From Pyrinomonadaceae bacterium (GTDB lineage Bacteria; Acidobacteriota; Blastocatellia; Pyrinomonadales; Pyrinomonadaceae): a DNA stretch of 64,000 nucleotides. The notes under the pieces were generated by a model that made no database searches, was not told the DNA's origin, and worked only from the letters and a program-made list of their open reading frames with translations. Positions 1 through 64,000 of this stretch are shown here, one piece after another (position 1 is the stretch's first letter; each line of letters begins with the position of its first letter). The position numbers and the translations under genes were made by a program. The stretch lies in contig DASUNM010000027.1 of NCBI GenBank assembly GCA_036277115.1, forward strand, positions 744,001-808,000. Reading direction: 5' to 3'.

Positions 1-699
1 GGGTTCCAGCAGAAGTGCTTGAACAAGATGCAGGACGTTGGCGCGCAAGGACGAACGGTGCTCTTCGTGTCACACAACATGGCCGCAGTATCACGGCTCT
101 GCCAACGCGTCATTCTTCTCTCAGATGGCAGCGTCGTCAATGACGGTCCTTCGCACCCGGTGATCGAAGACTACCTGGGTTCGCGTCGCGGCACCGGCGC
201 CGAACGCGCCTGGACTAACGGCGTGAAGGCCCCGGGCGACGAGGTTGTTCGCTTATTGCGGGTGAGAGTCGTCGATGAGAATGAAAGCACGTCCAGCACC
301 GTGGACATTCGCCGGCCGGTAGGCGTCGAAATGACATATGAAGTTCTCGAACCGGGTTCGGTGCTCGTGCCGAACTATCATTTTTATAACGACGAAGGCG
401 TCTGTCTGTTTGTGGTTCAGGATTTGAGCAAGGAAGCGCGCGAGACTCCGCGCGAACGTGGTTGCTACAGGAGCACGATCTGGATCCCGGGAAACTTTCT
501 GGCCGAAGGCCGGCAAGTCATCACGGCCGCCATCAGCACATATTATCCAATGGTGGTCCACGCGTTCGAGCGCGATGCCGTTAGCTTCCGCGTCGCCGAC
601 AGCCTCGAGGGTGATTCCGCCCGCGGTGATTTTGCCGGCGTAATGCCGGGCGCCGTAAGACCGATTTTCGACTGGACCACCCGGCGCGTTGACGGTTAA
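1..699 (+). CDS. Wzt-like polysaccharide ABC transporter ATP-binding subunit (3' part)
   Basis: The reading frame is open from base 1, so the gene starts before the window. The first visible residues (FQQKCLNKM, then GRTVLFVSHNM) match the region after the Walker B motif and the switch histidine (H in VSHNM) of Wzt/TagH-type ATPases. About 140 further residues form a beta-rich C-terminal domain, which in Wzt proteins recognises the finished glycan before export. The Walker A and signature motifs lie outside the window. It is followed by a methyltransferase and glycosyltransferases, as expected for an ABC-dependent O-antigen or capsule locus. The glycan recognised cannot be read from the sequence. 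Confidence 0.88.
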   Translation, partial: GFQQKCLNKMQDVGAQGRTVLFVSHNMAAVSRLCQRVILLSDGSVVNDGPSHPVIEDYLGSRRGTGAERAWTNGVKAPGDEVVRLLRVRVVDENESTSSTVDIRRPVGVEMTYEVLEPGSVLVPNYHFYNDEGVCLFVVQDLSKEARETPRERGCYRSTIWIPGNFLAEGRQVITAAISTYYPMVVHAFERDAVSFRVADSLEGDSARGDFAGVMPGAVRPIFDWTTRRVDG

Positions 700-709
700 A
701 GGTGCGCGC

Positions 710-1564
710 ATGTCAGATAAAGTACCCACTGGATCAGATCTGTCGGCGACCGGCGAACGGTTGCTAACAACCGGCTACGGCGACAACAGTCTCGAACATC
801 TGCACCGATACGGCCTGGCTCTGCAGTTCTGCTCCGGCAAACGGGTCCTCGACATTGCCTCCGGAGAGGGGTACGGCTCGGGCCTGCTCGCGCACGTCGC
901 CGAAAGTGTTACCGGCGTGGACATTTCTGACGAGACCGTGGCGCACGCACGTGAGAAGTACCGTCGCCCCAATCTCAAGTTTCTGCAGGGGGCGGCTGAT
1001 TCAATTCCATTGCCGGAGGCGTCCTGCGACGTTGTTGTCAGCTTTGAAACAATTGAACATCACGATCGCCATGACGAGATGATGGGTGAAATCAAGCGCG
1101 TTCTCTCTTCGGACGGGATGCTCATCATTTCCTCACCTGACAAGCTGAACTACTCAGAAGATCCGCAAATCAATAATCCTTTCCACGTGAAAGAACTTTA
1201 CCGGGAAGAATTTCATGTGCTGGTCAGGAAATATTTCGCCAATGTCGAGGGTCTTTCGCAGAAGATCTTTTACGGCTCGCTGATCGCCCCCGAGGATGAT
1301 GCGCGCGGTTTCACGCATTACGAAGGCGGCTTCGAAGATTTAACTGCTTTCGCAGAGTTGCAGCGACCAATTTACAACTTGTGTGTGGCGTCGGATGCTC
1401 CGTTGCCGGCCCTGCCGGTTAGTCTCTATGCCGGCTGGCAAGTCTTCGAAGCGGCCCTCGACAGCGCCCGGCAGAACGGTGAAAACGCCGTGATCCAATC
1501 GCGGGCCTACCGGATTGGCCGCGCCTTGACCTGGCCGGCCAGGAAGTTACTGGGCCACGACTGA
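710..1564 (+). CDS. Class I SAM-dependent methyltransferase, polysaccharide locus
   Basis: The protein is about 284 aa. The SAM-binding motif I is VLDIASGEGYGSG near residue 50, followed by an acidic motif II (VTGVDIS) and a post-motif SFETIEHH, typical of class I methyltransferases. I chose the ATG at 710 because AAAGGT lies 7-8 bases upstream; a TTG seven codons earlier overlaps the previous gene. It starts 10 bases after the Wzt-like gene, so the two are probably cotranscribed. Methyltransferases placed next to Wzt often cap or decorate the O-chain. The substrate is unknown. Confidence 0.85.
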   Translation: MSDKVPTGSDLSATGERLLTTGYGDNSLEHLHRYGLALQFCSGKRVLDIASGEGYGSGLLAHVAESVTGVDISDETVAHAREKYRRPNLKFLQGAADSIPLPEASCDVVVSFETIEHHDRHDEMMGEIKRVLSSDGMLIISSPDKLNYSEDPQINNPFHVKELYREEFHVLVRKYFANVEGLSQKIFYGSLIAPEDDARGFTHYEGGFEDLTAFAELQRPIYNLCVASDAPLPALPVSLYAGWQVFEAALDSARQNGENAVIQSRAYRIGRALTWPARKLLGHD

Positions 1565-1644
1565 CCCGGTTAGAAACTACGCAAGCTGCCCGCACCTTTC
1601 CCGCGCGCGCCGTAAGTCGGTAACCTAAGGCGAGACAAATCCGC

Positions 1645-2625
1645 ATGAGTGAGCTTTTGCCACAACCAAAGGTTTCGATCATTACGCCGCTCTATAACTC
1701 TGCCCTTATTGTGAGACCGACACTCGAGAGTATCATCGGTCAAACCTATCAGAATTGGGAATCAATCCTGGTTGACGATGGCTCCTCGGACGACACCGCG
1801 CGCGTAGTCGAGCCTTATTTGACGGATCCGCGGTTCCGGTACGTTTCACAGAAGAATCAGGGAATTGCCGGCGCGCGAAACACCGGGATTCTGGCGGCAA
1901 CCGGAGAATGGATATGCCTGCTCGATCACGACGACCGCTGGCTGCCAGAGAAACTCGAGAAGCAAATCCGGTTCGCGCTTGAGCACCGTTGCGATCTGGT
2001 GGGCACCAACGGATTCATCGTTCACAACGAGCAACGCTTTCCGCACAGCGCTGACTTCCCGGAAATCGTGGAACAAGCGGCGCGCAGCGTCACTGATCCA
2101 AGCATCGACGTTTTTGGCTTGATGCTCAAACTGAATTTCATGTGCACTTGTTCGGTTATGATTCGCAGGTCACTGTTCGAGAGGTTTGGTCTATTCGATA
2201 GCGAGGCGGCGCCGGTCGACGACTACGAAATGTGGATTCGCTGTCTGCCGGAAATCAAACTCGGTTTCATAAACGAGCCTCTGGTCGAATATCTGGTCCA
2301 CGATGCTAATTTTTCGCGTAATGAAATCCGGATGCACGAAAAGGCAATTTATGCCCTGCGAAAGACGCGCCCCCGCCATGCAAACGACCGCCAGCGGCGG
2401 CGCCAGTTCGACCAGCACCTGCTTTTGCAATACACGTTGCTGTTTGAGAGACTCGGCGACGAGCATATGTATGATCAGGCCCTGCGGCATTCGATGTCCC
2501 TGGTAGCGTCCGGTATTTGGGGATGGCGAATACTGCCCGCGTCCCTCGGCGCCTTTCCGCGGAAACTGCTACGACGTATTCAGAGTTCGATTCGTTACCG
2601 CTTGGGATTAAATCGCGCGTTGTGA
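1645..2625 (+). CDS. Family 2 glycosyltransferase
   Basis: This 326-aa protein has a GT-A fold. It begins VSIITPLYNS and has the nucleotide-binding VDDGSSDDT near residue 45 and a metal-binding DHDD near residue 95. The later motif DDYEMWIR fits the catalytic-base/acceptor region of GT2 enzymes. No membrane segment is obvious, so it probably acts at the cytoplasmic face on a lipid-linked glycan. It lies in a run of same-strand sugar genes. Donor and acceptor cannot be predicted. Confidence 0.88.
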   Translation: MSELLPQPKVSIITPLYNSALIVRPTLESIIGQTYQNWESILVDDGSSDDTARVVEPYLTDPRFRYVSQKNQGIAGARNTGILAATGEWICLLDHDDRWLPEKLEKQIRFALEHRCDLVGTNGFIVHNEQRFPHSADFPEIVEQAARSVTDPSIDVFGLMLKLNFMCTCSVMIRRSLFERFGLFDSEAAPVDDYEMWIRCLPEIKLGFINEPLVEYLVHDANFSRNEIRMHEKAIYALRKTRPRHANDRQRRRQFDQHLLLQYTLLFERLGDEHMYDQALRHSMSLVASGIWGWRILPASLGAFPRKLLRRIQSSIRYRLGLNRAL

Positions 2626-2743
2626 TAGTTTTTCACATCGATTCAGGCACTTGGTAGCGTTGTTGACCGTGGGGTAGGCCCACCGGCGCAGTCCCTGGAT
2701 CTCCTATACCGTTATCTCGAAGGTGAATCCCAATACAATTGAT

Positions 2744-3562
2744 ATGTCGTCAGTTAAGCCAGCCATAGACTCTGCCATCAGCGACGAGATTACCTTCTCG
2801 TTCGGTGAGAATTGGAGTGATTACGTCGCGAATGTCTCTGAGGATGCGATCCGAAGCGCCCGATCTGACATCGAAGAGTGGCTTGGGGCAAGCACCGTGG
2901 CCGGTAAGAATATTCTCGACATCGGATGCGGTTCCGGCATCCACTCGCTCTGCTATTATCAGCTGGGCGCAAAGAACATTGTTTCAATGGATGTCGACCC
3001 GAAAAGCGTCGAAGCTACCCGCGTCATGTGGGAGAGGGCGGGGCGGCCCGAGAATTGGAGAATCACGCATGGCTCGGTTTTGGATCCTGACTTTATCGGC
3101 GGTCTCGGCCAGCACGACATTGTCTATTCGTGGGGCGTGCTTCATCACACGGGAGCGATGTGGGAAGCCATAGCAAACGCCTCGTCGCGAGTTGCAAGAG
3201 GCGGCCTGTTCTGGATTGCCCTTTACGTTAAGGGGCCGAAGTACGCGGAGCACCTCGCGCTCAAGCAAAAGTACAACCGCGCATCAAGGCTCGAAAAGAA
3301 GATCATGGTGTGGAAGTACATCGCCGGCGTGATGCGCGATCGACGGAGAGCGGGCCTCAATCCGCTTAAATGGAACGAGAAAGACGGCCGCGGCATGGAC
3401 GTTTATCACGACATCATCGACTGGCTGGGCGGTCTGCCCTACGAGGTCGCCAGTAAAGAAGAAGTCGTGGACTTCTGTGGCACGCGGGGCTTCGTCCTCG
3501 AAAGGGTCAAAGAGAATCCCGAAGGTGGCAATAACATTTACCTGTTCTCGCTGCCCGCCTGA
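2744..3562 (+). CDS. Class I SAM-dependent methyltransferase
   Basis: About 272 aa. Motif I is ILDIGCGSGIHS near residue 57, followed by VSMDVDPKSV and YSWGVLHHTG, all typical of Methyltransf_11/25-type enzymes. The start is uncertain: a GTG at 2723 adds seven residues, and neither start has a well-placed ribosome site (GAAGGTGA lies at 2719-2726, rather far from the ATG). It is the second methyltransferase of the sugar cluster and sits 23 bases before a GT4 gene. It probably methylates a sugar or a cluster intermediate, but this is inferred only from position. Confidence 0.82.
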   Translation: MSSVKPAIDSAISDEITFSFGENWSDYVANVSEDAIRSARSDIEEWLGASTVAGKNILDIGCGSGIHSLCYYQLGAKNIVSMDVDPKSVEATRVMWERAGRPENWRITHGSVLDPDFIGGLGQHDIVYSWGVLHHTGAMWEAIANASSRVARGGLFWIALYVKGPKYAEHLALKQKYNRASRLEKKIMVWKYIAGVMRDRRRAGLNPLKWNEKDGRGMDVYHDIIDWLGGLPYEVASKEEVVDFCGTRGFVLERVKENPEGGNNIYLFSLPA

Positions 3563-3585
3563 AGATTTGTTGCGCGCCGGTATCA

Positions 3586-4821
3586 ATGCCCAAGAAAGAC
3601 CAAAGCGTCGACGCCGCACTTCCGCGCGGTACTCGCGTAATCATCGTCATCGGTCCGCTTGAACTCGGCGGGGCCGAGCGGCAGGCGCTCCTTCTGGCCC
3701 GCCACCTTGCCCACGAACAAGGAGCCGAGGTTGAAGTGTGGGGATATGGAGAGCCGGGACGGGCGGCGGAACTTTGCGAGGAGTACGGCGTGACCTGGCG
3801 CAGTATGCCGGTGCCTTTGCCCTGGTCGCCGAGCCGGCGCCAGCAGGCCAGACGGCTCGCCGCGTTCGCGTACGCGCTGCGACGCGCCCGGCCCGACGTC
3901 ATTCTGCCCTTCATGTTCTTTCAAAGCGTGGCGTGCGGTTTGGTATGGCGATGGACCGGCGCGCGCGTTTGTCTTTGGAATCAACGCTGCGAGGGGCGCG
4001 ATCGTTTGGGGTCGTGGACGGAAAAGTTGGCCGTGCGCTTAACACCACACTTCATCGCCAACTCAGAGCACGGCGCAGACTTCCTTGTGCAGCACCTCGG
4101 TGTTAATCGGGAACTCCTGGACGTGGTGCACAACGGTGTGCAGCTTCCGCCGGCAACCCAGGACCGCGCTACGTGGCGCAAGCAACTCGACGTGAGCGAC
4201 GAATGTTTTGTGGCTTGCATGGTGGCGAACCTGCAGCAATTCAAGGACCACGTAACGCTCTTGAAAGCCTGGCGAATCGTTGTCGACCGGTTGCGCGCGA
4301 TGAATCGAGAGGCCGTGCTGCTTTTGGCAGGACGCTTTGACGAAACACATCTCAGTTTGAAGGCGCTGGCTTATGACCTGGAACTGGGTCGAGAGGTCCG
4401 GTTTTTGGGACCGGTGAAGGACCTGGCCGGATTGCTGGCCGCGACTGACCTCGGCGTGCACAGCTCCGTTTACGAAGGCTGTCCCAATGGCGTGCTGGAG
4501 TGCATGTTCGCCGGATTGGCAGTAGTCGGTACGGATTATCCGGGAATACGTGAAGCGGTGGGCCCGCAAAACTATGAGCTGCTCGCGCCTCCGGCCGACG
4601 CTGAAGCACTCGCGGAACGAATTGTAGCGATGGCTTTAGATCCCGAAGCGCGAGGCGCAATAGGGGCCGCCAACCGCTTGCGCATCGACGCAGAGTTTGG
4701 CCCAAGCCTGATGTATCAGAAGATATTGTCTCTGATTAGCAAGGGACTGACGAAGAAGTTGCCGGCACCGCGCGTCTCTCCCGACGCAACCTTGCTGGCG
4801 GGAAGTAATGAAGCGCGCTGA
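3586..4821 (+). CDS. Family 4 glycosyltransferase (GT-B)
   Basis: 411 aa with the GT-B layout. The N-terminal acceptor domain begins with LELGGAERQALLLA near residue 24, and the C-terminal donor domain contains EGCPNGVLECMFAGLAVVG, the E-x7-E motif of GT4 enzymes. The linker HNGVQLP and the substrate loop IVVIGPLELGG-like start are also typical. It most likely transfers a hexose from an NDP-sugar with retention of configuration. It lies between two methyltransferase genes of the polysaccharide cluster. Confidence 0.88.
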   Translation: MPKKDQSVDAALPRGTRVIIVIGPLELGGAERQALLLARHLAHEQGAEVEVWGYGEPGRAAELCEEYGVTWRSMPVPLPWSPSRRQQARRLAAFAYALRRARPDVILPFMFFQSVACGLVWRWTGARVCLWNQRCEGRDRLGSWTEKLAVRLTPHFIANSEHGADFLVQHLGVNRELLDVVHNGVQLPPATQDRATWRKQLDVSDECFVACMVANLQQFKDHVTLLKAWRIVVDRLRAMNREAVLLLAGRFDETHLSLKALAYDLELGREVRFLGPVKDLAGLLAATDLGVHSSVYEGCPNGVLECMFAGLAVVGTDYPGIREAVGPQNYELLAPPADAEALAERIVAMALDPEARGAIGAANRLRIDAEFGPSLMYQKILSLISKGLTKKLPAPRVSPDATLLAGSNEAR

Positions 4822-4905
4822 GGGTCGGTTGGTGGCACGTGCATCCCGAGCTTAATATCACGGCGACGCCTGGCCTGAATTCTCCGGAGTTTGTCTGAAC
4901 GCAAC

Positions 4906-5916
4906 ATGCATGTGCCTGATGAATTGCGCTGTCTTGATCATGCGCAGCCGCTAACCACTGGCGGCGGCCAAATCGAAGACGCATCCGTCCTCACCTGCGC
5001 GAGCGGTTGCCGCGTGCCGGTGGTGAACGGCATTCCGCGTTTCGTTGACTCTACAAACTATGCCTCGGCGTTCGGGCTGCAGTGGAAAAAATTCAAAAAG
5101 ACGCAACTCGACTCCTACACCGGCACCACTATTTCCAAAGACCGACTCACGCGTTGCTTCGGCGGTTCGCTCGAGGTAGTGCGCGGCAAGAGCGTGCTCG
5201 AAGTTGGTTGCGGCGCCGGTCGTTTCACCGAGTTGCTGCTCGACGCCGGCGCGAACGTGTTTGCCTGCGACCTGTCGCGCGCGGTCGAAGCCAACTACGA
5301 AAACTGTCATCAATGGCCTGACTACTTCGTTTGCCAGGCCAACGCGCTTCGCGTCCCGGTGTTGCCGCGGTCGTTCGATTTCGTCCTCTGCATCGGAGTC
5401 ATCCAGCACACACCATCGCCCGAAGAGACCATCGCGGCCCTCGCGGGCTACATTAAGCCGGGCGGAACGCTGGTCATCGACCATTACTCGCCCTATTACG
5501 TTCAGAACTTCCTGCAGAGAAATCTGCGGCGTATTCTCATCCGGTTACCCGCACCGCTGGCTAAACCGTTGACGTTGGGATTGGCCCGTGCGCTGCTTCC
5601 CCTTCACCGTCTGTCTTTGAAATGGGTACCAAAGCGTGGCCTGTGGCGCTTGCGGGCTGCGCTCCTGAAACATTCACCCTTCCTTGATTATCTCGAGCTT
5701 TTCCCGGAACTCGGCGATCAACTGATGGGCGAATGGTCGGTGCTTGACACACACGACGCGTTGACTGATTACTATAAACACCTTCGCACTCGTGAACAGA
5801 TCGAAGCTTGTTTGCGATCATGTGGGCTGGTTGAACTGGAAGTTAGTTACGGGGGTAACGGGGTCGAGGCTCGGGCTAAGATGCCCGCCTCCGCTGTGGC
5901 CGGATCCGGACTTTAG
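4906..5916 (+). CDS. Methyltransferase with N-terminal Trm112-like zinc region
   Basis: About 336 aa. The N-terminus has CLDH...LTCASGCRVPVVNGIPRF, which resembles the Trm112p-like four-cysteine domain fused to many bacterial methyltransferases. It is followed by motif I VLEVGCGAGRFTE and the post-motif LCIGVIQHTPSP. I chose the ATG at 4906. An in-frame TTG at 4891 has GGAG directly against it, too close to act as its ribosome site, so the start stays open. The stop lies 4 bases before asnB, which suggests translational coupling. Confidence 0.85.
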   Translation: MHVPDELRCLDHAQPLTTGGGQIEDASVLTCASGCRVPVVNGIPRFVDSTNYASAFGLQWKKFKKTQLDSYTGTTISKDRLTRCFGGSLEVVRGKSVLEVGCGAGRFTELLLDAGANVFACDLSRAVEANYENCHQWPDYFVCQANALRVPVLPRSFDFVLCIGVIQHTPSPEETIAALAGYIKPGGTLVIDHYSPYYVQNFLQRNLRRILIRLPAPLAKPLTLGLARALLPLHRLSLKWVPKRGLWRLRAALLKHSPFLDYLELFPELGDQLMGEWSVLDTHDALTDYYKHLRTREQIEACLRSCGLVELEVSYGGNGVEARAKMPASAVAGSGL

Positions 5917-5920
5917 AACT

Positions 5921-7804
5921 ATGTGTGGAATCGCTGGCATCGTGCGCTGGAATGGAACAAGTCCAGACCAGTCCGAGATCGATCGGATGACTGCGGCCAT
6001 CGCACACCGCGGACCCGATGGGGTGGGAATACTGCGGCGCGACAATGTCGCGTTGGGTCATCGCCGGCTGGCCATCATTGATCCTGAATTGGGCCATCAG
6101 CCCATGTCCAACCAGGACGAGACGCTTTGGCTCACCTACAACGGCGAGATGTACAACTATCGCGAGCTGAAGCAAGAGCTCGTGAGCAGAGGTCATCGCT
6201 TCACCACGAATTCCGACACTGAGGTAGTCATCCATGCTTATCAGGAATGGGGCGCTGACTGTCTGAAGAAGTTCCGCGGCATGTTCGCCTTCGCCCTCGC
6301 CGACTTCCGCAACCGCAAACTGTTTCTCGCGCGCGATCACTTCGGCATCAAGCCTCTTTACTATCGGGTTGGCGCAGGCTATTTGGCGTTCGCTTCGGAA
6401 CTCGCCGCCTTGCGCGAAGTGGACGATCAGGTCCCTGGCGGAAACCTCTGGGCGTTGGAACTCTACCTTCGTTATCAGTACATACCGACGCCGCACACCG
6501 TTTACCAGGACGTTTACAAACTGCCAACGGCCAGCTATCTGCTGCTGGACTTTGACGGCCCCTGCGGCGCACCGATCAAATATTGGGACATAAACTTCCG
6601 TGCCGAAGCCGGAAGGTCGGACCAGGAGTGGGAAGAAGAGGCTGATGCGGTCATCACCGATTCGGTGAAAGCCCACCTCGTCGCCGACGTTCCTTTCGGA
6701 GTGTTTCTTTCAGGCGGAATAGATTCTTCGCTCGTGGCGATGAAGATGAGCCGGATCCTTGACCGCCCCGTTCAGGCCTTCGCTATCGGTTTCAGAGAAA
6801 AGGAGTATTCGGAACTCGCTTACGCGCGACAGGTCGCCGAGCGTTGCGGAATCGAGCTTCACACGAAAGTGGTTGAAGACGATTCGTTAGACTTCCTGCC
6901 TGAACTGATCGCGCACTACGGCGAGCCCTTCGGCGATAGCTCGGCAATTCCTACCTGGCACGTCTCGAAACTCGCGCGCGAGCACGTCCCGATGGTTCTT
7001 TCAGGCGACGGCGGAGACGAAGGCTTCGCGGGCTACGGCACGTACGACCATTGGATGAAAACCGACCCACTGCGCCTCGCGCGTGAGGATTTTTCGCGGC
7101 GCGGACTGCGGGCCTCGTTCTATTGGGCGCGACAGGCGGTGCGGACACGACTGACCACCGGTTCGTGGCATGACTTGGCCGCGTGGGAGGACATACTCCT
7201 TTACGTGAACGAAGCGAGCCGCCGCGCACTGTGGCGCGACGACCACCACGGCCTGATCGCTCGTGGTTGCGAAGCCTTTGAAGAAGCTGATCGGCGCGCA
7301 CGTCGCCACGATCGCGTGGCCTACGCACAGTATCTCGACCACCATACCTATCTTCCGTGTGACATCTTGACCAAGGTTGACGTGGCTAGTATGTATCACG
7401 GTCTGGAAGTGAGAACACCGCTCATAGACGTGCGCGTGATGGGATTGGCCGCGCGTTTGCCGCTCGACCAGCGGCTGGGACGCAACGGCTCGTCAGAGCG
7501 CATACCTAAGTACCTTCTGAAGAAGATCCTGGGCCGGACTTTTCCTTCTGACTTCGTAAACCGCAAGAAACAGGGCTTTGCGATTCCACGAGACCTCTGG
7601 TTCCAGCCCGGACAGCCTGCCCGCGAAATGCTTGAGTCGGTGTTACTCGACCGCGGCAGTCGGCTCCACGAATTCTTCAACCCGAACGAGGTGCGCGCGC
7701 AATTGGGCATACACAGCGAGGAACGTGACAACTCAAATGCCCTCTGGCTCCTGCTCGTGCTCGGCATTTGGCTTGGACAGAACCCACACGTCAGTTTTAG
7801 CTAG
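5921..7804 (+). CDS. asnB: Asparagine synthase (glutamine-hydrolysing), AsnB type
   Basis: 627 aa. The start is fixed by MCGIAGIV, because Cys2 is the glutaminase nucleophile; a longer upstream reading would bury it. RGPDG and NGEMYNYREL belong to the class II amidotransferase domain. SGGIDSS near residue 264 is the PP-loop that binds ATP, and SGDGGDE near residue 361 and DILTKVDVASM follow as in AsnB. Copies in surface-polysaccharide clusters often amidate an acidic sugar or intermediate rather than make free asparagine. That role is plausible here from the neighbours but is not shown by the sequence. Confidence 0.93.
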   Translation: MCGIAGIVRWNGTSPDQSEIDRMTAAIAHRGPDGVGILRRDNVALGHRRLAIIDPELGHQPMSNQDETLWLTYNGEMYNYRELKQELVSRGHRFTTNSDTEVVIHAYQEWGADCLKKFRGMFAFALADFRNRKLFLARDHFGIKPLYYRVGAGYLAFASELAALREVDDQVPGGNLWALELYLRYQYIPTPHTVYQDVYKLPTASYLLLDFDGPCGAPIKYWDINFRAEAGRSDQEWEEEADAVITDSVKAHLVADVPFGVFLSGGIDSSLVAMKMSRILDRPVQAFAIGFREKEYSELAYARQVAERCGIELHTKVVEDDSLDFLPELIAHYGEPFGDSSAIPTWHVSKLAREHVPMVLSGDGGDEGFAGYGTYDHWMKTDPLRLAREDFSRRGLRASFYWARQAVRTRLTTGSWHDLAAWEDILLYVNEASRRALWRDDHHGLIARGCEAFEEADRRARRHDRVAYAQYLDHHTYLPCDILTKVDVASMYHGLEVRTPLIDVRVMGLAARLPLDQRLGRNGSSERIPKYLLKKILGRTFPSDFVNRKKQGFAIPRDLWFQPGQPAREMLESVLLDRGSRLHEFFNPNEVRAQLGIHSEERDNSNALWLLLVLGIWLGQNPHVSFS

Positions 7805-7851
7805 ACAACTGGTTCTGATTGAGGGGGCTAGCTCCAGACAAACCGGCGAAG

Positions 7852-9084
7852 ATGACCTCCTCTTTTGAAACAGACACATACCCCGGCCGGCCGAGAATTC
7901 TTTTTATCGGGCCTGGTGACAGCACACACACACACGCTTGGGTCGACCTCTTAGAGAACGCGCCTTTCAACGTCCGGCTTTTTGTCCCGCCCCGCATGAT
8001 GTCCCCGCCGGATTCCTGGCATGTAAGAACCTACATCACCGCCTACGAGAACGGACCTCTCAACCATGCGACGCGGATTCGTCTGGTAGATGAAGGAAAG
8101 GTTAAGCGCCTGATTGACAGGAGCTGGGCGCGCGCCAGGCGGCGGACGTGGAACAGCATCCGGTATGCCGAAGAATGGCTGGCCCGGATAATTCGTAGTT
8201 GGCAACCTAACATCGTCCACACTTTCTCGCTCGAAGCGGCTGAGTTTTATTTCGCAGTCCGACGCACTTATCCAGTCGGGCGCGAGTCCAAGTGGGTGTT
8301 GCAGGCCCGGGGTGGGGCCGATCTCGCCTGGACTCATTTCGACCCCGCGCTGCGCGGAAAGATTGGCGAAGTCCTGCGTGCGTGCGACCAGCTGTTGAGC
8401 GACAACACTCAGAACTTTCGGATCGCGCGCGAACTGGGAGTCCGCGAGGATCAACTTTCGAGCATCGGGACGGTCCCCGGCACGGGCGGCATCGACATCA
8501 AAGACTTATCGAGCAGGTGGGAGGGTCCGCCTTCGACGCGTCGCGTGATCCTCTGGCCTAAGGTTTACGAGTGGCCGTGGTCCAAGGCGATGCCGATCTT
8601 CGAGGCCCTCAAGCTATGCTGGGATCGAATACAACCGTGCGAGGTGGAAATGCTGGCGACGACGCCCGATACAAAAATGTATTACTGGACGCTCCCCGAA
8701 CACATGCGCCGGTCGTGTCGCCTTCGCGACCGGGTTCCGAGGGTTGAGGCGCTTCGGGCGATGACCCGTGCCCGCGTAATGCTTGCTCCGTCGCTCGTGG
8801 ACGGAACGCCAAATTCCATGTTCGAGGCGATGGCCGCAGGCGCCCTGCCTATTGTCTCGCCTTTGGAGACGATCCTGGGGGTGGTTGAGGAAGAACAGAA
8901 CGTACTTTTCGCGCGCAACCTGTATCCTGAAGAAATTGCCGGCGCACTCGTAAGGGCGATGACGGATGACACACTGGTTGACGCTGCCGCGCAACGTAAT
9001 CTGGAACTGGTCAATCGCATTGCCAATCGTGATGAAGTGCGCACGCGAGTGACTGCGTTTTACGATCGGCTGGCCAGTGAATAA
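7852..9084 (+). CDS. Family 4-like glycosyltransferase (GT-B)
   Basis: About 410 aa. The start is ILFIGPGDSTHTHAWVDLLE, and the donor-domain motif DGTPNSMFEAMAAGALPIVS contains the E-x7-E pattern of GT4. The ATG at 7852 is preferred over a TTG at 7819, since homologous GT-B proteins start just before the ILFIG strand; the ribosome site is weak for both. It follows asnB and precedes two GT2 genes on the same strand. Specificity is unknown. Confidence 0.85.
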   Translation: MTSSFETDTYPGRPRILFIGPGDSTHTHAWVDLLENAPFNVRLFVPPRMMSPPDSWHVRTYITAYENGPLNHATRIRLVDEGKVKRLIDRSWARARRRTWNSIRYAEEWLARIIRSWQPNIVHTFSLEAAEFYFAVRRTYPVGRESKWVLQARGGADLAWTHFDPALRGKIGEVLRACDQLLSDNTQNFRIARELGVREDQLSSIGTVPGTGGIDIKDLSSRWEGPPSTRRVILWPKVYEWPWSKAMPIFEALKLCWDRIQPCEVEMLATTPDTKMYYWTLPEHMRRSCRLRDRVPRVEALRAMTRARVMLAPSLVDGTPNSMFEAMAAGALPIVSPLETILGVVEEEQNVLFARNLYPEEIAGALVRAMTDDTLVDAAAQRNLELVNRIANRDEVRTRVTAFYDRLASE

Positions 9085-9114
9085 CCAAAAACCAGTTTAG
9101 TCCGAATTGCGCGC

Positions 9115-10161
9115 ATGCCGCTCAAATCCACAGTGAACGCTGCCGAGTCCGAAGAAGGTAGACGTCCGCTCGTCAGCGTCATCATTCCGACGCACAACTA
9201 CGGCGGGCTAATTGGTGAAACACTGGACAGCCTGCGGGCGCAAACGCTCACCGATTGGGAGTGCATCATTGTCGATGACGGCTCAACTGACAACACGGCC
9301 GAGGTTGTAAAAGCTTATTGCGAACGTGATTCACGAATCAAATATTTTCCTCAGCAGCAAACCCGGCTTCAAGCTGCCGCAAAGAATGTTGGCCTGCAAA
9401 AGAGTGCAGGCCGGCACATTCAGTTCCTCGATGCTGACGATCTACTGGAATCGCATAAATTGGAACGACAGGTGAGCTATCTGGACAGCCATCCCGACGT
9501 TGACCTCGTTTACGGAAGCGCAAACTATTTCACGACGCAAAAAAATGAACACCTAAGCTGGACAATGCCCGACAATCATTCGTGGCCCCAGATTTCCGGC
9601 AGTGGCAGCGCTTTATTGGAATCGCTGGTGCGCAAAAATACCATGGTCATCAGCGCGCCGCTGATGAGGCGCAGCCTGAGCGAAAAAGTTGGCCTGTTCG
9701 ACGAAGGACTGCCACCGGCGGAGGATTGGGATTATTGGCTGCGGTGTGCGCTTGCCGGCGCTCGTTTTCAATTTGCTGAATTGAAAGACACTGGTGTGCT
9801 GATCCGAATTCACTCGACCAGTTCCAGCCAGAATCGCCGGCGAATGCATAAGGCTGGACAGCGGATCCGAAAGAAACTCGCCGGCTCCATCGAAAGCAAG
9901 GAGATCCGCGGGCTTAATCAGGAGCTTCGCGCGCAGGAAGAAGCCGAGTTTGCAGTCAGCCAGCCACATCCGCCAAATTCGTTGAGCGCCACAGTACACC
10001 TGATGAGAGCCACCTGGTTTGCGCCGAGGCTAAGGTGGAAAGCAAAGTTGTTTGCCGGGGCCCTGATCGCGCCTTTTATCTCACCGGGGCGATTAGCAAA
10101 CACGCTCTTTAAACCCATCGTAAAATCGGCGCGGGATTATTCCGCGCAAAGCGGGAGATGA
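9115..10161 (+). CDS. Family 2 glycosyltransferase
   Basis: 348 aa with the GT-A motifs VSVIIPTHNYGG, VDDGSTDNT and the metal-binding LDADD near residue 104, and a PAEDWDYWLR acceptor motif near residue 202. The C-terminal 80 residues are basic and somewhat hydrophobic, which suggests peripheral membrane contact. It is the third GT2/GT4 gene in a row after asnB and probably adds another sugar of the repeat unit. Confidence 0.88.
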   Translation: MPLKSTVNAAESEEGRRPLVSVIIPTHNYGGLIGETLDSLRAQTLTDWECIIVDDGSTDNTAEVVKAYCERDSRIKYFPQQQTRLQAAAKNVGLQKSAGRHIQFLDADDLLESHKLERQVSYLDSHPDVDLVYGSANYFTTQKNEHLSWTMPDNHSWPQISGSGSALLESLVRKNTMVISAPLMRRSLSEKVGLFDEGLPPAEDWDYWLRCALAGARFQFAELKDTGVLIRIHSTSSSQNRRRMHKAGQRIRKKLAGSIESKEIRGLNQELRAQEEAEFAVSQPHPPNSLSATVHLMRATWFAPRLRWKAKLFAGALIAPFISPGRLANTLFKPIVKSARDYSAQSGR

Positions 10162-10270
10162 CTGGCTCAGGATATTAGTCAGGGGCGCGAAAATAAATTT
10201 TTTCGAGGAATGAGATGTTGCTCACCCGGATTTGGGCCGGCCATCACCTTAACAAAGCAGGGAAAGTTTC

Positions 10271-11314
10271 TTGAACCAAGTTGTGAACAGGTTGTCGGTG
10301 GCCATGTGCACTTTTAATGGTGCCCGCTACCTCCAGGCGCAACTGGACAGCATTGCTTCACAAACACGGCCGCCTGACGAGCTGGTGATCTGCGATGATT
10401 GCTCGTCCGACGAGACGATAACGATCATCGAGAACTTCGCCCGTCACTCTTCATTCCCCGTCCATCTGCACCTTAATGATCGGAATCTCGGTTCGACCAG
10501 AAATTTTGAAAAGGCCACCGGGCTCTGTAGCGGCGAACTGATCGTGTTCGCCGATCAGGATGACGTGTGGAAGCCTGAGAAACTTCGTTTGCTCGAAGTC
10601 GAATTCGCAAAGCGTCCGGACGTTGGACTGGTTTTTAGCGATGCCGAAATCGTTGACGAGAAATTGCACCCAGTCGGCCAGCGAATGTGGAACCAGGTGG
10701 GCTTTAGCGAAAAGCAAAGACAATTAATCAGGGAAGGTCGCGCGCTTGATGTGTTGTTGCCCGGGTGGAGCGTGACCGGCGCAACCATGGCTTTCCGCTC
10801 GAAGTTCCGCGATCTTATCCTTCCCATCCCGACGAGTCTTCCCATGATTCACGATGGATGGATTGCGTTGATGGTGGCCGCGGTTGCCGAAGTGGAGTTC
10901 ATCGATGAACCGCTGATCCTCTACCGCCAGCATAGCGAGCAGCAAATCGGCGCCCCGGTCGGACGCGTCAACGAAAAAACGGGAGTGCCTCTGGTTGAGG
11001 TTATCCAACGTGCCGCAAACCAACAGAATTCCTATTCCGAACTAACGGCAATTATCGACGTGGTGAGCCAAAGACTGGGTCGGGCAGATAATTTAATGGT
11101 CCCGAGAGAGACGCTGGCCGATCTCGAAAGCCGGCGCAGGCATTTACGTGCGCGCAGTGAGCTCCCGGCCACGCTTACGGGCAGATTCGCGGTGGTGTTG
11201 AAAGAGCTAACTTCGGGGCGCTACCATCGTTACTCAAATGGCTTTGCCAGCGCCTCTAAAGATCTGGTTAGAGGCGACCGCGGCGCTAATCAAAGCCTAA
11301 AGCTGAAAGCGTAG
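10271..11314 (+). CDS. Family 2 glycosyltransferase, TTG start
   Basis: 347 aa. The motifs are SVAMCTFNGARYL, CDDCSSDET and ADQDDVWKPEKL, the layout of WbbL/rhamnosyl-type GT2 enzymes. A TTG start at 10271 is supported by AGGGAAAG about 5 bases upstream; no ATG lies near the start of the conserved domain. It is separated from the previous GT2 by 109 bases without a visible signal and is convergent with the next gene, so it ends this same-strand run. Confidence 0.87.
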   Translation: MNQVVNRLSVAMCTFNGARYLQAQLDSIASQTRPPDELVICDDCSSDETITIIENFARHSSFPVHLHLNDRNLGSTRNFEKATGLCSGELIVFADQDDVWKPEKLRLLEVEFAKRPDVGLVFSDAEIVDEKLHPVGQRMWNQVGFSEKQRQLIREGRALDVLLPGWSVTGATMAFRSKFRDLILPIPTSLPMIHDGWIALMVAAVAEVEFIDEPLILYRQHSEQQIGAPVGRVNEKTGVPLVEVIQRAANQQNSYSELTAIIDVVSQRLGRADNLMVPRETLADLESRRRHLRARSELPATLTGRFAVVLKELTSGRYHRYSNGFASASKDLVRGDRGANQSLKLKA

Positions 11315-11323
11315 GCGGCCGGA

Positions 11324-12418
11324 CTACTTACCGATTATTTGATCAAGGTTGCGCGCAAGCTGTTCGACGTTAACAAACAGATCTGCCGTGTGTGCGTCTT
11401 CACCATCTGGCAAGGGATCGCACGTCTGGTAAAAATATTTCAGGTTGAGGGCGGAAGCCAGAGTGAAATAACAATTATTAACCCGGTCGGTCTTGTGACG
11501 AAGCTCCAGCACGCTACCTCCCGATTGCAGGAAGAGCATGTTAGTCAAACCCGCCCCGTGATTTGAGACTAGATAGCGGGTTTGTGAAAACAATCTTACT
11601 TGCTCAGCGAAGCCTAAGTCTTCGGCGTGAATTATCTCAAAATCAAATTTGCGCAAAGCTGCGCTGACTTCAGCTTCATTCACGATCCGTCTTTTCGGCG
11701 CGTGCGCGCGACTAATATAAACTCTCCTGGCAAGTGCGGAGGGTTCAGTAAAGTAATCGAGTAATTGCTTGCGAACGCCGCGAATTATCTCTTCGCGAAA
11801 ATGTCCTGAAGGAGCGATGGGCGTCGGGAGCAGGAGCCGTTTGCATCTGACTACTTCATGAGGTGCAATGAACTCTACGTTTTGCACGTCAAAACTCTTT
11901 AAAGAAGCTTGCACGTAATCAAATTGGGCATAGTGATGAGGCAAAAGTAAGATCTCATCCTGCAAATTCGCGCGAATCAGCGTGAGCCGGCTGAGCGCGT
12001 CCGAAAGCCAATGGAAATAACCACTGCTCCACTGATCAACGATCCAGAAGGCCGTCTTATCGAGCTTTCGAGTTTTTCTTAAAAGATAGTTGCTGGCGAT
12101 AAACTTAACTCTGCTGCGTTTCTTCCACTCGTCAAGCAGAAAAGGGAAAGCAAAGGATTCTTTAAGAATCTTTCCGTCTTTGAACAACAACCCGTCAGAG
12201 CTGATTCGGACGTCGTGCAATTCCAGAAGAGACGTCTCTGGGATAACTTTTTCCAGTTCGTGTGCGAACAGTTGCCGATCGTTTTCGTCGAAATTCAGCG
12301 GAAGCCGGCGCGAGACCATTTGCGGCTTCAGGATTGGATCAGAGGCGTTCAACTGTCGCATTCCCATGACTTTTGCTCGGGATCCTGCGGGTTTCACAAC
12401 CAGCTTGAGTGGCATCAC
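11324..12418 (-). CDS. Glycosyltransferase family 61 protein (DUF563)
   Basis: 364 aa, starting at GTG (an ATG follows as codon 2). The central region has WSSGYFHWLSDALSRL and LLLP; later come RVYISRAHAPKRRIVNE and VSNHGAGLTNMLFL, which are the hallmarks of the DUF563/GT61 family (capsule and plant xylan-type transferases). It lies on the opposite strand to most of the cluster and diverges from the next gene. The linked sugar is unknown. Confidence 0.82.
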   Translation of the reverse strand: MMPLKLVVKPAGSRAKVMGMRQLNASDPILKPQMVSRRLPLNFDENDRQLFAHELEKVIPETSLLELHDVRISSDGLLFKDGKILKESFAFPFLLDEWKKRSRVKFIASNYLLRKTRKLDKTAFWIVDQWSSGYFHWLSDALSRLTLIRANLQDEILLLPHHYAQFDYVQASLKSFDVQNVEFIAPHEVVRCKRLLLPTPIAPSGHFREEIIRGVRKQLLDYFTEPSALARRVYISRAHAPKRRIVNEAEVSAALRKFDFEIIHAEDLGFAEQVRLFSQTRYLVSNHGAGLTNMLFLQSGGSVLELRHKTDRVNNCYFTLASALNLKYFYQTCDPLPDGEDAHTADLFVNVEQLARNLDQIIGK

Positions 12419-12569
12419 TTTAACATGCCTGGCGTCGGGTGCTTATCGTTGCTCTACATCGCCGCCAGCCTGCGATAGAATTTGGAGCAATATTGGTCAG
12501 GCATGCCACGCTTCCTCGCCAACATTGCAATCTGTCCGAGAACGAACGCAGTTCAAGGAGTGAACGACC

Positions 12570-13547
12570 GTGAAGAATTTAGTGCTGGGATTGGTAAAGA
12601 ATTATAGCTTCGAGCAGATCCGCCCCTTTGTGGCCTCTCTCCGCTCGACGGGATACGACGGCGACATCTGCCTGATGCATTCGGACATCGATCAAGACAG
12701 TCTGGATGCTCTGCGCCAATATGACGTGATCCTAACTCCGTTTACGATGGGCCGCATAAATCTGGGTTTCAGGCGGGTACATTTTTGTACTCTGCTCAGT
12801 AAGATTTCCCAGAGCCCTTTGAATCGCGTTTATCCGATTTATCGACTTTATGCCCGCATGGTCGGCTGGCTGTCTGATCGAAAACCCGATCCCGCGCTCG
12901 CCAAATGCCGGCTGGCTGCCGCAACCTTCAACGTTTATTGCGTGCGCTATCCGCTCTATTACCTTTTTCTCTCACAGAATCGCGGCAAGTACGACAAGGT
13001 AATGCTCGCCGATGTGCGAGACGTCATCTTCCAGCGCGACCCATTTGATTTTGACTCACCGGCCGAGCTCAATTGTTTTCTTGAAGATGATCGTCAGGTG
13101 ATTGCCGACTGTCCTTACAACTCAAACTGGTTGCGAAGCGGTTTTGGTGAAGAGACCTTGCGGGCCTTTGGCGGTAAACTGGTTTCCTGTTCCGGAGTCA
13201 CCGTCGGAAGTTATGACGCGATCATGCGCTATCTTGAGCTGATGGTCGACGAGATGGTGCAGCTCAAATCTCATCCGGCCGGAATGGATCAGGGCGTGCA
13301 CAACTATCTGCTCTATATGGGCAAGCTAAACGGCGCTCACGTGTTTCCCAACGGCGCTGCTCCGGTGTTGACCATGGGCAAGACAGTCGATCTCCCCACA
13401 CCTATCGACGATGAAGGCCGCGTCCTTAATAACGACGGCAGCGTGGCGAACGTCCTTCACCAATACGACCGTCACATTGAACTTGGCAAGCTGGAATTAG
13501 ATGAGACCGGCGGCCGCACGCGAGTTCGAAGTCTCGTCACAAGCTGA
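12570..13547 (+). CDS. Putative GT-A-like glycosyltransferase, unassigned family
   Basis: 325 aa, starting at GTG with a clear AAGGAG 9 bases upstream. I do not recognise a named family. The N-terminus (LVLGLVKNYSFEQIRPFV) and the central VMLADVRDVIFQRDPF look like a nucleotide-sugar fold with a D-x-R-D metal motif. GMDQGVHNYLL resembles the acceptor side of hexosyltransferases that use D-Q-x-x-x-N. No signal peptide is seen. Its place between GT61 and FkbM genes supports a role in glycan assembly, but this is inference. Confidence 0.6.
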   Translation: MKNLVLGLVKNYSFEQIRPFVASLRSTGYDGDICLMHSDIDQDSLDALRQYDVILTPFTMGRINLGFRRVHFCTLLSKISQSPLNRVYPIYRLYARMVGWLSDRKPDPALAKCRLAAATFNVYCVRYPLYYLFLSQNRGKYDKVMLADVRDVIFQRDPFDFDSPAELNCFLEDDRQVIADCPYNSNWLRSGFGEETLRAFGGKLVSCSGVTVGSYDAIMRYLELMVDEMVQLKSHPAGMDQGVHNYLLYMGKLNGAHVFPNGAAPVLTMGKTVDLPTPIDDEGRVLNNDGSVANVLHQYDRHIELGKLELDETGGRTRVRSLVTS

Positions 13548-13612
13548 CAAGGGAATTTGGTTTTCCAGTCGCGTCGGTTTCTGACTGGAACGCGACCCAT
13601 CTCGTCCCATCT

Positions 13613-14410
13613 CTAGTTGAAAGATTCGTTGCTCAAAAGCGTAGAATCAGCGCGCAAAAAAATCAGGTCCGACTGCCACAATGCATTATCAAGAGGCCTT
13701 CTGATAAACGAACAGATGTCATAGACACGAAAGTTGCGCTCCGCCATGAACTGGAGCACCTCATTCACCAGCGGCGCCCCCTTGTTTACTCCCATCAGCG
13801 AGACTTCCATCAAAACCGCTTGCGCATTTTGCAGCGTGGAGTGTGCGCCCTTCAGAACTTCGAGCTCATAACCCTGGACGTCAAGCTTCAGAAAATCCAC
13901 TTTTTCAAAGCCGGCTTCCCGGGAAACGCTATCCAAAGGCCGCATAGGATATTCGGCGGTCGATCGCGGAATGCTGCTTTGTTCGAACATGACAGACGAG
14001 CCGGTTTCAAGTTCATAAAACTGAACGCGGTCGCGGGACTCAGCTCCCAGCAAGCTTATTCGGTACGCCACGTCGCCCTGAAATTGCGCGCAAACTTGCC
14101 GCAGATCATTTTCCCTGAGAGTTTGCGCCTCGATCATCAACACCTTCGCTTCGGGAAAGATTGATTTCACCATCTTCGTCCAGCCGCCAACGTATGCGCC
14201 CACGTCAACGATTTGCGCGGGACAGAATCCGAGCGCCCGCATGTTTCGCAAGCTTGATTCAATCGACGCGATTTGGAAGGCCCTTCGGGTTTCATCGCGC
14301 TGACGATCCGACATCAGGGCGTAGCCGCTTCTGAAAAGGCCCCGCTTGAGCGGCTCGGGAACAATTCTTCGGGCCATTGCCTTCAGGATTTCGACGGGTT
14401 TTGAGCTCAT
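13613..14410 (-). CDS. FkbM family methyltransferase
   Basis: 265 aa. Motif I is AQIVDVGAYVGGW near residue 62; VDFLKLDVQGYELEVLKG is the FkbM signature, and ADSTLL follows near the end. FkbM enzymes O-methylate sugars or polyketides with SAM. The gene is convergent with the GT-A-like gene and divergent from the next GT2, so it is a single unit inside the polysaccharide locus. Its substrate cannot be told. Confidence 0.87.
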   Translation of the reverse strand: MSSKPVEILKAMARRIVPEPLKRGLFRSGYALMSDRQRDETRRAFQIASIESSLRNMRALGFCPAQIVDVGAYVGGWTKMVKSIFPEAKVLMIEAQTLRENDLRQVCAQFQGDVAYRISLLGAESRDRVQFYELETGSSVMFEQSSIPRSTAEYPMRPLDSVSREAGFEKVDFLKLDVQGYELEVLKGAHSTLQNAQAVLMEVSLMGVNKGAPLVNEVLQFMAERNFRVYDICSFIRRPLDNALWQSDLIFLRADSTLLSNESFN

Positions 14411-14595
14411 GGGCTACAGGTACGAACGGCGACTTACCTCTTGAATGCCAATTGAAATCAGAGAGCCGGCTGCGAAGAACGGTTAATTTACTTCAAAAGC
14501 TCTTTCTGCAACAATCATGACTCGGGAATGATTCAATCAGACCATCAGGATGCCACGTCATCCGGAGCGTAAACATCCCTCAGCGTTTTGGGCCA

Positions 14596-15546
14596 ATGAC
14601 AACCCAATTATCTTTCATTATCGTTAATTGGAATGGCGGCGAATTGCTGCGCCAATGTATCGAAAGCGTGGCCCGGTTTCCGCCCAGCGTACCTTTCGAT
14701 ATTTTCGTTGTCGATAACGCCTCGTCTGACGACAGCGTGAAGTGGCTGAAATCTGAGGGGCTGGCTGCGCACGTCCCAGCTAAACTGCACCTAATCGAGA
14801 ATTCTGAAAACGTCGGGTTCAGCCGGGCGAACAATCAGGCCATTGCCGAGAGCAAGTCCGACATGTTGTTCCTGCTCAATCCGGACACTCAGGTGACCGA
14901 AGGCGCCATCGACACTCTCATAAACACTTTGCATCTCGACGAGCGCATCGGCGCCTGCGGACCGCGTTTGTTGAATCCGGATGGCAGTTTGCAGCACAGC
15001 GTGTGGCGTAATCCGCCCACGCCATGGGAGATTCTGACTGCGGGTCTGGGTCTTTGGCGGTTGCTGCCAAAGAGGTTACGTGGTGAACTGCTGCTGGGCG
15101 GACATTGGGATCACGCGCGGCGGCGGGATGTCCCGATGCTCTTTGGCGCGGCGCTGCTGGCGCGACGCGAAATGATTGACGATGTGGGCTCGCTTGATGA
15201 ACGTTTCCACATGTACGCTGAGGATAATGAGTGGTGCCTGCGCATGAGACGCGGCGGTTGGCGGGTAGTGTTCGAGCCTGACGCCGAAATCGTCCATCAA
15301 GGCAGTCCATTTTCTCTGCAACGCTGGGGAACTCTTGGCAAGCTGCGCGCACAAACTGAATCCAGCCTGGATTTTCAACGACGATGCTTATCGCGAATTC
15401 ACGCCATCGGGAACCTTGCCGCTGGCAGTCTGGTGATGTTTTTTCATAAGATCTGGCGGACCAGTCGCAGCCGGCCTCGTGAGGAGATTCAGCTATTGCT
15501 GGACATATATCTCGCCGGCCTCCGGCAAACGCGGAGCGGAACCTGA
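14596..15546 (+). CDS. Family 2 glycosyltransferase, WbbL-like
   Basis: 316 aa. The motifs are SFIIVNWNGGELLRQC, VDNASSDDS, FSRANNQA and the metal site NPDTQVTEGA, followed by MYAEDNEWCLRMRRGGW. This is the pattern of rhamnosyltransferase-like GT2 enzymes such as WbbL and GtrB-independent O-antigen transferases. It is followed 18 bases later by gmd, so donor synthesis and transfer may be coupled, possibly with a GDP-deoxysugar. That pairing is inference. Confidence 0.86.
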   Translation: MTTQLSFIIVNWNGGELLRQCIESVARFPPSVPFDIFVVDNASSDDSVKWLKSEGLAAHVPAKLHLIENSENVGFSRANNQAIAESKSDMLFLLNPDTQVTEGAIDTLINTLHLDERIGACGPRLLNPDGSLQHSVWRNPPTPWEILTAGLGLWRLLPKRLRGELLLGGHWDHARRRDVPMLFGAALLARREMIDDVGSLDERFHMYAEDNEWCLRMRRGGWRVVFEPDAEIVHQGSPFSLQRWGTLGKLRAQTESSLDFQRRCLSRIHAIGNLAAGSLVMFFHKIWRTSRSRPREEIQLLLDIYLAGLRQTRSGT

Positions 15547-15564
15547 TTCCTTAATAAAACTAAA

Positions 15565-16554
15565 ATGAAAGCCTTGATTACTGGGATAACGGGCCAGGAC
15601 GGAAGTTATCTCGCTGAGCACCTGCTCGACCTCGGTTACGAGGTGCACGGCTTGGTTCGGCGCGTGGCGATGGAAGATCCCCAGCGCCGCTTCACGCGAA
15701 TCTCACACTTGCTCGACAAAGTGATGTTGCACCCCGCGAGCCTGGAAAGTTATCCAAGCATATTCAACGTCGTCAGCCGCAACCAATTCGACGAGTGTTA
15801 CCATCTGGCCGCGCAATCGTTCGTTGCCGAAAGCTTTGCCGACGGTTTTTCGACAATGAACACAAACATCAACGGCACGCACTACATTCTGGCAGCGCTG
15901 CGTGAGCTTCAACCACGCTGCCGCTTTTATTTCGCCGGTTCGTCAGAAATGTTCGGCAAGGTGCGCGAAGTACCCCAGAAAGAAACCACGCCGTTTCATC
16001 CGCGCTCGCCGTACGGCATCAGCAAAGTTGCCGGTTTCGATCTCACGCGTAATTACCGCGAAGCCTACGACATGTTCTGCGTCAGCGGCATATCGTTCAA
16101 TCACGAAAGCCCGCGTCGCGGATTCGAATTTGTAACCCGGAAAATCACCGCGGCGGTGGCGCGCATCAAAGCCGGCCAGCAGAAGGATCTCAGTCTTGGT
16201 AACCTTGAAGCGCGGCGCGACTGGGGACACGCAAAGGATTACGTGCGCGCAATGTACCTGATGTTGCAGCAGGACACGCCTGACGATTTTGTGGTTGCCA
16301 GTGGCGCATCGCACACCGTACGGCAGTTTTGTGAATTAGCGTTCGGGCAGGCGGGCCTTGATTACCGCGACTATGTGGTGCAGGACGATCGCTTCTATCG
16401 CCCCGCGGAAGTCGAATCGTTGATTGGCGACGCAACGAAGGCGCGCACCGTTTTGGGCTGGGCGCCGGAACATGATTTCGAGGCACTTGTGAAAGACATG
16501 GTTAGTCACGACATCGCTACGGTTTCCAATTCAGCAGCTGCTGTCACGGCGTAA
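15565..16554 (+). CDS. gmd: GDP-mannose 4,6-dehydratase
   Basis: 329 aa, an extended SDR enzyme. GITGQDGSYL at residue 7 is the NAD(P)-binding glycine motif; SSEMFG and SPYGISK contain the catalytic Ser/Thr-Glu and Tyr-x3-Lys; NHESPRRGFEFVTRKI and NLEARRDWGHAKDYV are characteristic of Gmd. It makes GDP-4-keto-6-deoxymannose, the precursor of GDP-fucose, GDP-rhamnose or GDP-perosamine. The partner reductase or aminotransferase is not in the window. It is shorter than the roughly 370 aa of enterobacterial Gmd. Confidence 0.92.
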   Translation: MKALITGITGQDGSYLAEHLLDLGYEVHGLVRRVAMEDPQRRFTRISHLLDKVMLHPASLESYPSIFNVVSRNQFDECYHLAAQSFVAESFADGFSTMNTNINGTHYILAALRELQPRCRFYFAGSSEMFGKVREVPQKETTPFHPRSPYGISKVAGFDLTRNYREAYDMFCVSGISFNHESPRRGFEFVTRKITAAVARIKAGQQKDLSLGNLEARRDWGHAKDYVRAMYLMLQQDTPDDFVVASGASHTVRQFCELAFGQAGLDYRDYVVQDDRFYRPAEVESLIGDATKARTVLGWAPEHDFEALVKDMVSHDIATVSNSAAAVTA

Positions 16555-16590
16555 TTCGTCACATCTCGCCGAGCATTAACTACCTAAAGC

Positions 16591-18108
16591 ATGCACTACC
16601 ACTTAATCGGCATCTGCGGAACTGCGATGGCTTCGCTTGCGGGAATGCTGCAAGCGCGCGGCCATCACGTGACTGGCTCCGATGAGCACGTCTATCCGCC
16701 GATGTCCACGATGCTCGAGAGTCTGGGCATTCCGATCATGCGTGGCTACAAACCGGCGCATCTGTATTTCTCCCCTCTCCGCGAGCGGAGAGGGGTTGGG
16801 GGAGAGGTCGACAACTCCGTTAACCCCACCCCTAACCCCTCCCCGCTTGCGGTGAGGGGAATACCTGATTGCGTCATCGTAGGGAATGCGATCCCGCGTG
16901 GCAATCCCGAAGTTGAAGAGACATTGAACCGGCGGCTTGTTTATCGATCTCAAGCTGAAGTCGTCAAAGAAGAGTTCATTCGCGGCCGCCGGTCTCTGGT
17001 AATCGCCGGCACGCATGGCAAGACAACTACGACAAGTCTGGCCGCCTGGGTAATCGATCAGTGCGGCCTGAATCCGTCGTTTCTGGTCGGGGGCGTGGTG
17101 CAGAATTTCGGCGTCAGCTTTCGCGTGCGCGAAAGCGACTACTTCATCATCGAAGGCGATGAATACGACACGGCCTACTTCGACAAAGGTCCGAAGTTCA
17201 TGCACTACCTGCCCGAAATCGCCGTGGTCAACAATATCGAATTCGATCACGCGGACATTTACAAAGATCTCGATGCGGTGAAACTGGCATTCCGGCGGTT
17301 AATGAATCTGGTCCCCGGCAACGGAAAGTTGATTGCCGGCTGGGACAGTCCGCACGTGCGTGACGTCGTCGGGTCTTTTGGTGAGAAGCTTTTCACCCAA
17401 CTGGAAACGTTTGGCACCTGCGAAGATGCGAAGTGGCAGGCGCGCGACATTCGTTACGCCGGCGGCATGACACACTTTAGGGTTCTCCGTGAAGGAGCGC
17501 CGTGGGCCGAGTTTCAGACGCCGATAATCGGTGAGTTCAACGTAAGAAATTGTCTGGCGGTGATCATCGCCGCTGACGCCTGGGGCGCAGACCGCAAATC
17601 GATCTCTGACGCCCTCGCGAGCTTCCAAAGCGTCCGTCGCCGCTGTGAAGTGCGCGGGGAAGTAAGCGGCGTAACTATCATCGACGATTTTGCCCACCAT
17701 CCCACGGCGGTGCGCGAGACTCTTGCGGCGCTGCGCACGAAGTACGCCGGCCGCCGGCTGGTGGCCGTGTTCGAACCGCGTTCGCGCACGTCCTGTCACG
17801 CCACCTTTCAGGACCTTTATGTTGATGCCTTCGCGCCGGCTGATTACGTGATTGTCTCGCGCGTTTACGATGCGCAGCGCGCGGCTGAAATGGGTGGAGT
17901 GCTCGACATTGAAAGACTGATTGAAGACATCGCGGCGACGGGCAAACCATCCCACGCCATCACTGAAGTCGATGACATCGTCGCGCAGTTGCGTAAAGAG
18001 GCTCGCTCAGGCGATGTGATCGCGGTCATGTCGAATGGCGGGTTCGGTGGAATTCACGAGAAGCTGCTCACGGCGCTGTCAGAGCCATCTGCGGTAGCGG
18101 GTGGTTAA
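16591..18108 (+). CDS. mpl: UDP-N-acetylmuramate:tripeptide ligase Mpl, with in-frame repeat insertion
   Basis: 505 aa. HLIGICGTAMASLAGML and YPPMSTMLE open the Rossmann domain; GTHGKTTTT near residue 145 is the ATP P-loop; VEFD-like NNIEFDHADIY and DDFAHHPTA follow as in Mpl. The enzyme ligates recycled L-Ala-gamma-D-Glu-mDAP to UDP-MurNAc in the cytoplasm. Residues 61-90 are encoded exactly by a 90-bp palindromic repeat that interrupts the region between GYKPAHL and PDCVIVGNA, which are close together in ordinary Mpl. The rest of the protein looks intact, so it may still work. It begins 36 bases after gmd. Confidence 0.92.
   Translation: MHYHLIGICGTAMASLAGMLQARGHHVTGSDEHVYPPMSTMLESLGIPIMRGYKPAHLYFSPLRERRGVGGEVDNSVNPTPNPSPLAVRGIPDCVIVGNAIPRGNPEVEETLNRRLVYRSQAEVVKEEFIRGRRSLVIAGTHGKTTTTSLAAWVIDQCGLNPSFLVGGVVQNFGVSFRVRESDYFIIEGDEYDTAYFDKGPKFMHYLPEIAVVNNIEFDHADIYKDLDAVKLAFRRLMNLVPGNGKLIAGWDSPHVRDVVGSFGEKLFTQLETFGTCEDAKWQARDIRYAGGMTHFRVLREGAPWAEFQTPIIGEFNVRNCLAVIIAADAWGADRKSISDALASFQSVRRRCEVRGEVSGVTIIDDFAHHPTAVRETLAALRTKYAGRRLVAVFEPRSRTSCHATFQDLYVDAFAPADYVIVSRVYDAQRAAEMGGVLDIERLIEDIAATGKPSHAITEVDDIVAQLRKEARSGDVIAVMSNGGFGGIHEKLLTALSEPSAVAGG
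16771..16860 (+). repeat. 90-bp double-hairpin repeat inserted in frame in mpl
   Basis: The element has a first hairpin with an 11-bp perfect stem (CCCCTCTCCGC against GCGGAGAGGGG), a linker, and a second imperfect hairpin built on CCCCTCCCCGC. It covers codons 61-90 without a stop or frameshift. A relative, 87 bp long, lies between genes at 44905-44991 in the same orientation. Confidence 0.9.
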
Positions 18109-18427
18109 TCTATGCGCCGCCGCGAAACTTTCTTACGTTGTTCACAGGCTTTACCTCAAAAGTCTTCTGACGCCAGGCACTAACCGTTCTCATTCACACC
18201 GAGGCTTTAGCCCGGTATCACGCTTCGCATCAACAACCAGAAACGGTTAAAACGTTTCACGGATCGATCACCGCGCTAAAGCGACGGCCTGAACTTTTTG
18301 AACTAGGGCAGGAAAATTCGTGGATCCGGCGGGATTTCGCTCCTCATCCAAACCCAACTTGGTGTAAATTAGGGCCCCCGGGCAACGCTACCGGTTGCAG
18401 CCCAAAGCAACCTCAGGAGAAATACTC
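18109..18427. other. Intergenic region with a decayed inverted-repeat element
   Basis: No gene is supported in these 319 bases. They hold a degenerate copy (18189-18294) of the inverted-repeat family seen at 31394-31589, and the ribosome site of the next gene (AGGAGA at 18415-18420). No convincing promoter is visible. Confidence 0.7.
18189..18294. repeat. Degenerate copy of the CACACCGGGCTTTAGCCCGG inverted repeat
   Basis: The left end TCATTCACACCGAGGCTTTA matches the left end of the 31394-31589 element with one extra base, and the inner AAACGGTTAAAACGTTT resembles its inner repeat. The right end is worn (CACCGCGCTAAAGCGACGG). It is about half the length of the intact copy. Confidence 0.7.
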
Positions 18428-20344
18428 ATGAATAGATTTAAGTTGGTGTTGCTGATCTGTCTGACAGCGACTTCGGCGTCAACGGCATCGGCTCAACCCG
18501 TGAAGTTCACTTCGCCGGCCACTTACCCCGCGGGTGCTCCTTACGTAATCACTTCGGGTGATTTCAACGGCGACGGCAAGATGGATTTAGTTGCGGGCGA
18601 CGTTCAGAACAACGACGTGGTGATGCTGTTGGGAGATGGCGCCGGCGCCTTTAGCGCACCGATGAAGTACCACCAAACAGCCGCTCCGTATTATCTGGCG
18701 ACGGGGGATTTTAATCGCGATGGCAAGCTTGATCTGGTAACTACAAATCCAAACGCCGCTACCATCAGTATGTTTGCCGGCAAGGGTGATGGTTCGTTTG
18801 TGGACGCGGTGAATTATTCCATCGGCAGGTACCCGACTAATGTTCGCGCAGCCGACTTCAATCGGGACGGTTGGCCGGACTTGGCGCTGCTGGACGGCAA
18901 CAATAACGTAGCCGTCTTAATCAATAACAAGAACGGTACGTTTCAGAACCCGGTGAGCTATGCGCTGGTACATCTTACCGGCACCCTCACCGTGGCCGAT
19001 GTGAACGGCGATGGCAACGCTGATCTGATTCCGCAACTCCGCAGCGAGAAAAAGGTCATGGTGCTGCGCGGGAAAGGAGATGGCACTTTTCACCCGCCTT
19101 TAAGTTCCAGCAGTGCGTCGAGTGATCCCGGCACCGGCCCGTATTCAATCATCACTGGGGATTTTGATCGAGACGGAAAACTTGATCTGGCTTTAGTTGA
19201 TGAGCTGCTGAAGATCATGAAGGGAAACGGGGACGGAACGTTCGGCGCACCCAGTTTCAGTTTTCGCTTTCGCAACACGGCTCCTGATGTAAAAATCGGA
19301 GACCTGAACGGGGACGGAAAGCTCGATCTCGTGGCCTCCGGCGTCTTCAGCGCTCAGGCGCTGCAAATCATGCTGGGAGTTGGTGACGGTACCTTCCAGG
19401 ACGCCGGCGATCAGGTCCAGGGCAGCAGCAGCATTTCCGTGGTGGTCGCGGACCTTAATGGCGACACCCGCGTCGATCTGGCCGCCAACGTGAACAGCCA
19501 GCTAACCGTGGCGCTGGTGAACGTGACGCCCGGCAATCTCGACGACACCAGTTACTTTGTGCACCAACAATATGTGGATTTCCTGGCGCGCGAGCCGGAC
19601 GCGGATGGCTTCAATTTTTGGAGCAACGAAATCGCCGGCTGCGCCGGCAACCAGCCGTGCATAGAGGTAAAGCGCGTCAACGTTTCCGCGGCATTCTATC
19701 TGTCCATTGAACATCAGGAGACCGCTTTCCTGGTTGAGCGGCTTTATAAAGCTGCTTACGGAGATGCCACTGGATCTTCAACGAATGGTGGTCCGCATCA
19801 GTTGACAGTCCCCATCGTGCGCTGGCACGAGCTGTCGGTTGACGCGCAGCAGATTGCTGAAGGCGTTATCGTGCGCGAAACGGGCTGGCCCGCGGTCCTC
19901 GAAAACAACAAGCAGAACTTTGTGAAGCAATTCGTGCAGCGTGCGCGGTTCGCCGCCGCCTTTCCCACCTCGATGACGCCTGCGGAATTCGTGGACAAAC
20001 TAGATCAGAATGGCGGACGCGTTCTGTCGCCCGCGGAAATCGCCACTGCGGTCGCGTTGTTCGGCGGCGCGAACAATACCGCCAACACGACTGCCCGGGC
20101 TGAGGCGCTCCGGCAGGTGGCTGAAGATCGCGACCTCTACCAGGCCGAGTTGAACCGGGCCTTTGTGCTCATGCAGTACTTTGGATACTTTCGTCGCAAT
20201 CCGAACGAAGGTCGCGACAGCGACTATTCGGGATACGAGTTCTGGTTGAACAAGCTGAATTCATTCAACGGGAATTTCGTCGAGGCAGAGATGGTGAAGG
20301 CTTTCATCACCTCGACCGAATACCGGAATCGTTTTACGCAGTAA
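18428..20344 (+). CDS. Secreted FG-GAP/VCBS beta-propeller protein with C-terminal DUF4214
   Basis: 638 aa. The ATG at 18428 is chosen because AGGAGA lies 7 bases upstream and a Sec signal peptide follows (hydrophobic LVLLICLTATSAS, cleavage after ASA). Seven FG-GAP blades carry calcium-type loops such as DFNGDGKMD, DFNRDGKLD, DVNGDGNAD and DLNGDTRVD, consistent with a seven-bladed propeller. From about residue 375 a roughly 250-residue DUF4214 module follows (YVDFLAREPDADGFNFW, then FWLNKLNSF and STEYRNRF at the end). The protein is probably exported; ligand unknown. It is convergent with the kinase gene. Confidence 0.88.
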   Translation: MNRFKLVLLICLTATSASTASAQPVKFTSPATYPAGAPYVITSGDFNGDGKMDLVAGDVQNNDVVMLLGDGAGAFSAPMKYHQTAAPYYLATGDFNRDGKLDLVTTNPNAATISMFAGKGDGSFVDAVNYSIGRYPTNVRAADFNRDGWPDLALLDGNNNVAVLINNKNGTFQNPVSYALVHLTGTLTVADVNGDGNADLIPQLRSEKKVMVLRGKGDGTFHPPLSSSSASSDPGTGPYSIITGDFDRDGKLDLALVDELLKIMKGNGDGTFGAPSFSFRFRNTAPDVKIGDLNGDGKLDLVASGVFSAQALQIMLGVGDGTFQDAGDQVQGSSSISVVVADLNGDTRVDLAANVNSQLTVALVNVTPGNLDDTSYFVHQQYVDFLAREPDADGFNFWSNEIAGCAGNQPCIEVKRVNVSAAFYLSIEHQETAFLVERLYKAAYGDATGSSTNGGPHQLTVPIVRWHELSVDAQQIAEGVIVRETGWPAVLENNKQNFVKQFVQRARFAAAFPTSMTPAEFVDKLDQNGGRVLSPAEIATAVALFGGANNTANTTARAEALRQVAEDRDLYQAELNRAFVLMQYFGYFRRNPNEGRDSDYSGYEFWLNKLNSFNGNFVEAEMVKAFITSTEYRNRFTQ

Positions 20345-20422
20345 GCTGACGAACTGTCCGCGCGTGTTACTGCGCGCCTACAATTTCGCCAGTGTTGATC
20401 GCTCAGTTCGTTTTTCTTTCTC

Positions 20423-20517
20423 ACGAGCCTGAACAGCCACAACGGCAACTTCATACAGGCGGAGATGGTGAACGCTTTCTTCTCTCCACCGAATACCGGC
20501 AGCGCTTCGGCCCGTAA
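20423..20517 (+). pseudogene. Fragment of a DUF4214 gene 3' end
   Basis: After about 80 bases the sequence again resembles the end of the preceding gene. Read in one frame it gives LNSHNGNFIQAEMVNAF; after a frameshift near 20480 it gives STEYRQRFGP and a stop. Both match the C-terminus of the two intact DUF4214 proteins here. No start or upstream part remains, so it is a decayed remnant of a third copy or of a duplication. Confidence 0.75.
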
Positions 20518-20590
20518 CGGCCGCATAAAATAAGTTCGTAGGGCCGTTGTTCGATGGATCAGCTCACCCTTCAGCGGTTGACGGCCCATC

Positions 20591-22999
20591 TTACCTCTCC
20601 TGTGTAAAAGCAGAAGCTCCAGGTGCGCCAAGTTTCTCGAGCAATTTACGCGCGCGGACGGCTTCCGGGTGCTGTTCACTGTGGGTGCGAGCGAGATACT
20701 CATAGTTTTGCGTAAGCCGCGTCTTGGCTTCGTCCTCGCGTTTCATCAACACGAGAGCTTCGGCTAACAGAATCCCGCTCGCGAATTTCTCTCCGTAGGG
20801 GACGTCATCAAGCAGCGCGAGCGCGTCTCGCAGATAGGCGGCGGCGCGTGCGGGGCGGTTGGTTCTGGCGTGAGTCAGGCTCAACAGGATCAGCCCTCTT
20901 AACTGGTACTGGGATTTGCGGAAGGCGCTGCGACGCAGCAGGTCGAGCGCCGACGCGGCCTCTCGTTCGGCGTCCGCGTATGCGCCCTGAACGTAATGAA
21001 TCTCCGCGAGCCAGAGCAGGATATTAATGTGCGTCGGGTGCGTTTCATTGTGGGTCTGGCGGGAAATGTCGAGCGCTTCGCCCAAGTACTTTTCGGCTCG
21101 CCCGAACTCGCCCTTGTACATCGCGAGGTTTCCGAGACCCTCCAGTGTCTGTGGTGATGACATTTTCCCGTTCGGCGTCCGATTCAAGTTAGCGAGCGCA
21201 GTCTGGAAGTAAGTTTCGGCCTGACTGAGATCCCCCCGCGCCATGTAAAGGAAACCCAGCGTGGCGACCAGGCCATTGGTCAGTACGTGCTCGTCGCCGT
21301 ATCTCTGCCGCGCCAAATCCAAGCCCTCACGCGCCGCCTGTTCCGCCGCCACCCTCTCGCCCACGCGATTCAAAGAACTTGAAAAGTCTGCCAGAAGATA
21401 AGGGACGTTGGTATTGTTCGGATCAACCGCGCGGAACATTTCGAGCGCTTGACGAAAAAGCGCGATGGCGGCGGGGAAATCGCTGCTGGCGTGCACTGAC
21501 GCAGCCAGGTAATACAGAGCCTCCGCGACTTCCGGGTGTTGCTCGCCGTAGAGTCCGCGATAAGCGTCCAACGCGGCGCGAAAGTGCGTCTGGGCCGGCT
21601 CATGCCGGCCGAGTGAGAGGTAAGTCGTCCCGACGGTGTGATGCAGCTCGGCGCGAATCTCCGGCTCGTTTTTCAACTCGGCATCAATCCTTCGGCCCGC
21701 CTGCTCGAGCACGTCAACTACTTTGATCTCGCCGCGCTGTCCGAAGCCCGACGAATACCAATGCGGATTGGCCGACGCGAAAATAGACTGCAGAAATTGG
21801 TTGATGCGCGCGGCTTTGGCCGCTTCGAGGCGCGCACGGTCGCGTTGCTCGGCGGCGATTCGCGCCTGATGAGTGGCTCGCCTCGCCTGCCAGACAGTGG
21901 CGATGATCCCGCCGATGAGCGTAGCCAATACGATGGCCGCCGCCGCCACGCCAATCTTATTTCGCTTTATGAACTTTCCCGCGCGGTAAGAGAACGAGTC
22001 TTTCTGAGCGCGAACCGGCAAACCATCCAGATACCGCTGCACGTCTTCGGCCAACTGGACCGCTGAAGCGTAGCGGCGTGCAGGATCTTCACGCCGCGCC
22101 ATCGCGACGATATTTTCCAACTCGACGCTTGCGATTTTTTTGTCCGGCGAGCGCTTTGTTCCGTGCAAGAGGTCGCGGAGCAGAACGCCCAGGGAGTACA
22201 CATCCGAGGCCGTAGTGACTGGCGCGCCACTGACCTGTTCCGGTGAGGCATATTCAAGAGTGAAGGCGCGCATTTCGGTGCGCGTGTGCTCGCCCGTTTG
22301 CTCCTCGTCAATCAGCTTGGCGATACCGAAGTCTAAAAGCTTCGGTACGCTGTCCTTTGTGACCAGAATGTTAGAAGGCTTGATGTCACGATGGACGACG
22401 AGGTGCTGGTGCGCGTATGAGACGCCGCGGCAGACTTCGAGAAATAATCTCAGCTCTTCGCGGGTTGAGAGTTTGCCTTCTTGACAGTAGTTGTCAATGC
22501 GTGCGCCTTCGACATATTCCATCACCAGATAGGGCTCGCCGTCATCGGAAACGCCGCCGTCCATCAAGCGCGCGATGTTCGGATGATTGAGCGAAGCAAG
22601 TATTTGGCGCTCGCGGCGGAAGCGTCGCTTGAGTTCAGTGTCAGCGAAGCTGCGGCGAACGACCTTGAGCGCCACCTTGTGCTCGAACTCGCCGTCAGCA
22701 CGCTCGGCCAGGAAAACCGTGCCCATGCCGCCGCGACCGATCTCGTGAATGATGCGATAGTTACCAACCGTCTGCCCCACCCGCTCGTCCCGGTCCTGGT
22801 CGAAAAAATCCGCCGAAAGGGCCAGGGCCGGGGCATCGAGAAAGCCGTTTGTGTTCTTCTCGCAGGCGAGCAGGGATTCGACCTCGCGCCGTAAATCCGG
22901 CGAGTCTAACCCGTCGAGAAACTCTTGACGCTCGTCGGATTCAAGCTCCAACGCGGCGTCCAGCAGTTCTTCGATCTTGCTCCATTCCTCGCTTCGCAT
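20591..22999 (-). CDS. Transmembrane Ser/Thr protein kinase with TPR sensor domain
   Basis: 802 aa from the ATG at 22999; a TTG four codons earlier is less likely. The cytoplasmic kinase domain has GRGGMGTV near residue 87, the ATP lysine in VALKVV, VHRDIKPSN near 201, LLDFGIAK and YASPEQ. One membrane helix (VAAAAIVLATLIGGIIA, about 348-365) is followed by some 400 residues of TPR-like helices, presumably outside the membrane. The segment after the activation loop is shorter than usual. It lies downstream of an ECF sigma gene on the same strand, a pairing common in Acidobacteriota and Planctomycetota. Confidence 0.9.
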   Translation of the reverse strand: MRSEEWSKIEELLDAALELESDERQEFLDGLDSPDLRREVESLLACEKNTNGFLDAPALALSADFFDQDRDERVGQTVGNYRIIHEIGRGGMGTVFLAERADGEFEHKVALKVVRRSFADTELKRRFRRERQILASLNHPNIARLMDGGVSDDGEPYLVMEYVEGARIDNYCQEGKLSTREELRLFLEVCRGVSYAHQHLVVHRDIKPSNILVTKDSVPKLLDFGIAKLIDEEQTGEHTRTEMRAFTLEYASPEQVSGAPVTTASDVYSLGVLLRDLLHGTKRSPDKKIASVELENIVAMARREDPARRYASAVQLAEDVQRYLDGLPVRAQKDSFSYRAGKFIKRNKIGVAAAAIVLATLIGGIIATVWQARRATHQARIAAEQRDRARLEAAKAARINQFLQSIFASANPHWYSSGFGQRGEIKVVDVLEQAGRRIDAELKNEPEIRAELHHTVGTTYLSLGRHEPAQTHFRAALDAYRGLYGEQHPEVAEALYYLAASVHASSDFPAAIALFRQALEMFRAVDPNNTNVPYLLADFSSSLNRVGERVAAEQAAREGLDLARQRYGDEHVLTNGLVATLGFLYMARGDLSQAETYFQTALANLNRTPNGKMSSPQTLEGLGNLAMYKGEFGRAEKYLGEALDISRQTHNETHPTHINILLWLAEIHYVQGAYADAEREAASALDLLRRSAFRKSQYQLRGLILLSLTHARTNRPARAAAYLRDALALLDDVPYGEKFASGILLAEALVLMKREDEAKTRLTQNYEYLARTHSEQHPEAVRARKLLEKLGAPGASAFTQER

Positions 23000-23042
23000 T
23001 ACTGCACACAAACGCGTGATTCGTGAGTGAAAAGTGACACAG

Positions 23043-23178
23043 GTCAGAACCGCCTGCGTCAGGGGCGGGTATCTTCAGAAGCGGGTCGGTATTATCAATT
23101 GTTTTGCCCTAACCTGACTATTACCCGCCCGCTTCTGACTTAAACCCTTACCCGCCCGCTGACGCAGGCGGTTCTGAC
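23043..23178. repeat. 136-bp nested inverted repeat that ends the sigma-factor gene
   Basis: The outer arms are GTCAGAACCGCCTGCGTCAG (23043-23071) and its complement at 23149-23178, differing by one missing base. Inner arms based on TCAGAAGCGGG lie inside. The right arm encodes the last residues and the stop codon of the ECF sigma gene. Confidence 0.88.
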
Positions 23179-23741
23179 GTTGAGAGTTCGCGGTAGAGCC
23201 AGAGTCGTGCTTTCTTCCAGTCTCGCAGCACGGTGCGGGTGGTGACGCCGAGGACTTCGGCGATCTCCTCATCGTTCAGCCCGCCGAAAAAACGCATCTC
23301 GACAACCTTGCCTTTGCGTTTGTCGAATTGCGACAGCTTCTCCAACGCTTCGTCGAGCGCGACGAAATCAGCCGCGCGCTGTTCGAGCGGGACTTGCACG
23401 TCGTCGATTGAAAGCCGAATCGCGCCGCCGCCGCGTTTCTCGGCAGCGTGGGCGCGCGCATGGTCAACAAGCACGCGGCGCATCATTCTCGCTGCAATGC
23501 CGTAGAAGTGCGCGCGGTTCTGCCAGTTGACGCGGGTTTGGTCAACCAGACGGACATAAGCCTCGTGGACCAGGGCCGTCGGCTGCAGGGTGTGATCGCC
23601 GCGCTCTTTTACCAGGAACGAGCGCGCCAGGCGCCGCAACTCGTCATAGACGAAGGGCATCAGGCGCTCCTGTGCTTTTTGGTCGCCACCGCTCCAGTCG
23701 TTCAGAATTTGCGTGACGTCGTGTTGCGCATCGCCGCTCAT
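23148..23741 (-). CDS. ECF-type RNA polymerase sigma factor (TIGR02999-like)
   Basis: 197 aa. Region 2 includes VYDELRRLARSFLVKER and TALVHEAYVRLVD, the pattern of the sigma-70 ECF group that accompanies Ser/Thr kinases. Region 4 has LSQFDKRKGKVVEMRFFGGLNDEEIAEVLG-type helix-turn-helix sequence near residues 135-170, read here in two parts. The last residues, SEPPASAGG, and the stop come from a palindromic repeat, so the native C-terminus has been replaced or extended. The kinase gene follows on the same strand, with the repeat between them; it may be regulated by that kinase, by analogy. Confidence 0.88.
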   Translation of the reverse strand: MSGDAQHDVTQILNDWSGGDQKAQERLMPFVYDELRRLARSFLVKERGDHTLQPTALVHEAYVRLVDQTRVNWQNRAHFYGIAARMMRRVLVDHARAHAAEKRGGGAIRLSIDDVQVPLEQRAADFVALDEALEKLSQFDKRKGKVVEMRFFGGLNDEEIAEVLGVTTRTVLRDWKKARLWLYRELSTSEPPASAGG

Positions 23742-23893
23742 CCGATCTTCAACCCTCCCCGGGTTCGCCGAGATATTCGGGATATTAACGCGAAAGTCTT
23801 TGCCTCAAAAATTATTTCTTTACTCGTGTCAGTTTCCTCCGCCGCGCGCCGCGTGTGTATGTGAATCCAAACCTCATAAGGAGATCCGGAAAC

Positions 23894-26332
23894 ATGAAAG
23901 CACTTAAATCGGCAAAATTTACCAGGCAAAGAACTAGTCTTCGTCTCCGCCTAATCGGCATCGCTGCGCTGTTGGTCACGGGCTGTGTGCTCTACGCATC
24001 GAGCGCGCGCGGACCGGCCGTTTGGGCGCAATCGCCTTTGGTCGGTGACTACGACACCAGCTTTGCCACTCCGCGGGGCTATTACGTTGACCCCGAAACT
24101 CCGGTTCCTCCGGCAACGGACACATTTCAAACGTATTTCCACACGGGCGAATTGCTGCTGGATGGCTCAATCATCGCTGGCGGGCGACACGTTGACAACG
24201 CTCCGAAAGGAGATTTTTATTTGAGAAAATTTACCGCGTCGGGCGCGGTGGACACTTCTTTCGGAACGGGCGGATATGTCCGCACCAATTTTCACACCGG
24301 ATTCAACAGCGCAACCGGAAGCGATACCCCGTCTGTTTTGAAAGTTCAGCCGGACGGCAAAATCGTCTTTGCCGGGCAATGCACCATGGTCGAGCCCACT
24401 TCGACTTCTCAGGCGTTTGGAGTTGACGCCTGCGTAATGCGCTACAACCCGAACGGCACACTCGACTCGACGTTCGGCGGCGGAACACTTACTTACAATT
24501 GGCCCGGCTCCACCCAAAATGCGCAACTCGACCCGGGTAAAGTGATTTTCCAAACCGGAGTCGTAAGTAACGGGCAGACGTTTGGCACCAGCGGTATTTA
24601 TTACGATATGGCGATTCAGCCCGACGGCAAAATCATCCTCGTTGGTGAGACGCGCAATTGGGCCAGCTTCAATGTCGCACAAGGTTACGGCGCGATCGTT
24701 GTTCGTTTAAATCCAAACGGTTCGCTCGACTCAACGTTCGGAACCAACGGGATCGCCAGATGGACTGCGCCCGAAGGTCCCGCGAATTGTTTTCCGCCGA
24801 GAAGTTTCCACGGTGTGCTGCTACAGCCGGACGGGCGAATTGTCGCCGTCGGATTTAATAGCGTGTCCACTTGCAGCGGCTCACAAGCGCCGGGAAATCG
24901 GTTCGTCGTAACGCGCTGGACTGCTGCAGGCCAGCTTGAAACGGTGCGCCATCTCGACAGCGAGACGACTTTCAACTTTCAGGACCAGGGCGCAAGCGCG
25001 GTTCTTCTCACCAGAGACGCGAGCAAAATTCTTGTGTCCGGCGCTTATAAAAATCTAGCCGCTGGTTCCCAACACCAACCGACAATGGCCCGCTTTAAGT
25101 TGAACGATTTATCGCTTGACACGACTTTCGGCACGGGCGGCATCCGTCAGAACAATGGGTGCGTGGGAGGTACTTGCGGCTTCAATTCCGGCGGACGCCT
25201 GAGCATCAGAGCGATTCAGCCGGACGGCAAGATACTCGGCGTCGACAACCTTACAGGCGGAAATATCGTTCGCTTCAACCCGGACGGTACACCCGATCAA
25301 TCTTTCGGCAACCTGGGGATGGACGGCGCGGGCGGCGGGCGCGGCAGGCTGAGCGTTTCAGTGACAAATTACAACGGAGCTGTGAACCCGATCGTGGCCG
25401 GGCAAATCCTCGTACGTCCGAACGGCAGAATGAATTTAATCGGCTACAGCAATGCGCACGCCGGTCTGGGCATCCTGCGCGCCGCCGTGTCGCAGAACAC
25501 AACTACAGGTGCCCAAAACCCAATTGACGACGCGCAGACCTTCACCTTCGTCCACTACTTTGACTTCCTCAACCGCGAGGCCGACGCGCCGGGGCTGGCA
25601 TTCTGGACGTCAGAGATCACTTCGTGTGGCGGAAACGCTGGCTGTATTGATAATAAGCGCACCAACGTTTCGCAGGCATTCTTCTTTTCCATAGAATTTC
25701 AGCAAACCGGTTATCTGGTCTTTCGTTTCTACAAATCTAGCTTCCTTGATTCGATTGCGCGCCCGCGCGGAATGCCGCGAATGACCGAGTTCCTGGCTGA
25801 TACACGCACCGTGGGCGAGGGTGTGATAGTGGGCCAGGGAAACTGGGAACAGAAGCTCCTTGAGAACCAGCAAAACTTCGCCCGTGCGTGGGTGCAGCGT
25901 GCAGAGTTTCTTGCGGCCTTCCCTTCCGATATGACTGCGCAAGCTTTCGTCGACAAGCTGTTCCTGCAGTCTGAAGTTGCACCCACGACTGCCGAGCGCA
26001 ACGGAGCGATAGCGGCGTTCGGCGCCGGCGGGGTCGAAGGACGCGCAGCGGCCCTCCGGAGCGTGGCCGACTCTGGCTCGGTCTACAACAAACAATACAA
26101 CCCCGCCTTCGTCCTGATGCAGTACATTGGCTATCTCCGGCGCAATCCAAATGATCACCCGGACACCAATTATGTAGGCTTCGACTTCTGGCTCACCAAG
26201 ATGAACAGCTTCAGCTTTCCGGGCGAGGATGTGAGGATTGAAGAGGTGGCGCGCCGCCGTGCGCAACGCGCCGAGATGGTCCGGTCCTTCCTCCTCGCGA
26301 CGGAATACCGCAGCCGGTTCGGCCAGCCTTAG
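23894..26332 (+). CDS. Secreted delta-60 repeat protein with C-terminal DUF4214
   Basis: 812 aa. The ATG at 23894 has AAGGAG 10 bases upstream. The N-terminus is basic, then hydrophobic (LIGIAALLVTGCVLYAS); LVTGC could be a lipobox, otherwise cleavage after VWA is likely. Many delta-60 repeats follow, with paired units such as QPDGKIVFAG and LDSTFGTNG. The last 260 residues are a DUF4214 module (YFDFLNREADAPGLAFW, FDFWLTKMNSF, TEYRSRF) closely related to that of the protein at 18428. It diverges from the ECF sigma gene. Confidence 0.88.
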   Translation: MKALKSAKFTRQRTSLRLRLIGIAALLVTGCVLYASSARGPAVWAQSPLVGDYDTSFATPRGYYVDPETPVPPATDTFQTYFHTGELLLDGSIIAGGRHVDNAPKGDFYLRKFTASGAVDTSFGTGGYVRTNFHTGFNSATGSDTPSVLKVQPDGKIVFAGQCTMVEPTSTSQAFGVDACVMRYNPNGTLDSTFGGGTLTYNWPGSTQNAQLDPGKVIFQTGVVSNGQTFGTSGIYYDMAIQPDGKIILVGETRNWASFNVAQGYGAIVVRLNPNGSLDSTFGTNGIARWTAPEGPANCFPPRSFHGVLLQPDGRIVAVGFNSVSTCSGSQAPGNRFVVTRWTAAGQLETVRHLDSETTFNFQDQGASAVLLTRDASKILVSGAYKNLAAGSQHQPTMARFKLNDLSLDTTFGTGGIRQNNGCVGGTCGFNSGGRLSIRAIQPDGKILGVDNLTGGNIVRFNPDGTPDQSFGNLGMDGAGGGRGRLSVSVTNYNGAVNPIVAGQILVRPNGRMNLIGYSNAHAGLGILRAAVSQNTTTGAQNPIDDAQTFTFVHYFDFLNREADAPGLAFWTSEITSCGGNAGCIDNKRTNVSQAFFFSIEFQQTGYLVFRFYKSSFLDSIARPRGMPRMTEFLADTRTVGEGVIVGQGNWEQKLLENQQNFARAWVQRAEFLAAFPSDMTAQAFVDKLFLQSEVAPTTAERNGAIAAFGAGGVEGRAAALRSVADSGSVYNKQYNPAFVLMQYIGYLRRNPNDHPDTNYVGFDFWLTKMNSFSFPGEDVRIEEVARRRAQRAEMVRSFLLATEYRSRFGQP

Positions 26333-26353
26333 TCTGCGGAATAAGTCGATCGC

Positions 26354-26392
26354 CGGCGGCCCTCAAGATAGCGAGGGCCGCCGCTTTTTCTT
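26354..26392 (+). terminator. Intrinsic terminator after the delta-60/DUF4214 gene
   Basis: An 11-bp perfect stem (CGGCGGCCCTC against GAGGGCCGCCG) with an 8-base loop is followed by CTTTTTCTT. Confidence 0.88.
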
Positions 26393-26466
26393 AGACGCGA
26401 CAGAGTTTCACCGTTGTTGACATCGGCTGCTGTGCGGGCGCAGGCTCACGCTTGAATTGGGCGTTC

Positions 26467-28182
26467 TTATTGCGCTCCTACAATGCGCCAGTTGTTTGAT
26501 GGTTCGGTGGGAATTCGCTTGTTACGTTCGACCCAATCGATGATGAGCTCGCGCACTTCTTCGCTCGAGCGATAAACCACGGGCGCGTTCTTGAACATCG
26601 TGAAGCCACCGCCGCCGTTCACGCGATAGTTGTTCGTGACCACGCGCAGTTTCTGTGTCAGCGACAACGGTTGTCCTTTGAACTTCAGATTCTGAATGCG
26701 CTGGCCGAACGGCTTCGTAAGATCGAGGTCATAGGTCACTCCCTCAGCCATGTCAAAGTTGTATCCCGGGATGCGCGTATCAACCAGTTCAGTCAGGCTC
26801 TTGCCCGCCTGATACTCTTTAAAATACCGCGCCGAATGTTCCAGCGCGTCTTTCAACTGTTGCCCCGTCAGCTCTAAAGTCACCAGCGTGTTCTCGTATT
26901 CGTAGAGGCTCGCAATCTCACGGACCGTCACGGCGCCGCTCGAGATGCGCGCTTCCGTATTGAAACAGGCGGCCATTGAAACGTCAGCTTTGCCGGCGTC
27001 AAGCTGCACTTTATGAATCAAGTCGATGATGGCTGTGTCCCTGGCCCGGCAGCCCTGGGCCGTCAGTTCCTTGTCTGATTCGCCAATCGTCTTACCGAGC
27101 CACGCCTGGGTTTCGTCGTGATAAGGCTGACCGAGTTTCGCCATCTCCGGATCGACCTCGGTCTTTTCCGTAACCGGAATCGTTCGCGATGACTTAGCCA
27201 TCACGTGCCAGCGATTGTCGCCGCCTTTTTCCAGATACAAATCGACGCGCGCCAGGTGACTCGCCCAACGATTGGCTTGCGTCAGTAAGACGCCCTCGTT
27301 GAAGTAGCCCGAGGTGCGCTGATTCGGAATGTCCATGTAAGTTTTGATGACGTTGTTGTTCACCAGGAGCGACGGCACGTCGCGATGCGTGTGACCCATC
27401 AGGATTACATCAACGCCGGGCACCTCACGCGCAATCGCGAGTGCGGCATTTTCGTTAGGCATCTGCGAAGGGCTGCGCGTGCCCGTGCGCAAGTCTTCTT
27501 CAACACCCATGTGCATTGCGACCACGACGACATCGGCCTTTCCTTCATTGCGCAGGAGCGGCACCCACTTCTTCGCTTCACTGACAGTTTCGCGAAACTC
27601 GAGGCCTTCGTAATTAGGCACGTTCTCCCAATTCGGAATCCCCGGCGTCGTCAGACCGAGAATCGCAACGCGCACGCCCTGGACTTCTTTGATGATGTAA
27701 GGCTTGTGGTAATTCGACGGATCTCCTTTGACACGGGTGTCATAGGTGTTGGCCGACAGCCACGGAAAACTTGCTTCACTACGGGCCTTCTCCTGGACTC
27801 TCAATCCGAAGTTGTACTCGTGATTGCCAACGGCCATGGCGTCATATTTCAGCGCGCTCATGGTGAGCATCATCGGATCGGGCGGCTTGTTGTTGCGCCG
27901 GTTATGAAGGTAAGCGAGGGGCGTTCCCTGAATCGTGTCGCCCGAATCAATCAACAAAAGATCCGGGTTACTCTTGCGCGCGTCCTTGACCAGCGTCCCC
28001 ACCTTCGCGATCCCGACGTTGTCGTACTTATTCGTGTAGTAGTCGATCGGAAAAATGCGTCCGTGCATGTCTGTGGTACTGAGGATGACGACGTGCGCGC
28101 GCGGTGGGGCCTGTTGCCCATCAGCAATCCACCCGACAGCCGGTAAGAGAAACAAGACCGCCAGCGCAAAAAATCTCTTCAT
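26467..28182 (-). CDS. Periplasmic 5'-nucleotidase / 2',3'-cyclic phosphodiesterase family
   Basis: About 571 aa. The ATG at 28182 starts a Sec signal peptide (FFALAVLFLLPAVGWIADG) and has AAGGG upstream; an ATG six codons earlier is weaker. The metallophosphoesterase motifs are all present: TTDMHGRIFP (D-x-H), LIDSGDTIQG, VGNHEYNFG and MGHTHRDVP. The second half is the 5'-nucleotidase C-terminal domain that binds the base. It probably releases nucleosides and phosphate from nucleotides outside the cytoplasm. A long inverted repeat separates it from the GT39 gene. Confidence 0.92.
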   Translation of the reverse strand: MKRFFALAVLFLLPAVGWIADGQQAPPRAHVVILSTTDMHGRIFPIDYYTNKYDNVGIAKVGTLVKDARKSNPDLLLIDSGDTIQGTPLAYLHNRRNNKPPDPMMLTMSALKYDAMAVGNHEYNFGLRVQEKARSEASFPWLSANTYDTRVKGDPSNYHKPYIIKEVQGVRVAILGLTTPGIPNWENVPNYEGLEFRETVSEAKKWVPLLRNEGKADVVVVAMHMGVEEDLRTGTRSPSQMPNENAALAIAREVPGVDVILMGHTHRDVPSLLVNNNVIKTYMDIPNQRTSGYFNEGVLLTQANRWASHLARVDLYLEKGGDNRWHVMAKSSRTIPVTEKTEVDPEMAKLGQPYHDETQAWLGKTIGESDKELTAQGCRARDTAIIDLIHKVQLDAGKADVSMAACFNTEARISSGAVTVREIASLYEYENTLVTLELTGQQLKDALEHSARYFKEYQAGKSLTELVDTRIPGYNFDMAEGVTYDLDLTKPFGQRIQNLKFKGQPLSLTQKLRVVTNNYRVNGGGGFTMFKNAPVVYRSSEEVRELIIDWVERNKRIPTEPSNNWRIVGAQ

Positions 28183-28200
28183 TTCACGAATCCCTTTCAT

Positions 28201-28392
28201 TCACACCTCGCCTCAGCGAGGTATCGTGGTGGAATAGCTGCAGTTGGGAAGGGTGGCTTGCCCCCGCAAGTTGGATGACTGACTACTGGTTACAAGAAGC
28301 TTCTGCATCCTTAACTGAGCGAATCGCAACAGCGGGGGCAAGCCACCCTTCCCAACTGCAATTAGTCTGACAGACTCGGTTGCGAGGTGTGA
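28201..28392. repeat. Nested inverted-repeat element (perfect 29-bp arms)
   Basis: The outer 11-bp arms TCACACCTCGC (28201-28211) and GCGAGGTGTGA (28382-28392) enclose perfect 29-bp arms at 28239-28267 and 28332-28360, with a 64-bp spacer. No coding sequence is inside. It fills the gap between two minus-strand genes. Confidence 0.9.
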
Positions 28393-28407
28393 ACGGGGAA
28401 CCTTTTC

Positions 28408-30117
28408 TCATCGTTTCGCGTCAGTGCACGGATGCGTAATGGCGCTGGCCCCCGTTTGCGCCGAATAGACTTCCGCCGCCGTGTAGCCGCGCACGCAGCT
28501 CGCATAAACGAGGGGAAAGCGCTCGCGCACCTGCTTCAACTTTTCCTGATTCTCAAAGTAGGTGCGGCCGCGTTGCAGAATGAAATATGCGGGCGCTTGA
28601 TCGGGAACAGTGAACTCAGGATCCGAAATGACACGCGACTGTAAATCGCTCCGGCCGAATTTTTCCGAGTAGTAACGGACGACACCAGGCGTTTCAGTAA
28701 CGATCGCGGCGCCGGTGGGCGCGCTCGCGCATGTGAACTGAATCGCCTCTCTCAAGCCGTCGTCGTAAAACTCATCGTGCGGAAAGAAGTAAGCCGTGTA
28801 GCGATCGCCAATCACATTTGAGTAAAGCGCGTAGTGCGGCGCGCTGGCGTATGCCGTAATGGCCGGCACCACCACCACCAGGAGCAACAGCAAGCCGGTC
28901 GCCGCTACGGTCACTCCGCCTTTCGCATTCCATTTGCGGAACGCGGACGACGCCCAGCGAATCAGAAACACAATCCCCACGGCGGCAGCCATGTAAAGGA
29001 AAGGCGCCAGCGAGAGCAAATAGCGCGGCCACTTTGCGCCCATCAACGAGTAGGGAACGATCCAAAACAGGATCATGAACAAGACAAAACCGTAGTTCGC
29101 CTTGCGCCAATGTCGGAGGCTCACGAAGAACCCAATTATCGATGTCGCCAACACCGCCAACGGAACCTTGAGCGCGAGAAACAAAAGATAGAAGTAAACC
29201 GGAGTGGCCCAGAACGGCGATCGCGAAATGTTGTTCCTGTACAGGCTATCGCCCATCAGGTAGCCGGTGTGCGTCAGCAGCCGTTCTCCGGAGTACGCGT
29301 TCAAATAGTTCCACACCTTTGGCAAAAGGATCGCCGGGTTCGCGATCACAAACGCGACGCCCATGATGATGAAAAAGCTGAGCGGCGTTTTCCAGCGCGG
29401 CTCTTCCGGTCTTGGCTGCCGCACACTGTAATTATGGTGATACAGCATGTTCAGCCCGAGATAATGCGGGAAATATTTTGACGCCATCATCAGGCCGAAG
29501 CTGACTGCGCTCAGGTTCAGCAAGCGCGCCACCAGTTTGTTGTTAGTCCGATCAACTTTTTTCGCCTGGATGAAAAGATAGAACGCGAACAGCATGAAGA
29601 AGACCATCAGCGTGTCTTCTTTGCCGATCCGGTTGTAGGTGATGGCGGTAACGCCGAATGACCACAAAGCCGCCGCCCATAATCCCGTGCTGAGATCGAA
29701 CAGGGCCGCCGTCAAAAGCAATAAAGGAATCGCAGTAAGCGCGCCGAACAGGGCGTTCGGCAATCGCAACGCGGCTTCGTCCGAAACGGCCTGGCTGGTC
29801 AGCGAATTCCACGCGCGAGCGCCGCGAAGCGCCACATAGATCAGCAGCTTCATCAGCATCGGATGCTCGGCATTGGCGGAAAAGTCGCCGCGATCGTACG
29901 CGCGCGCGGCCTCGACTTTGTTTATTTCATCCTCGGCAAACCCGACCGCACCCAGCCCTTTCAAACGCAGTCCCGCGCCGATGAGAATCATCAGGGCTAA
30001 CGCGATGACCGCCGTTTTTTGCCACGACACGGCAAAGCCACCGCTGTGCACTGAACCGATCGCCCGCGACGAAGACAGCGCGTCACCTTTGGCTGAATTT
30101 ACACCGGCAACTGACAT
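28408..30117 (-). CDS. GT39-family membrane glycosyltransferase (PMT/ArnT-like)
   Basis: About 569 aa from the ATG at 30117; a longer reading would overlap the upstream gene by 70 bases. The first membrane helix is followed by GFAEDEINKVEAARAYDRGDF, with the acidic pair typical of the first external loop of GT-C enzymes, and EHPMLMKLLI. About ten further hydrophobic helices follow and a soluble C-terminal part. Such proteins move a sugar from a polyprenyl-phosphate carrier to a protein or lipid outside the membrane. It is 4 bases downstream of a flippase-like gene on the same strand, so the two are likely an operon. Confidence 0.85.
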   Translation of the reverse strand: MSVAGVNSAKGDALSSSRAIGSVHSGGFAVSWQKTAVIALALMILIGAGLRLKGLGAVGFAEDEINKVEAARAYDRGDFSANAEHPMLMKLLIYVALRGARAWNSLTSQAVSDEAALRLPNALFGALTAIPLLLLTAALFDLSTGLWAAALWSFGVTAITYNRIGKEDTLMVFFMLFAFYLFIQAKKVDRTNNKLVARLLNLSAVSFGLMMASKYFPHYLGLNMLYHHNYSVRQPRPEEPRWKTPLSFFIIMGVAFVIANPAILLPKVWNYLNAYSGERLLTHTGYLMGDSLYRNNISRSPFWATPVYFYLLFLALKVPLAVLATSIIGFFVSLRHWRKANYGFVLFMILFWIVPYSLMGAKWPRYLLSLAPFLYMAAAVGIVFLIRWASSAFRKWNAKGGVTVAATGLLLLLVVVVPAITAYASAPHYALYSNVIGDRYTAYFFPHDEFYDDGLREAIQFTCASAPTGAAIVTETPGVVRYYSEKFGRSDLQSRVISDPEFTVPDQAPAYFILQRGRTYFENQEKLKQVRERFPLVYASCVRGYTAAEVYSAQTGASAITHPCTDAKR

Positions 30118-30121
30118 TGAG

Positions 30122-31210
30122 TTAGCTGGATTGGCTTGCAGGGTTTGCGGAAACCGCAAGTTTGGCTTCCTTGGCCAGCGCCTGTTCAGCATCCCGAGCG
30201 ATGGCGCGCAGCGACAAACCGCGTTGCAGCAGGAGTATCATACCCGTTGCCGCCCAAAATACATCACGCGCTTTGCGCACGATCGCGAGCGTGACGCCGG
30301 TTACCTCGGCAAATTGCAGCACCTTTGAAACTCGGCCAGTGCCCGCTTCGTCGACACCCATGCGCAGGGGGATGAATTTGAACGCGACGGTGATCACGCG
30401 ATTTACCGATTCGAGAATGAACGCCGTCAAAAAAGTTGGGGGCTGATCAGGACTAATGAAGCTAAGTACTACATAAATTTCGGTGGCGCCGGCCAGGTGG
30501 AAACACGCTTCGAGCAAAACGATCGGCAGAAATCGCGATTGGTTTCGACTATAGAATCCGTAGATGCGTTCTTCGATCGACCGGGTCTTCTCAATCCATT
30601 TGGCATCCAGGCCACGCCGGTGCAGGAACCCAGCGGTTCCGCTAATGAACTTCAGGCGTTTAAAAATGAGTGAGGCTCCCAGGCCAATGACAATTACAAT
30701 TACGACCAGCGTGACGATGCTGATAATTCGCAAGCCCTTCGTCACGTTGAAACTCAAAAGCAGCGCCGTCATGCCTGAGAAGATGAATAGCGCCACCGAC
30801 AGTGCGTAAAAAGTATTTTCGATTGCCAGCGCTGAGATGCCGGCGGTCAAAGGCACGCGATCGCGAATCAAGGCGGGCTTGGCGGGCTCAGAAACTAAAA
30901 ATCCCGCGAAGGGAATGACGTTGCCCATTGCGTCGCCCATGATGCGCGCGCGGATGGCATCGCGAAACCGCAGACGATATGGTGGTTCCATGCAAAGCGT
31001 CCACGCGATTGAGCGCACGATTTGGCGAATCGAAGAGATGGCGATCACCAGCACGAAACCGGCGCCGAGTCTCGAGATTCCCTCGAGTATCTGACCCACG
31101 CCCGCCTTGCGCACGAAATAAGCAAACAGGGCAATTCCGGCTAAGAAGGCGATGATGCCAAACGGAGTGAGCCCTTTCTTGCCGGGTCTTTTGACCGAAT
31201 CTTTCGTCAT
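30122..31210 (-). CDS. Flippase-like integral membrane protein (LPG synthase TM family)
   Basis: About 362 aa, with the start placed at the ATG at 31210 because the family usually begins just before the first helix (GIIAFLAGIALFAYFVRKAG); an upstream start at 31345 is possible. Several hydrophobic helices and the conserved MGDAMGNVIPFAGFLVSEPAKP-like segment, seen here near residue 100, match the YbhN/AglD family (PF03706). The lysyl-transferase domain of MprF is absent. The family is linked to moving glycolipids across membranes. It is cotranscribed with the GT39 gene. Confidence 0.82.
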   Translation of the reverse strand: MTKDSVKRPGKKGLTPFGIIAFLAGIALFAYFVRKAGVGQILEGISRLGAGFVLVIAISSIRQIVRSIAWTLCMEPPYRLRFRDAIRARIMGDAMGNVIPFAGFLVSEPAKPALIRDRVPLTAGISALAIENTFYALSVALFIFSGMTALLLSFNVTKGLRIISIVTLVVIVIVIGLGASLIFKRLKFISGTAGFLHRRGLDAKWIEKTRSIEERIYGFYSRNQSRFLPIVLLEACFHLAGATEIYVVLSFISPDQPPTFLTAFILESVNRVITVAFKFIPLRMGVDEAGTGRVSKVLQFAEVTGVTLAIVRKARDVFWAATGMILLLQRGLSLRAIARDAEQALAKEAKLAVSANPASQSS

Positions 31211-31708
31211 TGATTTGAGCTGCCTAATCACAAAATAGATGATTGCGAAAGGTATGTCCAAACAAACGGCATTCCGCCAATAGGAAGCCTTGTAAAACGA
31301 ATAAGTGAGCGTCGCGCGCCGCGGATCGTCGGAAAAATCAGACAATTGAAAGGTGTCTCATAGCTTTGCCGCGAAAGTCTGAGAGCCTTAATCTCATTCA
31401 CACCGGGCTTTAGCCCGGTGATGAAAGACCGGGATATTCGAGAAACCGTTTCAACGGTTTATCAGTGTCCTTTGCTGGGCGAGTCCCTTGTAGCCATCGC
31501 GTGAGTGGCTTGAGAAGACCGTAAACCGTTCAAACGGTTCGCTAGTTCCTTGCTCTGCTTGTCACCGGGCTAAAGCCCGGTGTGAATGAAAGCTGCCTTT
31601 TCGGAAGTTTGAGGCAAGTCTATGCCACTTGCGATTTTGCGTTTTGAGTGAGCCGTTGATTATCATGTCGATTCAAGATCGTCATTCCTTTTCCGCGACC
31701 CGATCGTT
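31211..31708. other. Intergenic region between divergent genes
   Basis: About 500 bases without a supported gene, apart from the possible N-terminal extension of the flippase-like gene (31211-31345). The central part is the inverted-repeat element 31394-31589. No clear promoter can be picked by eye. Confidence 0.6.
31394..31589. repeat. 196-bp double inverted-repeat element
   Basis: The outer arms TCATTCACACCGGGCTTTAG (31394-31420) and their complement (31563-31589) differ at one or two bases, and each contains its own palindrome CCGGGCTTTAGCCCGG. Inner arms AAACCGTTTCAACGGTTT (31442-31459) and ACCGTTCAAACGGTT (31525-31539) add further hairpins. A decayed copy lies at 18189-18294. Confidence 0.88.
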
Positions 31709-32890
31709 ATGACTAAAACCCAAACTGCAATCGAAGAGTCCTTTGCGCGTCCGCTGACCACGTTGTCGGAAGACGAACAGATGTTCCGCGACAGCGTGCG
31801 CGAGTTCGCGGAAGGCGAAATCCGCAAGCGGGTCGAAAGAATGGACGAGGCGGGCCAGATGGATGCCGACCTGATCCAGCAATGTTTCGACCTCGGCTTG
31901 ATGGGCATTGAGACCCCTGAGGAGTTTGGCGGCGCGGGCGGAACTTTCTTTCAGGCGATTCTCGCGGTCGAGGAGTTGTCACGGGTCGATGCCTCGGTCG
32001 GCGTGCTGGTCGACGTGCAGAACACCCTCGTGAATAACGCCTTCGTTCGCTGGGGGAACGGGGAGCAGAAGAAAAAATATCTATCGCAGTTGGCGGCGGA
32101 AAAAGTTGGCGCCTACGCGTTGAGCGAGGCCGGATCCGGGTCCGACGCCTTCGCGATGCAGACGCGCGCAGTCGATGCCGGCGATCACTTCGTCGTGAAC
32201 GGCCGCAAGCTTTGGATTACCAACGGCAAAGAGGCCGGGATTTTCGTGCTGTTCGCTAACGTGAATCCTGAGGCTGGTTACCGCGGCATCACCGCTTTCA
32301 TCGTTGAGAAGACCACCGAAGGATTCTCAGTCGGCAAGAAAGAAAACAAACTCGGCATTCGCGCTTCCTCCACCACCGAACTGATTCTGGAAGACTGCAA
32401 GGTGCCGAAGGAAAACGTGCTCGGCGAAATCGGCAAGGGCTACAAAGTTTCAATCGAGACCCTCAACGAAGGGCGCATTGGCATTGGCGCGCAGATGATT
32501 GGGTTGGCGCGCGGCGCGCTCGAGGCGGCGCTGGCTTACACGAAAGAGCGGCAGCAATTCGGGAAGAGCATCAGCGAATTTCAGGGTGTCCAGTTTCAAC
32601 TGGCCGACATGGCCACGGAACTGGAAGCGGCGCGCTTGATGGTTTACAACGCCGCGCGCATGAAAGACGCCGGCCAGAATTTCGTCAAAGAGGCGGCAAT
32701 GGCCAAGCTGTTTTCCTCGCGCGCCGCGGAACAAATCACGTCGAAAGCGATCGAGCTGTATGGTGGCTACGGCTATGTGAAGGACTATCCCGTTGAGAAG
32801 TACTGGCGCGATTCAAAGATCGGCGCGATTTACGAGGGCACCTCGAATATGCAATTGCAAACGATCGCGAAATTGATGATAGGGAAGTAG
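31709..32890 (+). CDS. Acyl-CoA dehydrogenase
   Basis: 393 aa, the full length of short-chain acyl-CoA dehydrogenases. [11 protein letters not shown] near residue 136 and [11 protein letters not shown] are the FAD- and substrate-binding motifs; the C-terminus has [20 protein letters not shown] and IYEGTSNMQ, whose Glu is the usual catalytic base. It oxidises an acyl-CoA to the enoyl-CoA and passes electrons to ETF. Neighbouring branched-chain 2-oxoacid dehydrogenase E1 suggests a branched acyl-CoA substrate, but this is only a context guess. Confidence 0.93.
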
Positions 32891-32893
32891 GCC

Positions 32894-33015
32894 GTGTCAG
32901 AACCCGGAGCGGACCGGGGTCCCCGCGCGGGCAGCCCGCGTGGGGTTGTGGATGCGACGGGATCGAACACTCAACTTGCGTAATGATCCGGTCGGACCGC
33001 TCGCGGTTCTGACAC
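32894..33015. repeat. 122-bp inverted-repeat element, reverse orientation
   Basis: The ends are GTGTCAGAACCCGGAGCGG and CCGCTCGCGGTTCTGACAC. Its core GGACCGGGGTCCCCGCGCGG is the reverse complement of the core of the elements at 46345-46488 and 51801-51943, so it is the same family turned round with altered ends. Confidence 0.82.
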
Positions 33016-33023
33016 CAACGACC

Positions 33024-33335
33024 ATGCAATCACGAATCGAAGTCTTCGAACAGATGCTTTCGAGCGATCCGAACAACACGATGGTGTTGTTTGGCCTGGC
33101 GAAGGAATACGAAAAAGGCGGCGATGACCCGAAGGTGATCGAAACGCTCGAGCGGTATCTCACTGCGGCCGATGACGAGGGGAACGCGTACGGTATGCTG
33201 GCCCGCGCGTACGAACGCAGCAAACAGACGGATAAAGCACGCGAGTCCTATCAACGTGGAGTCGACGCCGCGACGCGCCACGGTCACCCAGGTATGGCCG
33301 AAGAATACCGCGAGTTGTTAGAAAGCGAGTTTTAG
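33024..33335 (+). CDS. Small TPR-repeat protein
   Basis: 103 aa. The ATG at 33024 is chosen since the upstream reading runs into a repeat element. The sequence is all helical with TPR spacing: NTMVLFGLAKEYEKGGD, then AYGMLARAYERSKQTDKARE, which are two to three TPR units. No signal peptide is seen, so it is probably a cytoplasmic adaptor. It starts 9 bases after an inverted-repeat element and its stop touches another. Function unknown. Confidence 0.8.
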   Translation: MQSRIEVFEQMLSSDPNNTMVLFGLAKEYEKGGDDPKVIETLERYLTAADDEGNAYGMLARAYERSKQTDKARESYQRGVDAATRHGHPGMAEEYRELLESEF

Positions 33336-33395
33336 TGGCAAAGACTTCAGTCTGTGACTTCATTACGAGATACCACAGACTGAAGTCTGTGCCAC
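33335..33395. repeat. Inverted repeat with 22-bp arms (GGCACAGACTTCAGTCTG family)
   Basis: Arms GTGGCAAAGACTTCAGTCTG.. (33335-33356) and the complement at 33374-33395 differ at one base. The same family is at 45547-45610. It lies just before the E1 gene start and overlaps the last base of the TPR gene stop codon. Confidence 0.87.
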
Positions 33396-33402
33396 AAAAA
33401 TC

Positions 33403-35673
33403 ATGAGCGACACGAAAGTTCTAAGACTAGTAAAAAAATCCGACGGCAAATTGCCCGAAGGCGTTTTCACCGCGAAGGCTGTGGCCCGTCCCGAGCCGCG
33501 CCCCGTTCCCGCGCCTGAGCCGAAACCCGCTCGCGGACGGCGACGCCACCGGCGTGATCGTGATCGCGAGCGGCCGCGCGAAGTGCCACAGCTTAACTCC
33601 GAGCAGATGGTTGAGATCTTTCGCACGATGTACTTGTCGCGGAAGCTGGATGACAAAGAAATCCAGTTGAAAGGGCAGAACAAGATCTTCTTTCAAATCA
33701 GCGGCGCGGGTCATGAAGCGATCCTGACGGCAGCGGCGATGTGTCTAAAGCCCAGCTACGACTGGTTCTATCCCTACTATCGCGATCGCGCCCTGTGTTT
33801 GGGTTTGGGGATGACGCCTGTGGAAATGCTTCTGGAGGGCGTCGGCGCCGAAGCCGATCCTAATTCGCACGGGCGCCAGATGCCTTCGCACTGGGGACAC
33901 AAGAAACTCAACATCGTGTCACAGTCCTCGCCCACGGGCACGCAACTCTTGCAGGCAGTTGGCTGTGCGGAAGCTGCTTACCGGGTCAGGCTGATCAAGG
34001 ACCTGAAAAAGGCGGTTAAGAATTTCCGCAACGATGAAGTTGCCTATGTCTCGCTGGGCGACGGCACTTCGAGCGAAGGCGAGTTCTGGGAAGCGCTCAA
34101 CACGGCGTGCAACTTGAAGCTGCCGGTTGTGTTCCTGCTCGAAGACAACGGCTATGCGATCAGCGTTCCCGTGGAAGTGCAAACCGCGGGTGGCGATATT
34201 TCGAAATTGGTTTCAGGTTTTCCGAATCTTTACCGGCAGAAAGTCGATGGCACTGATCCGGTCGAGTCCTACGCCGCCATGTGGCGCGCCGTGGATAATT
34301 GCCGGAAGAACCGCGGCCCTTCCTTTGTTCATGCGAAGGTCATTCGGCCGTATTCGCATTCGCTGTCCGATGACGAAAAACTCTATCGCGCCGATGAAGA
34401 GCGCACCTCAGACGCCGAGCGCGATCCGATCAAGAAGTTCGGCGCGCGGATCGTCGACGAAGGCATCATCGATCAGGACAGCCTGCAAACGATCAAGGAT
34501 GAAATCGATCGCGAGGTGACTGAGGCCGCCGACGCAGCGCTTGCCAGTCCGCAGCCTGCGCCTGAGACCGCGACCCTTTACGTTTACTCGCCCGATGTCG
34601 ATCCGACTTCTGCGCGGTTCGACACCGAAGACAAAGTCGAACTCAGCGGCAATCCCGGCACCATGGTCGATCTCATCAACCGTTGCCTGCACACTGAGAT
34701 GAAGCGCGACCCGCGCATCGTCGTGTTCGGCGAAGACGTGGCCGACTGCTCGCGCGAACAGTCCCTGGACAAGGTGAAAGGTAAAGGCGGCGTCTTCAAA
34801 GTCACGGCGAACTTGCAGCGCGAGTTTGGCAGTGCGCGCGTCTTCAATTCGCCGCTTGCCGAAGCCAACATCGTCGGGCGCGCGATCGGGATGGCGACTC
34901 GTGGTTTGAAGCCGGTTGTCGAGATCCAGTTCTTCGATTACATCTGGCCGGCGTTTCACCAGATTCGCAACGAATTGGCCGTGATGCGCTGGCGTTCGGC
35001 CAACGATTTCTCGTCGCCGATGGTCATTCGCGTTCCTGTCGGTGGTTATTTAAAAGGCGGCGCGATTTATCACTCGCAGTCGGGCGTGTCTTTGTTCACG
35101 CAAATCCCGGGCTTGCGCGTCGTTTATCCTTCGAACGCGCTGGACGCGAACGGATTGTTGCGCACGTCGATCCGTTGCGACGACCCGGTCATCTTTCTCG
35201 AGCACAAGCATCTTTATCGGCAGGCCTACAACAAGTCGCCTTATCCCGGCGAAGACTTTATGGTCCCGTTCGGGAAGGCGAAGACCGTGCGCGAGGGATC
35301 CGATGTTTCGATTATCACCTACGGAGCCCTCGTGCAGCGTTCGGTGGTGGCCGCCAAGGAAGCCGAGAAGCAGGGAATCAGCGTCGAGATAATCGACCTG
35401 CGCAGTTTGAGTCCGTACGACTGGAACGCGATTGCCGAATCCGTGAAGAAGACTTCGCGTGTGATCGTCGCGCATGAAGATTCTATTTCGTGGGGTTACG
35501 GCGCAGAGATCGCAGCGCGAATTTCCAAAGAGCTCTTCGAATACCTCGACGCTCCTGCCCACCGCGTGGGCGCGCTCGACACGTTCGTCGCCTACGCACC
35601 GCAATTGGAAGACGCGATCCTGCCGCAGGCGGCGGACGTGCTGAAGGCGATTACGGACGTGCACGGCTATTAG
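33403..35673 (+). CDS. Fused alpha/beta E1 of a branched-chain 2-oxoacid dehydrogenase
   Basis: 756 aa. Residues about 65-395 are the alpha domain: [11 protein letters not shown], and the thiamine diphosphate motif running from [13 protein letters not shown] (about 220) to [10 protein letters not shown]. From about residue 421 comes the beta domain: [30 protein letters not shown] and VIRVPVGG. It decarboxylates 2-oxo acids and acylates the lipoyl E2. The N-terminus (residues 26-60) is a Pro- then Arg-rich linker ([16 protein letters not shown]), probably unfolded. No E2 or E3 gene is visible. The order of domains suggests a gene fusion. Confidence 0.9.
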
Positions 35674-35720
35674 TCTTTCACGAAAACCTCAGAGAACGAC
35701 CCTGAGAGTACGCCGCTTGC

Positions 35721-35932
35721 TTTCACCCCGCTAGGGGTGAAATGTTTATAGCACCGAGCCGACCTCAATCTTCAAATCTCCTTTAGGAGCGGCAGCTGAG
35801 AATATTTCGCTCCTATCGGAGCGAGAGGTTGTTTTTAGATGGTCCAGTGCTATAGACATTACGCTCCTAACGGAGCGAAGACTTGCCCTAGATAGCCTGG
35901 TACTATAAACATCTCGCCGCTCCTAACGAAGC
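35721..35932. repeat. Cluster of short hairpin repeats (CGCTCCTAACGGAGCG family)
   Basis: This gap of about 270 bases after the E1 gene holds four related short palindromes: TTTCACCCCGCTAGGGGTGA (35721 onward), TTTCGCTCCTATCGGAGCGA (35805), TTACGCTCCTAACGGAGCGA (35859) and the worn CGCTCCTAACGAAGC (35918). They are joined by TATAGACATT- and TATAAACATC-like spacers. No gene is seen. Confidence 0.8.
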
Positions 35933-35945
35933 AACCACCGACGCA

Positions 35946-36503
35946 ATGACACCTCGCTTTTTCAAAACTCCTTCCGCCTTCCGCAAGTGGCTGGCGGCCA
36001 ATCACGACAAAGCCAAAGAACTCATCGTGGGGTTCTACAAGAAAGGTTCCGGCAAACCGAGCATCACCTGGCCTGAATCTGTCGATGAAGCCCTGTGCTT
36101 CGGATGGATTGACGGCGTGCGCAAGAGAATCGATGACGATAGTTACATGATTAGATTCTCGCCGCGGAAACCGGAAAGCATCTGGAGCGCCGTCAACATT
36201 CGCAACGTCGAGCGGCTCACAGCAGAAAAGCGAATGCAGCCTGCCGGATTGAAAGCGTTCGCGGCTCGCAAGGAGAACCGTTCGGGCATCTACGCGTACG
36301 AACAACGGCCGGCAGAACTTGTCGAGCCATACGCCACACAATTCCGTCGGAACAAAGCCGCGTGGAAATTCTTTGAAGCCCAGCCTCCCTATTATCGAAA
36401 GACTCTCACGTGGTGGATCGTCAGCGCGAAGCAGGAAGAGACACGACTGAAGCGACTCGCAAAGCTGATTGAAATCTCGGCCCAGGGAAAAAGGATGCTA
36501 TGA
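35946..36503 (+). CDS. YdeI/OmpD-associated family protein
   Basis: 185 aa. FKTPSAFRKWLAANH, GSGKPSITWPESVDEALCFGWIDG and FSPRKPESIWSAVN are the family pattern of YdeI/OmpD-associated (bacteriocin-protection-like) proteins. No signal peptide is seen, so a cytoplasmic location is likely. The molecular role of this family is poorly defined. No good ribosome site precedes the ATG. It is followed after 3 bases by a reductase-like gene, so the two are an operon. Confidence 0.85.
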   Translation: MTPRFFKTPSAFRKWLAANHDKAKELIVGFYKKGSGKPSITWPESVDEALCFGWIDGVRKRIDDDSYMIRFSPRKPESIWSAVNIRNVERLTAEKRMQPAGLKAFAARKENRSGIYAYEQRPAELVEPYATQFRRNKAAWKFFEAQPPYYRKTLTWWIVSAKQEETRLKRLAKLIEISAQGKRML

Positions 36504-36506
36504 CAC

Positions 36507-37052
36507 ATGCGTAAAGTCACCCTTGGCCTGGCCAATAGTCTCGACAATTTCATCGCCCGCCAGGACGGGGGTTCAGACTGGCTTCACTGGAGTAGCGAAG
36601 TCGCTGAGATTAGCGCCGCGTTCATGAAGACTGTCGATGTGCTCGTGATGGGCCGGAAGACTTATGAGGTGATGCTGGCCGCTGGTGAAACGTCTTACCC
36701 CGGCGCGACCAATTACGTTTTTACGCGCTCCGCGAAAAAAGCTGCGGCGTTGCGAAAGCGAGCCGGCAAGAAAACGAATCTGAAGATAGTGTCAGACGAC
36801 GCGGCCGCGTTCATCGGGCAACTGAAAAGCACATCGGGCAAGGATATAGTCGTCTTCGGTGGCGGCGAGCTCGCGAGTATTTTGTTCAATGCGGATCTGA
36901 TCGACGAAGTTGTGCTGAACGTGCATCCGGTAATTCTCGGCTCAGGCGTCCCGCTATTTTCCAAAATCGAGCGCCAAATCAACCTCGAACTGTTTAAAGT
37001 GAAACGACTGAAGAACAGCTGCATAATGCTTTCATACCGCGTTCAGCGCTGA
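36507..37052 (+). CDS. Dihydrofolate reductase-family protein (RibD C-terminal fold)
   Basis: 181 aa. LGLANSLDNFIARQDGGSDW, VLVMGRKTYEVM, and DIVVFGGGELASILFNADLIDE are the RibD-C/YyaP-type motifs, with an NADPH-binding GGGE segment; HPVILGSGVPLF follows. It is probably an NADPH-dependent reductase of unknown substrate, not a housekeeping FolA. It lies 3 bases downstream of the YdeI-like gene. Confidence 0.87.
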   Translation: MRKVTLGLANSLDNFIARQDGGSDWLHWSSEVAEISAAFMKTVDVLVMGRKTYEVMLAAGETSYPGATNYVFTRSAKKAAALRKRAGKKTNLKIVSDDAAAFIGQLKSTSGKDIVVFGGGELASILFNADLIDEVVLNVHPVILGSGVPLFSKIERQINLELFKVKRLKNSCIMLSYRVQR

Positions 37053-37150
37053 ACCCCTTCCGAACAGAAGCGAACAGTAAATCTGTACGCTTCACTCCCT
37101 CGCACTTCCAAAAATCGCTGCTTTTTCGGGTCTGAAAGCGAGATTGTGTC

Positions 37151-37164
37151 GGCACGTTGATTGC
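37151..37164 (+). promoter_or_regulatory. Candidate sigma-54 (-24/-12) promoter
   Basis: The sequence GGCACGTTGATTGC has the invariant GG at -24 and GC at -12, exactly ten bases apart, and matches the consensus TGGCACG-N4-TTGCA except at its edges. It is 75 bases before the start of the gene at 37240. No activator site was identified. Confidence 0.5.
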
Positions 37165-37239
37165 GACGGTTTAGCGTGCAAACACACGGACCTCTATCCC
37201 GACACAACGTAAACCATGGTTTTTTAAGGAGGAGTATTT

Positions 37240-38190
37240 ATGAGCAAACGTCTGATTGCAGTGCTCGGGGGAGCTCTGCTCTTACTCTCGCTGGCCGTCA
37301 CAAGCTTCGGCCAGGTCCCAACGACAACCACAACCACCACAACCAATAAAGTCGAAACAGTTCAGAATCCCGATGGAACATTCACCATCGTCGAATATCC
37401 GGTGGGCAAAGAAACGGTAGTCACGCTGACACCGGTGAGCGTAAAAGGCGCAACCGGAACGGCGACCATTTTGCGCGCCGCGGATGGAACCACAATCAAA
37501 GTTAATCTGACCGGCCTGCCGACTGAGGTAGCCGCGCTTAATCTTTACGCGGTCGAGCCAACCGGCGCGGTCACCCTACTCGGACCGATTGAAGTAGCAA
37601 GCGGTGCCGGCACGTTTACAACTACGACTCCGCTGTCGCGCTTCATGTTAATTAGTTCGTCTGAAGCAGCGCTGGCCGCTTATGACGCGAACACTCAAGT
37701 CCTTTTCCGCAGCAGCGTACCCACAGGCCTGTCGGTGATCCCGCTGAGTGCGCCGGTGGGCGAGAAAGTTGCCGCGACCGTCGCGCCGACTACTGACTAC
37801 GCGGTGCCGATGCTCGGCATTCCGACGTTCAAGAAAGGCGATGACACTAAACTGAAGGTGAACTTTACCGACACGATGGCGGGTGCGCGGGCAAACATCT
37901 TCATCGAACCGAGGAAGAACGACACGACCCAGATCAAGGTTCGTTTTCACGATCTGAAAGAAGCGCCGGCGGGACAGGCTTACATTCTTTGGGCTGTTTC
38001 TCCTGACGGACAATTCCAGAATCTCGGGTCGATCGTGAACCTGAAAGACAAACACGAAGCAGAAATTAATTCAGCGGTGGCCTATGCGGATTTCGGCCTG
38101 TTCATAACAACCGAACCCGTCGCCGCGGACCTCAAGACGATCATCAAGCCAGCCGGTAGCCGGGTTGGTTTCATTGAGATCATTCCTTAA
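37240..38190 (+). CDS. Exported protein with two RskA-like C-terminal repeats
   Basis: 316 aa. The ATG follows AAGGAGGAG, a strong ribosome site. A Sec signal peptide (LIAVLGGALLLLSLAV, cleavage near SFG-Q) is followed by a threonine-rich stretch. Two similar units follow: LNLYAVEPTGAVTLLGPI and YILWAVSPDGQFQNLGSI, each ending LISSSE or FITTE. They resemble the beta-sandwich seen in the extracellular part of RskA anti-sigma factors, but no transmembrane helix or zinc-binding part is present. Function unknown. A candidate sigma-54 promoter lies upstream. Confidence 0.72.
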   Translation: MSKRLIAVLGGALLLLSLAVTSFGQVPTTTTTTTTNKVETVQNPDGTFTIVEYPVGKETVVTLTPVSVKGATGTATILRAADGTTIKVNLTGLPTEVAALNLYAVEPTGAVTLLGPIEVASGAGTFTTTTPLSRFMLISSSEAALAAYDANTQVLFRSSVPTGLSVIPLSAPVGEKVAATVAPTTDYAVPMLGIPTFKKGDDTKLKVNFTDTMAGARANIFIEPRKNDTTQIKVRFHDLKEAPAGQAYILWAVSPDGQFQNLGSIVNLKDKHEAEINSAVAYADFGLFITTEPVAADLKTIIKPAGSRVGFIEIIP

Positions 38191-38214
38191 CCAAACCACA
38201 TTTGCAGACCTTTC

Positions 38215-38240
38215 GGCCGCCGCATGGCGGCCTTTTTTTT
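38215..38240 (+). terminator. Intrinsic terminator after the exported protein
   Basis: A 7-bp stem GGCCGCC/GGCGGCC with a GCAT loop is followed by eight T. Confidence 0.93.
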
Positions 38241-38395
38241 GTAACGCATAGGTGGTTAGCTTGCGCTGTGGGAAGCCGCGTCAACAACCCCGGCTACATC
38301 GACGGAACACTCGCCGCTGGCGCTTCGTATAAGTGACGCAAGCCAAAAAGACGGCGAAAAAAGGCTTAAAGTAGAAAGGTCTCAAAAGTGTTGAG

Positions 38396-38611
38396 ATGAA
38401 AGAAGCGACGGACGTATTAAAGATTGTGGGAATGATTTTGCTGGCGCTGTTTGTGCTGGCCGTGGGTGTGCCCCTCGTTCTAGCGGCTGCCGGTGTGGCC
38501 CTTGGCGTTCTCGGATTCCTGGTTGGCCTCGCAGTGGCGCTGATTAAGATCGCTGTCGTAGTGGCGATTATCTATCTGATCATCGTGGGCATTCGCGCGG
38601 TCTTGAAGTGA
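38396..38611 (+). CDS. Small two-helix membrane protein
   Basis: 71 aa. After a short polar start (KEATDVLK) the chain is hydrophobic in two stretches (IVGMILLALFVLAVGVPLVL and a second from about residue 35), separated by a glycine turn, ending RAVLK. It looks like a small inner-membrane hairpin protein. I do not recognise a family. The ribosome site is weak. The convergent ychF gene ends 5 bases away. Confidence 0.6.
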   Translation: MKEATDVLKIVGMILLALFVLAVGVPLVLAAAGVALGVLGFLVGLAVALIKIAVVVAIIYLIIVGIRAVLK

Positions 38612-38615
38612 GCTG

Positions 38616-39716
38616 CTAGACGTTGAACCTGAAATTCACTACATCCCCCTCCTGCATGATGTAGTCTTTCCCTTCCAACCTGGTTAATCCCTTTTCCTTG
38701 GCCGCTGGGTAAGATCCGGCACGCATCAGATCCTCGTAGCCGACGATCTCGGCGCGGATAAAGCCGCGCGCGATGTCGGAATGAATCGCTCCGGCAGCAT
38801 CCTGAGCGCGCGAGCCCTGCGCAATCGTCCACGCGCGCGCCTCTTTTTCTCCGGCCGTCAGGAAAGACATCAAACCCAGCACGCGATACGCGCTCTTGAT
38901 CAGCTGATCGACCCCGCTGCTTTTGACGCCAAGCGATTCGAGATACTCGACTCGTTCTGAAGGCGATAGATCGACGAGGTCAGCTTCGAGTTGCGCGCAA
39001 ATGACAACGCACTCGGATCCTTCATCGAGAGCTATCTTGCGCATGGCCTTTACATGTTCGTTCTCGTCGGGCGCGTGCAGGGTTGCCTCGGCCACATTCG
39101 CCGCGTAGATCGTCGGCTTCATCGTCAGCAGGAAAAAATTTCGAGCGATGACGCGTTCTTCCTCGCTGAGAGAGACGCTTCGGGCCGGCTTAAATTCTTC
39201 CAGCACCGGCTGCAGTTTATCGAGGACCTCAAGTTCGGCTTTGGCGGTCTTGTCACCGCCCTTAACCGTTTTCTGTACGCGCTCTCGGCGACGCTCAACG
39301 GTGGAGAGATCGGCCAGGGCAAGCTCGATTTGGATTGTCTCAATGTCGCGCCTGGCATTGATCGAGTCCTCAACGTGTACCACCGTTTCGTCTTCAAAAC
39401 AGCGCACGACATGGATCATGGTGTCCGTTTCACGGATCGCGTGAAGGAATTGATTGCCCATGCCTTCGCCCTGTGATGAGCCGCGCACCAGCCCGGCAAT
39501 ATCAACGAACTCAACACTGGCCGGCACGATCACTTCGGTCTTCACCAGTTTGGCCAGAGGCGCGAGGCGTTCGTCGGGCACGGCGACTACGCCGACGTTG
39601 GGTTTACTGGTGGAAAAAGCATAATTGGCAATCAAGGCAGACGACTGGGCCGTCACCGCATTGAAGAGCGTTGTCTTACCCACGTTGGGCAGTCCGACCA
39701 TTCCCGCACGAAGCAT
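38616..39716 (-). CDS. ychF: Redox/ribosome-associated GTPase YchF (OLA1)
   Basis: 366 aa. The ATG at 39716 gives the typical start MLRAGMVGLPNVGKTTLFNA, where the P-loop is the G1 motif; an upstream TTG is rejected. FVDIAGLVRGSSQGEGMGNQ is the switch II region, and the C-terminus is a TGS domain ending GDVVNFRFNV. It is a universally conserved ATPase/GTPase that binds ribosomes. The spacing and length match the family closely. Confidence 0.96.
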   Translation of the reverse strand: MLRAGMVGLPNVGKTTLFNAVTAQSSALIANYAFSTSKPNVGVVAVPDERLAPLAKLVKTEVIVPASVEFVDIAGLVRGSSQGEGMGNQFLHAIRETDTMIHVVRCFEDETVVHVEDSINARRDIETIQIELALADLSTVERRRERVQKTVKGGDKTAKAELEVLDKLQPVLEEFKPARSVSLSEEERVIARNFFLLTMKPTIYAANVAEATLHAPDENEHVKAMRKIALDEGSECVVICAQLEADLVDLSPSERVEYLESLGVKSSGVDQLIKSAYRVLGLMSFLTAGEKEARAWTIAQGSRAQDAAGAIHSDIARGFIRAEIVGYEDLMRAGSYPAAKEKGLTRLEGKDYIMQEGDVVNFRFNV

Positions 39717-39783
39717 AATCTTGATTAACAATACTATACGATCAAACTAAAATCAGTCTGCCCGGTGAAGTATCCAAAACAAA

Positions 39784-39816
39784 AACCGCGGCCGAGAAAA
39801 TCTCGCCGCGGTTTTC
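39784..39816 (-). terminator. Terminator of the gene at 39836-40330
   Basis: The stem CCGCGGC-CGAG against CTCG-CCGCGG is flanked by AAAAA on the left and TTTTC on the right, so it can act on both strands. It follows the stop of the minus-strand gene at 39836. Confidence 0.82.
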
Positions 39817-39835
39817 TTGGACAGTCGCGAAAAGG

Positions 39836-40330
39836 TTATTGAATTTTTTGCATGGTGATGGTGATGGTTGGTTCGGCGCCGGCAGTGCGGCTGTACGAAA
39901 CCCAATAACCCGCTTTCGGATATCTCACAACTTTGTGAATTGAACCGTCAGCTTTTGCGTCAGCCTCAGCGCCGAGCACAGCCTTCGCTGTCGGAATCCC
40001 ATTAGCGCCGGTCATGTAGTCAATCGCGATGGCGCTGACGGTGCCCTTCTCGTAATAGATCTGCACGGCTTCGTTATCATTGAACAGGTAGAAGTCCTGA
40101 TCTGCGCTTTTCTCCTTTGGCGAGCCAAGCTTCTTGCGCGCCTCCTCGGTCGCCATACCGATCTTGACGCCGCGAAACTGAAAACCATTTTCGTCCGGCG
40201 TGGCGACAGTGCCTTTCGAACCTTGCGCCGCGGCAGTTGACGCCGTCATCAGCAAGACGATTACCCCACAACTGAAGAGAACCACACTCTTAAACTGACT
40301 TGAAAAGAGCCCGAGGGATACGCGAAACAT
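39836..40330 (-). CDS. Secreted protein with BamE/SmpA-like fold (hypothetical)
   Basis: 164 aa. The ATG has AAGGAGGAG just upstream. A signal peptide (VVLFSCGVIVLLMTASTAAA, cut before QGSKG) is present. The mature part has FRGVKIGMATEEARKKLGSP, DQDFYLF and AVQIYYEKGTVSAIAIDYM, which recalls the short repeat fold of SmpA/BamE-like proteins; I am not sure of it. No lipobox is seen. It is a single gene divergent from the lipoprotein genes. Confidence 0.72.
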   Translation of the reverse strand: MFRVSLGLFSSQFKSVVLFSCGVIVLLMTASTAAAQGSKGTVATPDENGFQFRGVKIGMATEEARKKLGSPKEKSADQDFYLFNDNEAVQIYYEKGTVSAIAIDYMTGANGIPTAKAVLGAEADAKADGSIHKVVRYPKAGYWVSYSRTAGAEPTITITMQKIQ

Positions 40331-40597
40331 CTTTGCTCCTCCTTACGCTGGTTGCCGTGCTGGAAAACGCGGCGGAAAGTAATCAACGGTCGTAGCCTTC
40401 AGGGTTCGGTGGGCTGACCGACCGTGCGTTTGTGCCTGCCATTATTGCCACCGTCGAACGCTAAGTCAACTGGTTTTCGACACCGCGCCGCCTGGCACTT
40501 CGGCCAATTACTACCGCAGGTTTTGGGCTCAGCAGGCAATAAGGTATTCTCGAATTCAAGCTGGTTTCGCAGTACCTAGTTGAAGGAGTTTCGGTCG

Positions 40598-41272
40598 ATG
40601 AAAAAACTTAATTTGACGCAAATGGCGCTGGTTTCGGCGCTGGTCGCCATGGGGGCTGTAAGCTGTACGCCGAGCGAGAATACGAACACGACAACGACCA
40701 CCACGGTCACCGCCACGCCCTCACCCACGCCCGACACTAATGCGATTGTCGCGGAAATAACGAAGCTTGAGAACGACTTTCCCCGCATAATTCGCGAAAA
40801 GGACGGGGCAGCCCTGCGGCGTTTGGAAGCTGACGACTTGATGAGCGTCTATCCAGACGGTAACGCAGGAAACAAGGAACAGGACGTCAAAGACATCGAG
40901 GCTGGCCTGATGACTTTCGATTCGTGGGATCTGTCGAATATGAAAGTTAACGTAATCGACAGCGACACTGCAGTCGCAACTTTTCTAATCACCGTCGCTA
41001 ATGGAAAGATCAAGTCACCGGACGGCAAAGCAACGCAAAATATCAGCGGCAAGTATCGCGTCATTGACACGTTCGTCCGGCGCAACGGCCAGTGGCAACT
41101 TGTGGCCTCGGGCATAACTCCTTTGAGTCCTGCCGCAGCGGCCGCCGCCGCCGCGTCAGCTTCACCTCAAGCGTCACCGGGGGCTACCGCCTCGCGGGCA
41201 ACGAAAGCTTCACCCGCGCCGAGAGTTTCACCGACGCGGAGACCGCCACCGCCACCTGTCAGTACTCCGTAA
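40598..41272 (+). CDS. Putative lipoprotein with one DUF4440/NTF2-like domain
   Basis: 224 aa. The ATG at 40598 has GAAGGAG 9 bases upstream; the TTG at 40580 is rejected. The signal ends in a lipobox (GAVSC), followed by a threonine-rich linker. Residues about 50-175 form a DUF4440-like domain (EITKLENDFPRIIREKDG, then VIDTFVRRNGQWQLVASG). The C-terminus is Ala/Ser/Pro-rich. It probably sits in a membrane; the ligand is unknown. It is followed by a related two-domain gene. Confidence 0.8.
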   Translation: MKKLNLTQMALVSALVAMGAVSCTPSENTNTTTTTTVTATPSPTPDTNAIVAEITKLENDFPRIIREKDGAALRRLEADDLMSVYPDGNAGNKEQDVKDIEAGLMTFDSWDLSNMKVNVIDSDTAVATFLITVANGKIKSPDGKATQNISGKYRVIDTFVRRNGQWQLVASGITPLSPAAAAAAAASASPQASPGATASRATKASPAPRVSPTRRPPPPPVSTP

Positions 41273-41327
41273 GATTTACCAAAGTCGCGTTCGCGGGTCG
41301 TGTTCATTTGGACACGGCCCGTTTGCG

Positions 41328-41354
41328 TTGACGCGCCCTCAGTTTTGTTATAGA
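41328..41354 (+). promoter_or_regulatory. Candidate promoter of the second DUF4440 lipoprotein gene
   Basis: TTGACG (41328-41333) and TATAGA (41349-41354) are 15 bases apart; TAGAAG gives a 17-base spacing. A weak hairpin (GGGTCGTGT/ACACGGCCC) just before it may end the previous gene. Confidence 0.4.
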
Positions 41355-41391
41355 AGCTTCACGCTCTTAACCCATTCCGGAGGTAAAGCTT

Positions 41392-42348
41392 ATGAAGAAA
41401 CTGCTCGCGGGCGTGTGCTTTCTCGCGCTGTTTGCCGCTTGCCAACCCGTGGCGAACGAGAACACGGCGAACGTCAACAAGACACCCGAGACAAAGGACG
41501 TTGCCCCGCCGTCTGAAGCCGACATGATTGCGAAGGAGAAAGCGGCCTGGGACGCATTCAAGCGGAAAGACGCGGACGCCTTTAAGAAGGCGCTGGCGCC
41601 GGAATATGTCGAGATCACTCCAAACGGAGCAGGTGATACAGCCGCGACGCTCGCGGCAATGAAAGACGTGGAAATCTCGGACCTGACTTTTGCCGATTGG
41701 AAGATGACGCAGATCGACAAAGATCTGGTGCTCTTGACGTACACGACCACTCAGAAGGGCCTCTACAAGGGCCAGGCTTTTGATGGGACAAATCGTCACG
41801 GCGCCGCGTGGATCAATCGCAACGGTGAATGGTTAGCGATCTACTTCCAGGAGACGCCGGTTCCCAAGGTTCCGCCTCCACCTCCACCAGCTTCCAAGCC
41901 GACAGCAGCTACAGCATCACCGGCAGCTTCTCCGGTTAAAGTTGAGACCAGCGACGATGTCATCGCCAATGAGAAACTCGTTTGGGAGTTATTCAGGACC
42001 AAAAACTTTGACGCATTCCAGACGCTGCTGGCGCCCGAGTTTTTGGAAATTGAACCGACTGGTGTTTACGACAGGGCCGGTAGCGTCAAAGCCATATCGG
42101 AGATGGACGCGACGCAATTTGAGCAGAGTGATTGGAAAGCCGTTAAGTTGGGCGCGGACTCGGCGCTGGTGACCTACACCCTGACGATGAAAGGTGCGAA
42201 GCCGCAGAAAGACTATCATGCGACCATCTGGGCCAAGCGTGATGGTAAGTGGCTCGGGTTCCATCATCAGGGAACACCGGCCGCCCCGGCGTCTGGCGCT
42301 TCGCCTTCGCCTTCACCGTCGAAAGAAGATGTAAAAAAGAATATGTAA
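41392..42348 (+). CDS. Putative lipoprotein with two DUF4440/NTF2-like domains
   Basis: 318 aa. GGAGGT lies 7 bases before the ATG. The lipobox is LFAAC near residue 16. Two similar domains follow: DMIAKEKAAWDAFKRKDADA and DVIANEKLVWELFRTKNFDA start each one, and HGAAWINRNGEWLAIYF and HATIWAKRDGKWLGFHH end them. A proline-rich linker joins them. It looks like an internal duplication of the domain in the gene at 40598. Function unknown; the two genes are likely a tandem family. Confidence 0.82.
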   Translation: MKKLLAGVCFLALFAACQPVANENTANVNKTPETKDVAPPSEADMIAKEKAAWDAFKRKDADAFKKALAPEYVEITPNGAGDTAATLAAMKDVEISDLTFADWKMTQIDKDLVLLTYTTTQKGLYKGQAFDGTNRHGAAWINRNGEWLAIYFQETPVPKVPPPPPPASKPTAATASPAASPVKVETSDDVIANEKLVWELFRTKNFDAFQTLLAPEFLEIEPTGVYDRAGSVKAISEMDATQFEQSDWKAVKLGADSALVTYTLTMKGAKPQKDYHATIWAKRDGKWLGFHHQGTPAAPASGASPSPSPSKEDVKKNM

Positions 42349-42371
42349 GTGAGAAACGTACGAGTTTTTCG

Positions 42372-42403
42372 GAGGGCGTTCTACCGGCGCCCTCTTTTTT
42401 TTT
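42372..42403 (+). terminator. Terminator after the second DUF4440 lipoprotein gene
   Basis: The stem GAGGGCG/CGCCCTC with a 9-base loop is followed by nine T. Confidence 0.93.
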
Positions 42404-42411
42404 GTCGGAGC

Positions 42412-43485
42412 TCAAGCCCAGATGCCAGGAATTATTGCTGCACAGGAAGGGCATTGCCCGTTTGGCGTGACGTTCATCTGGCGAATCAAGTAGCCGTACC
42501 GTTCTACTAAAAGCTTGTCGCAATCGGGGCAGTAGGTATTTTCCCACCGTCCGACTCTGCCGGGCAGATTGCCGGCGTAGATGTAACGCAGGCCGGCCTC
42601 ACGGCCAACCTCACACGCGCGCACCAATTGTTCCGCCGTCGTGTTCGCATTCTCTTGCATGTGATAGTCCTGATGAAAGGCCGTCACATGCCATGGAATA
42701 TCCGGCGAAACCGACGCGATGAAATCCGCCGCGCGCCGCAGCTCATCTTCGGAATCATTGAATCCGGGAATGACCAGCGTCACGATCTCTTCCCAGAATC
42801 CCCGGTCGTGCACCATTTTCACGGTATCGAGAATGTTGTCCACGACGCCACCGAGACTACGGTAGCTCCGATCGCTCATCGACTTAAGATCAATCTTGTA
42901 ACAGTCAGTCCAGGGCCGGAGGTAATCAAGCGCCTGCGGGGTCGCATTGCCGTTTGAAATGAATGCGGTGCGGAACCCTTCGGGCCGGGCTTTCTTGAAA
43001 ACCTCGACCGCCCATTCGGCCGTGATTAGCGGCTCGTTGTAACTCGATCCGACCATTGACGCGCCATAGGCTTTTGCCATTGTCACCAACCGATCCGCGG
43101 TAACCGCATTCGGCATCGACACGGCTGAATCATCACGAAGCGCCTGCGACGTCAGCCAGTTCTGACAATAGGCGCAGTGCAGATCGCACCCCAGCATTCC
43201 GAAGGTGAGCGTGTCAGAGCCAGGCAAGCAATGAAAGAAAGGCTTCTTTTCTGTCGGATCGCAGGCGAGGGCAGCAACATAATTCATCGGCACCCGCAGC
43301 TGACCGGCTTCGTTGAAGCGAACTTTACAGATGCCGCGCTTACCTTCCTTGATCAAACAGCGATGGCCGCACGCGTAGCACTTCAGCGCATCCCGATCGA
43401 GATGCTCCGTCAACTCAGGCGCGCCTTCGCCGGTTAGCTCATCTAAAACTTCGGCAAGCGAAGCTTGTGCAGGTGTGAGTGGCAT
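42412..43485 (-). CDS. amrS: AmmeMemoRadiSam-type radical SAM enzyme
   Basis: 357 aa. CYACGHRCLIKEGKRGIC near residue 36 and the C-terminal YCPDCDKL and GQCPSC are cysteine pairs typical of AmrS. The radical SAM motif is C100-x3-C104-x2-C107 (CDLHCAYC), followed by QNW. GSSYNEPL is the conserved later motif. The family is usually found with MEMO1 and AMMECR1 genes; neither is visible here. Its role is not settled. It diverges from the toxin-antitoxin genes. Confidence 0.9.
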   Translation of the reverse strand: MPLTPAQASLAEVLDELTGEGAPELTEHLDRDALKCYACGHRCLIKEGKRGICKVRFNEAGQLRVPMNYVAALACDPTEKKPFFHCLPGSDTLTFGMLGCDLHCAYCQNWLTSQALRDDSAVSMPNAVTADRLVTMAKAYGASMVGSSYNEPLITAEWAVEVFKKARPEGFRTAFISNGNATPQALDYLRPWTDCYKIDLKSMSDRSYRSLGGVVDNILDTVKMVHDRGFWEEIVTLVIPGFNDSEDELRRAADFIASVSPDIPWHVTAFHQDYHMQENANTTAEQLVRACEVGREAGLRYIYAGNLPGRVGRWENTYCPDCDKLLVERYGYLIRQMNVTPNGQCPSCAAIIPGIWA

Positions 43486-43596
43486 TGCTTGAAACTACTC
43501 TGTTTCCGGGAAGTTCTTTGAAATTATACTCTTTTGATGGTCAACATTCCGGCACGCTGCGATTTGCTGTAAACTTTGCCCGCGAGGGGTAAATCG

Positions 43597-43842
43597 ATGA
43601 GCCTGGTAATTGAAGAAAAAGAAGTAGATCATTTGCCGATCAACGTGGACCCGGAGATCATGAGCGGAACTCCCGTTTTTGAAGGAACTCGTGTACCCGT
43701 CGATGCTCTGCTGAACAATCTCGAGGCAGGCGTCTCGCTCGACGAATTCCTGAAGAACTTCCCAACGGTAACCCGTGAACAAGCTGTGGCAGTACTTCGA
43801 TTTTCGCACGACACTCTGCGTAAGCTGGGACTCTCCTCGTGA
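43597..43842 (+). CDS. DUF433 antitoxin-like protein
   Basis: 81 aa from the ATG at 43597, with GAGGGGT 7 bases upstream. PEIMSGTPVFEGTRVPVDALLNNL followed by a VTREQAVAVLRFS helix is the DUF433 pattern (winged-helix antitoxin), read here as two parts. Its stop codon overlaps the GTG start of the next gene (GTGA), the usual arrangement for translational coupling of a toxin-antitoxin pair. Probably represses its own operon; inference. Confidence 0.88.
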   Translation: MSLVIEEKEVDHLPINVDPEIMSGTPVFEGTRVPVDALLNNLEAGVSLDEFLKNFPTVTREQAVAVLRFSHDTLRKLGLSS

Positions 43843-44153
43843 GAATTCTGCTGGATGAAAGCGTTCCGGACATTATCCAGACCCGCCTCACAAATTTCCC
43901 AATTTCCACCGTCAGCCAAATGAATTGGCGCGGTGTTAAGAATGGTGCTGTGCTTGATTTGATGGCTCAGCAGTTCTCAATTCTGATCACCACCGACAAG
44001 AATCTCCCGTTCCAACAGAACCTAAAGAAGCGGCAAGTGTCAGTAATTATCCTTCCATCCAACGACCTGCCATCAGTGATTGAGTTGGTGCCGCGTATCG
44101 AAGAGGCTGTCCAAATAGTGTCACCGGGTGAGTTCATACAACTTGAAAACTGA
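43839..44153 (+). CDS. DUF5615 PIN-like toxin
   Basis: 104 aa from GTG at 43839. RILLDESVPDIIQTRL and LITTDKNLPFQQN are the Mut7-C/DUF5615 motifs; the acidic residues D6-E7 and D54 are plausible metal ligands of a PIN-like nuclease. It overlaps the DUF433 gene by 4 bases. Known members are paired with DUF433. The RNase activity is inferred from the fold; the target is unknown. The MBL-fold gene starts 2 bases after it. Confidence 0.88.
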   Translation: MRILLDESVPDIIQTRLTNFPISTVSQMNWRGVKNGAVLDLMAQQFSILITTDKNLPFQQNLKKRQVSVIILPSNDLPSVIELVPRIEEAVQIVSPGEFIQLEN

Positions 44154-44155
44154 TA

Positions 44156-44848
44156 ATGATTATCGAACAAATTACCGTCACCGCTTTCCAACAACACACG
44201 CGCGTTCTCGGTTGCGAGAAAACCAGGCGCGCAATCTGCATCGATCCGGGTGACGACTCAGACGCGATTGTCGAAGCGATCGACAGACACGGCTTTGAGC
44301 TGCAGGCGATCGCCTGCACGCACGCCCATCTTGATCACATCGGCGGCGTGGCCGGGCTGAAGAAAAGAAAGCCAAACGCGAAGGTAATCATTCACGCGGC
44401 GGATGAGTTCATCTACGATGCACTGCCGCAGCAACCGGCCTGGATCGGCATTCCGGAATCACAGTACGCTGCGTACGGATTTGATTTCGAACAACCGCCG
44501 CACGTTGATGAATACTTTAGCGATGGCCAGATTTATGAAGTTGGCGAGCTGAGTTTCCAGATCATTCATTGTCCCGGCCATACCCCGGGGCACGTTGTTC
44601 TATTTGAGGCGAACGAGCAAAAGGTCTTTGTCGGCGACTGTTTGTTTGCGGGCTCAATCGGCAGAACAGATTTGCCCGGCGGCTCGAGCGAGCAACTGAT
44701 GGATTCGCTCTTCAACAAAATCCTGCCGCTCGGCGACGACGTCGAAGTTCATTCGGGTCACGGGCCGGTGACGACGATCGGAGCAGAACGACGGACCAAT
44801 CCGTTTCTCACCGGTGTCTACTCGATTGGAAGCAGTGGCCGGATGTAG
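44156..44848 (+). CDS. Metallo-beta-lactamase-fold hydrolase, glyoxalase II-like
   Basis: 230 aa. HAHLDHIGG near residue 60 is the binuclear zinc motif; HCPGHTPGHV, VGDCLFAGSIGRTD (bridging Asp) and HSGHGPVTTIG complete it. Most such proteins hydrolyse a thioester, for example S-lactoylglutathione analogues. It is only 2 bases from the toxin gene, but this may be chance. It is about the usual length for the family (around 210 aa). Confidence 0.92.
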   Translation: MIIEQITVTAFQQHTRVLGCEKTRRAICIDPGDDSDAIVEAIDRHGFELQAIACTHAHLDHIGGVAGLKKRKPNAKVIIHAADEFIYDALPQQPAWIGIPESQYAAYGFDFEQPPHVDEYFSDGQIYEVGELSFQIIHCPGHTPGHVVLFEANEQKVFVGDCLFAGSIGRTDLPGGSSEQLMDSLFNKILPLGDDVEVHSGHGPVTTIGAERRTNPFLTGVYSIGSSGRM

Positions 44849-44904
44849 GGCAAGTCCCGCGGATTAACGCGGATCGACATTTAGGCGGTGGCATGTTTTC
44901 GTTC

Positions 44905-44991
44905 TCCCCTCTCCGCTTGCGGAGAGGGGCCGGGGGAGAGTTGGCCGCGTCAAACCCCACCCCTAACCCCTCCCCGCGTACGGGGAGGGGA
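44905..44991 (+). repeat. 87-bp double-hairpin repeat, relative of the one in mpl
   Basis: It shares the first stem CCCCTCTCCGC/GCGGAGAGGGG, the block ACCCCACCCCTAACCCCTCC and the second stem with the 16771-16860 copy. It is 3 bases shorter, all in the linker. It lies between convergent genes (MBL and globin). Confidence 0.9.
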
Positions 44992-45030
44992 AACCGAGAA
45001 GCGAAACTGACTTTTGAAAGTGGCGTTCGG

Positions 45031-45519
45031 CTACGGCTTCTCGACAATGTCCTTCTTCTGCGTCCCCACAAACGCCATCAACTCGTCCTTTTCCGCCTGC
45101 GGAACTTTGTACTTGTCCATCGCGGCGACCAGGTGTTTAGCAGCCGCGTCCCACTCGGCTTCCGTAATTCCCAAGCCAGTATGGGTGGTCTTCATGTCGC
45201 GGCCAATGTACTCGCATGGGCCACCGGCTGCCTTACAAAACTGATCCAGGATGTGCTGACGCAGACGCTTTTGCGAATCGACGCTGAAACCGGAAAAGAA
45301 CTTCGCAAATTTAGGATCGGTGGCCAAACGCTTAATGAAATCGTCGACTACCAGCGCCAGCGCGTCATAGCCACCAACTCGCGCGTACAAAGACTTCTTT
45401 TCCTGTGCACCATGGGTAGCAGCCACTGACGCAGGGGTCGATGTTTGGAGCGCCTGCGCGCCGGCGACTGTCGCCAGGGCAACTAACAAACATAACGTTA
45501 GGGCAATTCTCTTCGTCAT
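45031..45519 (-). CDS. Exported truncated haemoglobin (group I-like)
   Basis: 162 aa from the ATG at 45519, with GAGGTG 8 bases upstream. A Sec signal peptide (IALTLCLLVALATVAGA, cut before Q22) precedes the globin. The 2-on-2 globin core is SLYARVGGYDALALVVDDF, then FCKAAGGPCEYIGRDM and H113 in KTTHTGLGIT, which fits the proximal haem histidine. It is the usual length for the fold after removing the signal. Truncated haemoglobins are normally cytoplasmic; periplasmic export is unusual. Ligand handling (O2 or NO) is inference. Confidence 0.9.
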   Translation of the reverse strand: MTKRIALTLCLLVALATVAGAQALQTSTPASVAATHGAQEKKSLYARVGGYDALALVVDDFIKRLATDPKFAKFFSGFSVDSQKRLRQHILDQFCKAAGGPCEYIGRDMKTTHTGLGITEAEWDAAAKHLVAAMDKYKVPQAEKDELMAFVGTQKKDIVEKP

Positions 45520-45546
45520 GATTCTCACCTCGTGTTTTCTGAGTTG

Positions 45547-45610
45547 TGGCACAGACTTCAGTCGGTGATGCGATTACCGTGTCAGGATTAACAGACTAAA
45601 GTCTGTGCCA
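45547..45610. repeat. Inverted repeat with TGGCACAGACTTCAGTC arms
   Basis: The 17-bp arms (45547-45563 and 45594-45610) differ at one base. They belong to the same family as the 33335-33395 element. Confidence 0.87.
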
Positions 45611-45620
45611 GGAAAATAAG

Positions 45621-45652
45621 AAGGCGGCCAGACCGTTTGGCCTTGCCGCCTT
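45621..45652 (-). terminator. Terminator of the fasciclin gene
   Basis: An 8-bp stem AAGGCGGC/GCCGCCTT is followed on the minus strand by CTTATTTTCC. It makes separate transcription of the globin gene likely. Confidence 0.82.
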
Positions 45653-45681
45653 GATAGTTTTCAAACCGGATGTTCGGAACG

Positions 45682-46245
45682 TTAATTCGTCAGCAGCACT
45701 GCGTTGACCACGTGTATCACCCCGTTGGACTGATAGACGTTCGCGGTGGTGACGGTCGATGTGCCGCCTTTTGCATCACGCAGGACGATGTTATCACCAT
45801 CCATCATCGCCCAGAGAGTGCCACCGCTCACAGTTTTTAACGACGCCTTGCCGCCACCCTTCTTGATGAGCTTTGCCAAAGCTTTCGAATCGTACTTGCC
45901 GGCCAGCACGTGGTACGTCAGAACTTTGGTCAGCATCGACTTGTTCTCAGGCTTGAGCAGCGTGTCCACTGTTCCGGCGGGTAGCTGATCAAAAGCTGCG
46001 TTGGTTGGCGCAAAGACCGTGAATGGTCCCGCGCTATTAAGCGTATCGACCAGTCCCGCGGCCTTCACGGCGGCGACCAGGGTGGTATGATCTGCGGAAT
46101 TTACGGCGTTGGCAACGATTGTCTTGCTCGGATACATTGCCGCACCGCCCACCATTGGGTTCTCTTTCATCATCTGCGCGGAAGCGTTTGCGCTCACCAG
46201 CGCAATTCCCGCAACTGCAAACAGAATGGCGTAAAGCCTTTTCAT
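45682..46245 (-). CDS. Secreted fasciclin-domain protein
   Basis: 187 aa; GAGGAGA lies 9 bases upstream of the ATG. A signal peptide (LYAILFAVAGIALVSANASA) is followed by one FAS1 domain: AGPFTVFAPTNAAFDQLP, LTKVLTYHVLAGKYDS and VIHVVNAVLL are the H1, YH and H2 motifs. It is about the same size as mycobacterial MPT70. It is the next gene after the anti-sigma factor on the same strand, and a candidate ECF promoter lies in between. Confidence 0.94.
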   Translation of the reverse strand: MKRLYAILFAVAGIALVSANASAQMMKENPMVGGAAMYPSKTIVANAVNSADHTTLVAAVKAAGLVDTLNSAGPFTVFAPTNAAFDQLPAGTVDTLLKPENKSMLTKVLTYHVLAGKYDSKALAKLIKKGGGKASLKTVSGGTLWAMMDGDNIVLRDAKGGTSTVTTANVYQSNGVIHVVNAVLLTN

Positions 46246-46293
46246 TTTTTTGGTCTCCTCATTTTTGACTTCGAATTTGAAACTTCTGAAGGC

Positions 46294-46322
46294 TATACGG
46301 GAGTGCGGGACGGATCGGATTT
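46294..46322 (-). promoter_or_regulatory. Candidate ECF sigma promoter before the fasciclin gene
   Basis: On the minus strand AAATCC (46322-46317) is followed by a 17-base spacer and CGTATA (46299-46294). This resembles SigK-type promoters (CCATCC and CGAAT-like boxes). The start of transcription would be about 40 bases before the ATG. Confidence 0.4.
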
Positions 46323-46344
46323 AGAGGCCGCATCAATTCTAGGG

Positions 46345-46488
46345 ATGAGGTCAGTACCGGGAGCGGTAGCGACCGGGTAGCAGATCTGATCAACGTGGGC
46401 TGAGGCTACTCGCGCACCCGGTCGCAACCACCACCTCCCGCGGGCTGCCCGCGCGGGGACCCCGGTCCTCTCCCGGTACCGACCTCAT
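46345..46488. repeat. 144-bp terminal-inverted-repeat element
   Basis: The 22-bp ends (ATGAGGTCAGTACCGGGAGC.. and its complement, ending in CCTCAT) differ at two bases. Inside is a GC-rich core with its own palindrome (CCCGCGGGCTGCCCGCGCGGG). A close relative is at 51801-51943. It sits between the anti-sigma and fasciclin genes. Confidence 0.88.
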
Positions 46489-46493
46489 AACGT

Positions 46494-47327
46494 TTATGAA
46501 GCGGGGCTGGCGAGATAAATTGGGCCGGTGGGACTGGCTGATCCCTTCTCGGGCTCGAGGGTGATTGCTACGACCGCATTCTCCATTGCTTCTGCGGGCA
46601 TTTGATCCATCATCATCGCCTTGCCCGCGGCATCGACGGTGAAAGTCTTGCCGGGCATTGGTGACTGACCTTTGGGAATGAACCAAACTTCATAGGCCAT
46701 CCCCGCCGGGGCCATCGGCAGTCCCTCAGTCAGAAGCATGCCGCGGCCAGTTTTCTGATCGTAAATAAAAGTTGCGCGCGCGGCTTGTGCGGTTGGCGTT
46801 CCCGCCAAATCCATCGTCTTCATGCCGGGGGAACGAAGGAACTCGAGCGCTTCCCGCTGACGCGCAAGTGCTTCGCGTTCACGACTAAGGTCACTGTTCT
46901 GCTGATTGAGTTGCTGCGCAAGCCGCGCGACTTCCTGCCGCGATTGAGTATCGCGCCGCCAGAGCACGCCAACGCCGATCAGCAAAGCCACGAAAGCAAT
47001 CACCGCCGCCAGCCTTAAAAGATTTGGCCAGGGACTCGACGGTACGCGTGGTCTAAACTCTACTACCGATGCGGAAGGTTCATTGGAAGACTGGCGACTG
47101 CGGCCCTCGCTGCGCACTTGGTTCAGAATACGCTCACGAACTTGAGCCCGCGGCTCGGCGCCCGTCGTCGCGTGCGCCAGCAAACCCGCCGCGTCGCGCA
47201 TCTCCGCCAACTCGGCGCGACATTCGGAACAAGCCTCGAGGTGTTCTTCGAGCTGGCGCCGGTCCGGAGCGTCCAACGCATCCAGCGCATACACGGTCAG
47301 CAACTCTTCGTATTCCTGATGTGCCAT
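46494..47327 (-). CDS. RskA-like anti-sigma factor
   Basis: 277 aa. An N-terminal zinc-binding anti-sigma part has H29-x3-C33-x2-C36 (HLEACSEC). One membrane helix lies near residues 103-123 (LLRLAAVIAFVALLIGVGV). The C-terminal outer domain has AYEVWFIPKGQSPMPGKTF and VVAITLEPEKGS, as in RskA (anti-sigma-K). The gene follows the sigma gene after 3 bases. It probably holds the sigma factor at the membrane until a signal triggers its release. Confidence 0.92.
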   Translation of the reverse strand: MAHQEYEELLTVYALDALDAPDRRQLEEHLEACSECRAELAEMRDAAGLLAHATTGAEPRAQVRERILNQVRSEGRSRQSSNEPSASVVEFRPRVPSSPWPNLLRLAAVIAFVALLIGVGVLWRRDTQSRQEVARLAQQLNQQNSDLSREREALARQREALEFLRSPGMKTMDLAGTPTAQAARATFIYDQKTGRGMLLTEGLPMAPAGMAYEVWFIPKGQSPMPGKTFTVDAAGKAMMMDQMPAEAMENAVVAITLEPEKGSASPTGPIYLASPAS

Positions 47328-47330
47328 CTC

Positions 47331-47903
47331 TTAAAGTCCGCGCGAATCCTGCCGCAGAACTTCCCGTAATTTCATTAGTCCGGCCCGCATCCGGGTCTTT
47401 ACGGTGCCCAAAGGATCGCCGAGCCGGGCGGCAATTTCACTTTGAGTGAGACCCTCAAAGTAAGCCAGAAAAAGCGTTCGTTTTTGCTCTTCAGGTAATT
47501 CCGACAGAGCTTGCCGCACAATCTTCCCTTGCTCTGATTTGACTGCTTCTTCGGCAGCGTCACCAGCCTGGTCATGTGCCGAATGCGCTATGACTTCTTC
47601 AGCTGTTCGGGCCCGGCTACTCAGAGCACGCAGACGATCCAGGGCGCGACTGCGCGCGATGGTCACCAGCCAGGTAAAGACCCGTCCGCGCCCGGCGTCA
47701 AAGTCCGCAGCCCGCCGCCAAACCTGCAAAAACGTCTCTTGAAGCACGTCCTCCGCCTCTTGGCGGTCATGTACTATACGTAGGATTAGGCCAAAGAGGA
47801 TTAGCCTGTAACGATCATAAATCACCGCCAACGCTTGTTCATCGCCGCGTGAGATTGCGCCGAGCAGTTCGTTGTCGGAAATCTCTGATGGCTGGGCGTG
47901 CAA
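47331..47903 (-). CDS. ECF sigma factor, SigK-like
   Basis: 190 aa, starting at TTG (no ATG is near the conserved start). Region 2 contains YDRYRLILFGLILRI and QEAEDVLQETFLQVWRRA; region 4 has LSELPEEQKRTLFLAYFEG and LTQSEIAARLGDPLGTVKTR. This is the SigK/ECF19-type layout. It is transcribed with the anti-sigma factor downstream and the VWFA protein upstream (18 bases). It is probably membrane-released to drive a small regulon including the fasciclin gene. Confidence 0.92.
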   Translation of the reverse strand: MHAQPSEISDNELLGAISRGDEQALAVIYDRYRLILFGLILRIVHDRQEAEDVLQETFLQVWRRAADFDAGRGRVFTWLVTIARSRALDRLRALSSRARTAEEVIAHSAHDQAGDAAEEAVKSEQGKIVRQALSELPEEQKRTLFLAYFEGLTQSEIAARLGDPLGTVKTRMRAGLMKLREVLRQDSRGL

Positions 47904-47920
47904 GGACTGGGACCCCGGTC

Positions 47921-49756
47921 TTATTGCTTTGGCGCTGAAATAGCCGGACTCAATCTCACCGATGCGCCTTCGCGGTTCGTCCGCACACGTAAACGCCGGT
48001 TAGTCGCGCTCGCTTCCGACGAATATGTGATCGTGTAGGCTGTGCGCAGCTGGGCAACCACGTCGTCATACGCTTTCTGCAATTCTTCGAGACGCTTGAT
48101 CGAGTAGAACACACCGCCCGAAACGTCCGCGAGCTTCTGTCCTTCCTCCGCGGCGCGCGTGGTAATCGTTAAATAACGCGTTCGCATCGGATCGACGGTG
48201 ATGGTCGGTTTCGGCACGCTCCCTTCCGGGATCAGACCCGACGGCACGTAGAGCGGATAGATCAGCGCGCCCGATTCAATCGTCGCTTCGAGGATCGCAG
48301 GGAAGGGCACGAAAGATCTGTTGTCATCGCCGTCGGAGAGAATGACGATCGCGGTACGCTCGCCGCGCAGAGGTTTCAGCGTGTGAACCAGCGAATACCC
48401 AAGCGCGTCGTAAAGCGAGGTTGCCCCGCCGGCATCGAAATCGTCGAGCTTCTTCGACAGCAGGCTCCGGTCCGTCGTGAAATCCGAAATTATCTGGATA
48501 TCGTCGCGGAAGCCGATGATCGCGATCCGATCCTGGGGACTGGCGGTGTGCAGAAAGTCGCGCGCGGCTTTGCGAATGAAATCGATCCGTTCTTCGACGC
48601 TGCCGGAAACATCCAGCAGAAGGATCAGGTTGAAGGGCTCAGTCGCCGGCGTGACGTCGACGACTTTTCGTTCCGCACCGCCTTCCGTAATCGTAAAGTC
48701 ACTTGTGCGCAGGCCGGCGATCGCGCGTCCGTTCCGATCCGTGACGCTTGCAGTTACCCGCACGAGTTGCGGCGCTACGCGGGTCGCGACGTCGCCGGGC
48801 GGACGCATGGTGACCAGCGCTGGTTCTTCGCGCGGCGGCGGTAACGTGCTGGCGTAATCGCCGAACAGGCGCGGGCTGACTTTGCGAATGGCGTCGATCA
48901 AAGGGCCGTCACCGCTGCGCACGATGGCTCGCGCGGCTTCGGTTAAGGGACGCTCGCGCAGATCGTTGGGTGCCATGCTCGGATCGACGTTGAGCAGGAT
49001 CACGCCGCGCTGCGTCGTCAGGTTTAGCTGCACGAGCTTTTCCTTCGCAGCCTTCTTTTCGTCGTCCGGTTTTTTTCCGTTCCCGTCCTCCGAATCGTCC
49101 GGGGGTTGCGTGCTATCGCCGTCAGCTTCCGCCGTGGGGAGTTCTTTCTTTTTGTCTTTGCTTTTCTTCGCACCCGCTCCGAGTTTGCCGGAGATCGAAT
49201 ACGATCCCGCCCGACCTTCTTTAACTTTCGGTAGTTCGACGTCGCTCAGAAAACGCGGCCGGCTTGCCTGCCACAGGAACTTAAACCTCACGTCATCGAG
49301 CGGCACGTCAGCGTGAATTGTGCCGGTGTTCGTGATCACTTCGGCCAGGGCAAGATTGCCGATGACGTCCACCATTCCGCTTTCGCTTTCGATTTTCACG
49401 CGAGTGCGCGCCGGGACGCGCACCGTCAGGTCGATGCGATCCTTCGCCGGCCGTTCGCGCACTGTAATTTCGCCGCCTGAGACACTGACGTCGCGAGGCT
49501 CGATTGGGGCGCCAGGCGAGGTTGCTTGCAGCAGAGGCTTCAGGTCTTCGTCGTCTGAAGCGATGACGGAAACGCGGCCGTTGCGGTTCGTGATTGTCAG
49601 CGTCGATTTGGCGCCAATGTTGAGTTCCTTCTCGTAGGTCTGGGCGTGGGCCGGCTGAACCGCAGGAAACAGCAGCGTCGAGGCGATAACGACTACAAAG
49701 ATGCAGTGGAAAAGCTTTCGCAAAAAGCCGGGAGAAAACACCGGGTGGAAAAACAT
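47921..49756 (-). CDS. Secreted VWFA-domain protein (acidobacterial type)
   Basis: 611 aa. A signal peptide (CIFVVVIASTLLFPAVQPAHA) precedes a beta-rich region. A long Lys/Asp/Glu-rich low-complexity stretch lies near residues 200-245. The VWFA domain begins near residue 375: LLLDVSGSVEE is the MIDAS, with GGATSLYDAL and LSDGDDNRS completing it. This arrangement matches the acidobacterial VWFA-related family. It is the first gene of the block with the sigma factor. A ligand-binding role at the cell surface is plausible. Confidence 0.9.
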   Translation of the reverse strand: MFFHPVFSPGFLRKLFHCIFVVVIASTLLFPAVQPAHAQTYEKELNIGAKSTLTITNRNGRVSVIASDDEDLKPLLQATSPGAPIEPRDVSVSGGEITVRERPAKDRIDLTVRVPARTRVKIESESGMVDVIGNLALAEVITNTGTIHADVPLDDVRFKFLWQASRPRFLSDVELPKVKEGRAGSYSISGKLGAGAKKSKDKKKELPTAEADGDSTQPPDDSEDGNGKKPDDEKKAAKEKLVQLNLTTQRGVILLNVDPSMAPNDLRERPLTEAARAIVRSGDGPLIDAIRKVSPRLFGDYASTLPPPREEPALVTMRPPGDVATRVAPQLVRVTASVTDRNGRAIAGLRTSDFTITEGGAERKVVDVTPATEPFNLILLLDVSGSVEERIDFIRKAARDFLHTASPQDRIAIIGFRDDIQIISDFTTDRSLLSKKLDDFDAGGATSLYDALGYSLVHTLKPLRGERTAIVILSDGDDNRSFVPFPAILEATIESGALIYPLYVPSGLIPEGSVPKPTITVDPMRTRYLTITTRAAEEGQKLADVSGGVFYSIKRLEELQKAYDDVVAQLRTAYTITYSSEASATNRRLRVRTNREGASVRLSPAISAPKQ

Positions 49757-49902
49757 AGCGCCTGATCTTGCCTTTGGATGTACGAACGGTCAAGTGCGTG
49801 GCGCGGGCTTATTCACACCTCGCTTTGGGAATGGGTGTTGCCCAGGATGGAAACGTCTTACTCAGGCAGCTTGAAGTTTCTGCTAGAATTGCGACCCATC
49901 TG

Positions 49903-50208
49903 ATGGTCGTGAAAAGATTTCAATCGTTCTCGGAATTCTGGCCATACTACCTCAACGAGCACAGCAAACCGGTGACGCGCGTGCTGCATGCCGTTGGGTC
50001 GTTCGCCGGCATCGCCCTGCTGATTCTGTTCATTGTGATTGGCAAGTGGTGGCTGTTTCCGTTGGCGTTCGTACCGGGCTATGGTTTCGCCTGGATCGGA
50101 CACTTCTTTGTTGAAAAGAACCGGCCCGCGACCTTCACGTATCCGCTTTGGTCGTTCATGGGTGATTGGAAAATGCTGGCGTTGATGCTCACCGGGAGAT
50201 TGAAATAA
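49903..50208 (+). CDS. DUF962 (Mpo1-like) membrane protein
   Basis: 101 aa from the ATG at 49903; the longer upstream reading has no family match. FWPYYLNEHSKPVTRVLHAVG, GYGFAWIGHFFVEKNRPATF and YPLWSFMGDWKML are the DUF962 pattern, with three hydrophobic stretches. Yeast Mpo1, of the same family, is a 2-hydroxy fatty acid dioxygenase with histidine iron ligands; the conserved H in the EH and GH positions is seen here. The exact substrate is unknown. Confidence 0.9.
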   Translation: MVVKRFQSFSEFWPYYLNEHSKPVTRVLHAVGSFAGIALLILFIVIGKWWLFPLAFVPGYGFAWIGHFFVEKNRPATFTYPLWSFMGDWKMLALMLTGRLK

Positions 50209-50240
50209 GTTGATGGGTCGCATTCGTCCTATAGGGTCAC

Positions 50241-50280
50241 ATAGGACAAATAGGACACATGGGACGAATGGGACGTATGC
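50241..50280 (+). repeat. Degenerate 9-10 bp tandem repeat at the start of nth
   Basis: Units CATAGGACA, AATAGGACA, CATGGGACG and AATGGGACG follow each other. The last ones supply the in-frame ATG codons at 50259, 50268 and 50277. Confidence 0.75.
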
Positions 50281-50948
50281 GAGAATCCAAATCCCAACGC
50301 CAGGCTCGCACGCAGGAAATCATCAAACTTTTAAAACGCGCGCATCCTGACGCGAAGTGCGCGCTCAATCACTCGAACGCATTCGAACTTTTGATCGCGA
50401 CGATTCTTTCCGCCCAGTGCACCGACGAACGCGTCAACATTGTTACCGCCGACCTGTTTCGCAAGTACCGAAAGCCGGAAGACTATCTGAAAGTCCGCGA
50501 CACTGAGCTGCAACAGGACATCAGGACCACGGGGTTCTTTCGGAACAAGACCAAGTCCATTCAGGGCGCGTGCAAAGTGCTGATCGAAGAGTTCGGCGGC
50601 GAAGTGCCGCGAACTATGGAAGAGTTGTTACGCGTTCCGGGGGCGGCGCGTAAAACCTCGAACGTAGTCCTGGGCGTCGCTTACGGGATCGCGGAAGGAG
50701 TCGTAGTTGATACGCACGTGAGCCGGCTATCGCAACGGCTAAAACTCACTCGTCAAAACGATCCGGTCAAGATCGAAAAGGACCTGATGGAGCTGGTGCC
50801 GAAGAAGGATTGGATTATCTTTTCGCACCTGCTGATTTTTCACGGACGCAGAGTTTGCAAGGCACGGCGGCCGCTGTGTGAAGAGTGTGTCGTGGAAAGG
50901 CTTTGTCCGTCATCGATGCTAAAGACTGGAAAATTACCCGCTGTTTAG
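50259..50948 (+). CDS. nth: Endonuclease III (DNA glycosylase/AP lyase)
   Basis: 229 aa at most; the first seven residues (MGRMGRM) come from a tandem repeat and the real start may be 50277. LIATILSAQCTDERV, the helix-hairpin-helix VPGAARKTSNVVL with catalytic Lys132, VVDTHVSR with Asp151, and C-x6-C-x2-C-x5-C (CKARRPLCEECVVERLC) for the 4Fe-4S cluster are all present. It removes oxidised pyrimidines and cleaves the abasic site. The hairpin reads GAA where most homologues have GVG, a small difference. Confidence 0.95.
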   Translation: MGRMGRMRESKSQRQARTQEIIKLLKRAHPDAKCALNHSNAFELLIATILSAQCTDERVNIVTADLFRKYRKPEDYLKVRDTELQQDIRTTGFFRNKTKSIQGACKVLIEEFGGEVPRTMEELLRVPGAARKTSNVVLGVAYGIAEGVVVDTHVSRLSQRLKLTRQNDPVKIEKDLMELVPKKDWIIFSHLLIFHGRRVCKARRPLCEECVVERLCPSSMLKTGKLPAV

Positions 50949-50969
50949 AGGCGGGCTACCGCCCGCCTC
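50943..50969. repeat. Short palindrome (GCGGGCTACCGCCCGC)
   Basis: GTTTAGAGGCGGGCTACCGC and its continuation form one hairpin that overlaps the stop codon of nth. A double version is at 52831-52884. Confidence 0.75.
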
Positions 50970-51018
50970 CCCAAAGCCACGCAAAGGAAAACAGGAGAGT
51001 CTGAGGCATAATCGACGC

Positions 51019-51801
51019 GTGCCCGAAACAGAGATCCCATTCACAGAGAGCGGCAAAGGCATCGCGGTAGTTTTGCTGCATGGCTATCCGTTCGACAAAT
51101 CGATGTGGAGCGCGCAGCTTCACGCGATCGCAGACGCAGGCTTTCGCGCGATTGCACCTGATCTACGAGGACTAGGGGAGAACAAATCATCCGGTGAAGT
51201 CGCTTCGATGGATGACATGGCGCGCGATGTTGCGGCGTTGCTCAATCAGCTGGAGGTGGAGCAAGCCGTCATCTGCGGACTTTCGATGGGCGGCTACGTT
51301 GCGTTCGAATTCATGCAACTGTTTCCGGCGCGCGTCCTTGGCTTAGTCCTCGCCGGAACACGCGCCCCAGCCGACAACGATCAGGAGAAAGCGGGACGCG
51401 AGCAGCAGGTGCAGACGATGCTGCGCTCGGGGATGGTGCCGATTAGTATTGCTACATTACCGAAACTGCTCGCGCCGCGGACACTCGCCGAGAAGCCGGA
51501 CGTCGTTAAGCGTGTTCGCGCAATGATCACGACATCTGATCCAAAAGGCGCCGCCGCGGCCCAAAGAGGGATGGCTGCGCGACGCGATTACACGGACGAC
51601 CTGGGGAAGATTAATGTGCCGACGCTAATCATCGTCGGCCGTGAAGACTCGATCCGGCCAATCGCGGACGCGGAATTAATGCATCGGGGCATTCGCAACT
51701 CGCGTCTCGAAATCATCGAAGACGCAGCACACATGACGAACATGGAACAACCGGAGGTTTTCGATGAGGCGTTACTGACGTTTTTGAAGGAATTGACGTA
51801 A
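51019..51801 (+). CDS. Alpha/beta-fold hydrolase
   Basis: 260 aa, starting at GTG. VLLHGYPFDKSMW forms the oxyanion region, GLSMGGYVAFE holds the nucleophile Ser near residue 94, VGREDSIRP the Asp and EDAAHMTNMEQP the His of the triad. The family contains lactonases, esterases and dehalogenases; the substrate cannot be told. The stop codon is at the left end of a repeat element. Confidence 0.9.
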   Translation: MPETEIPFTESGKGIAVVLLHGYPFDKSMWSAQLHAIADAGFRAIAPDLRGLGENKSSGEVASMDDMARDVAALLNQLEVEQAVICGLSMGGYVAFEFMQLFPARVLGLVLAGTRAPADNDQEKAGREQQVQTMLRSGMVPISIATLPKLLAPRTLAEKPDVVKRVRAMITTSDPKGAAAAQRGMAARRDYTDDLGKINVPTLIIVGREDSIRPIADAELMHRGIRNSRLEIIEDAAHMTNMEQPEVFDEALLTFLKELT

Positions 51802-51943
51802 TGAAGTCAGTACCGGGAGCGGTAGCGACCAGGTCTCAACTAAGTCGAGATCGAGCTGGCCGCAACTGTACCCCGGTCGCAACCACCACCTCCCGCGGGC
51901 TGCCCGCGCGGGGACCCCGGTCCGCTTCCGGTACTGACCTCAT
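51801..51943. repeat. 143-bp terminal-inverted-repeat element
   Basis: The ends (51801-51822 and 51922-51943) are complements with two mismatches. It is the close relative of 46345-46488. It fits between the stop of the hydrolase and the start of the thioesterase, overlapping the last base of the stop codon. Confidence 0.88.
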
Positions 51944-51946
51944 GTC

Positions 51947-52405
51947 ATGGACTCAATGAATCAATTTACGAAATTCACGATCGAGGAACGCGTCCGGTGG
52001 GGTGACGTTGATGCCGCGGGAATTATTTTCTACGGCTCGTACATTCGTTTCTTTGAAATAGCCGAGACGGAATTATTTCGCGCCGTCGGCCTTCCCTACG
52101 GCAAAGTTTTCGAAGAACTAAACATTTGGCTGCCGCGCGTGCATTTAGAGTGCGACTTTCATCGCGCGGCGCAGATGGATGACCTGCTCGAAGTCAGCGT
52201 TTACGTGGCCCGGATAGGCAAGAGTTCGCTGCGTTTGAATTTCGAAGTGCGGAAGAGGAATGAAGCCGGCGCAATCGAAGAGAAGCTGATGGCTACCGCG
52301 CATTTTGTGCTTGTCTCAACCGATCGCGAGAACCTGAAACCCCTCCCCGTTCCGGACGAGCTGCGTCGCGCGCTCGAGCCCTACACGTCAGAACCGCGTG
52401 CGTAA
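51947..52405 (+). CDS. Acyl-CoA thioesterase, 4HBT hot-dog fold
   Basis: 152 aa. EERVRWGDVDAAGIIFYGSYIR is split by the catalytic Asp region of 4-hydroxybenzoyl-CoA thioesterase-like enzymes, and FFEIAETELFRAVGLPY follows. It hydrolyses an acyl-CoA. The start ATG (51947) lies 4 bases after a repeat element; an ATG at 51956 is also possible. The ribosome site is weak, so the repeat may have altered the original leader. Confidence 0.9.
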   Translation: MDSMNQFTKFTIEERVRWGDVDAAGIIFYGSYIRFFEIAETELFRAVGLPYGKVFEELNIWLPRVHLECDFHRAAQMDDLLEVSVYVARIGKSSLRLNFEVRKRNEAGAIEEKLMATAHFVLVSTDRENLKPLPVPDELRRALEPYTSEPRA

Positions 52406-52429
52406 GCGCGCGTCACTCAAACCTACCCG

Positions 52430-52819
52430 CTACCGTGGGTGGGACCGATCACTCTCCGGCATCGGAAGCCCCTCGATCAGATGATCCATCCCCAGCCAAA
52501 GGGCCCAAGCGTGATGGTAAAACGCGAGGGGAAAGCCGACGGCCATCACAAATAGAATCGTCAGCATTATTTGATCACCAACCCTGGCCAGCAGTAGGAC
52601 GAAATACGTCACGAGAATAAACACCTCGGTGGCGACCACATTGGCCATGATCGCGCCGACAAAAAAACCCTCCTCGCGTTTGAAGAGCGCGCCGCATACG
52701 TCGCATCGATGTTTTACGTGGAAAGGCCGCTGCACGAGCGAGGCACGGCCGCACACCGGGCATTGCAGTTTGAGACAACGCGATAGTGTTGTGAGGATGG
52801 TGTGGGCGTTACGTTTCAT
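52430..52819 (-). CDS. DUF983 membrane protein
   Basis: 129 aa from the ATG at 52819; a longer reading overlaps a peptidase gene and is rejected. LQCPVCGRASLVQRPF and HRCDVCGALFKREEGFF form a four-cysteine zinc-binding start, followed by two membrane helices (ANVVATEVFILVTYFVLLL, ILFVMAVGFPLAFYHHAW). The family has no firm function. A GGTTTAGAGTCGGGCTACTG repeat lies just upstream. Confidence 0.88.
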   Translation of the reverse strand: MKRNAHTILTTLSRCLKLQCPVCGRASLVQRPFHVKHRCDVCGALFKREEGFFVGAIMANVVATEVFILVTYFVLLLARVGDQIMLTILFVMAVGFPLAFYHHAWALWLGMDHLIEGLPMPESDRSHPR

Positions 52820-52830
52820 CAAAATCAATC

Positions 52831-52884
52831 GGTTTAGAGTCGGGCTACTGCCCGACTGAGCGGGCGGTAGCCCGCTCCTAAACC
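52831..52884. repeat. Double-hairpin repeat (GGTTTAGAGTCGGGCTACTG)
   Basis: Two hairpins, GTCGGGCTACTGCCCGAC and GCGGGCGGTAGCCCGC, are joined and flanked by the complementary ends GGTTTA and TAAACC. Confidence 0.83.
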
Positions 52885-52892
52885 CTGGGATC

Positions 52893-54719
52893 TTACTCGC
52901 CCAGCGCGGCGTACTTGAACAGTCTGAACCGATACGTCTGCGTGTCACGAATGTTCTTGGCCACCACGCCGTGCAGATCGTCTCTCCAGACAGCGTATTG
53001 ATCGATGAATCGATCACTGCCCGCTTTGTCGCCCTGATACTGCACGTCCAGAACTTTCTGCAGCAGCTTGCCCACCACGTCATGGTACTTGTCGTAGTGG
53101 ATCCGCATCAGTCCCGTGCGCGCATCAAAACTCAGCAGCCCGTTCTCGAGAAAGAAATTCCATTGCATCAACTGCATCGTCTGGTAAGGCTGGTCACGCC
53201 GCGGTTTGTTGTTTTGTAGCACCCGCAGGATGCCGCCGGCGTAAACGCTGCGCAGTTGCGCCTCGGTGTAGTAACCCTGCTTGCGCAAAGCTTCGGCGAC
53301 GAACAGCGAAACCAGATCCGCCTTCATCTCTTCCATCGTGTTGCCGTTGTCCTGCAAAGCTTCGTCGAGATCGCGATTGTCTTTGGTGCGATCGACGCCG
53401 AGATAATGGCCGACTTCGTGCCACAGAGTGCGATAGAAATTACCGTCGTTAGTCAGCGCCTTGGCTTGTTCTTCACCGATCGCCGCCGCGAGAGTTCGGT
53501 TCGTGCTCTCGAAGATATTCGGGTCGCGCATGATGTTGGCGCGCAGAAGGATCGTGCGGCCGTAGCGCCGCGCGAGATAACTTTCGTTCGGCAGAATCGT
53601 TGCCGTGTTGCCGCCCCGCGTCTGGCCGAAATCCGCTATCACGTCGTAAACGCCGACCGGAATGTCTTCACGAACCTTCTTGTGATGTTCGTACGGCAAC
53701 GAATCTTCGAGCGCCTGCAAACCTTTCATTGCCTGCCGGAGCGCCGTCGTCTCCGGCGGCCGGGTCGCCAGCAAACTGAGGCCAAAAAAAGTCTTCACCC
53801 CGTACAGTTCGTCGTCGTATGTCTCGTATGATCCGATTTGCGCGTTGATGTTCTTGAAACGACCGGTGACCCACGCCGCGTCGCCTGATTCATAATCGTC
53901 GGAGAGAAGATCGCGCGCGCGATTCCGCAGGAACCTGGCAAACTCTTCGTCCTCTTTTTCAAGAAGTTCTGCCGCCTCGTTGAGCAGGCCGTGGGCTTTC
54001 ATTAACTGGTCCGCATACGCCACGGAATAGGGGACCGCGTAGAATTCCGCTTTGCGAAGTTGGTTTCGCGTTGTGGACATCTCCGTTAGCCGGCTCTTCA
54101 AACCCGGGTGCAGGGTATCGAGGACCGGATACTTCGCCAGCTTCGCGAGATCGCTTCGCAGATTCTCGGCCGTCGCTCGGCGCACGACCGATCGCAGATC
54201 CATGATCTCATCACGATTCGACGTGCCTCGGGAAAACGAGCTTTCAATTTCCTCTTTCTTCACGCCCCAGGGATACACGTTCTTTCCAGGGGTGGTTGGT
54301 TCGACCGGCAGGAACGGCTCACGCTTGTTTTCGAGCGTGGTGGCGATTGGCCCCTGAGCCAATCGATAGAGCGTCAAGAGATTTTCCGTGGGCGCAGGAT
54401 TGCCGACGCGCATGTGCAGTTCGAAAAGCTTTTCATACGCGCTTAACGCCTGCGCGTGGCGCTGATCCTCGTAAAGCTTCTGAAAAATTTCGCCCACTGC
54501 GAGTAACTTCCGGACCGCCAGTTTTTCACCCGCGGACAAGCGCGAAAGGTCCGGCGCCAGCCGAATCGTCTGCGTCTTTTCAATGATCGGTTGGCTTTTT
54601 TCAAGCGGCCAGTATCCGGCCGGCCACGGCGTCTGCGTTTTTCTTCCCGGTCGCGGTTGAGATGGCGTAATCACAAACAGGCTGGTAACGATGAGAAGCG
54701 CGGCTACTCTGGTAAACAT
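52893..54719 (-). CDS. Secreted M49-like (dipeptidyl peptidase III-like) metallopeptidase
   Basis: 608 aa. GGAGTGA lies just upstream of the ATG. The signal peptide is VAALLIVTSLFVITPS. The zinc motif is HEVGH near residue 435, followed about 27 residues later by EEMKADLVSLF; the HExxH plus ExxxAD-type layout fits the bacterial DPP III-like family (M49) rather than thermolysin. It is long enough for the whole fold. It probably cleaves peptides outside the cytoplasm. It stands alone on the minus strand. Confidence 0.75.
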   Translation of the reverse strand: MFTRVAALLIVTSLFVITPSQPRPGRKTQTPWPAGYWPLEKSQPIIEKTQTIRLAPDLSRLSAGEKLAVRKLLAVGEIFQKLYEDQRHAQALSAYEKLFELHMRVGNPAPTENLLTLYRLAQGPIATTLENKREPFLPVEPTTPGKNVYPWGVKKEEIESSFSRGTSNRDEIMDLRSVVRRATAENLRSDLAKLAKYPVLDTLHPGLKSRLTEMSTTRNQLRKAEFYAVPYSVAYADQLMKAHGLLNEAAELLEKEDEEFARFLRNRARDLLSDDYESGDAAWVTGRFKNINAQIGSYETYDDELYGVKTFFGLSLLATRPPETTALRQAMKGLQALEDSLPYEHHKKVREDIPVGVYDVIADFGQTRGGNTATILPNESYLARRYGRTILLRANIMRDPNIFESTNRTLAAAIGEEQAKALTNDGNFYRTLWHEVGHYLGVDRTKDNRDLDEALQDNGNTMEEMKADLVSLFVAEALRKQGYYTEAQLRSVYAGGILRVLQNNKPRRDQPYQTMQLMQWNFFLENGLLSFDARTGLMRIHYDKYHDVVGKLLQKVLDVQYQGDKAGSDRFIDQYAVWRDDLHGVVAKNIRDTQTYRFRLFKYAALGE

Positions 54720-54865
54720 AGTTCACTCCGATATTTTGATTGTGGGTCGAGTATAACGTCAGCGGCAGTAATCTCGGAATTGAGTCGCCGGCTTAACCGC
54801 CCGCGGCTTCTCCCGAGTAGATAAAACTTGCCGCAACGAATCGCAGTTACGCTACACTGTTTTGA

Positions 54866-56077
54866 GTGTCCGCAGACCAAACCTCAGACAATCCCATAGT
54901 GCAATCGATCATTTCCGATTCGGCGCCGCCGGCGGCGCGGATGGCCGCCGCCCGCGGTCTGCTGCCCCTGACGCAGACGGATTTGCTCGAGGCCCTGGTA
55001 CACCTGCGTAATGATTCCGACGCCGCGGTGGCCCAGGCCGCGGAAAGAACGCTGGACGAACAATCCGCCGCAGACATTTTGGCCGTCGCGAAATCCTCTG
55101 ACGCGCCCGCGTCGGTCCTCGGTTACCTGGCGGGAAAAACCAATGCCGATCGCGAATTGCACGAATCTATCGCGACGCATGCGAACACCCCTGACGCCGC
55201 CATCGCGTTGCTCGCGGGCTCCACCACGCACGCGTCCGTAATCGAACTGATTACCATCAATCAACAGCGTCTCATTCGCGCCCCGGAAATCATTGATGCG
55301 GTCCTTCAGAATGCTGCCCGCACTCCGGAGGCGGAACGGCGCGCGCGAGAAACGCAACGTGAATTCTTTGAGAAAGAACGCGGTGCTCGCCAAATCGCCG
55401 AAGAGCTGCGGGCCCGGGGAAATAACGCCGCCGCGGAATTCTTCGAGTCGGCAGAGCTGGCTCCGTTGGATGGTGAGTTGTCAGCCGATGACGCGTGGCT
55501 TCTGGCGCAGCACCTTGAGGTTTCGGACGACGACATCGACGATAGTTGGCTCGCGCGCGAACGGCTCGAAGAGTTACTGGTCGAAGCTGCCGAACAGACA
55601 ACTGCAAACGCCCAGGCAGTGCTGAATGCGGAGCGTCTTGAAACCGGCGAAATCGCGCCGGAACGCATCTCGCTGATTCGACGGCTCATGTTCATGACCG
55701 TGAAGGACCGCGTGAAGTTTGCGTTAAAGGGTGATCGCGAAGCGCGCGGCATTCTCATTCGTGACTCCAACCGGGTCGTCGCGACGGCGGTCATTCACAA
55801 CCCGCGCATCAGCGACAAAGAGATCGAGAACATTGCCAGCATGCGAACTGTTTCCGATGAGGTGCTGCGTCTGATTGGCATGAACCGCGCGTGGACGCGC
55901 TCGTATCCCATCATTCATAACCTGGCACGCAATCCGCGAACGCCGATGGCCACGGCTATCCAAATTCTGCCGCGCATTCAGATGAAGGATCTTAAGGCGC
56001 TTTCGGAGAATCGGAATATTTCCGAAGGCGTTCGCCGGCAGGCTTATCGCCTGGTTCAAACCCGGGCGGGGAAGTAA
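54866..56077 (+). CDS. Helical-repeat protein (HEAT/DUF2336-like), unassigned
   Basis: 403 aa, starting at GTG. The chain is mostly alpha-helical, with 30-40 residue repeats such as ARGLLPLTQTDLLEALVHLRN, DADVAVAQ-like blocks, and LIRDSNRVVATAVIHNPRIS followed by NIASMRTVSDEVLRLIGMNR. I do not recognise the family; the repeats resemble HEAT or DUF2336 proteins. A central charged coil lies near residues 165-195. No signal peptide or membrane helix is seen, so it probably binds a protein partner in the cytoplasm. Confidence 0.68.
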   Translation: MSADQTSDNPIVQSIISDSAPPAARMAAARGLLPLTQTDLLEALVHLRNDSDAAVAQAAERTLDEQSAADILAVAKSSDAPASVLGYLAGKTNADRELHESIATHANTPDAAIALLAGSTTHASVIELITINQQRLIRAPEIIDAVLQNAARTPEAERRARETQREFFEKERGARQIAEELRARGNNAAAEFFESAELAPLDGELSADDAWLLAQHLEVSDDDIDDSWLARERLEELLVEAAEQTTANAQAVLNAERLETGEIAPERISLIRRLMFMTVKDRVKFALKGDREARGILIRDSNRVVATAVIHNPRISDKEIENIASMRTVSDEVLRLIGMNRAWTRSYPIIHNLARNPRTPMATAIQILPRIQMKDLKALSENRNISEGVRRQAYRLVQTRAGK

Positions 56078-56083
56078 GCGGCC

Positions 56084-56098
56084 GTGACAGCCTGTCAC
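56084..56098. promoter_or_regulatory. Palindrome GTGACAGCCTGTCAC, operator-like
   Basis: A perfect 7-bp dyad around one central base, followed by a second half site (CCTGTCACA). It lies about 30 bases before the -35 box. Confidence 0.4.
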
Positions 56099-56126
56099 AG
56101 ACCTGTCACATTTTTGTGGATTTAGC

Positions 56127-56155
56127 TTGACTGCGGTTCGGAATGGGTATAGATT
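56127..56155 (+). promoter_or_regulatory. Candidate sigma-70-like promoter
   Basis: TTGACT (56127-56132), 17-base spacer, TAGATT (56150-56155); TATAGA at 56148 gives 15 bases. No gene starts shortly after it. Confidence 0.5.
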
Positions 56156-56161
56156 GCGCTT

Positions 56162-56422
56162 TAAGCCGAGTCAAGTTCAGGTATTTGACAGTGTGATAAC
56201 GCAACGAAGCGCGATCGTGTGCTGAGGCAAAGCGAAGAGCGGCGGTTTCTTATTCTTACCGCGCCGTGGACTTATCTCGCCCGTCAATGCACCTCGTAGT
56301 ACAGGATCGGACGTGAGTGACGATTCTCAAGTCTTTTGCTTTGTCACCCCTTTATATACCCGAACCTACCCGGAAGTCGGCGCCCTGCCAGTTCGCAAGA
56401 TTGGCGGGGCGCTTTTCTGTTT
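56162..56422 (+). ncRNA. Candidate non-coding RNA or leader RNA
   Basis: This is the span between the promoter above and the terminator below, about 260 nt. Partial hairpins can be drawn, for instance around GCGGCGGTTTCTTATTCTTA followed by CCGCGCC. I cannot assign it to 6S, tmRNA, SRP or RNase P RNA, whose conserved parts are absent. The DUF1684 gene starts 36 bases after it. Confidence 0.35.
56380..56422 (+). terminator. Strong intrinsic terminator before the DUF1684 gene
   Basis: The 11-bp stem GCGCCCTGCCA/TGGCGGGGCGC (one G-T pair) with an 11-base loop is followed by TTTTCTGTTT. Confidence 0.88.
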
Positions 56423-56457
56423 GCTGCCCGTCTTAAACTTCAGGCAAGATTCGAAAC

Positions 56458-57375
56458 GTGAAAACTATAGGCAGTCGGAAACTCGCGATCGCCGCGACCG
56501 TAGCCCTGTGCTTTGTGTCCTCGTGTGCACGGGCGCCCAGGCAAATCGATCGACAGGCTTACGCGAAAGAGATTGAACAATGGCGGGAGAAACGACTTGC
56601 TAGTCTGACGGGAGACAGCGGTTGGCTGACGTTGATTGGATTGTATTGGCTTGATGAAGGCGAGAACCGGTTCGGAAACGATCCGGGAAATGCGATCGTT
56701 TGGCCTCGCATAATTCCCGGGGGCTCCGGAGGCGCGTTCGTGGTTAAGAGCGGCGTCGTGCGCTTGCAAGCACCGGCATCGGCCGGCTTCACGGTCGACG
56801 GACAACCGGTTACCAACATGGAGCTAAAGTCCGATGCCGATAGCAACCCAACGATCCTGCGGATCGGGCCTATCAGTTTTCAGATCATTAAACGCAACGA
56901 TAAGTTAGCGTTGCGAGTTAAAGATCCACACAATCCCGATCGGGTGAACTTTCGCGGACTCGAGTACTTTCCCACTGAGCCCAAGTGGCGCATCGAAGCG
57001 CGGTTCGAACCTTACAACCCACCCAAGGCGGTTCCGATTCTAAACGTACTTAACATGGAGACGGATGAGCCGTCGCCCGGCGCCGTTGCGTTCGAGGTCA
57101 ACGGGAAGACCTATCGACTGGACGCAATTACCGAAAAAGGCAATCCGCAGTTCTTCATGATCTTCGCAGATCACACGCGCGGCAAAGAGACGTATGGCGC
57201 CGGCCGGTATCTCTACATCGATCCGCCCGATGCAAACAATCGGATCGTGATCGATTTCAACAAGGCTTACAGTCCGCCCTGTGCATTCACTAACTTTGCG
57301 ACCTGCCCACTACCGCCACAGCAGAATATTCTGCCCGTTAGGATCGACGCAGGTGAGAAGTTTACTAGTCACTAG
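56458..57375 (+). CDS. DUF1684 lipoprotein
   Basis: 305 aa, starting at GTG. The signal ends in VSSC near residue 23, a lipobox. DUF1684 motifs include WREKRLASLTGDSGWLTLIG, DRVNFRGLEYFPTEPKWRIEA-like text (split near residue 165) and GAGRYLYIDPPD, with NKAYSPPCAFTNFATCPLPP at the end. The family is widespread but its function is not known. A terminator lies upstream, so its expression may depend on read-through or a weak own promoter. Confidence 0.88.
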   Translation: MKTIGSRKLAIAATVALCFVSSCARAPRQIDRQAYAKEIEQWREKRLASLTGDSGWLTLIGLYWLDEGENRFGNDPGNAIVWPRIIPGGSGGAFVVKSGVVRLQAPASAGFTVDGQPVTNMELKSDADSNPTILRIGPISFQIIKRNDKLALRVKDPHNPDRVNFRGLEYFPTEPKWRIEARFEPYNPPKAVPILNVLNMETDEPSPGAVAFEVNGKTYRLDAITEKGNPQFFMIFADHTRGKETYGAGRYLYIDPPDANNRIVIDFNKAYSPPCAFTNFATCPLPPQQNILPVRIDAGEKFTSH

Positions 57376-57502
57376 CCCGCGCCCCCGCCATGGTTTGTAA
57401 AAAGTTGTGAATTGCAGGGCCAAATTCGTTGCCAGTCTTGCCGAGTCGTGCGCCGCGGTGGATAATGCGCGCACAAATTTCACCTTCTAAGGAGTGCCCG
57501 CG

Positions 57503-58459
57503 ATGATTTCTCGTAAACGATTCTCTCTTCTTCTGGCCACGGCTGCGTTCACGCTAACCTCCGCCGTGTGCGCCCTCGCGCAACAGCCACCGGTGACGGT
57601 TAAGCCGATTCGGCCGAGCCAAAAGGCCAGCGTCATGCAGACGTTTGGGACGACGGACGTGACGATCACTTACAGTCGCCCGGGCGTCAAAGGGCGGAAG
57701 ATTTGGGGCGACCCGCCCGCCGGAATGGAGGCCCGCGCTCCGGGTGAGGCGACACTGGACAATCAGAACGAGCGCAAGCCCGGCGAACCAATCGTTCCGT
57801 ATAACCACGTCTGGCGCGCCGGCGCGAACGAAGCGACGCTGTTTCAGGTCACTGACGATGTCTTGATCAACGGCCAACCGTTGAAGGCCGGCTCGTACAG
57901 TCTGCATACGATTCCCGGTAAGGACGAATGGACGATCATTTTCAATAGTGATCCCGGGCAATGGGGCAGCTTCAATTACGACAGTAAGAAAGATACGCTG
58001 CGCGTCAAGACCAAGCCGGAGGCAGCAGCCGACAACCAGGAATGGTTGCAGTACACAATCGATCCGGTTGACGCTAGTTCTGCGCGCGTCAACATCCGCT
58101 GGGAAAAGCTGACCGTGCCTTTCACCGTGGCGGTGAAGGACGCGAAGGCGCTCTGGCGCGCGAAGGCCGACGCGGTGATCGCAGCGAACCCGACTAATGA
58201 GCTATTGACGCGACAGGTGGCATTGACCTACCTGGGTGACAAGAATTACGACGAGGCGCTGAAGTTCATCGATCAGTCGATCAAAGTCAAAGAGACCTTT
58301 CAAAACCTCTCTTCCAAAGCCAACATTCTTTGGGCCGCCGGTAGAAAGGACGAAGCGATTAAGGTTGCCGACGCTGCGATCGCCAAAGGCAAAGCTGACA
58401 AGGCAAACACCACCGCCTTTGAAAAGCGCGTCGCTGATATGAAGGCCGGCAAGTTGTAA
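57503..58459 (+). CDS. DUF2911 secreted protein
   Basis: 318 aa. The ATG at 57503 has TAAGGAG 8 bases upstream. A signal peptide (FSLLLATAAFTLTSAVCALA) is followed by the DUF2911 region: TDVTITYSRPGVKGRKIWG, YNHVWRAGANEATLFQV and LKAGSYSLHTIPG. The last 90 residues look like a TPR-type pair (AKALWRAKADAV, YDEALKFIDQSIKV). DUF2911 proteins are common in Acidobacteriota and Bacteroidota; no firm role is known. Confidence 0.9.
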   Translation: MISRKRFSLLLATAAFTLTSAVCALAQQPPVTVKPIRPSQKASVMQTFGTTDVTITYSRPGVKGRKIWGDPPAGMEARAPGEATLDNQNERKPGEPIVPYNHVWRAGANEATLFQVTDDVLINGQPLKAGSYSLHTIPGKDEWTIIFNSDPGQWGSFNYDSKKDTLRVKTKPEAAADNQEWLQYTIDPVDASSARVNIRWEKLTVPFTVAVKDAKALWRAKADAVIAANPTNELLTRQVALTYLGDKNYDEALKFIDQSIKVKETFQNLSSKANILWAAGRKDEAIKVADAAIAKGKADKANTTAFEKRVADMKAGKL

Positions 58460-58490
58460 GTCAACCGCCCGGCTCGCACACTCAATTTTT

Positions 58491-59120
58491 ATGAAGATTC
58501 TCACGGGGCTGCTGATCGGGAGCGCTTGCTTGCTAATCAGCAACCCCGTTGTTTCTCAAGAGGTTTCGCAATCGACGGGTCCGCCGGGTATTACTATTCT
58601 CAAAGTCAAATGGGAGACTTACACTCATGTCGGCACCGCCGCAAGTGCTCCTTTGGGAGCCTCGCCCGACACGAATGTGAATCGATTACCTTTGCCAACC
58701 CAAAGCACTGGCAAGATGGTCGTCAGGACTCAGTTGTACGTGTATTCGATGGAGTTGACTAACAACGGACCTAAACCAATCAAAGCGCTGGCCTGGGACT
58801 TCATCTTTGCCGATGCTGCAAACCACACCGAGTTGAAGCAGCAATCGATGGCAAACGTTCAAAAGATAGGCACAGAGGAAAAGAAGATACTCCGGTTCAC
58901 TACGCAAGCTGCGCCGCCCAGTATCGTAACCGTCGTTGGGTTGGAAAAGGACAAGCGCTCACCCTTCATTCACCGCGCGAGAATACGCTGCCTGCTGTTC
59001 ACTGACGATTCAGTGTGGGAGCAGCCAACGTTGCAGGGCGCGTGCCTCGAGCTGAAACAATGGATTGCCCGTCGCAAAAAAGTTCGACCTGGCGTTGAAG
59101 ACTTGCCACTCAAGAATTAG
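58491..59120 (+). CDS. Hypothetical secreted protein
   Basis: 209 aa. A signal peptide (ILTGLLIGSACLLISNPVVS) is followed by a beta-rich region: ITILKVKWETYTHVGT, LYVYSMELTNNGPKPIKALAW and ILRFTTQAAPPSIVTVVG. The NNGPKPI segment recalls immunoglobulin-like folds found in many secreted proteins. I do not recognise the family. It follows the DUF2911 gene on the same strand by 31 bases. Confidence 0.7.
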   Translation: MKILTGLLIGSACLLISNPVVSQEVSQSTGPPGITILKVKWETYTHVGTAASAPLGASPDTNVNRLPLPTQSTGKMVVRTQLYVYSMELTNNGPKPIKALAWDFIFADAANHTELKQQSMANVQKIGTEEKKILRFTTQAAPPSIVTVVGLEKDKRSPFIHRARIRCLLFTDDSVWEQPTLQGACLELKQWIARRKKVRPGVEDLPLKN

Positions 59121-59217
59121 TCAGGCAGCGTCCCTGTGTTTAGCAAGATTTAGTTGAACGCCTGAAACTTCAATCTCACTCCATCCGTAAAAAACGGTAT
59201 TCTTTGGGCGATTTTTT

Positions 59218-60447
<1,230 letters not shown>

Positions 60448-60493
60448 AACGGTCAGTTGTCAGTAGTCCGTTGTTAGTTGCTACTAATCGACA

Positions 60494-60553
60494 AACTGAC
60501 TGACTAACTAACTGACTAACTGACTGACTGACCACTGACCACTGACCACTGAC
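60494..60553 (+). repeat. ACTGACT/ACTGACC tandem repeat before the second permease
   Basis: Units of ACTGACTG, ACTAACTA and ACTGACC follow one another. It ends exactly at the GTG start of the next gene and holds no ribosome site. Confidence 0.87.
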
Positions 60554-61822
60554 GTGAAGCTGTTCAATTCCGACATCTGGGAAAATCTTTGGATGGCGCT
60601 CGACACGCTGCGTCAGCACAAGCTGCGCTCGCTGCTGACGATTCTTGGCGTGGTCATCGGCACGATGACCGTAATTGTGATCGCGGCATTCGTCTCGGGC
60701 ATCGATACGCGCGTGTCCAAAGAGATCGAAGGGTTCGGCACCAATTCGATTTACATCTATCGATTCGATCCCGGCTTCAACTTTAATCCGACGCAGGAAG
60801 AGCGGCAGCGCAAGCCGATATCGTACGAAGACACCATGGCAATTCAGGCCGAGTGTCCTTCAGTCACCTACGCCGCTGCGTTCATGTCACCGGTTGATTT
60901 CTTTGGCGGAAGCTTTACTCCGCGTGTGCATGTGCGCTACCGCGACATCGAAATGACGAATGCGTCCGTCCAGGGCGCGTCGCCGGCATATTTCAATATG
61001 GGCGTCACCAACATCGCCGAAGGCCGCTACTTCACGGAGGAAGACAATGCGCGGCACGCGAGCGTCGTCGTGATCGGTCCTGACGTCGCGAATACTCTGT
61101 TTCCTTTTTCCAATGCGGTTGATCAAAGCGTCACCATCAACGGCCGGTTGTATCGTGTGATCGGCGTGCTGACGGCGCGCGACGTGTTTCTCACCGGCGG
61201 TGAAGATCCGAACAACGAAAACAAAGCCGTTTACATGCCTTACCTAACGTTGCGAAAACTCTATCCCGACGTTAACGACAACTTTGTGATGGCGCAGGCG
61301 CGCCCGGGCATGATGAAAGAAGCTGTGGAAGAGGTCCGCGATCTGTTGCGCCGGCGCCGAAAGGTCGCCTTCGGGGCGCCGGACAACTTTGGTATCTCGA
61401 CTTCCGAACAGATCATCACGCAATTCAAGGCGATCACCGGCGGAGTGTTCGCGTTGATGGTCGCGATTTCCAGCGTGGGCTTGCTCATTGGCGGCATCGG
61501 GGTGATGAACATCATGCTGGTAAGCGTGACTGAGCGCACCCGGGAAATCGGTGTGCGCAAAGCGATCGGCGCGCGCCGCCGCGACATCATCGTTCAATTT
61601 TTGATCGAGGCAGCGACTCTGACCGGCCTCGGTGGCTTGATCGGAATTCTGTTCGGCTCGGGCATCGCGCTGCTAATCAAGACGATCATGCCGACTTATA
61701 TTCCGGTCTGGGCGCCGATCGTCGGCTTTGTTGTTTCCGTCGGTCTCGGCGTCGGATTCGGATTGTGGCCCGCGTGGAAAGCCGCGCGGCTGAACCCGAT
61801 CGAGGCGCTCCGGTTCGAGTAG
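60554..61822 (+). CDS. MacB-like ABC transporter permease, GTG start
   Basis: 422 aa. LRSLLTILGVVIGTMTVIVIAA is the first helix (split here), then the periplasmic region with RYRDIEMTNASVQGASPAYF, and the FtsX domain GGIGVMNIMLVSVTERTREIG near residue 310. It is a second copy of the type seen at 59218 and they are probably a pair. Its start codon follows a tandem repeat without a good ribosome site, so translation may depend on coupling or repeat length. Confidence 0.91.
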   Translation: MKLFNSDIWENLWMALDTLRQHKLRSLLTILGVVIGTMTVIVIAAFVSGIDTRVSKEIEGFGTNSIYIYRFDPGFNFNPTQEERQRKPISYEDTMAIQAECPSVTYAAAFMSPVDFFGGSFTPRVHVRYRDIEMTNASVQGASPAYFNMGVTNIAEGRYFTEEDNARHASVVVIGPDVANTLFPFSNAVDQSVTINGRLYRVIGVLTARDVFLTGGEDPNNENKAVYMPYLTLRKLYPDVNDNFVMAQARPGMMKEAVEEVRDLLRRRRKVAFGAPDNFGISTSEQIITQFKAITGGVFALMVAISSVGLLIGGIGVMNIMLVSVTERTREIGVRKAIGARRRDIIVQFLIEAATLTGLGGLIGILFGSGIALLIKTIMPTYIPVWAPIVGFVVSVGLGVGFGLWPAWKAARLNPIEALRFE

Positions 61823-61835
61823 CTATCTCTTCGCA

Positions 61836-62396
61836 TTAGCTTCGGCCTTTTGCTTTTTTAATCACCTCGAGGATCTTTTCGGCGAGCATCGGCGCCGCTT
61901 CGTTGCTGTCAAAGGCAGTCACTTTTCCCGTCGCCAAAATGATCCCCGTGCTCCGATCGAGCATCTCGTAGGTAAAGGTGTAGGTAAAGAGCGGGCGATC
62001 GATTTCAATGAAGATGTCGGCGACGTCCCGCTTGGCCCAACCGTCGACAATCGCCAGTTGCAACGTCTCCATGTCGGCGTGACTACGCAGCGCATTCTGC
62101 AACTGCACCTCTTCAAAGAATTTGGTGTCCGAAGAGATGAAGAGCGTGCGCGCGCGGGCCAGTACTGTTTTGGGATTTGTCGCCGCGATTCTTGCGGATT
62201 CCGCGGCGGCAAGCTTTTCTTCAGCCGCTTTCCGCAGTTCCTTTTCCTTCATTTCGTTCGCCACGCGCTCTTCGACGGTGCCCGCCGGCTGGACGGTAAC
62301 GTTAATATTCTGAGTTGTGGTTTGGGCCGCGGCGACTCCTATCGCGGCCGGCAGCAAGCTCAACGCGAAAACCATTCTCAAGATTCTCTTGTTCAT
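61836..62396 (-). CDS. Hypothetical exported protein
   Basis: 186 aa. AGGGGTG lies about 6 bases before the ATG. The signal peptide is LRMVFALSLLPAAIGVAAA. A charged alpha-helical segment (VANEMKEKELRKAAEEKLAAA) is followed by a mixed alpha/beta domain with VLARARTLFISSDTKFFEE and YTFTYEMLDRSTGIILATG. I do not recognise the family. It is convergent with the permease genes. Confidence 0.68.
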   Translation of the reverse strand: MNKRILRMVFALSLLPAAIGVAAAQTTTQNINVTVQPAGTVEERVANEMKEKELRKAAEEKLAAAESARIAATNPKTVLARARTLFISSDTKFFEEVQLQNALRSHADMETLQLAIVDGWAKRDVADIFIEIDRPLFTYTFTYEMLDRSTGIILATGKVTAFDSNEAAPMLAEKILEVIKKAKGRS

Positions 62397-62621
62397 CTTC
62401 GCACCCCTTCAGTTTAGAATGACGCCTCTTCGCGTCGTGTTTCAAAGCTGAACCTGGTTGAGCAACGCTTGTGCCGTTAGTTCGTTGATGGAATTACGAC
62501 AGTCTTTGCCGCTGAGAAGATTCAGAAAGATCGTGAGTACGAAAAAAAGGAATCAAGTGGAGCCTTATTGCTGCGGGTTTGATCGCCTTCGCACACCTTT
62601 GCTCTGACCAGCACGATTAGA

Positions 62622-63317
62622 ATGACTCGACATCTCTTCATCTTGGCAGTCTTTGGGGTTTTGCTTGCCGGCGGTTTCGCTGTGCGGTCCGAGGCTGTGG
62701 GCCAGGGGATCACTCGCGACGCGCGTTATCCGGCGCATTGGTGGACGCCGGTCGAAGATCCCAGGAAACCCATTTGGGAAATTCTGCCGCAGGAAGCTAA
62801 ACCCGGCGAAGTCATTCTCTCAAAGCGCCACGAACTCGGGTTGCTGTCTAATTTCGCACCGACTCCGTTTCTCTTTCACGGCAAACGCTACGCGAGCTTA
62901 GAAGGCTTCTGGCAGGCCATGTTGTATCCAGAGGGCCCAACGGATCCGCGCGCGCAGTCTCCAGGCTTCGAGTGGAAATACACGCGCGATCAGGTGGCGC
63001 AGATGACGGCGTTCGAAGCCAAGCGTGCCGGCGATCTGGCGGAAGAGAACATGCGGATAATGAAAATCGGTTGGGTCAGTTTTGAGGGAAGACGTTTCGC
63101 TTACCGGCCCAAACAAGCCGGACGACATTATCGGCTTATCGTTGCCGCCACGCGGGCCAAGGTTTTGCAGAATCCTGAGGTGAAGAAGGTGCTGCTCACA
63201 ACCGGCGAGTTAGTCCTCAGGCCTGATCATCATCAAGAGCCCAACGCACCGGCGGCCTGGCGCTACTTTGAGATCCTCATGAATATCCGAAAGGAACTGC
63301 AACGAAGCAGGAAGTGA
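62622..63317 (+). CDS. NADAR-family protein with export signal
   Basis: 231 aa. The NADAR pattern is LSNFAPTPFLFHGKRYASLE, then GFWQAMLYPEG and AYRPKQAGRHYRLIVAATRAKVL. The family covers N-glycosidases that act on ADP-ribose-like and riboflavin intermediates. The first 29 residues (LFILAVFGVLLAGGFAVRSE) look like a signal peptide, which is unusual for it, and no other start codon lies between. The gene is the first of a pair with the partial gene that follows. Confidence 0.85.
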   Translation: MTRHLFILAVFGVLLAGGFAVRSEAVGQGITRDARYPAHWWTPVEDPRKPIWEILPQEAKPGEVILSKRHELGLLSNFAPTPFLFHGKRYASLEGFWQAMLYPEGPTDPRAQSPGFEWKYTRDQVAQMTAFEAKRAGDLAEENMRIMKIGWVSFEGRRFAYRPKQAGRHYRLIVAATRAKVLQNPEVKKVLLTTGELVLRPDHHQEPNAPAAWRYFEILMNIRKELQRSRK

Positions 63318-63367
63318 GGTCAGCCCATACCTGCAAGAGAGGGCTCGGTCCTCCGTTCAACCTTAAA

Positions 63368-64000
63368 ATGAGACTTCGAATTATTCTGGTTACAGCTTCT
63401 TTGTTGATCTGCTTCGCTTCAACCAGTGCGCAAAAGCGTTCGGCAGTACCGGACTCAGCTTTGCTGCGGGCGAGTTTCCTGGCCACTTTCGGGAATGATT
63501 TTGAGCTCGTGAAGGACGGGATCACTCCGCGCACAAACGAACAAGGCGGCGGGATGTACTGGCTGGCTTATGTCCACGCCCGGCAACCGGGCTATTTCAC
63601 TCTGCAGTACAGCTTTAAACGTGACGACAAGCACTATTCGCACGAGGAGCGTGAAATACGTATCGCAGTCGCGCCGAAAGGGTGTCGCCGCGGGCCACCG
63701 TCGTCAGGCGTCTATCCCAGATTCTGCATGGGCGACACGATCATCGTGCCGGTATTAGTCTCGGGAGTGAGCGGTCATGAGTTCAAGTTAACGAAACAAG
63801 CCCCGGCAGCGGACGAAGACTGGAAGACATTTGCAGAAAAGTATCCGGACTTTGGCGATGGCAATTTGAACAAAACGCCGGTAACAAATCCATCGGAGAG
63901 TTTGCGATACGTCGGTCGCCGCGTGCACAAAATGCTGCACCGAAAACCGGGTTATACGCTTCAGTTATTCGCTGACTTTGAAGCGGTGAAACCGGGAAAG
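63368..64000 (+). CDS. Hypothetical secreted protein, 5' part
   Basis: The frame from the ATG at 63368 stays open to the end of the window (211 codons). It begins with a signal peptide (RIILVTASLLICFASTSA, then Q). The rest includes FLATFGNDFELVKDGITPR, GYFTLQYSFKRDD and RFCMGDTIIVPVLV, but no known motif. It lacks a clear ribosome site. It may be in the same unit as the NADAR gene, 50 bases upstream. Confidence 0.72.
   Translation, partial: MRLRIILVTASLLICFASTSAQKRSAVPDSALLRASFLATFGNDFELVKDGITPRTNEQGGGMYWLAYVHARQPGYFTLQYSFKRDDKHYSHEEREIRIAVAPKGCRRGPPSSGVYPRFCMGDTIIVPVLVSGVSGHEFKLTKQAPAADEDWKTFAEKYPDFGDGNLNKTPVTNPSESLRYVGRRVHKMLHRKPGYTLQLFADFEAVKPGK

Follow-up and report, generated by a model that had tools for sequence, protein, structure and literature searches.

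How a palindrome of about 90 bp could enter a conserved ligase gene without closing its reading frame, and what spreads such palindromes, are the questions raised by mpl in the window, by which we mean the whole stretch of Pyrinomonadaceae DNA analysed here (64,000 nucleotides). The gene (16591-18108, plus strand) encodes UDP-N-acetylmuramate:L-alanyl-gamma-D-glutamyl-meso-diaminopimelate ligase, with a product of 505 aa, insert included, which was matched by TIGR01081 with 443 bits (cut-off 389) and by the Pfam families Mur_ligase, Mur_ligase_M and Mur_ligase_C. The feature at 16771-16860 is a net in-frame insertion of 90 bp, corresponding to about 30 extra residues, as indicated by empty sites in relatives, by a family of copies and by its fold. 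The core of the palindrome spans 16772-16859, or 16768-16861 when the repeated edges TTCTC.../...GGGGAA are included, and it was predicted to fold at -74.1 kcal/mol (z = -9.5), a value equalled by none of 200 shuffled sequences. The mpl frame stays open and free of stops throughout, and the extra residues are high in Pro, Gly and Arg.

In the Mpl alignment the insert was missing from all 28 relatives in which the site was covered, ranging from the same genus to the same class; in one of them (G001) there is an assembly gap further downstream, the site itself being uninterrupted. The empty site of G006 reads ...YEASHIE-MPDCVIVGNA, in comparison to ...YKPAHLYFSPLRERR...AVRGI-PDCVIVGNA in the window, a net difference of 30 codons. 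The sequence-only reading had proposed a stop-free palindromic insertion in frame that close relatives would lack, and both points were confirmed. Identity to the orthologues covering the site rose when residues 61-90 were left out, for G006 from 78.4 to 83.4%. When Mpl was aligned to the solved structure 3HN7, residues 1-61 of the window protein corresponded to 20-80 and residues 91-498 to 80-519, thus all 30 residues are extra and located at a single point, in agreement with the earlier proposal that they separate segments adjacent in ordinary Mpl proteins. Among relatives, this site falls in a loop whose length varies, directly before the strand VIVGNA, which supports, indirectly, the surface loop that had been predicted for it. 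The ends of the element are inverted repeats, which in a MITE would be accompanied by a target-site duplication; because the length of the surrounding loop varies among species, neither the exact insertion base nor a target duplication can be read at mpl, and the position given as codons 61-90 is accurate to within a few codons. An AlphaFold2 model of Mpl alone was uninformative (pLDDT 34). An assembly artefact is unlikely, since the insert is embedded in a contig of 960 kb and about 50 dispersed copies match it. The insert is presumably a passenger tolerated in the loop of an Mpl that probably remains active.

Beyond what the sequence-only reading had noticed, the palindrome in mpl belongs to a genome-wide family. 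Searches with Blast and a covariance model found about 50 distinct copies of this element of about 88 bp in the 4.85-Mb genome. Every copy is composed of two inverted units, each with a C-rich hairpin and then a G-rich tag, and the aligned copies read CCCCTCTCCGCnnGCGGAGAGGGG, TTnGGGGGAGAGG, a variable centre, AACCCCACCCCnAA and CCCCTCCCCGCnnGCGGGGAGGGG. On the basis of the alignment of 39 copies, the first hairpin unit in mpl, CCCCTCTCCGCGAGCGGAGAGGGG, was located at 16772-16795 (plus strand), followed by its tag, TTGGGGGAGAGG, at 16796-16807 (plus strand), which is conserved among copies. The second unit is inverted (minus strand), with its tag at 16822-16838, reading AACCCCACCCCTAACCC on the plus strand, and its hairpin at 16836-16859, reading CCCCTCCCCGCTTGCGGTGAGGGG on the plus strand and forming part of direct repeat D4. 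The second copy in the window is found at 44902-44992 (repeat families D4 and D5, 90-93% alike), and an ORF survey identified no long conserved gene running through it. Rfam returned for the hairpin only sub-threshold matches to microRNA precursors, which we took as chance.

The window holds other repeats as well. A separate family of about 144 bp is present at 46345-46488 and 51801-51943 (94-96% alike), with a third, inverted partial copy (arm 32896-32961); its sequence is unrelated to that of the mpl element. At 28232-28367, two 36-nt arms that are 92% complementary form an inverted repeat with a spacing of 64 nt.

About 14 copies of the element are traversed by long ORFs, and in 11 of these 14 we recognised domains on both sides of the copy. 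The hosts with flanking domains are mpl, an ATP-dependent NHEJ-type ligase, SelB, PolX, a multihaem cytochrome, Mfd, ArgRS, a TPR/cyclase protein, Lhr (with a half element), TruB and a Hint/DUF559 protein, and the three less certain ones are an AddA-like protein, a VWA protein and a histidine kinase. In-frame copies of sister species were found in UvrA (L213 and L207, two species, same site), FeoB (L205 and L214, two species, same region) and Tgt; the shared UvrA site and FeoB region suggest either that copies have been retained for a long time or that one landing site was used more than once. Insertion in frame into conserved genes, together with the absence of the mpl copy from relatives, is the behaviour of Rickettsia palindromic elements (RPEs), to which the sequence-only reading had likened the insert. 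In this respect the likeness stands, whereas the anatomy is closer to that of a REPIN or REP dimer, and the claim that an RPE-like insert in another phylum would be novel had to be dropped, as in-frame REP palindromes outside Rickettsia were published in 2013 for uvrA, recB, DNA ligase, tRNA synthetases and truB (PMC3733652). What is new here is the link to a partner gene, DUF559, described below.

Repair or recombination genes account for 5 of the 14 in-frame hosts (binomial probability of 5e-6 to 4e-4 for a background of 2-5%), a test that assumes the background share, uses a small count and groups the genes post hoc. The same gene classes were reported in 2013 for unrelated REP families (PMC3733652). 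This recurrence of gene classes, and the UvrA copy that two sister species retain in frame at the same site, would suit an insert selected as a functional addition to Mpl, in the form of a regulatory loop or an RNA hairpin, rather than a passenger. We regard such a function as most improbable, given that only one species has the mpl copy, that about 50 copies lie at unrelated sites, and that the copies have 3.49 open frames out of six (dinucleotide shuffles: 3.44) and lengths distributed 14/13/12 modulo 3. Lacking an excess of open frames and being random in length modulo 3, the element is not built for translation, and selection for translatability was rejected on these grounds; its few stops follow from a composition rich in C and G. 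The linker that holds the ArgRS copy is different in each of the relatives, and the loop in Mpl is variable in length. The in-frame copies are therefore best read as survivors in tolerant loops and linkers.

As to what spreads the element, two inverted hairpin units and many dispersed copies (about 50) are the hallmarks of a REPIN (PMC3116915), and the genome contains nine Y1_Tnp genes (L072-L080), with a partial element copy at one of these RAYT loci (L072, 3233-3271). An ordinary REPIN moved by a RAYT (Y1/HUH transposase), to which the DUF559 link would be incidental, could account for these observations. However, the full element flanks none of the nine Y1_Tnp loci, the hairpins beside the RAYTs (in 4 of 14 windows) have other sequence, neither the GTAG nor the CGTC tetranucleotide is conserved in the alignment of 39 copies, and it is DUF559 genes that the element flanks instead. 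A RAYT as mobiliser thus appears improbable, and since no full copy was found beside the nine loci, the positional test did not support it. Given the hairpins of other sequence near some of these RAYTs, a separate REP system may coexist with the element in the genome.

The association with DUF559 was seen at several loci. In G000, a DUF559 frame (PF04480, 95 bits) within an FAD monooxygenase gene that also contains a Hint region has a full element copy immediately upstream and a degenerate half copy downstream; elsewhere, L063 retains a vestige of this DUF559 start together with the accompanying element. G014 belongs to another genus and has just two full copies in its genome, one on either side of its DUF559 gene, meaning that the element shares its ends with a candidate autonomous element, as would be expected of a MITE. 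The FAD monooxygenase gene that carries the intein-like Hint region, with the DUF559 nuclease inside, is located at 139-2169 of L025 (G000) and 1222-3294 of L234 (G014). The Hint_2 match in this gene is weak, and in G000 no clear C-terminal part of the host follows it.

The hairpin also occurs in other phyla. Among the matches listed, the pattern CCCCTCTCCGCNNGCGGAGAGGGG recurs across many phyla, and a scan of GTDB species DNA, likewise among the matches listed, placed the hairpin in Chloroflexota, Cyanobacteria, Pseudomonadota, Myxococcota and other groups. Of 114 hairpins across phyla, 98 had the tag GGGGnn(A/T)GAGG next to them, in comparison to 0.7% of random windows. Within 861 kb of loci that had been selected by the hairpin alone, the four DUF559 matches among those listed were all located 29-71 bp from it. 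We also counted perfect GC-rich hairpins (stem of at least 9, loop of 2-8) within 400 bp on each side of 54 DUF559 loci. They occurred in 69 of 104 windows adjoining DUF559, in comparison to 3 of 99 windows 900-1300 bp away (p = 9e-24, for loci that are not fully independent where they share a genome or genus), and in only 2 of 53 control windows beside mpl orthologues. The 25 loci from other phyla came from genomes picked for holding the hairpin, and the 29 loci of the same phylum were not so picked; this same-phylum set alone (Acidobacteriota side) gave 33/56 against 2/53 (p = 1e-10). A qualifying hairpin was absent at 13 of the 54 loci. Copy number pointed in the same direction: in genus g8, a local hairpin was present in 5-30 copies in eight genomes with DUF559 and in two copies in one genome without it, and no copies were found in six genomes of other genera. 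On plasmids and one viral contig carrying DUF559, hairpins at the same threshold were found in 2 of 6 records. On plasmid pAQ6 of Picosynechococcus PCC 7002 (L319, 1250-2150), a DUF559 gene is seen by eye amid short C-rich palindromes, such as CCCCCGATTCGGGGGCTAGGGGGC, which fall below the stem length of 9.

Whole cassettes of the form palindrome-DUF559-palindrome were found in frame within restriction genes, namely those for HsdR (between the ResIII and SWI2/SNF2 matches), a Type ISP enzyme, two MmeI-like enzymes and an Eco57I-type methylase. A published link between DUF559 and palindromes was not found in the open-access literature.

To judge what kind of enzyme DUF559 could be, we considered the AlphaFold2 model of the L119 protein (5 sequences, pLDDT 80). 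In Foldseek the model matched 3HRL (E 1e-7) and the homing endonuclease I-Bth0305I (3R3P, 1e-4), then, more weakly, Vsr, and on this predicted fold DUF559 would be a Vsr/EDxHD homing-endonuclease-like enzyme. The resemblance to homing endonucleases, and the two cassettes within a Hint-containing gene, raise the possibility that DUF559 is a homing parasite which lands on palindromes already dispersed by something else. We find this doubtful, because G014 has a full two-hairpin element on each side of DUF559, not one element split in two, these being its only full copies, and because palindrome copy number tracks the presence of DUF559 within genus g8.

Taken together, position and copy number lead us to consider the mpl insert as probably a non-autonomous REPIN-like element that was spread by a DUF559 nuclease and not by a RAYT. 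For the broader proposal, that DUF559 nucleases mobilise a cross-phylum class of REP-like palindromes independently of RAYT/HUH enzymes, and carry their own gene in frame into hosts without splicing, we lean only slightly in favour. We infer that DUF559 catalyses the movement and that it follows a cut-and-copy route. The autonomous form would be palindrome-DUF559-palindrome, and the nuclease would cut or nick both at tagged hairpins and at the target, whereupon repair of the break could copy the palindrome, or the entire cassette, into the target. Copies in genes would persist only if the net length and frame allowed it, in a tolerant loop or linker, and the mpl copy may be such a survivor, adding about 30 residues to Mpl.

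Several observations speak against DUF559 as the mobiliser. Hairpins of the G013 type differ in sequence from those of the window, G006 and G003 carry a few elements although no DUF559 was detected in them (G003 and G005 being fragmented drafts), and the genome encodes the nine RAYT-type genes mentioned above. Hairpins could also be drawn to DUF559 loci by some other property of those loci, and, as noted, 13 of the 54 lack them. In addition, a 2026 paper interpreted a DUF559 protein of Caulobacter as an enzyme of mismatch repair, with no mention of palindromes (PMC12907096); the mismatch-repair and mobiliser readings are not necessarily incompatible.

The spread of REP-like palindromes that have no RAYT needs an explanation, and the 2013 survey noted no dedicated transposase for the CGTC REPs (PMC3733652). 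The link to DUF559 names a candidate enzyme which can be tested directly and, as it joins C-rich palindromes to DUF559 across phyla, it offers a possible biology for a Pfam domain of unknown function. If mobilisation by DUF559 is true, it would constitute a second route, independent of RAYT/HUH enzymes, by which short palindromes spread. It also calls for explanation that independent families of elements end in frame in the same kinds of genes, namely those of repair, recombination and tRNA enzymes.

Among known systems, the element resembles REP dimers and REPINs in its two inverted hairpin-plus-tag units and its tens of dispersed copies (PMC3733652, PMC3116915), and it shares with REPs the presence of some in-frame genic copies in favoured classes, such as excision repair, recombination, ligase, tRNA synthetase and truB (PMC3733652). 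Unlike the GTAG and CGTC REPs, it carries its tag, GGGGnn(A/T)GAGG, on the far side of the hairpin, and it is linked to DUF559 in place of a RAYT. With the palindromic elements of Rickettsia and Wolbachia it has in common that it lies in frame in conserved genes which seemingly still function (PMC10969869, PMC4224334). The RPEs described in Rickettsia average about 150 bp (PMC10969869), whereas the element is C-rich and about 88 bp long, a distinction drawn from length and composition. The partner protein DUF559, by its modelled fold, would be akin to the Vsr/EDxHD homing endonucleases (I-Bth0305I, 3R3P) and to the DUF559 protein 3HRL. Known homing endonucleases are found in introns, in inteins or free-standing, and we know of none that is framed by multi-copy REP-like palindromes. 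There is also a parallel in organisation with the RAYT-REP units ('REPtrons'), where a small nuclease gene is framed by palindromes that it possibly mobilises and non-autonomous copies are found elsewhere; RAYTs are HUH tyrosine transposases, whereas DUF559 is presumably a nuclease of the PD-(D/E)XK type.
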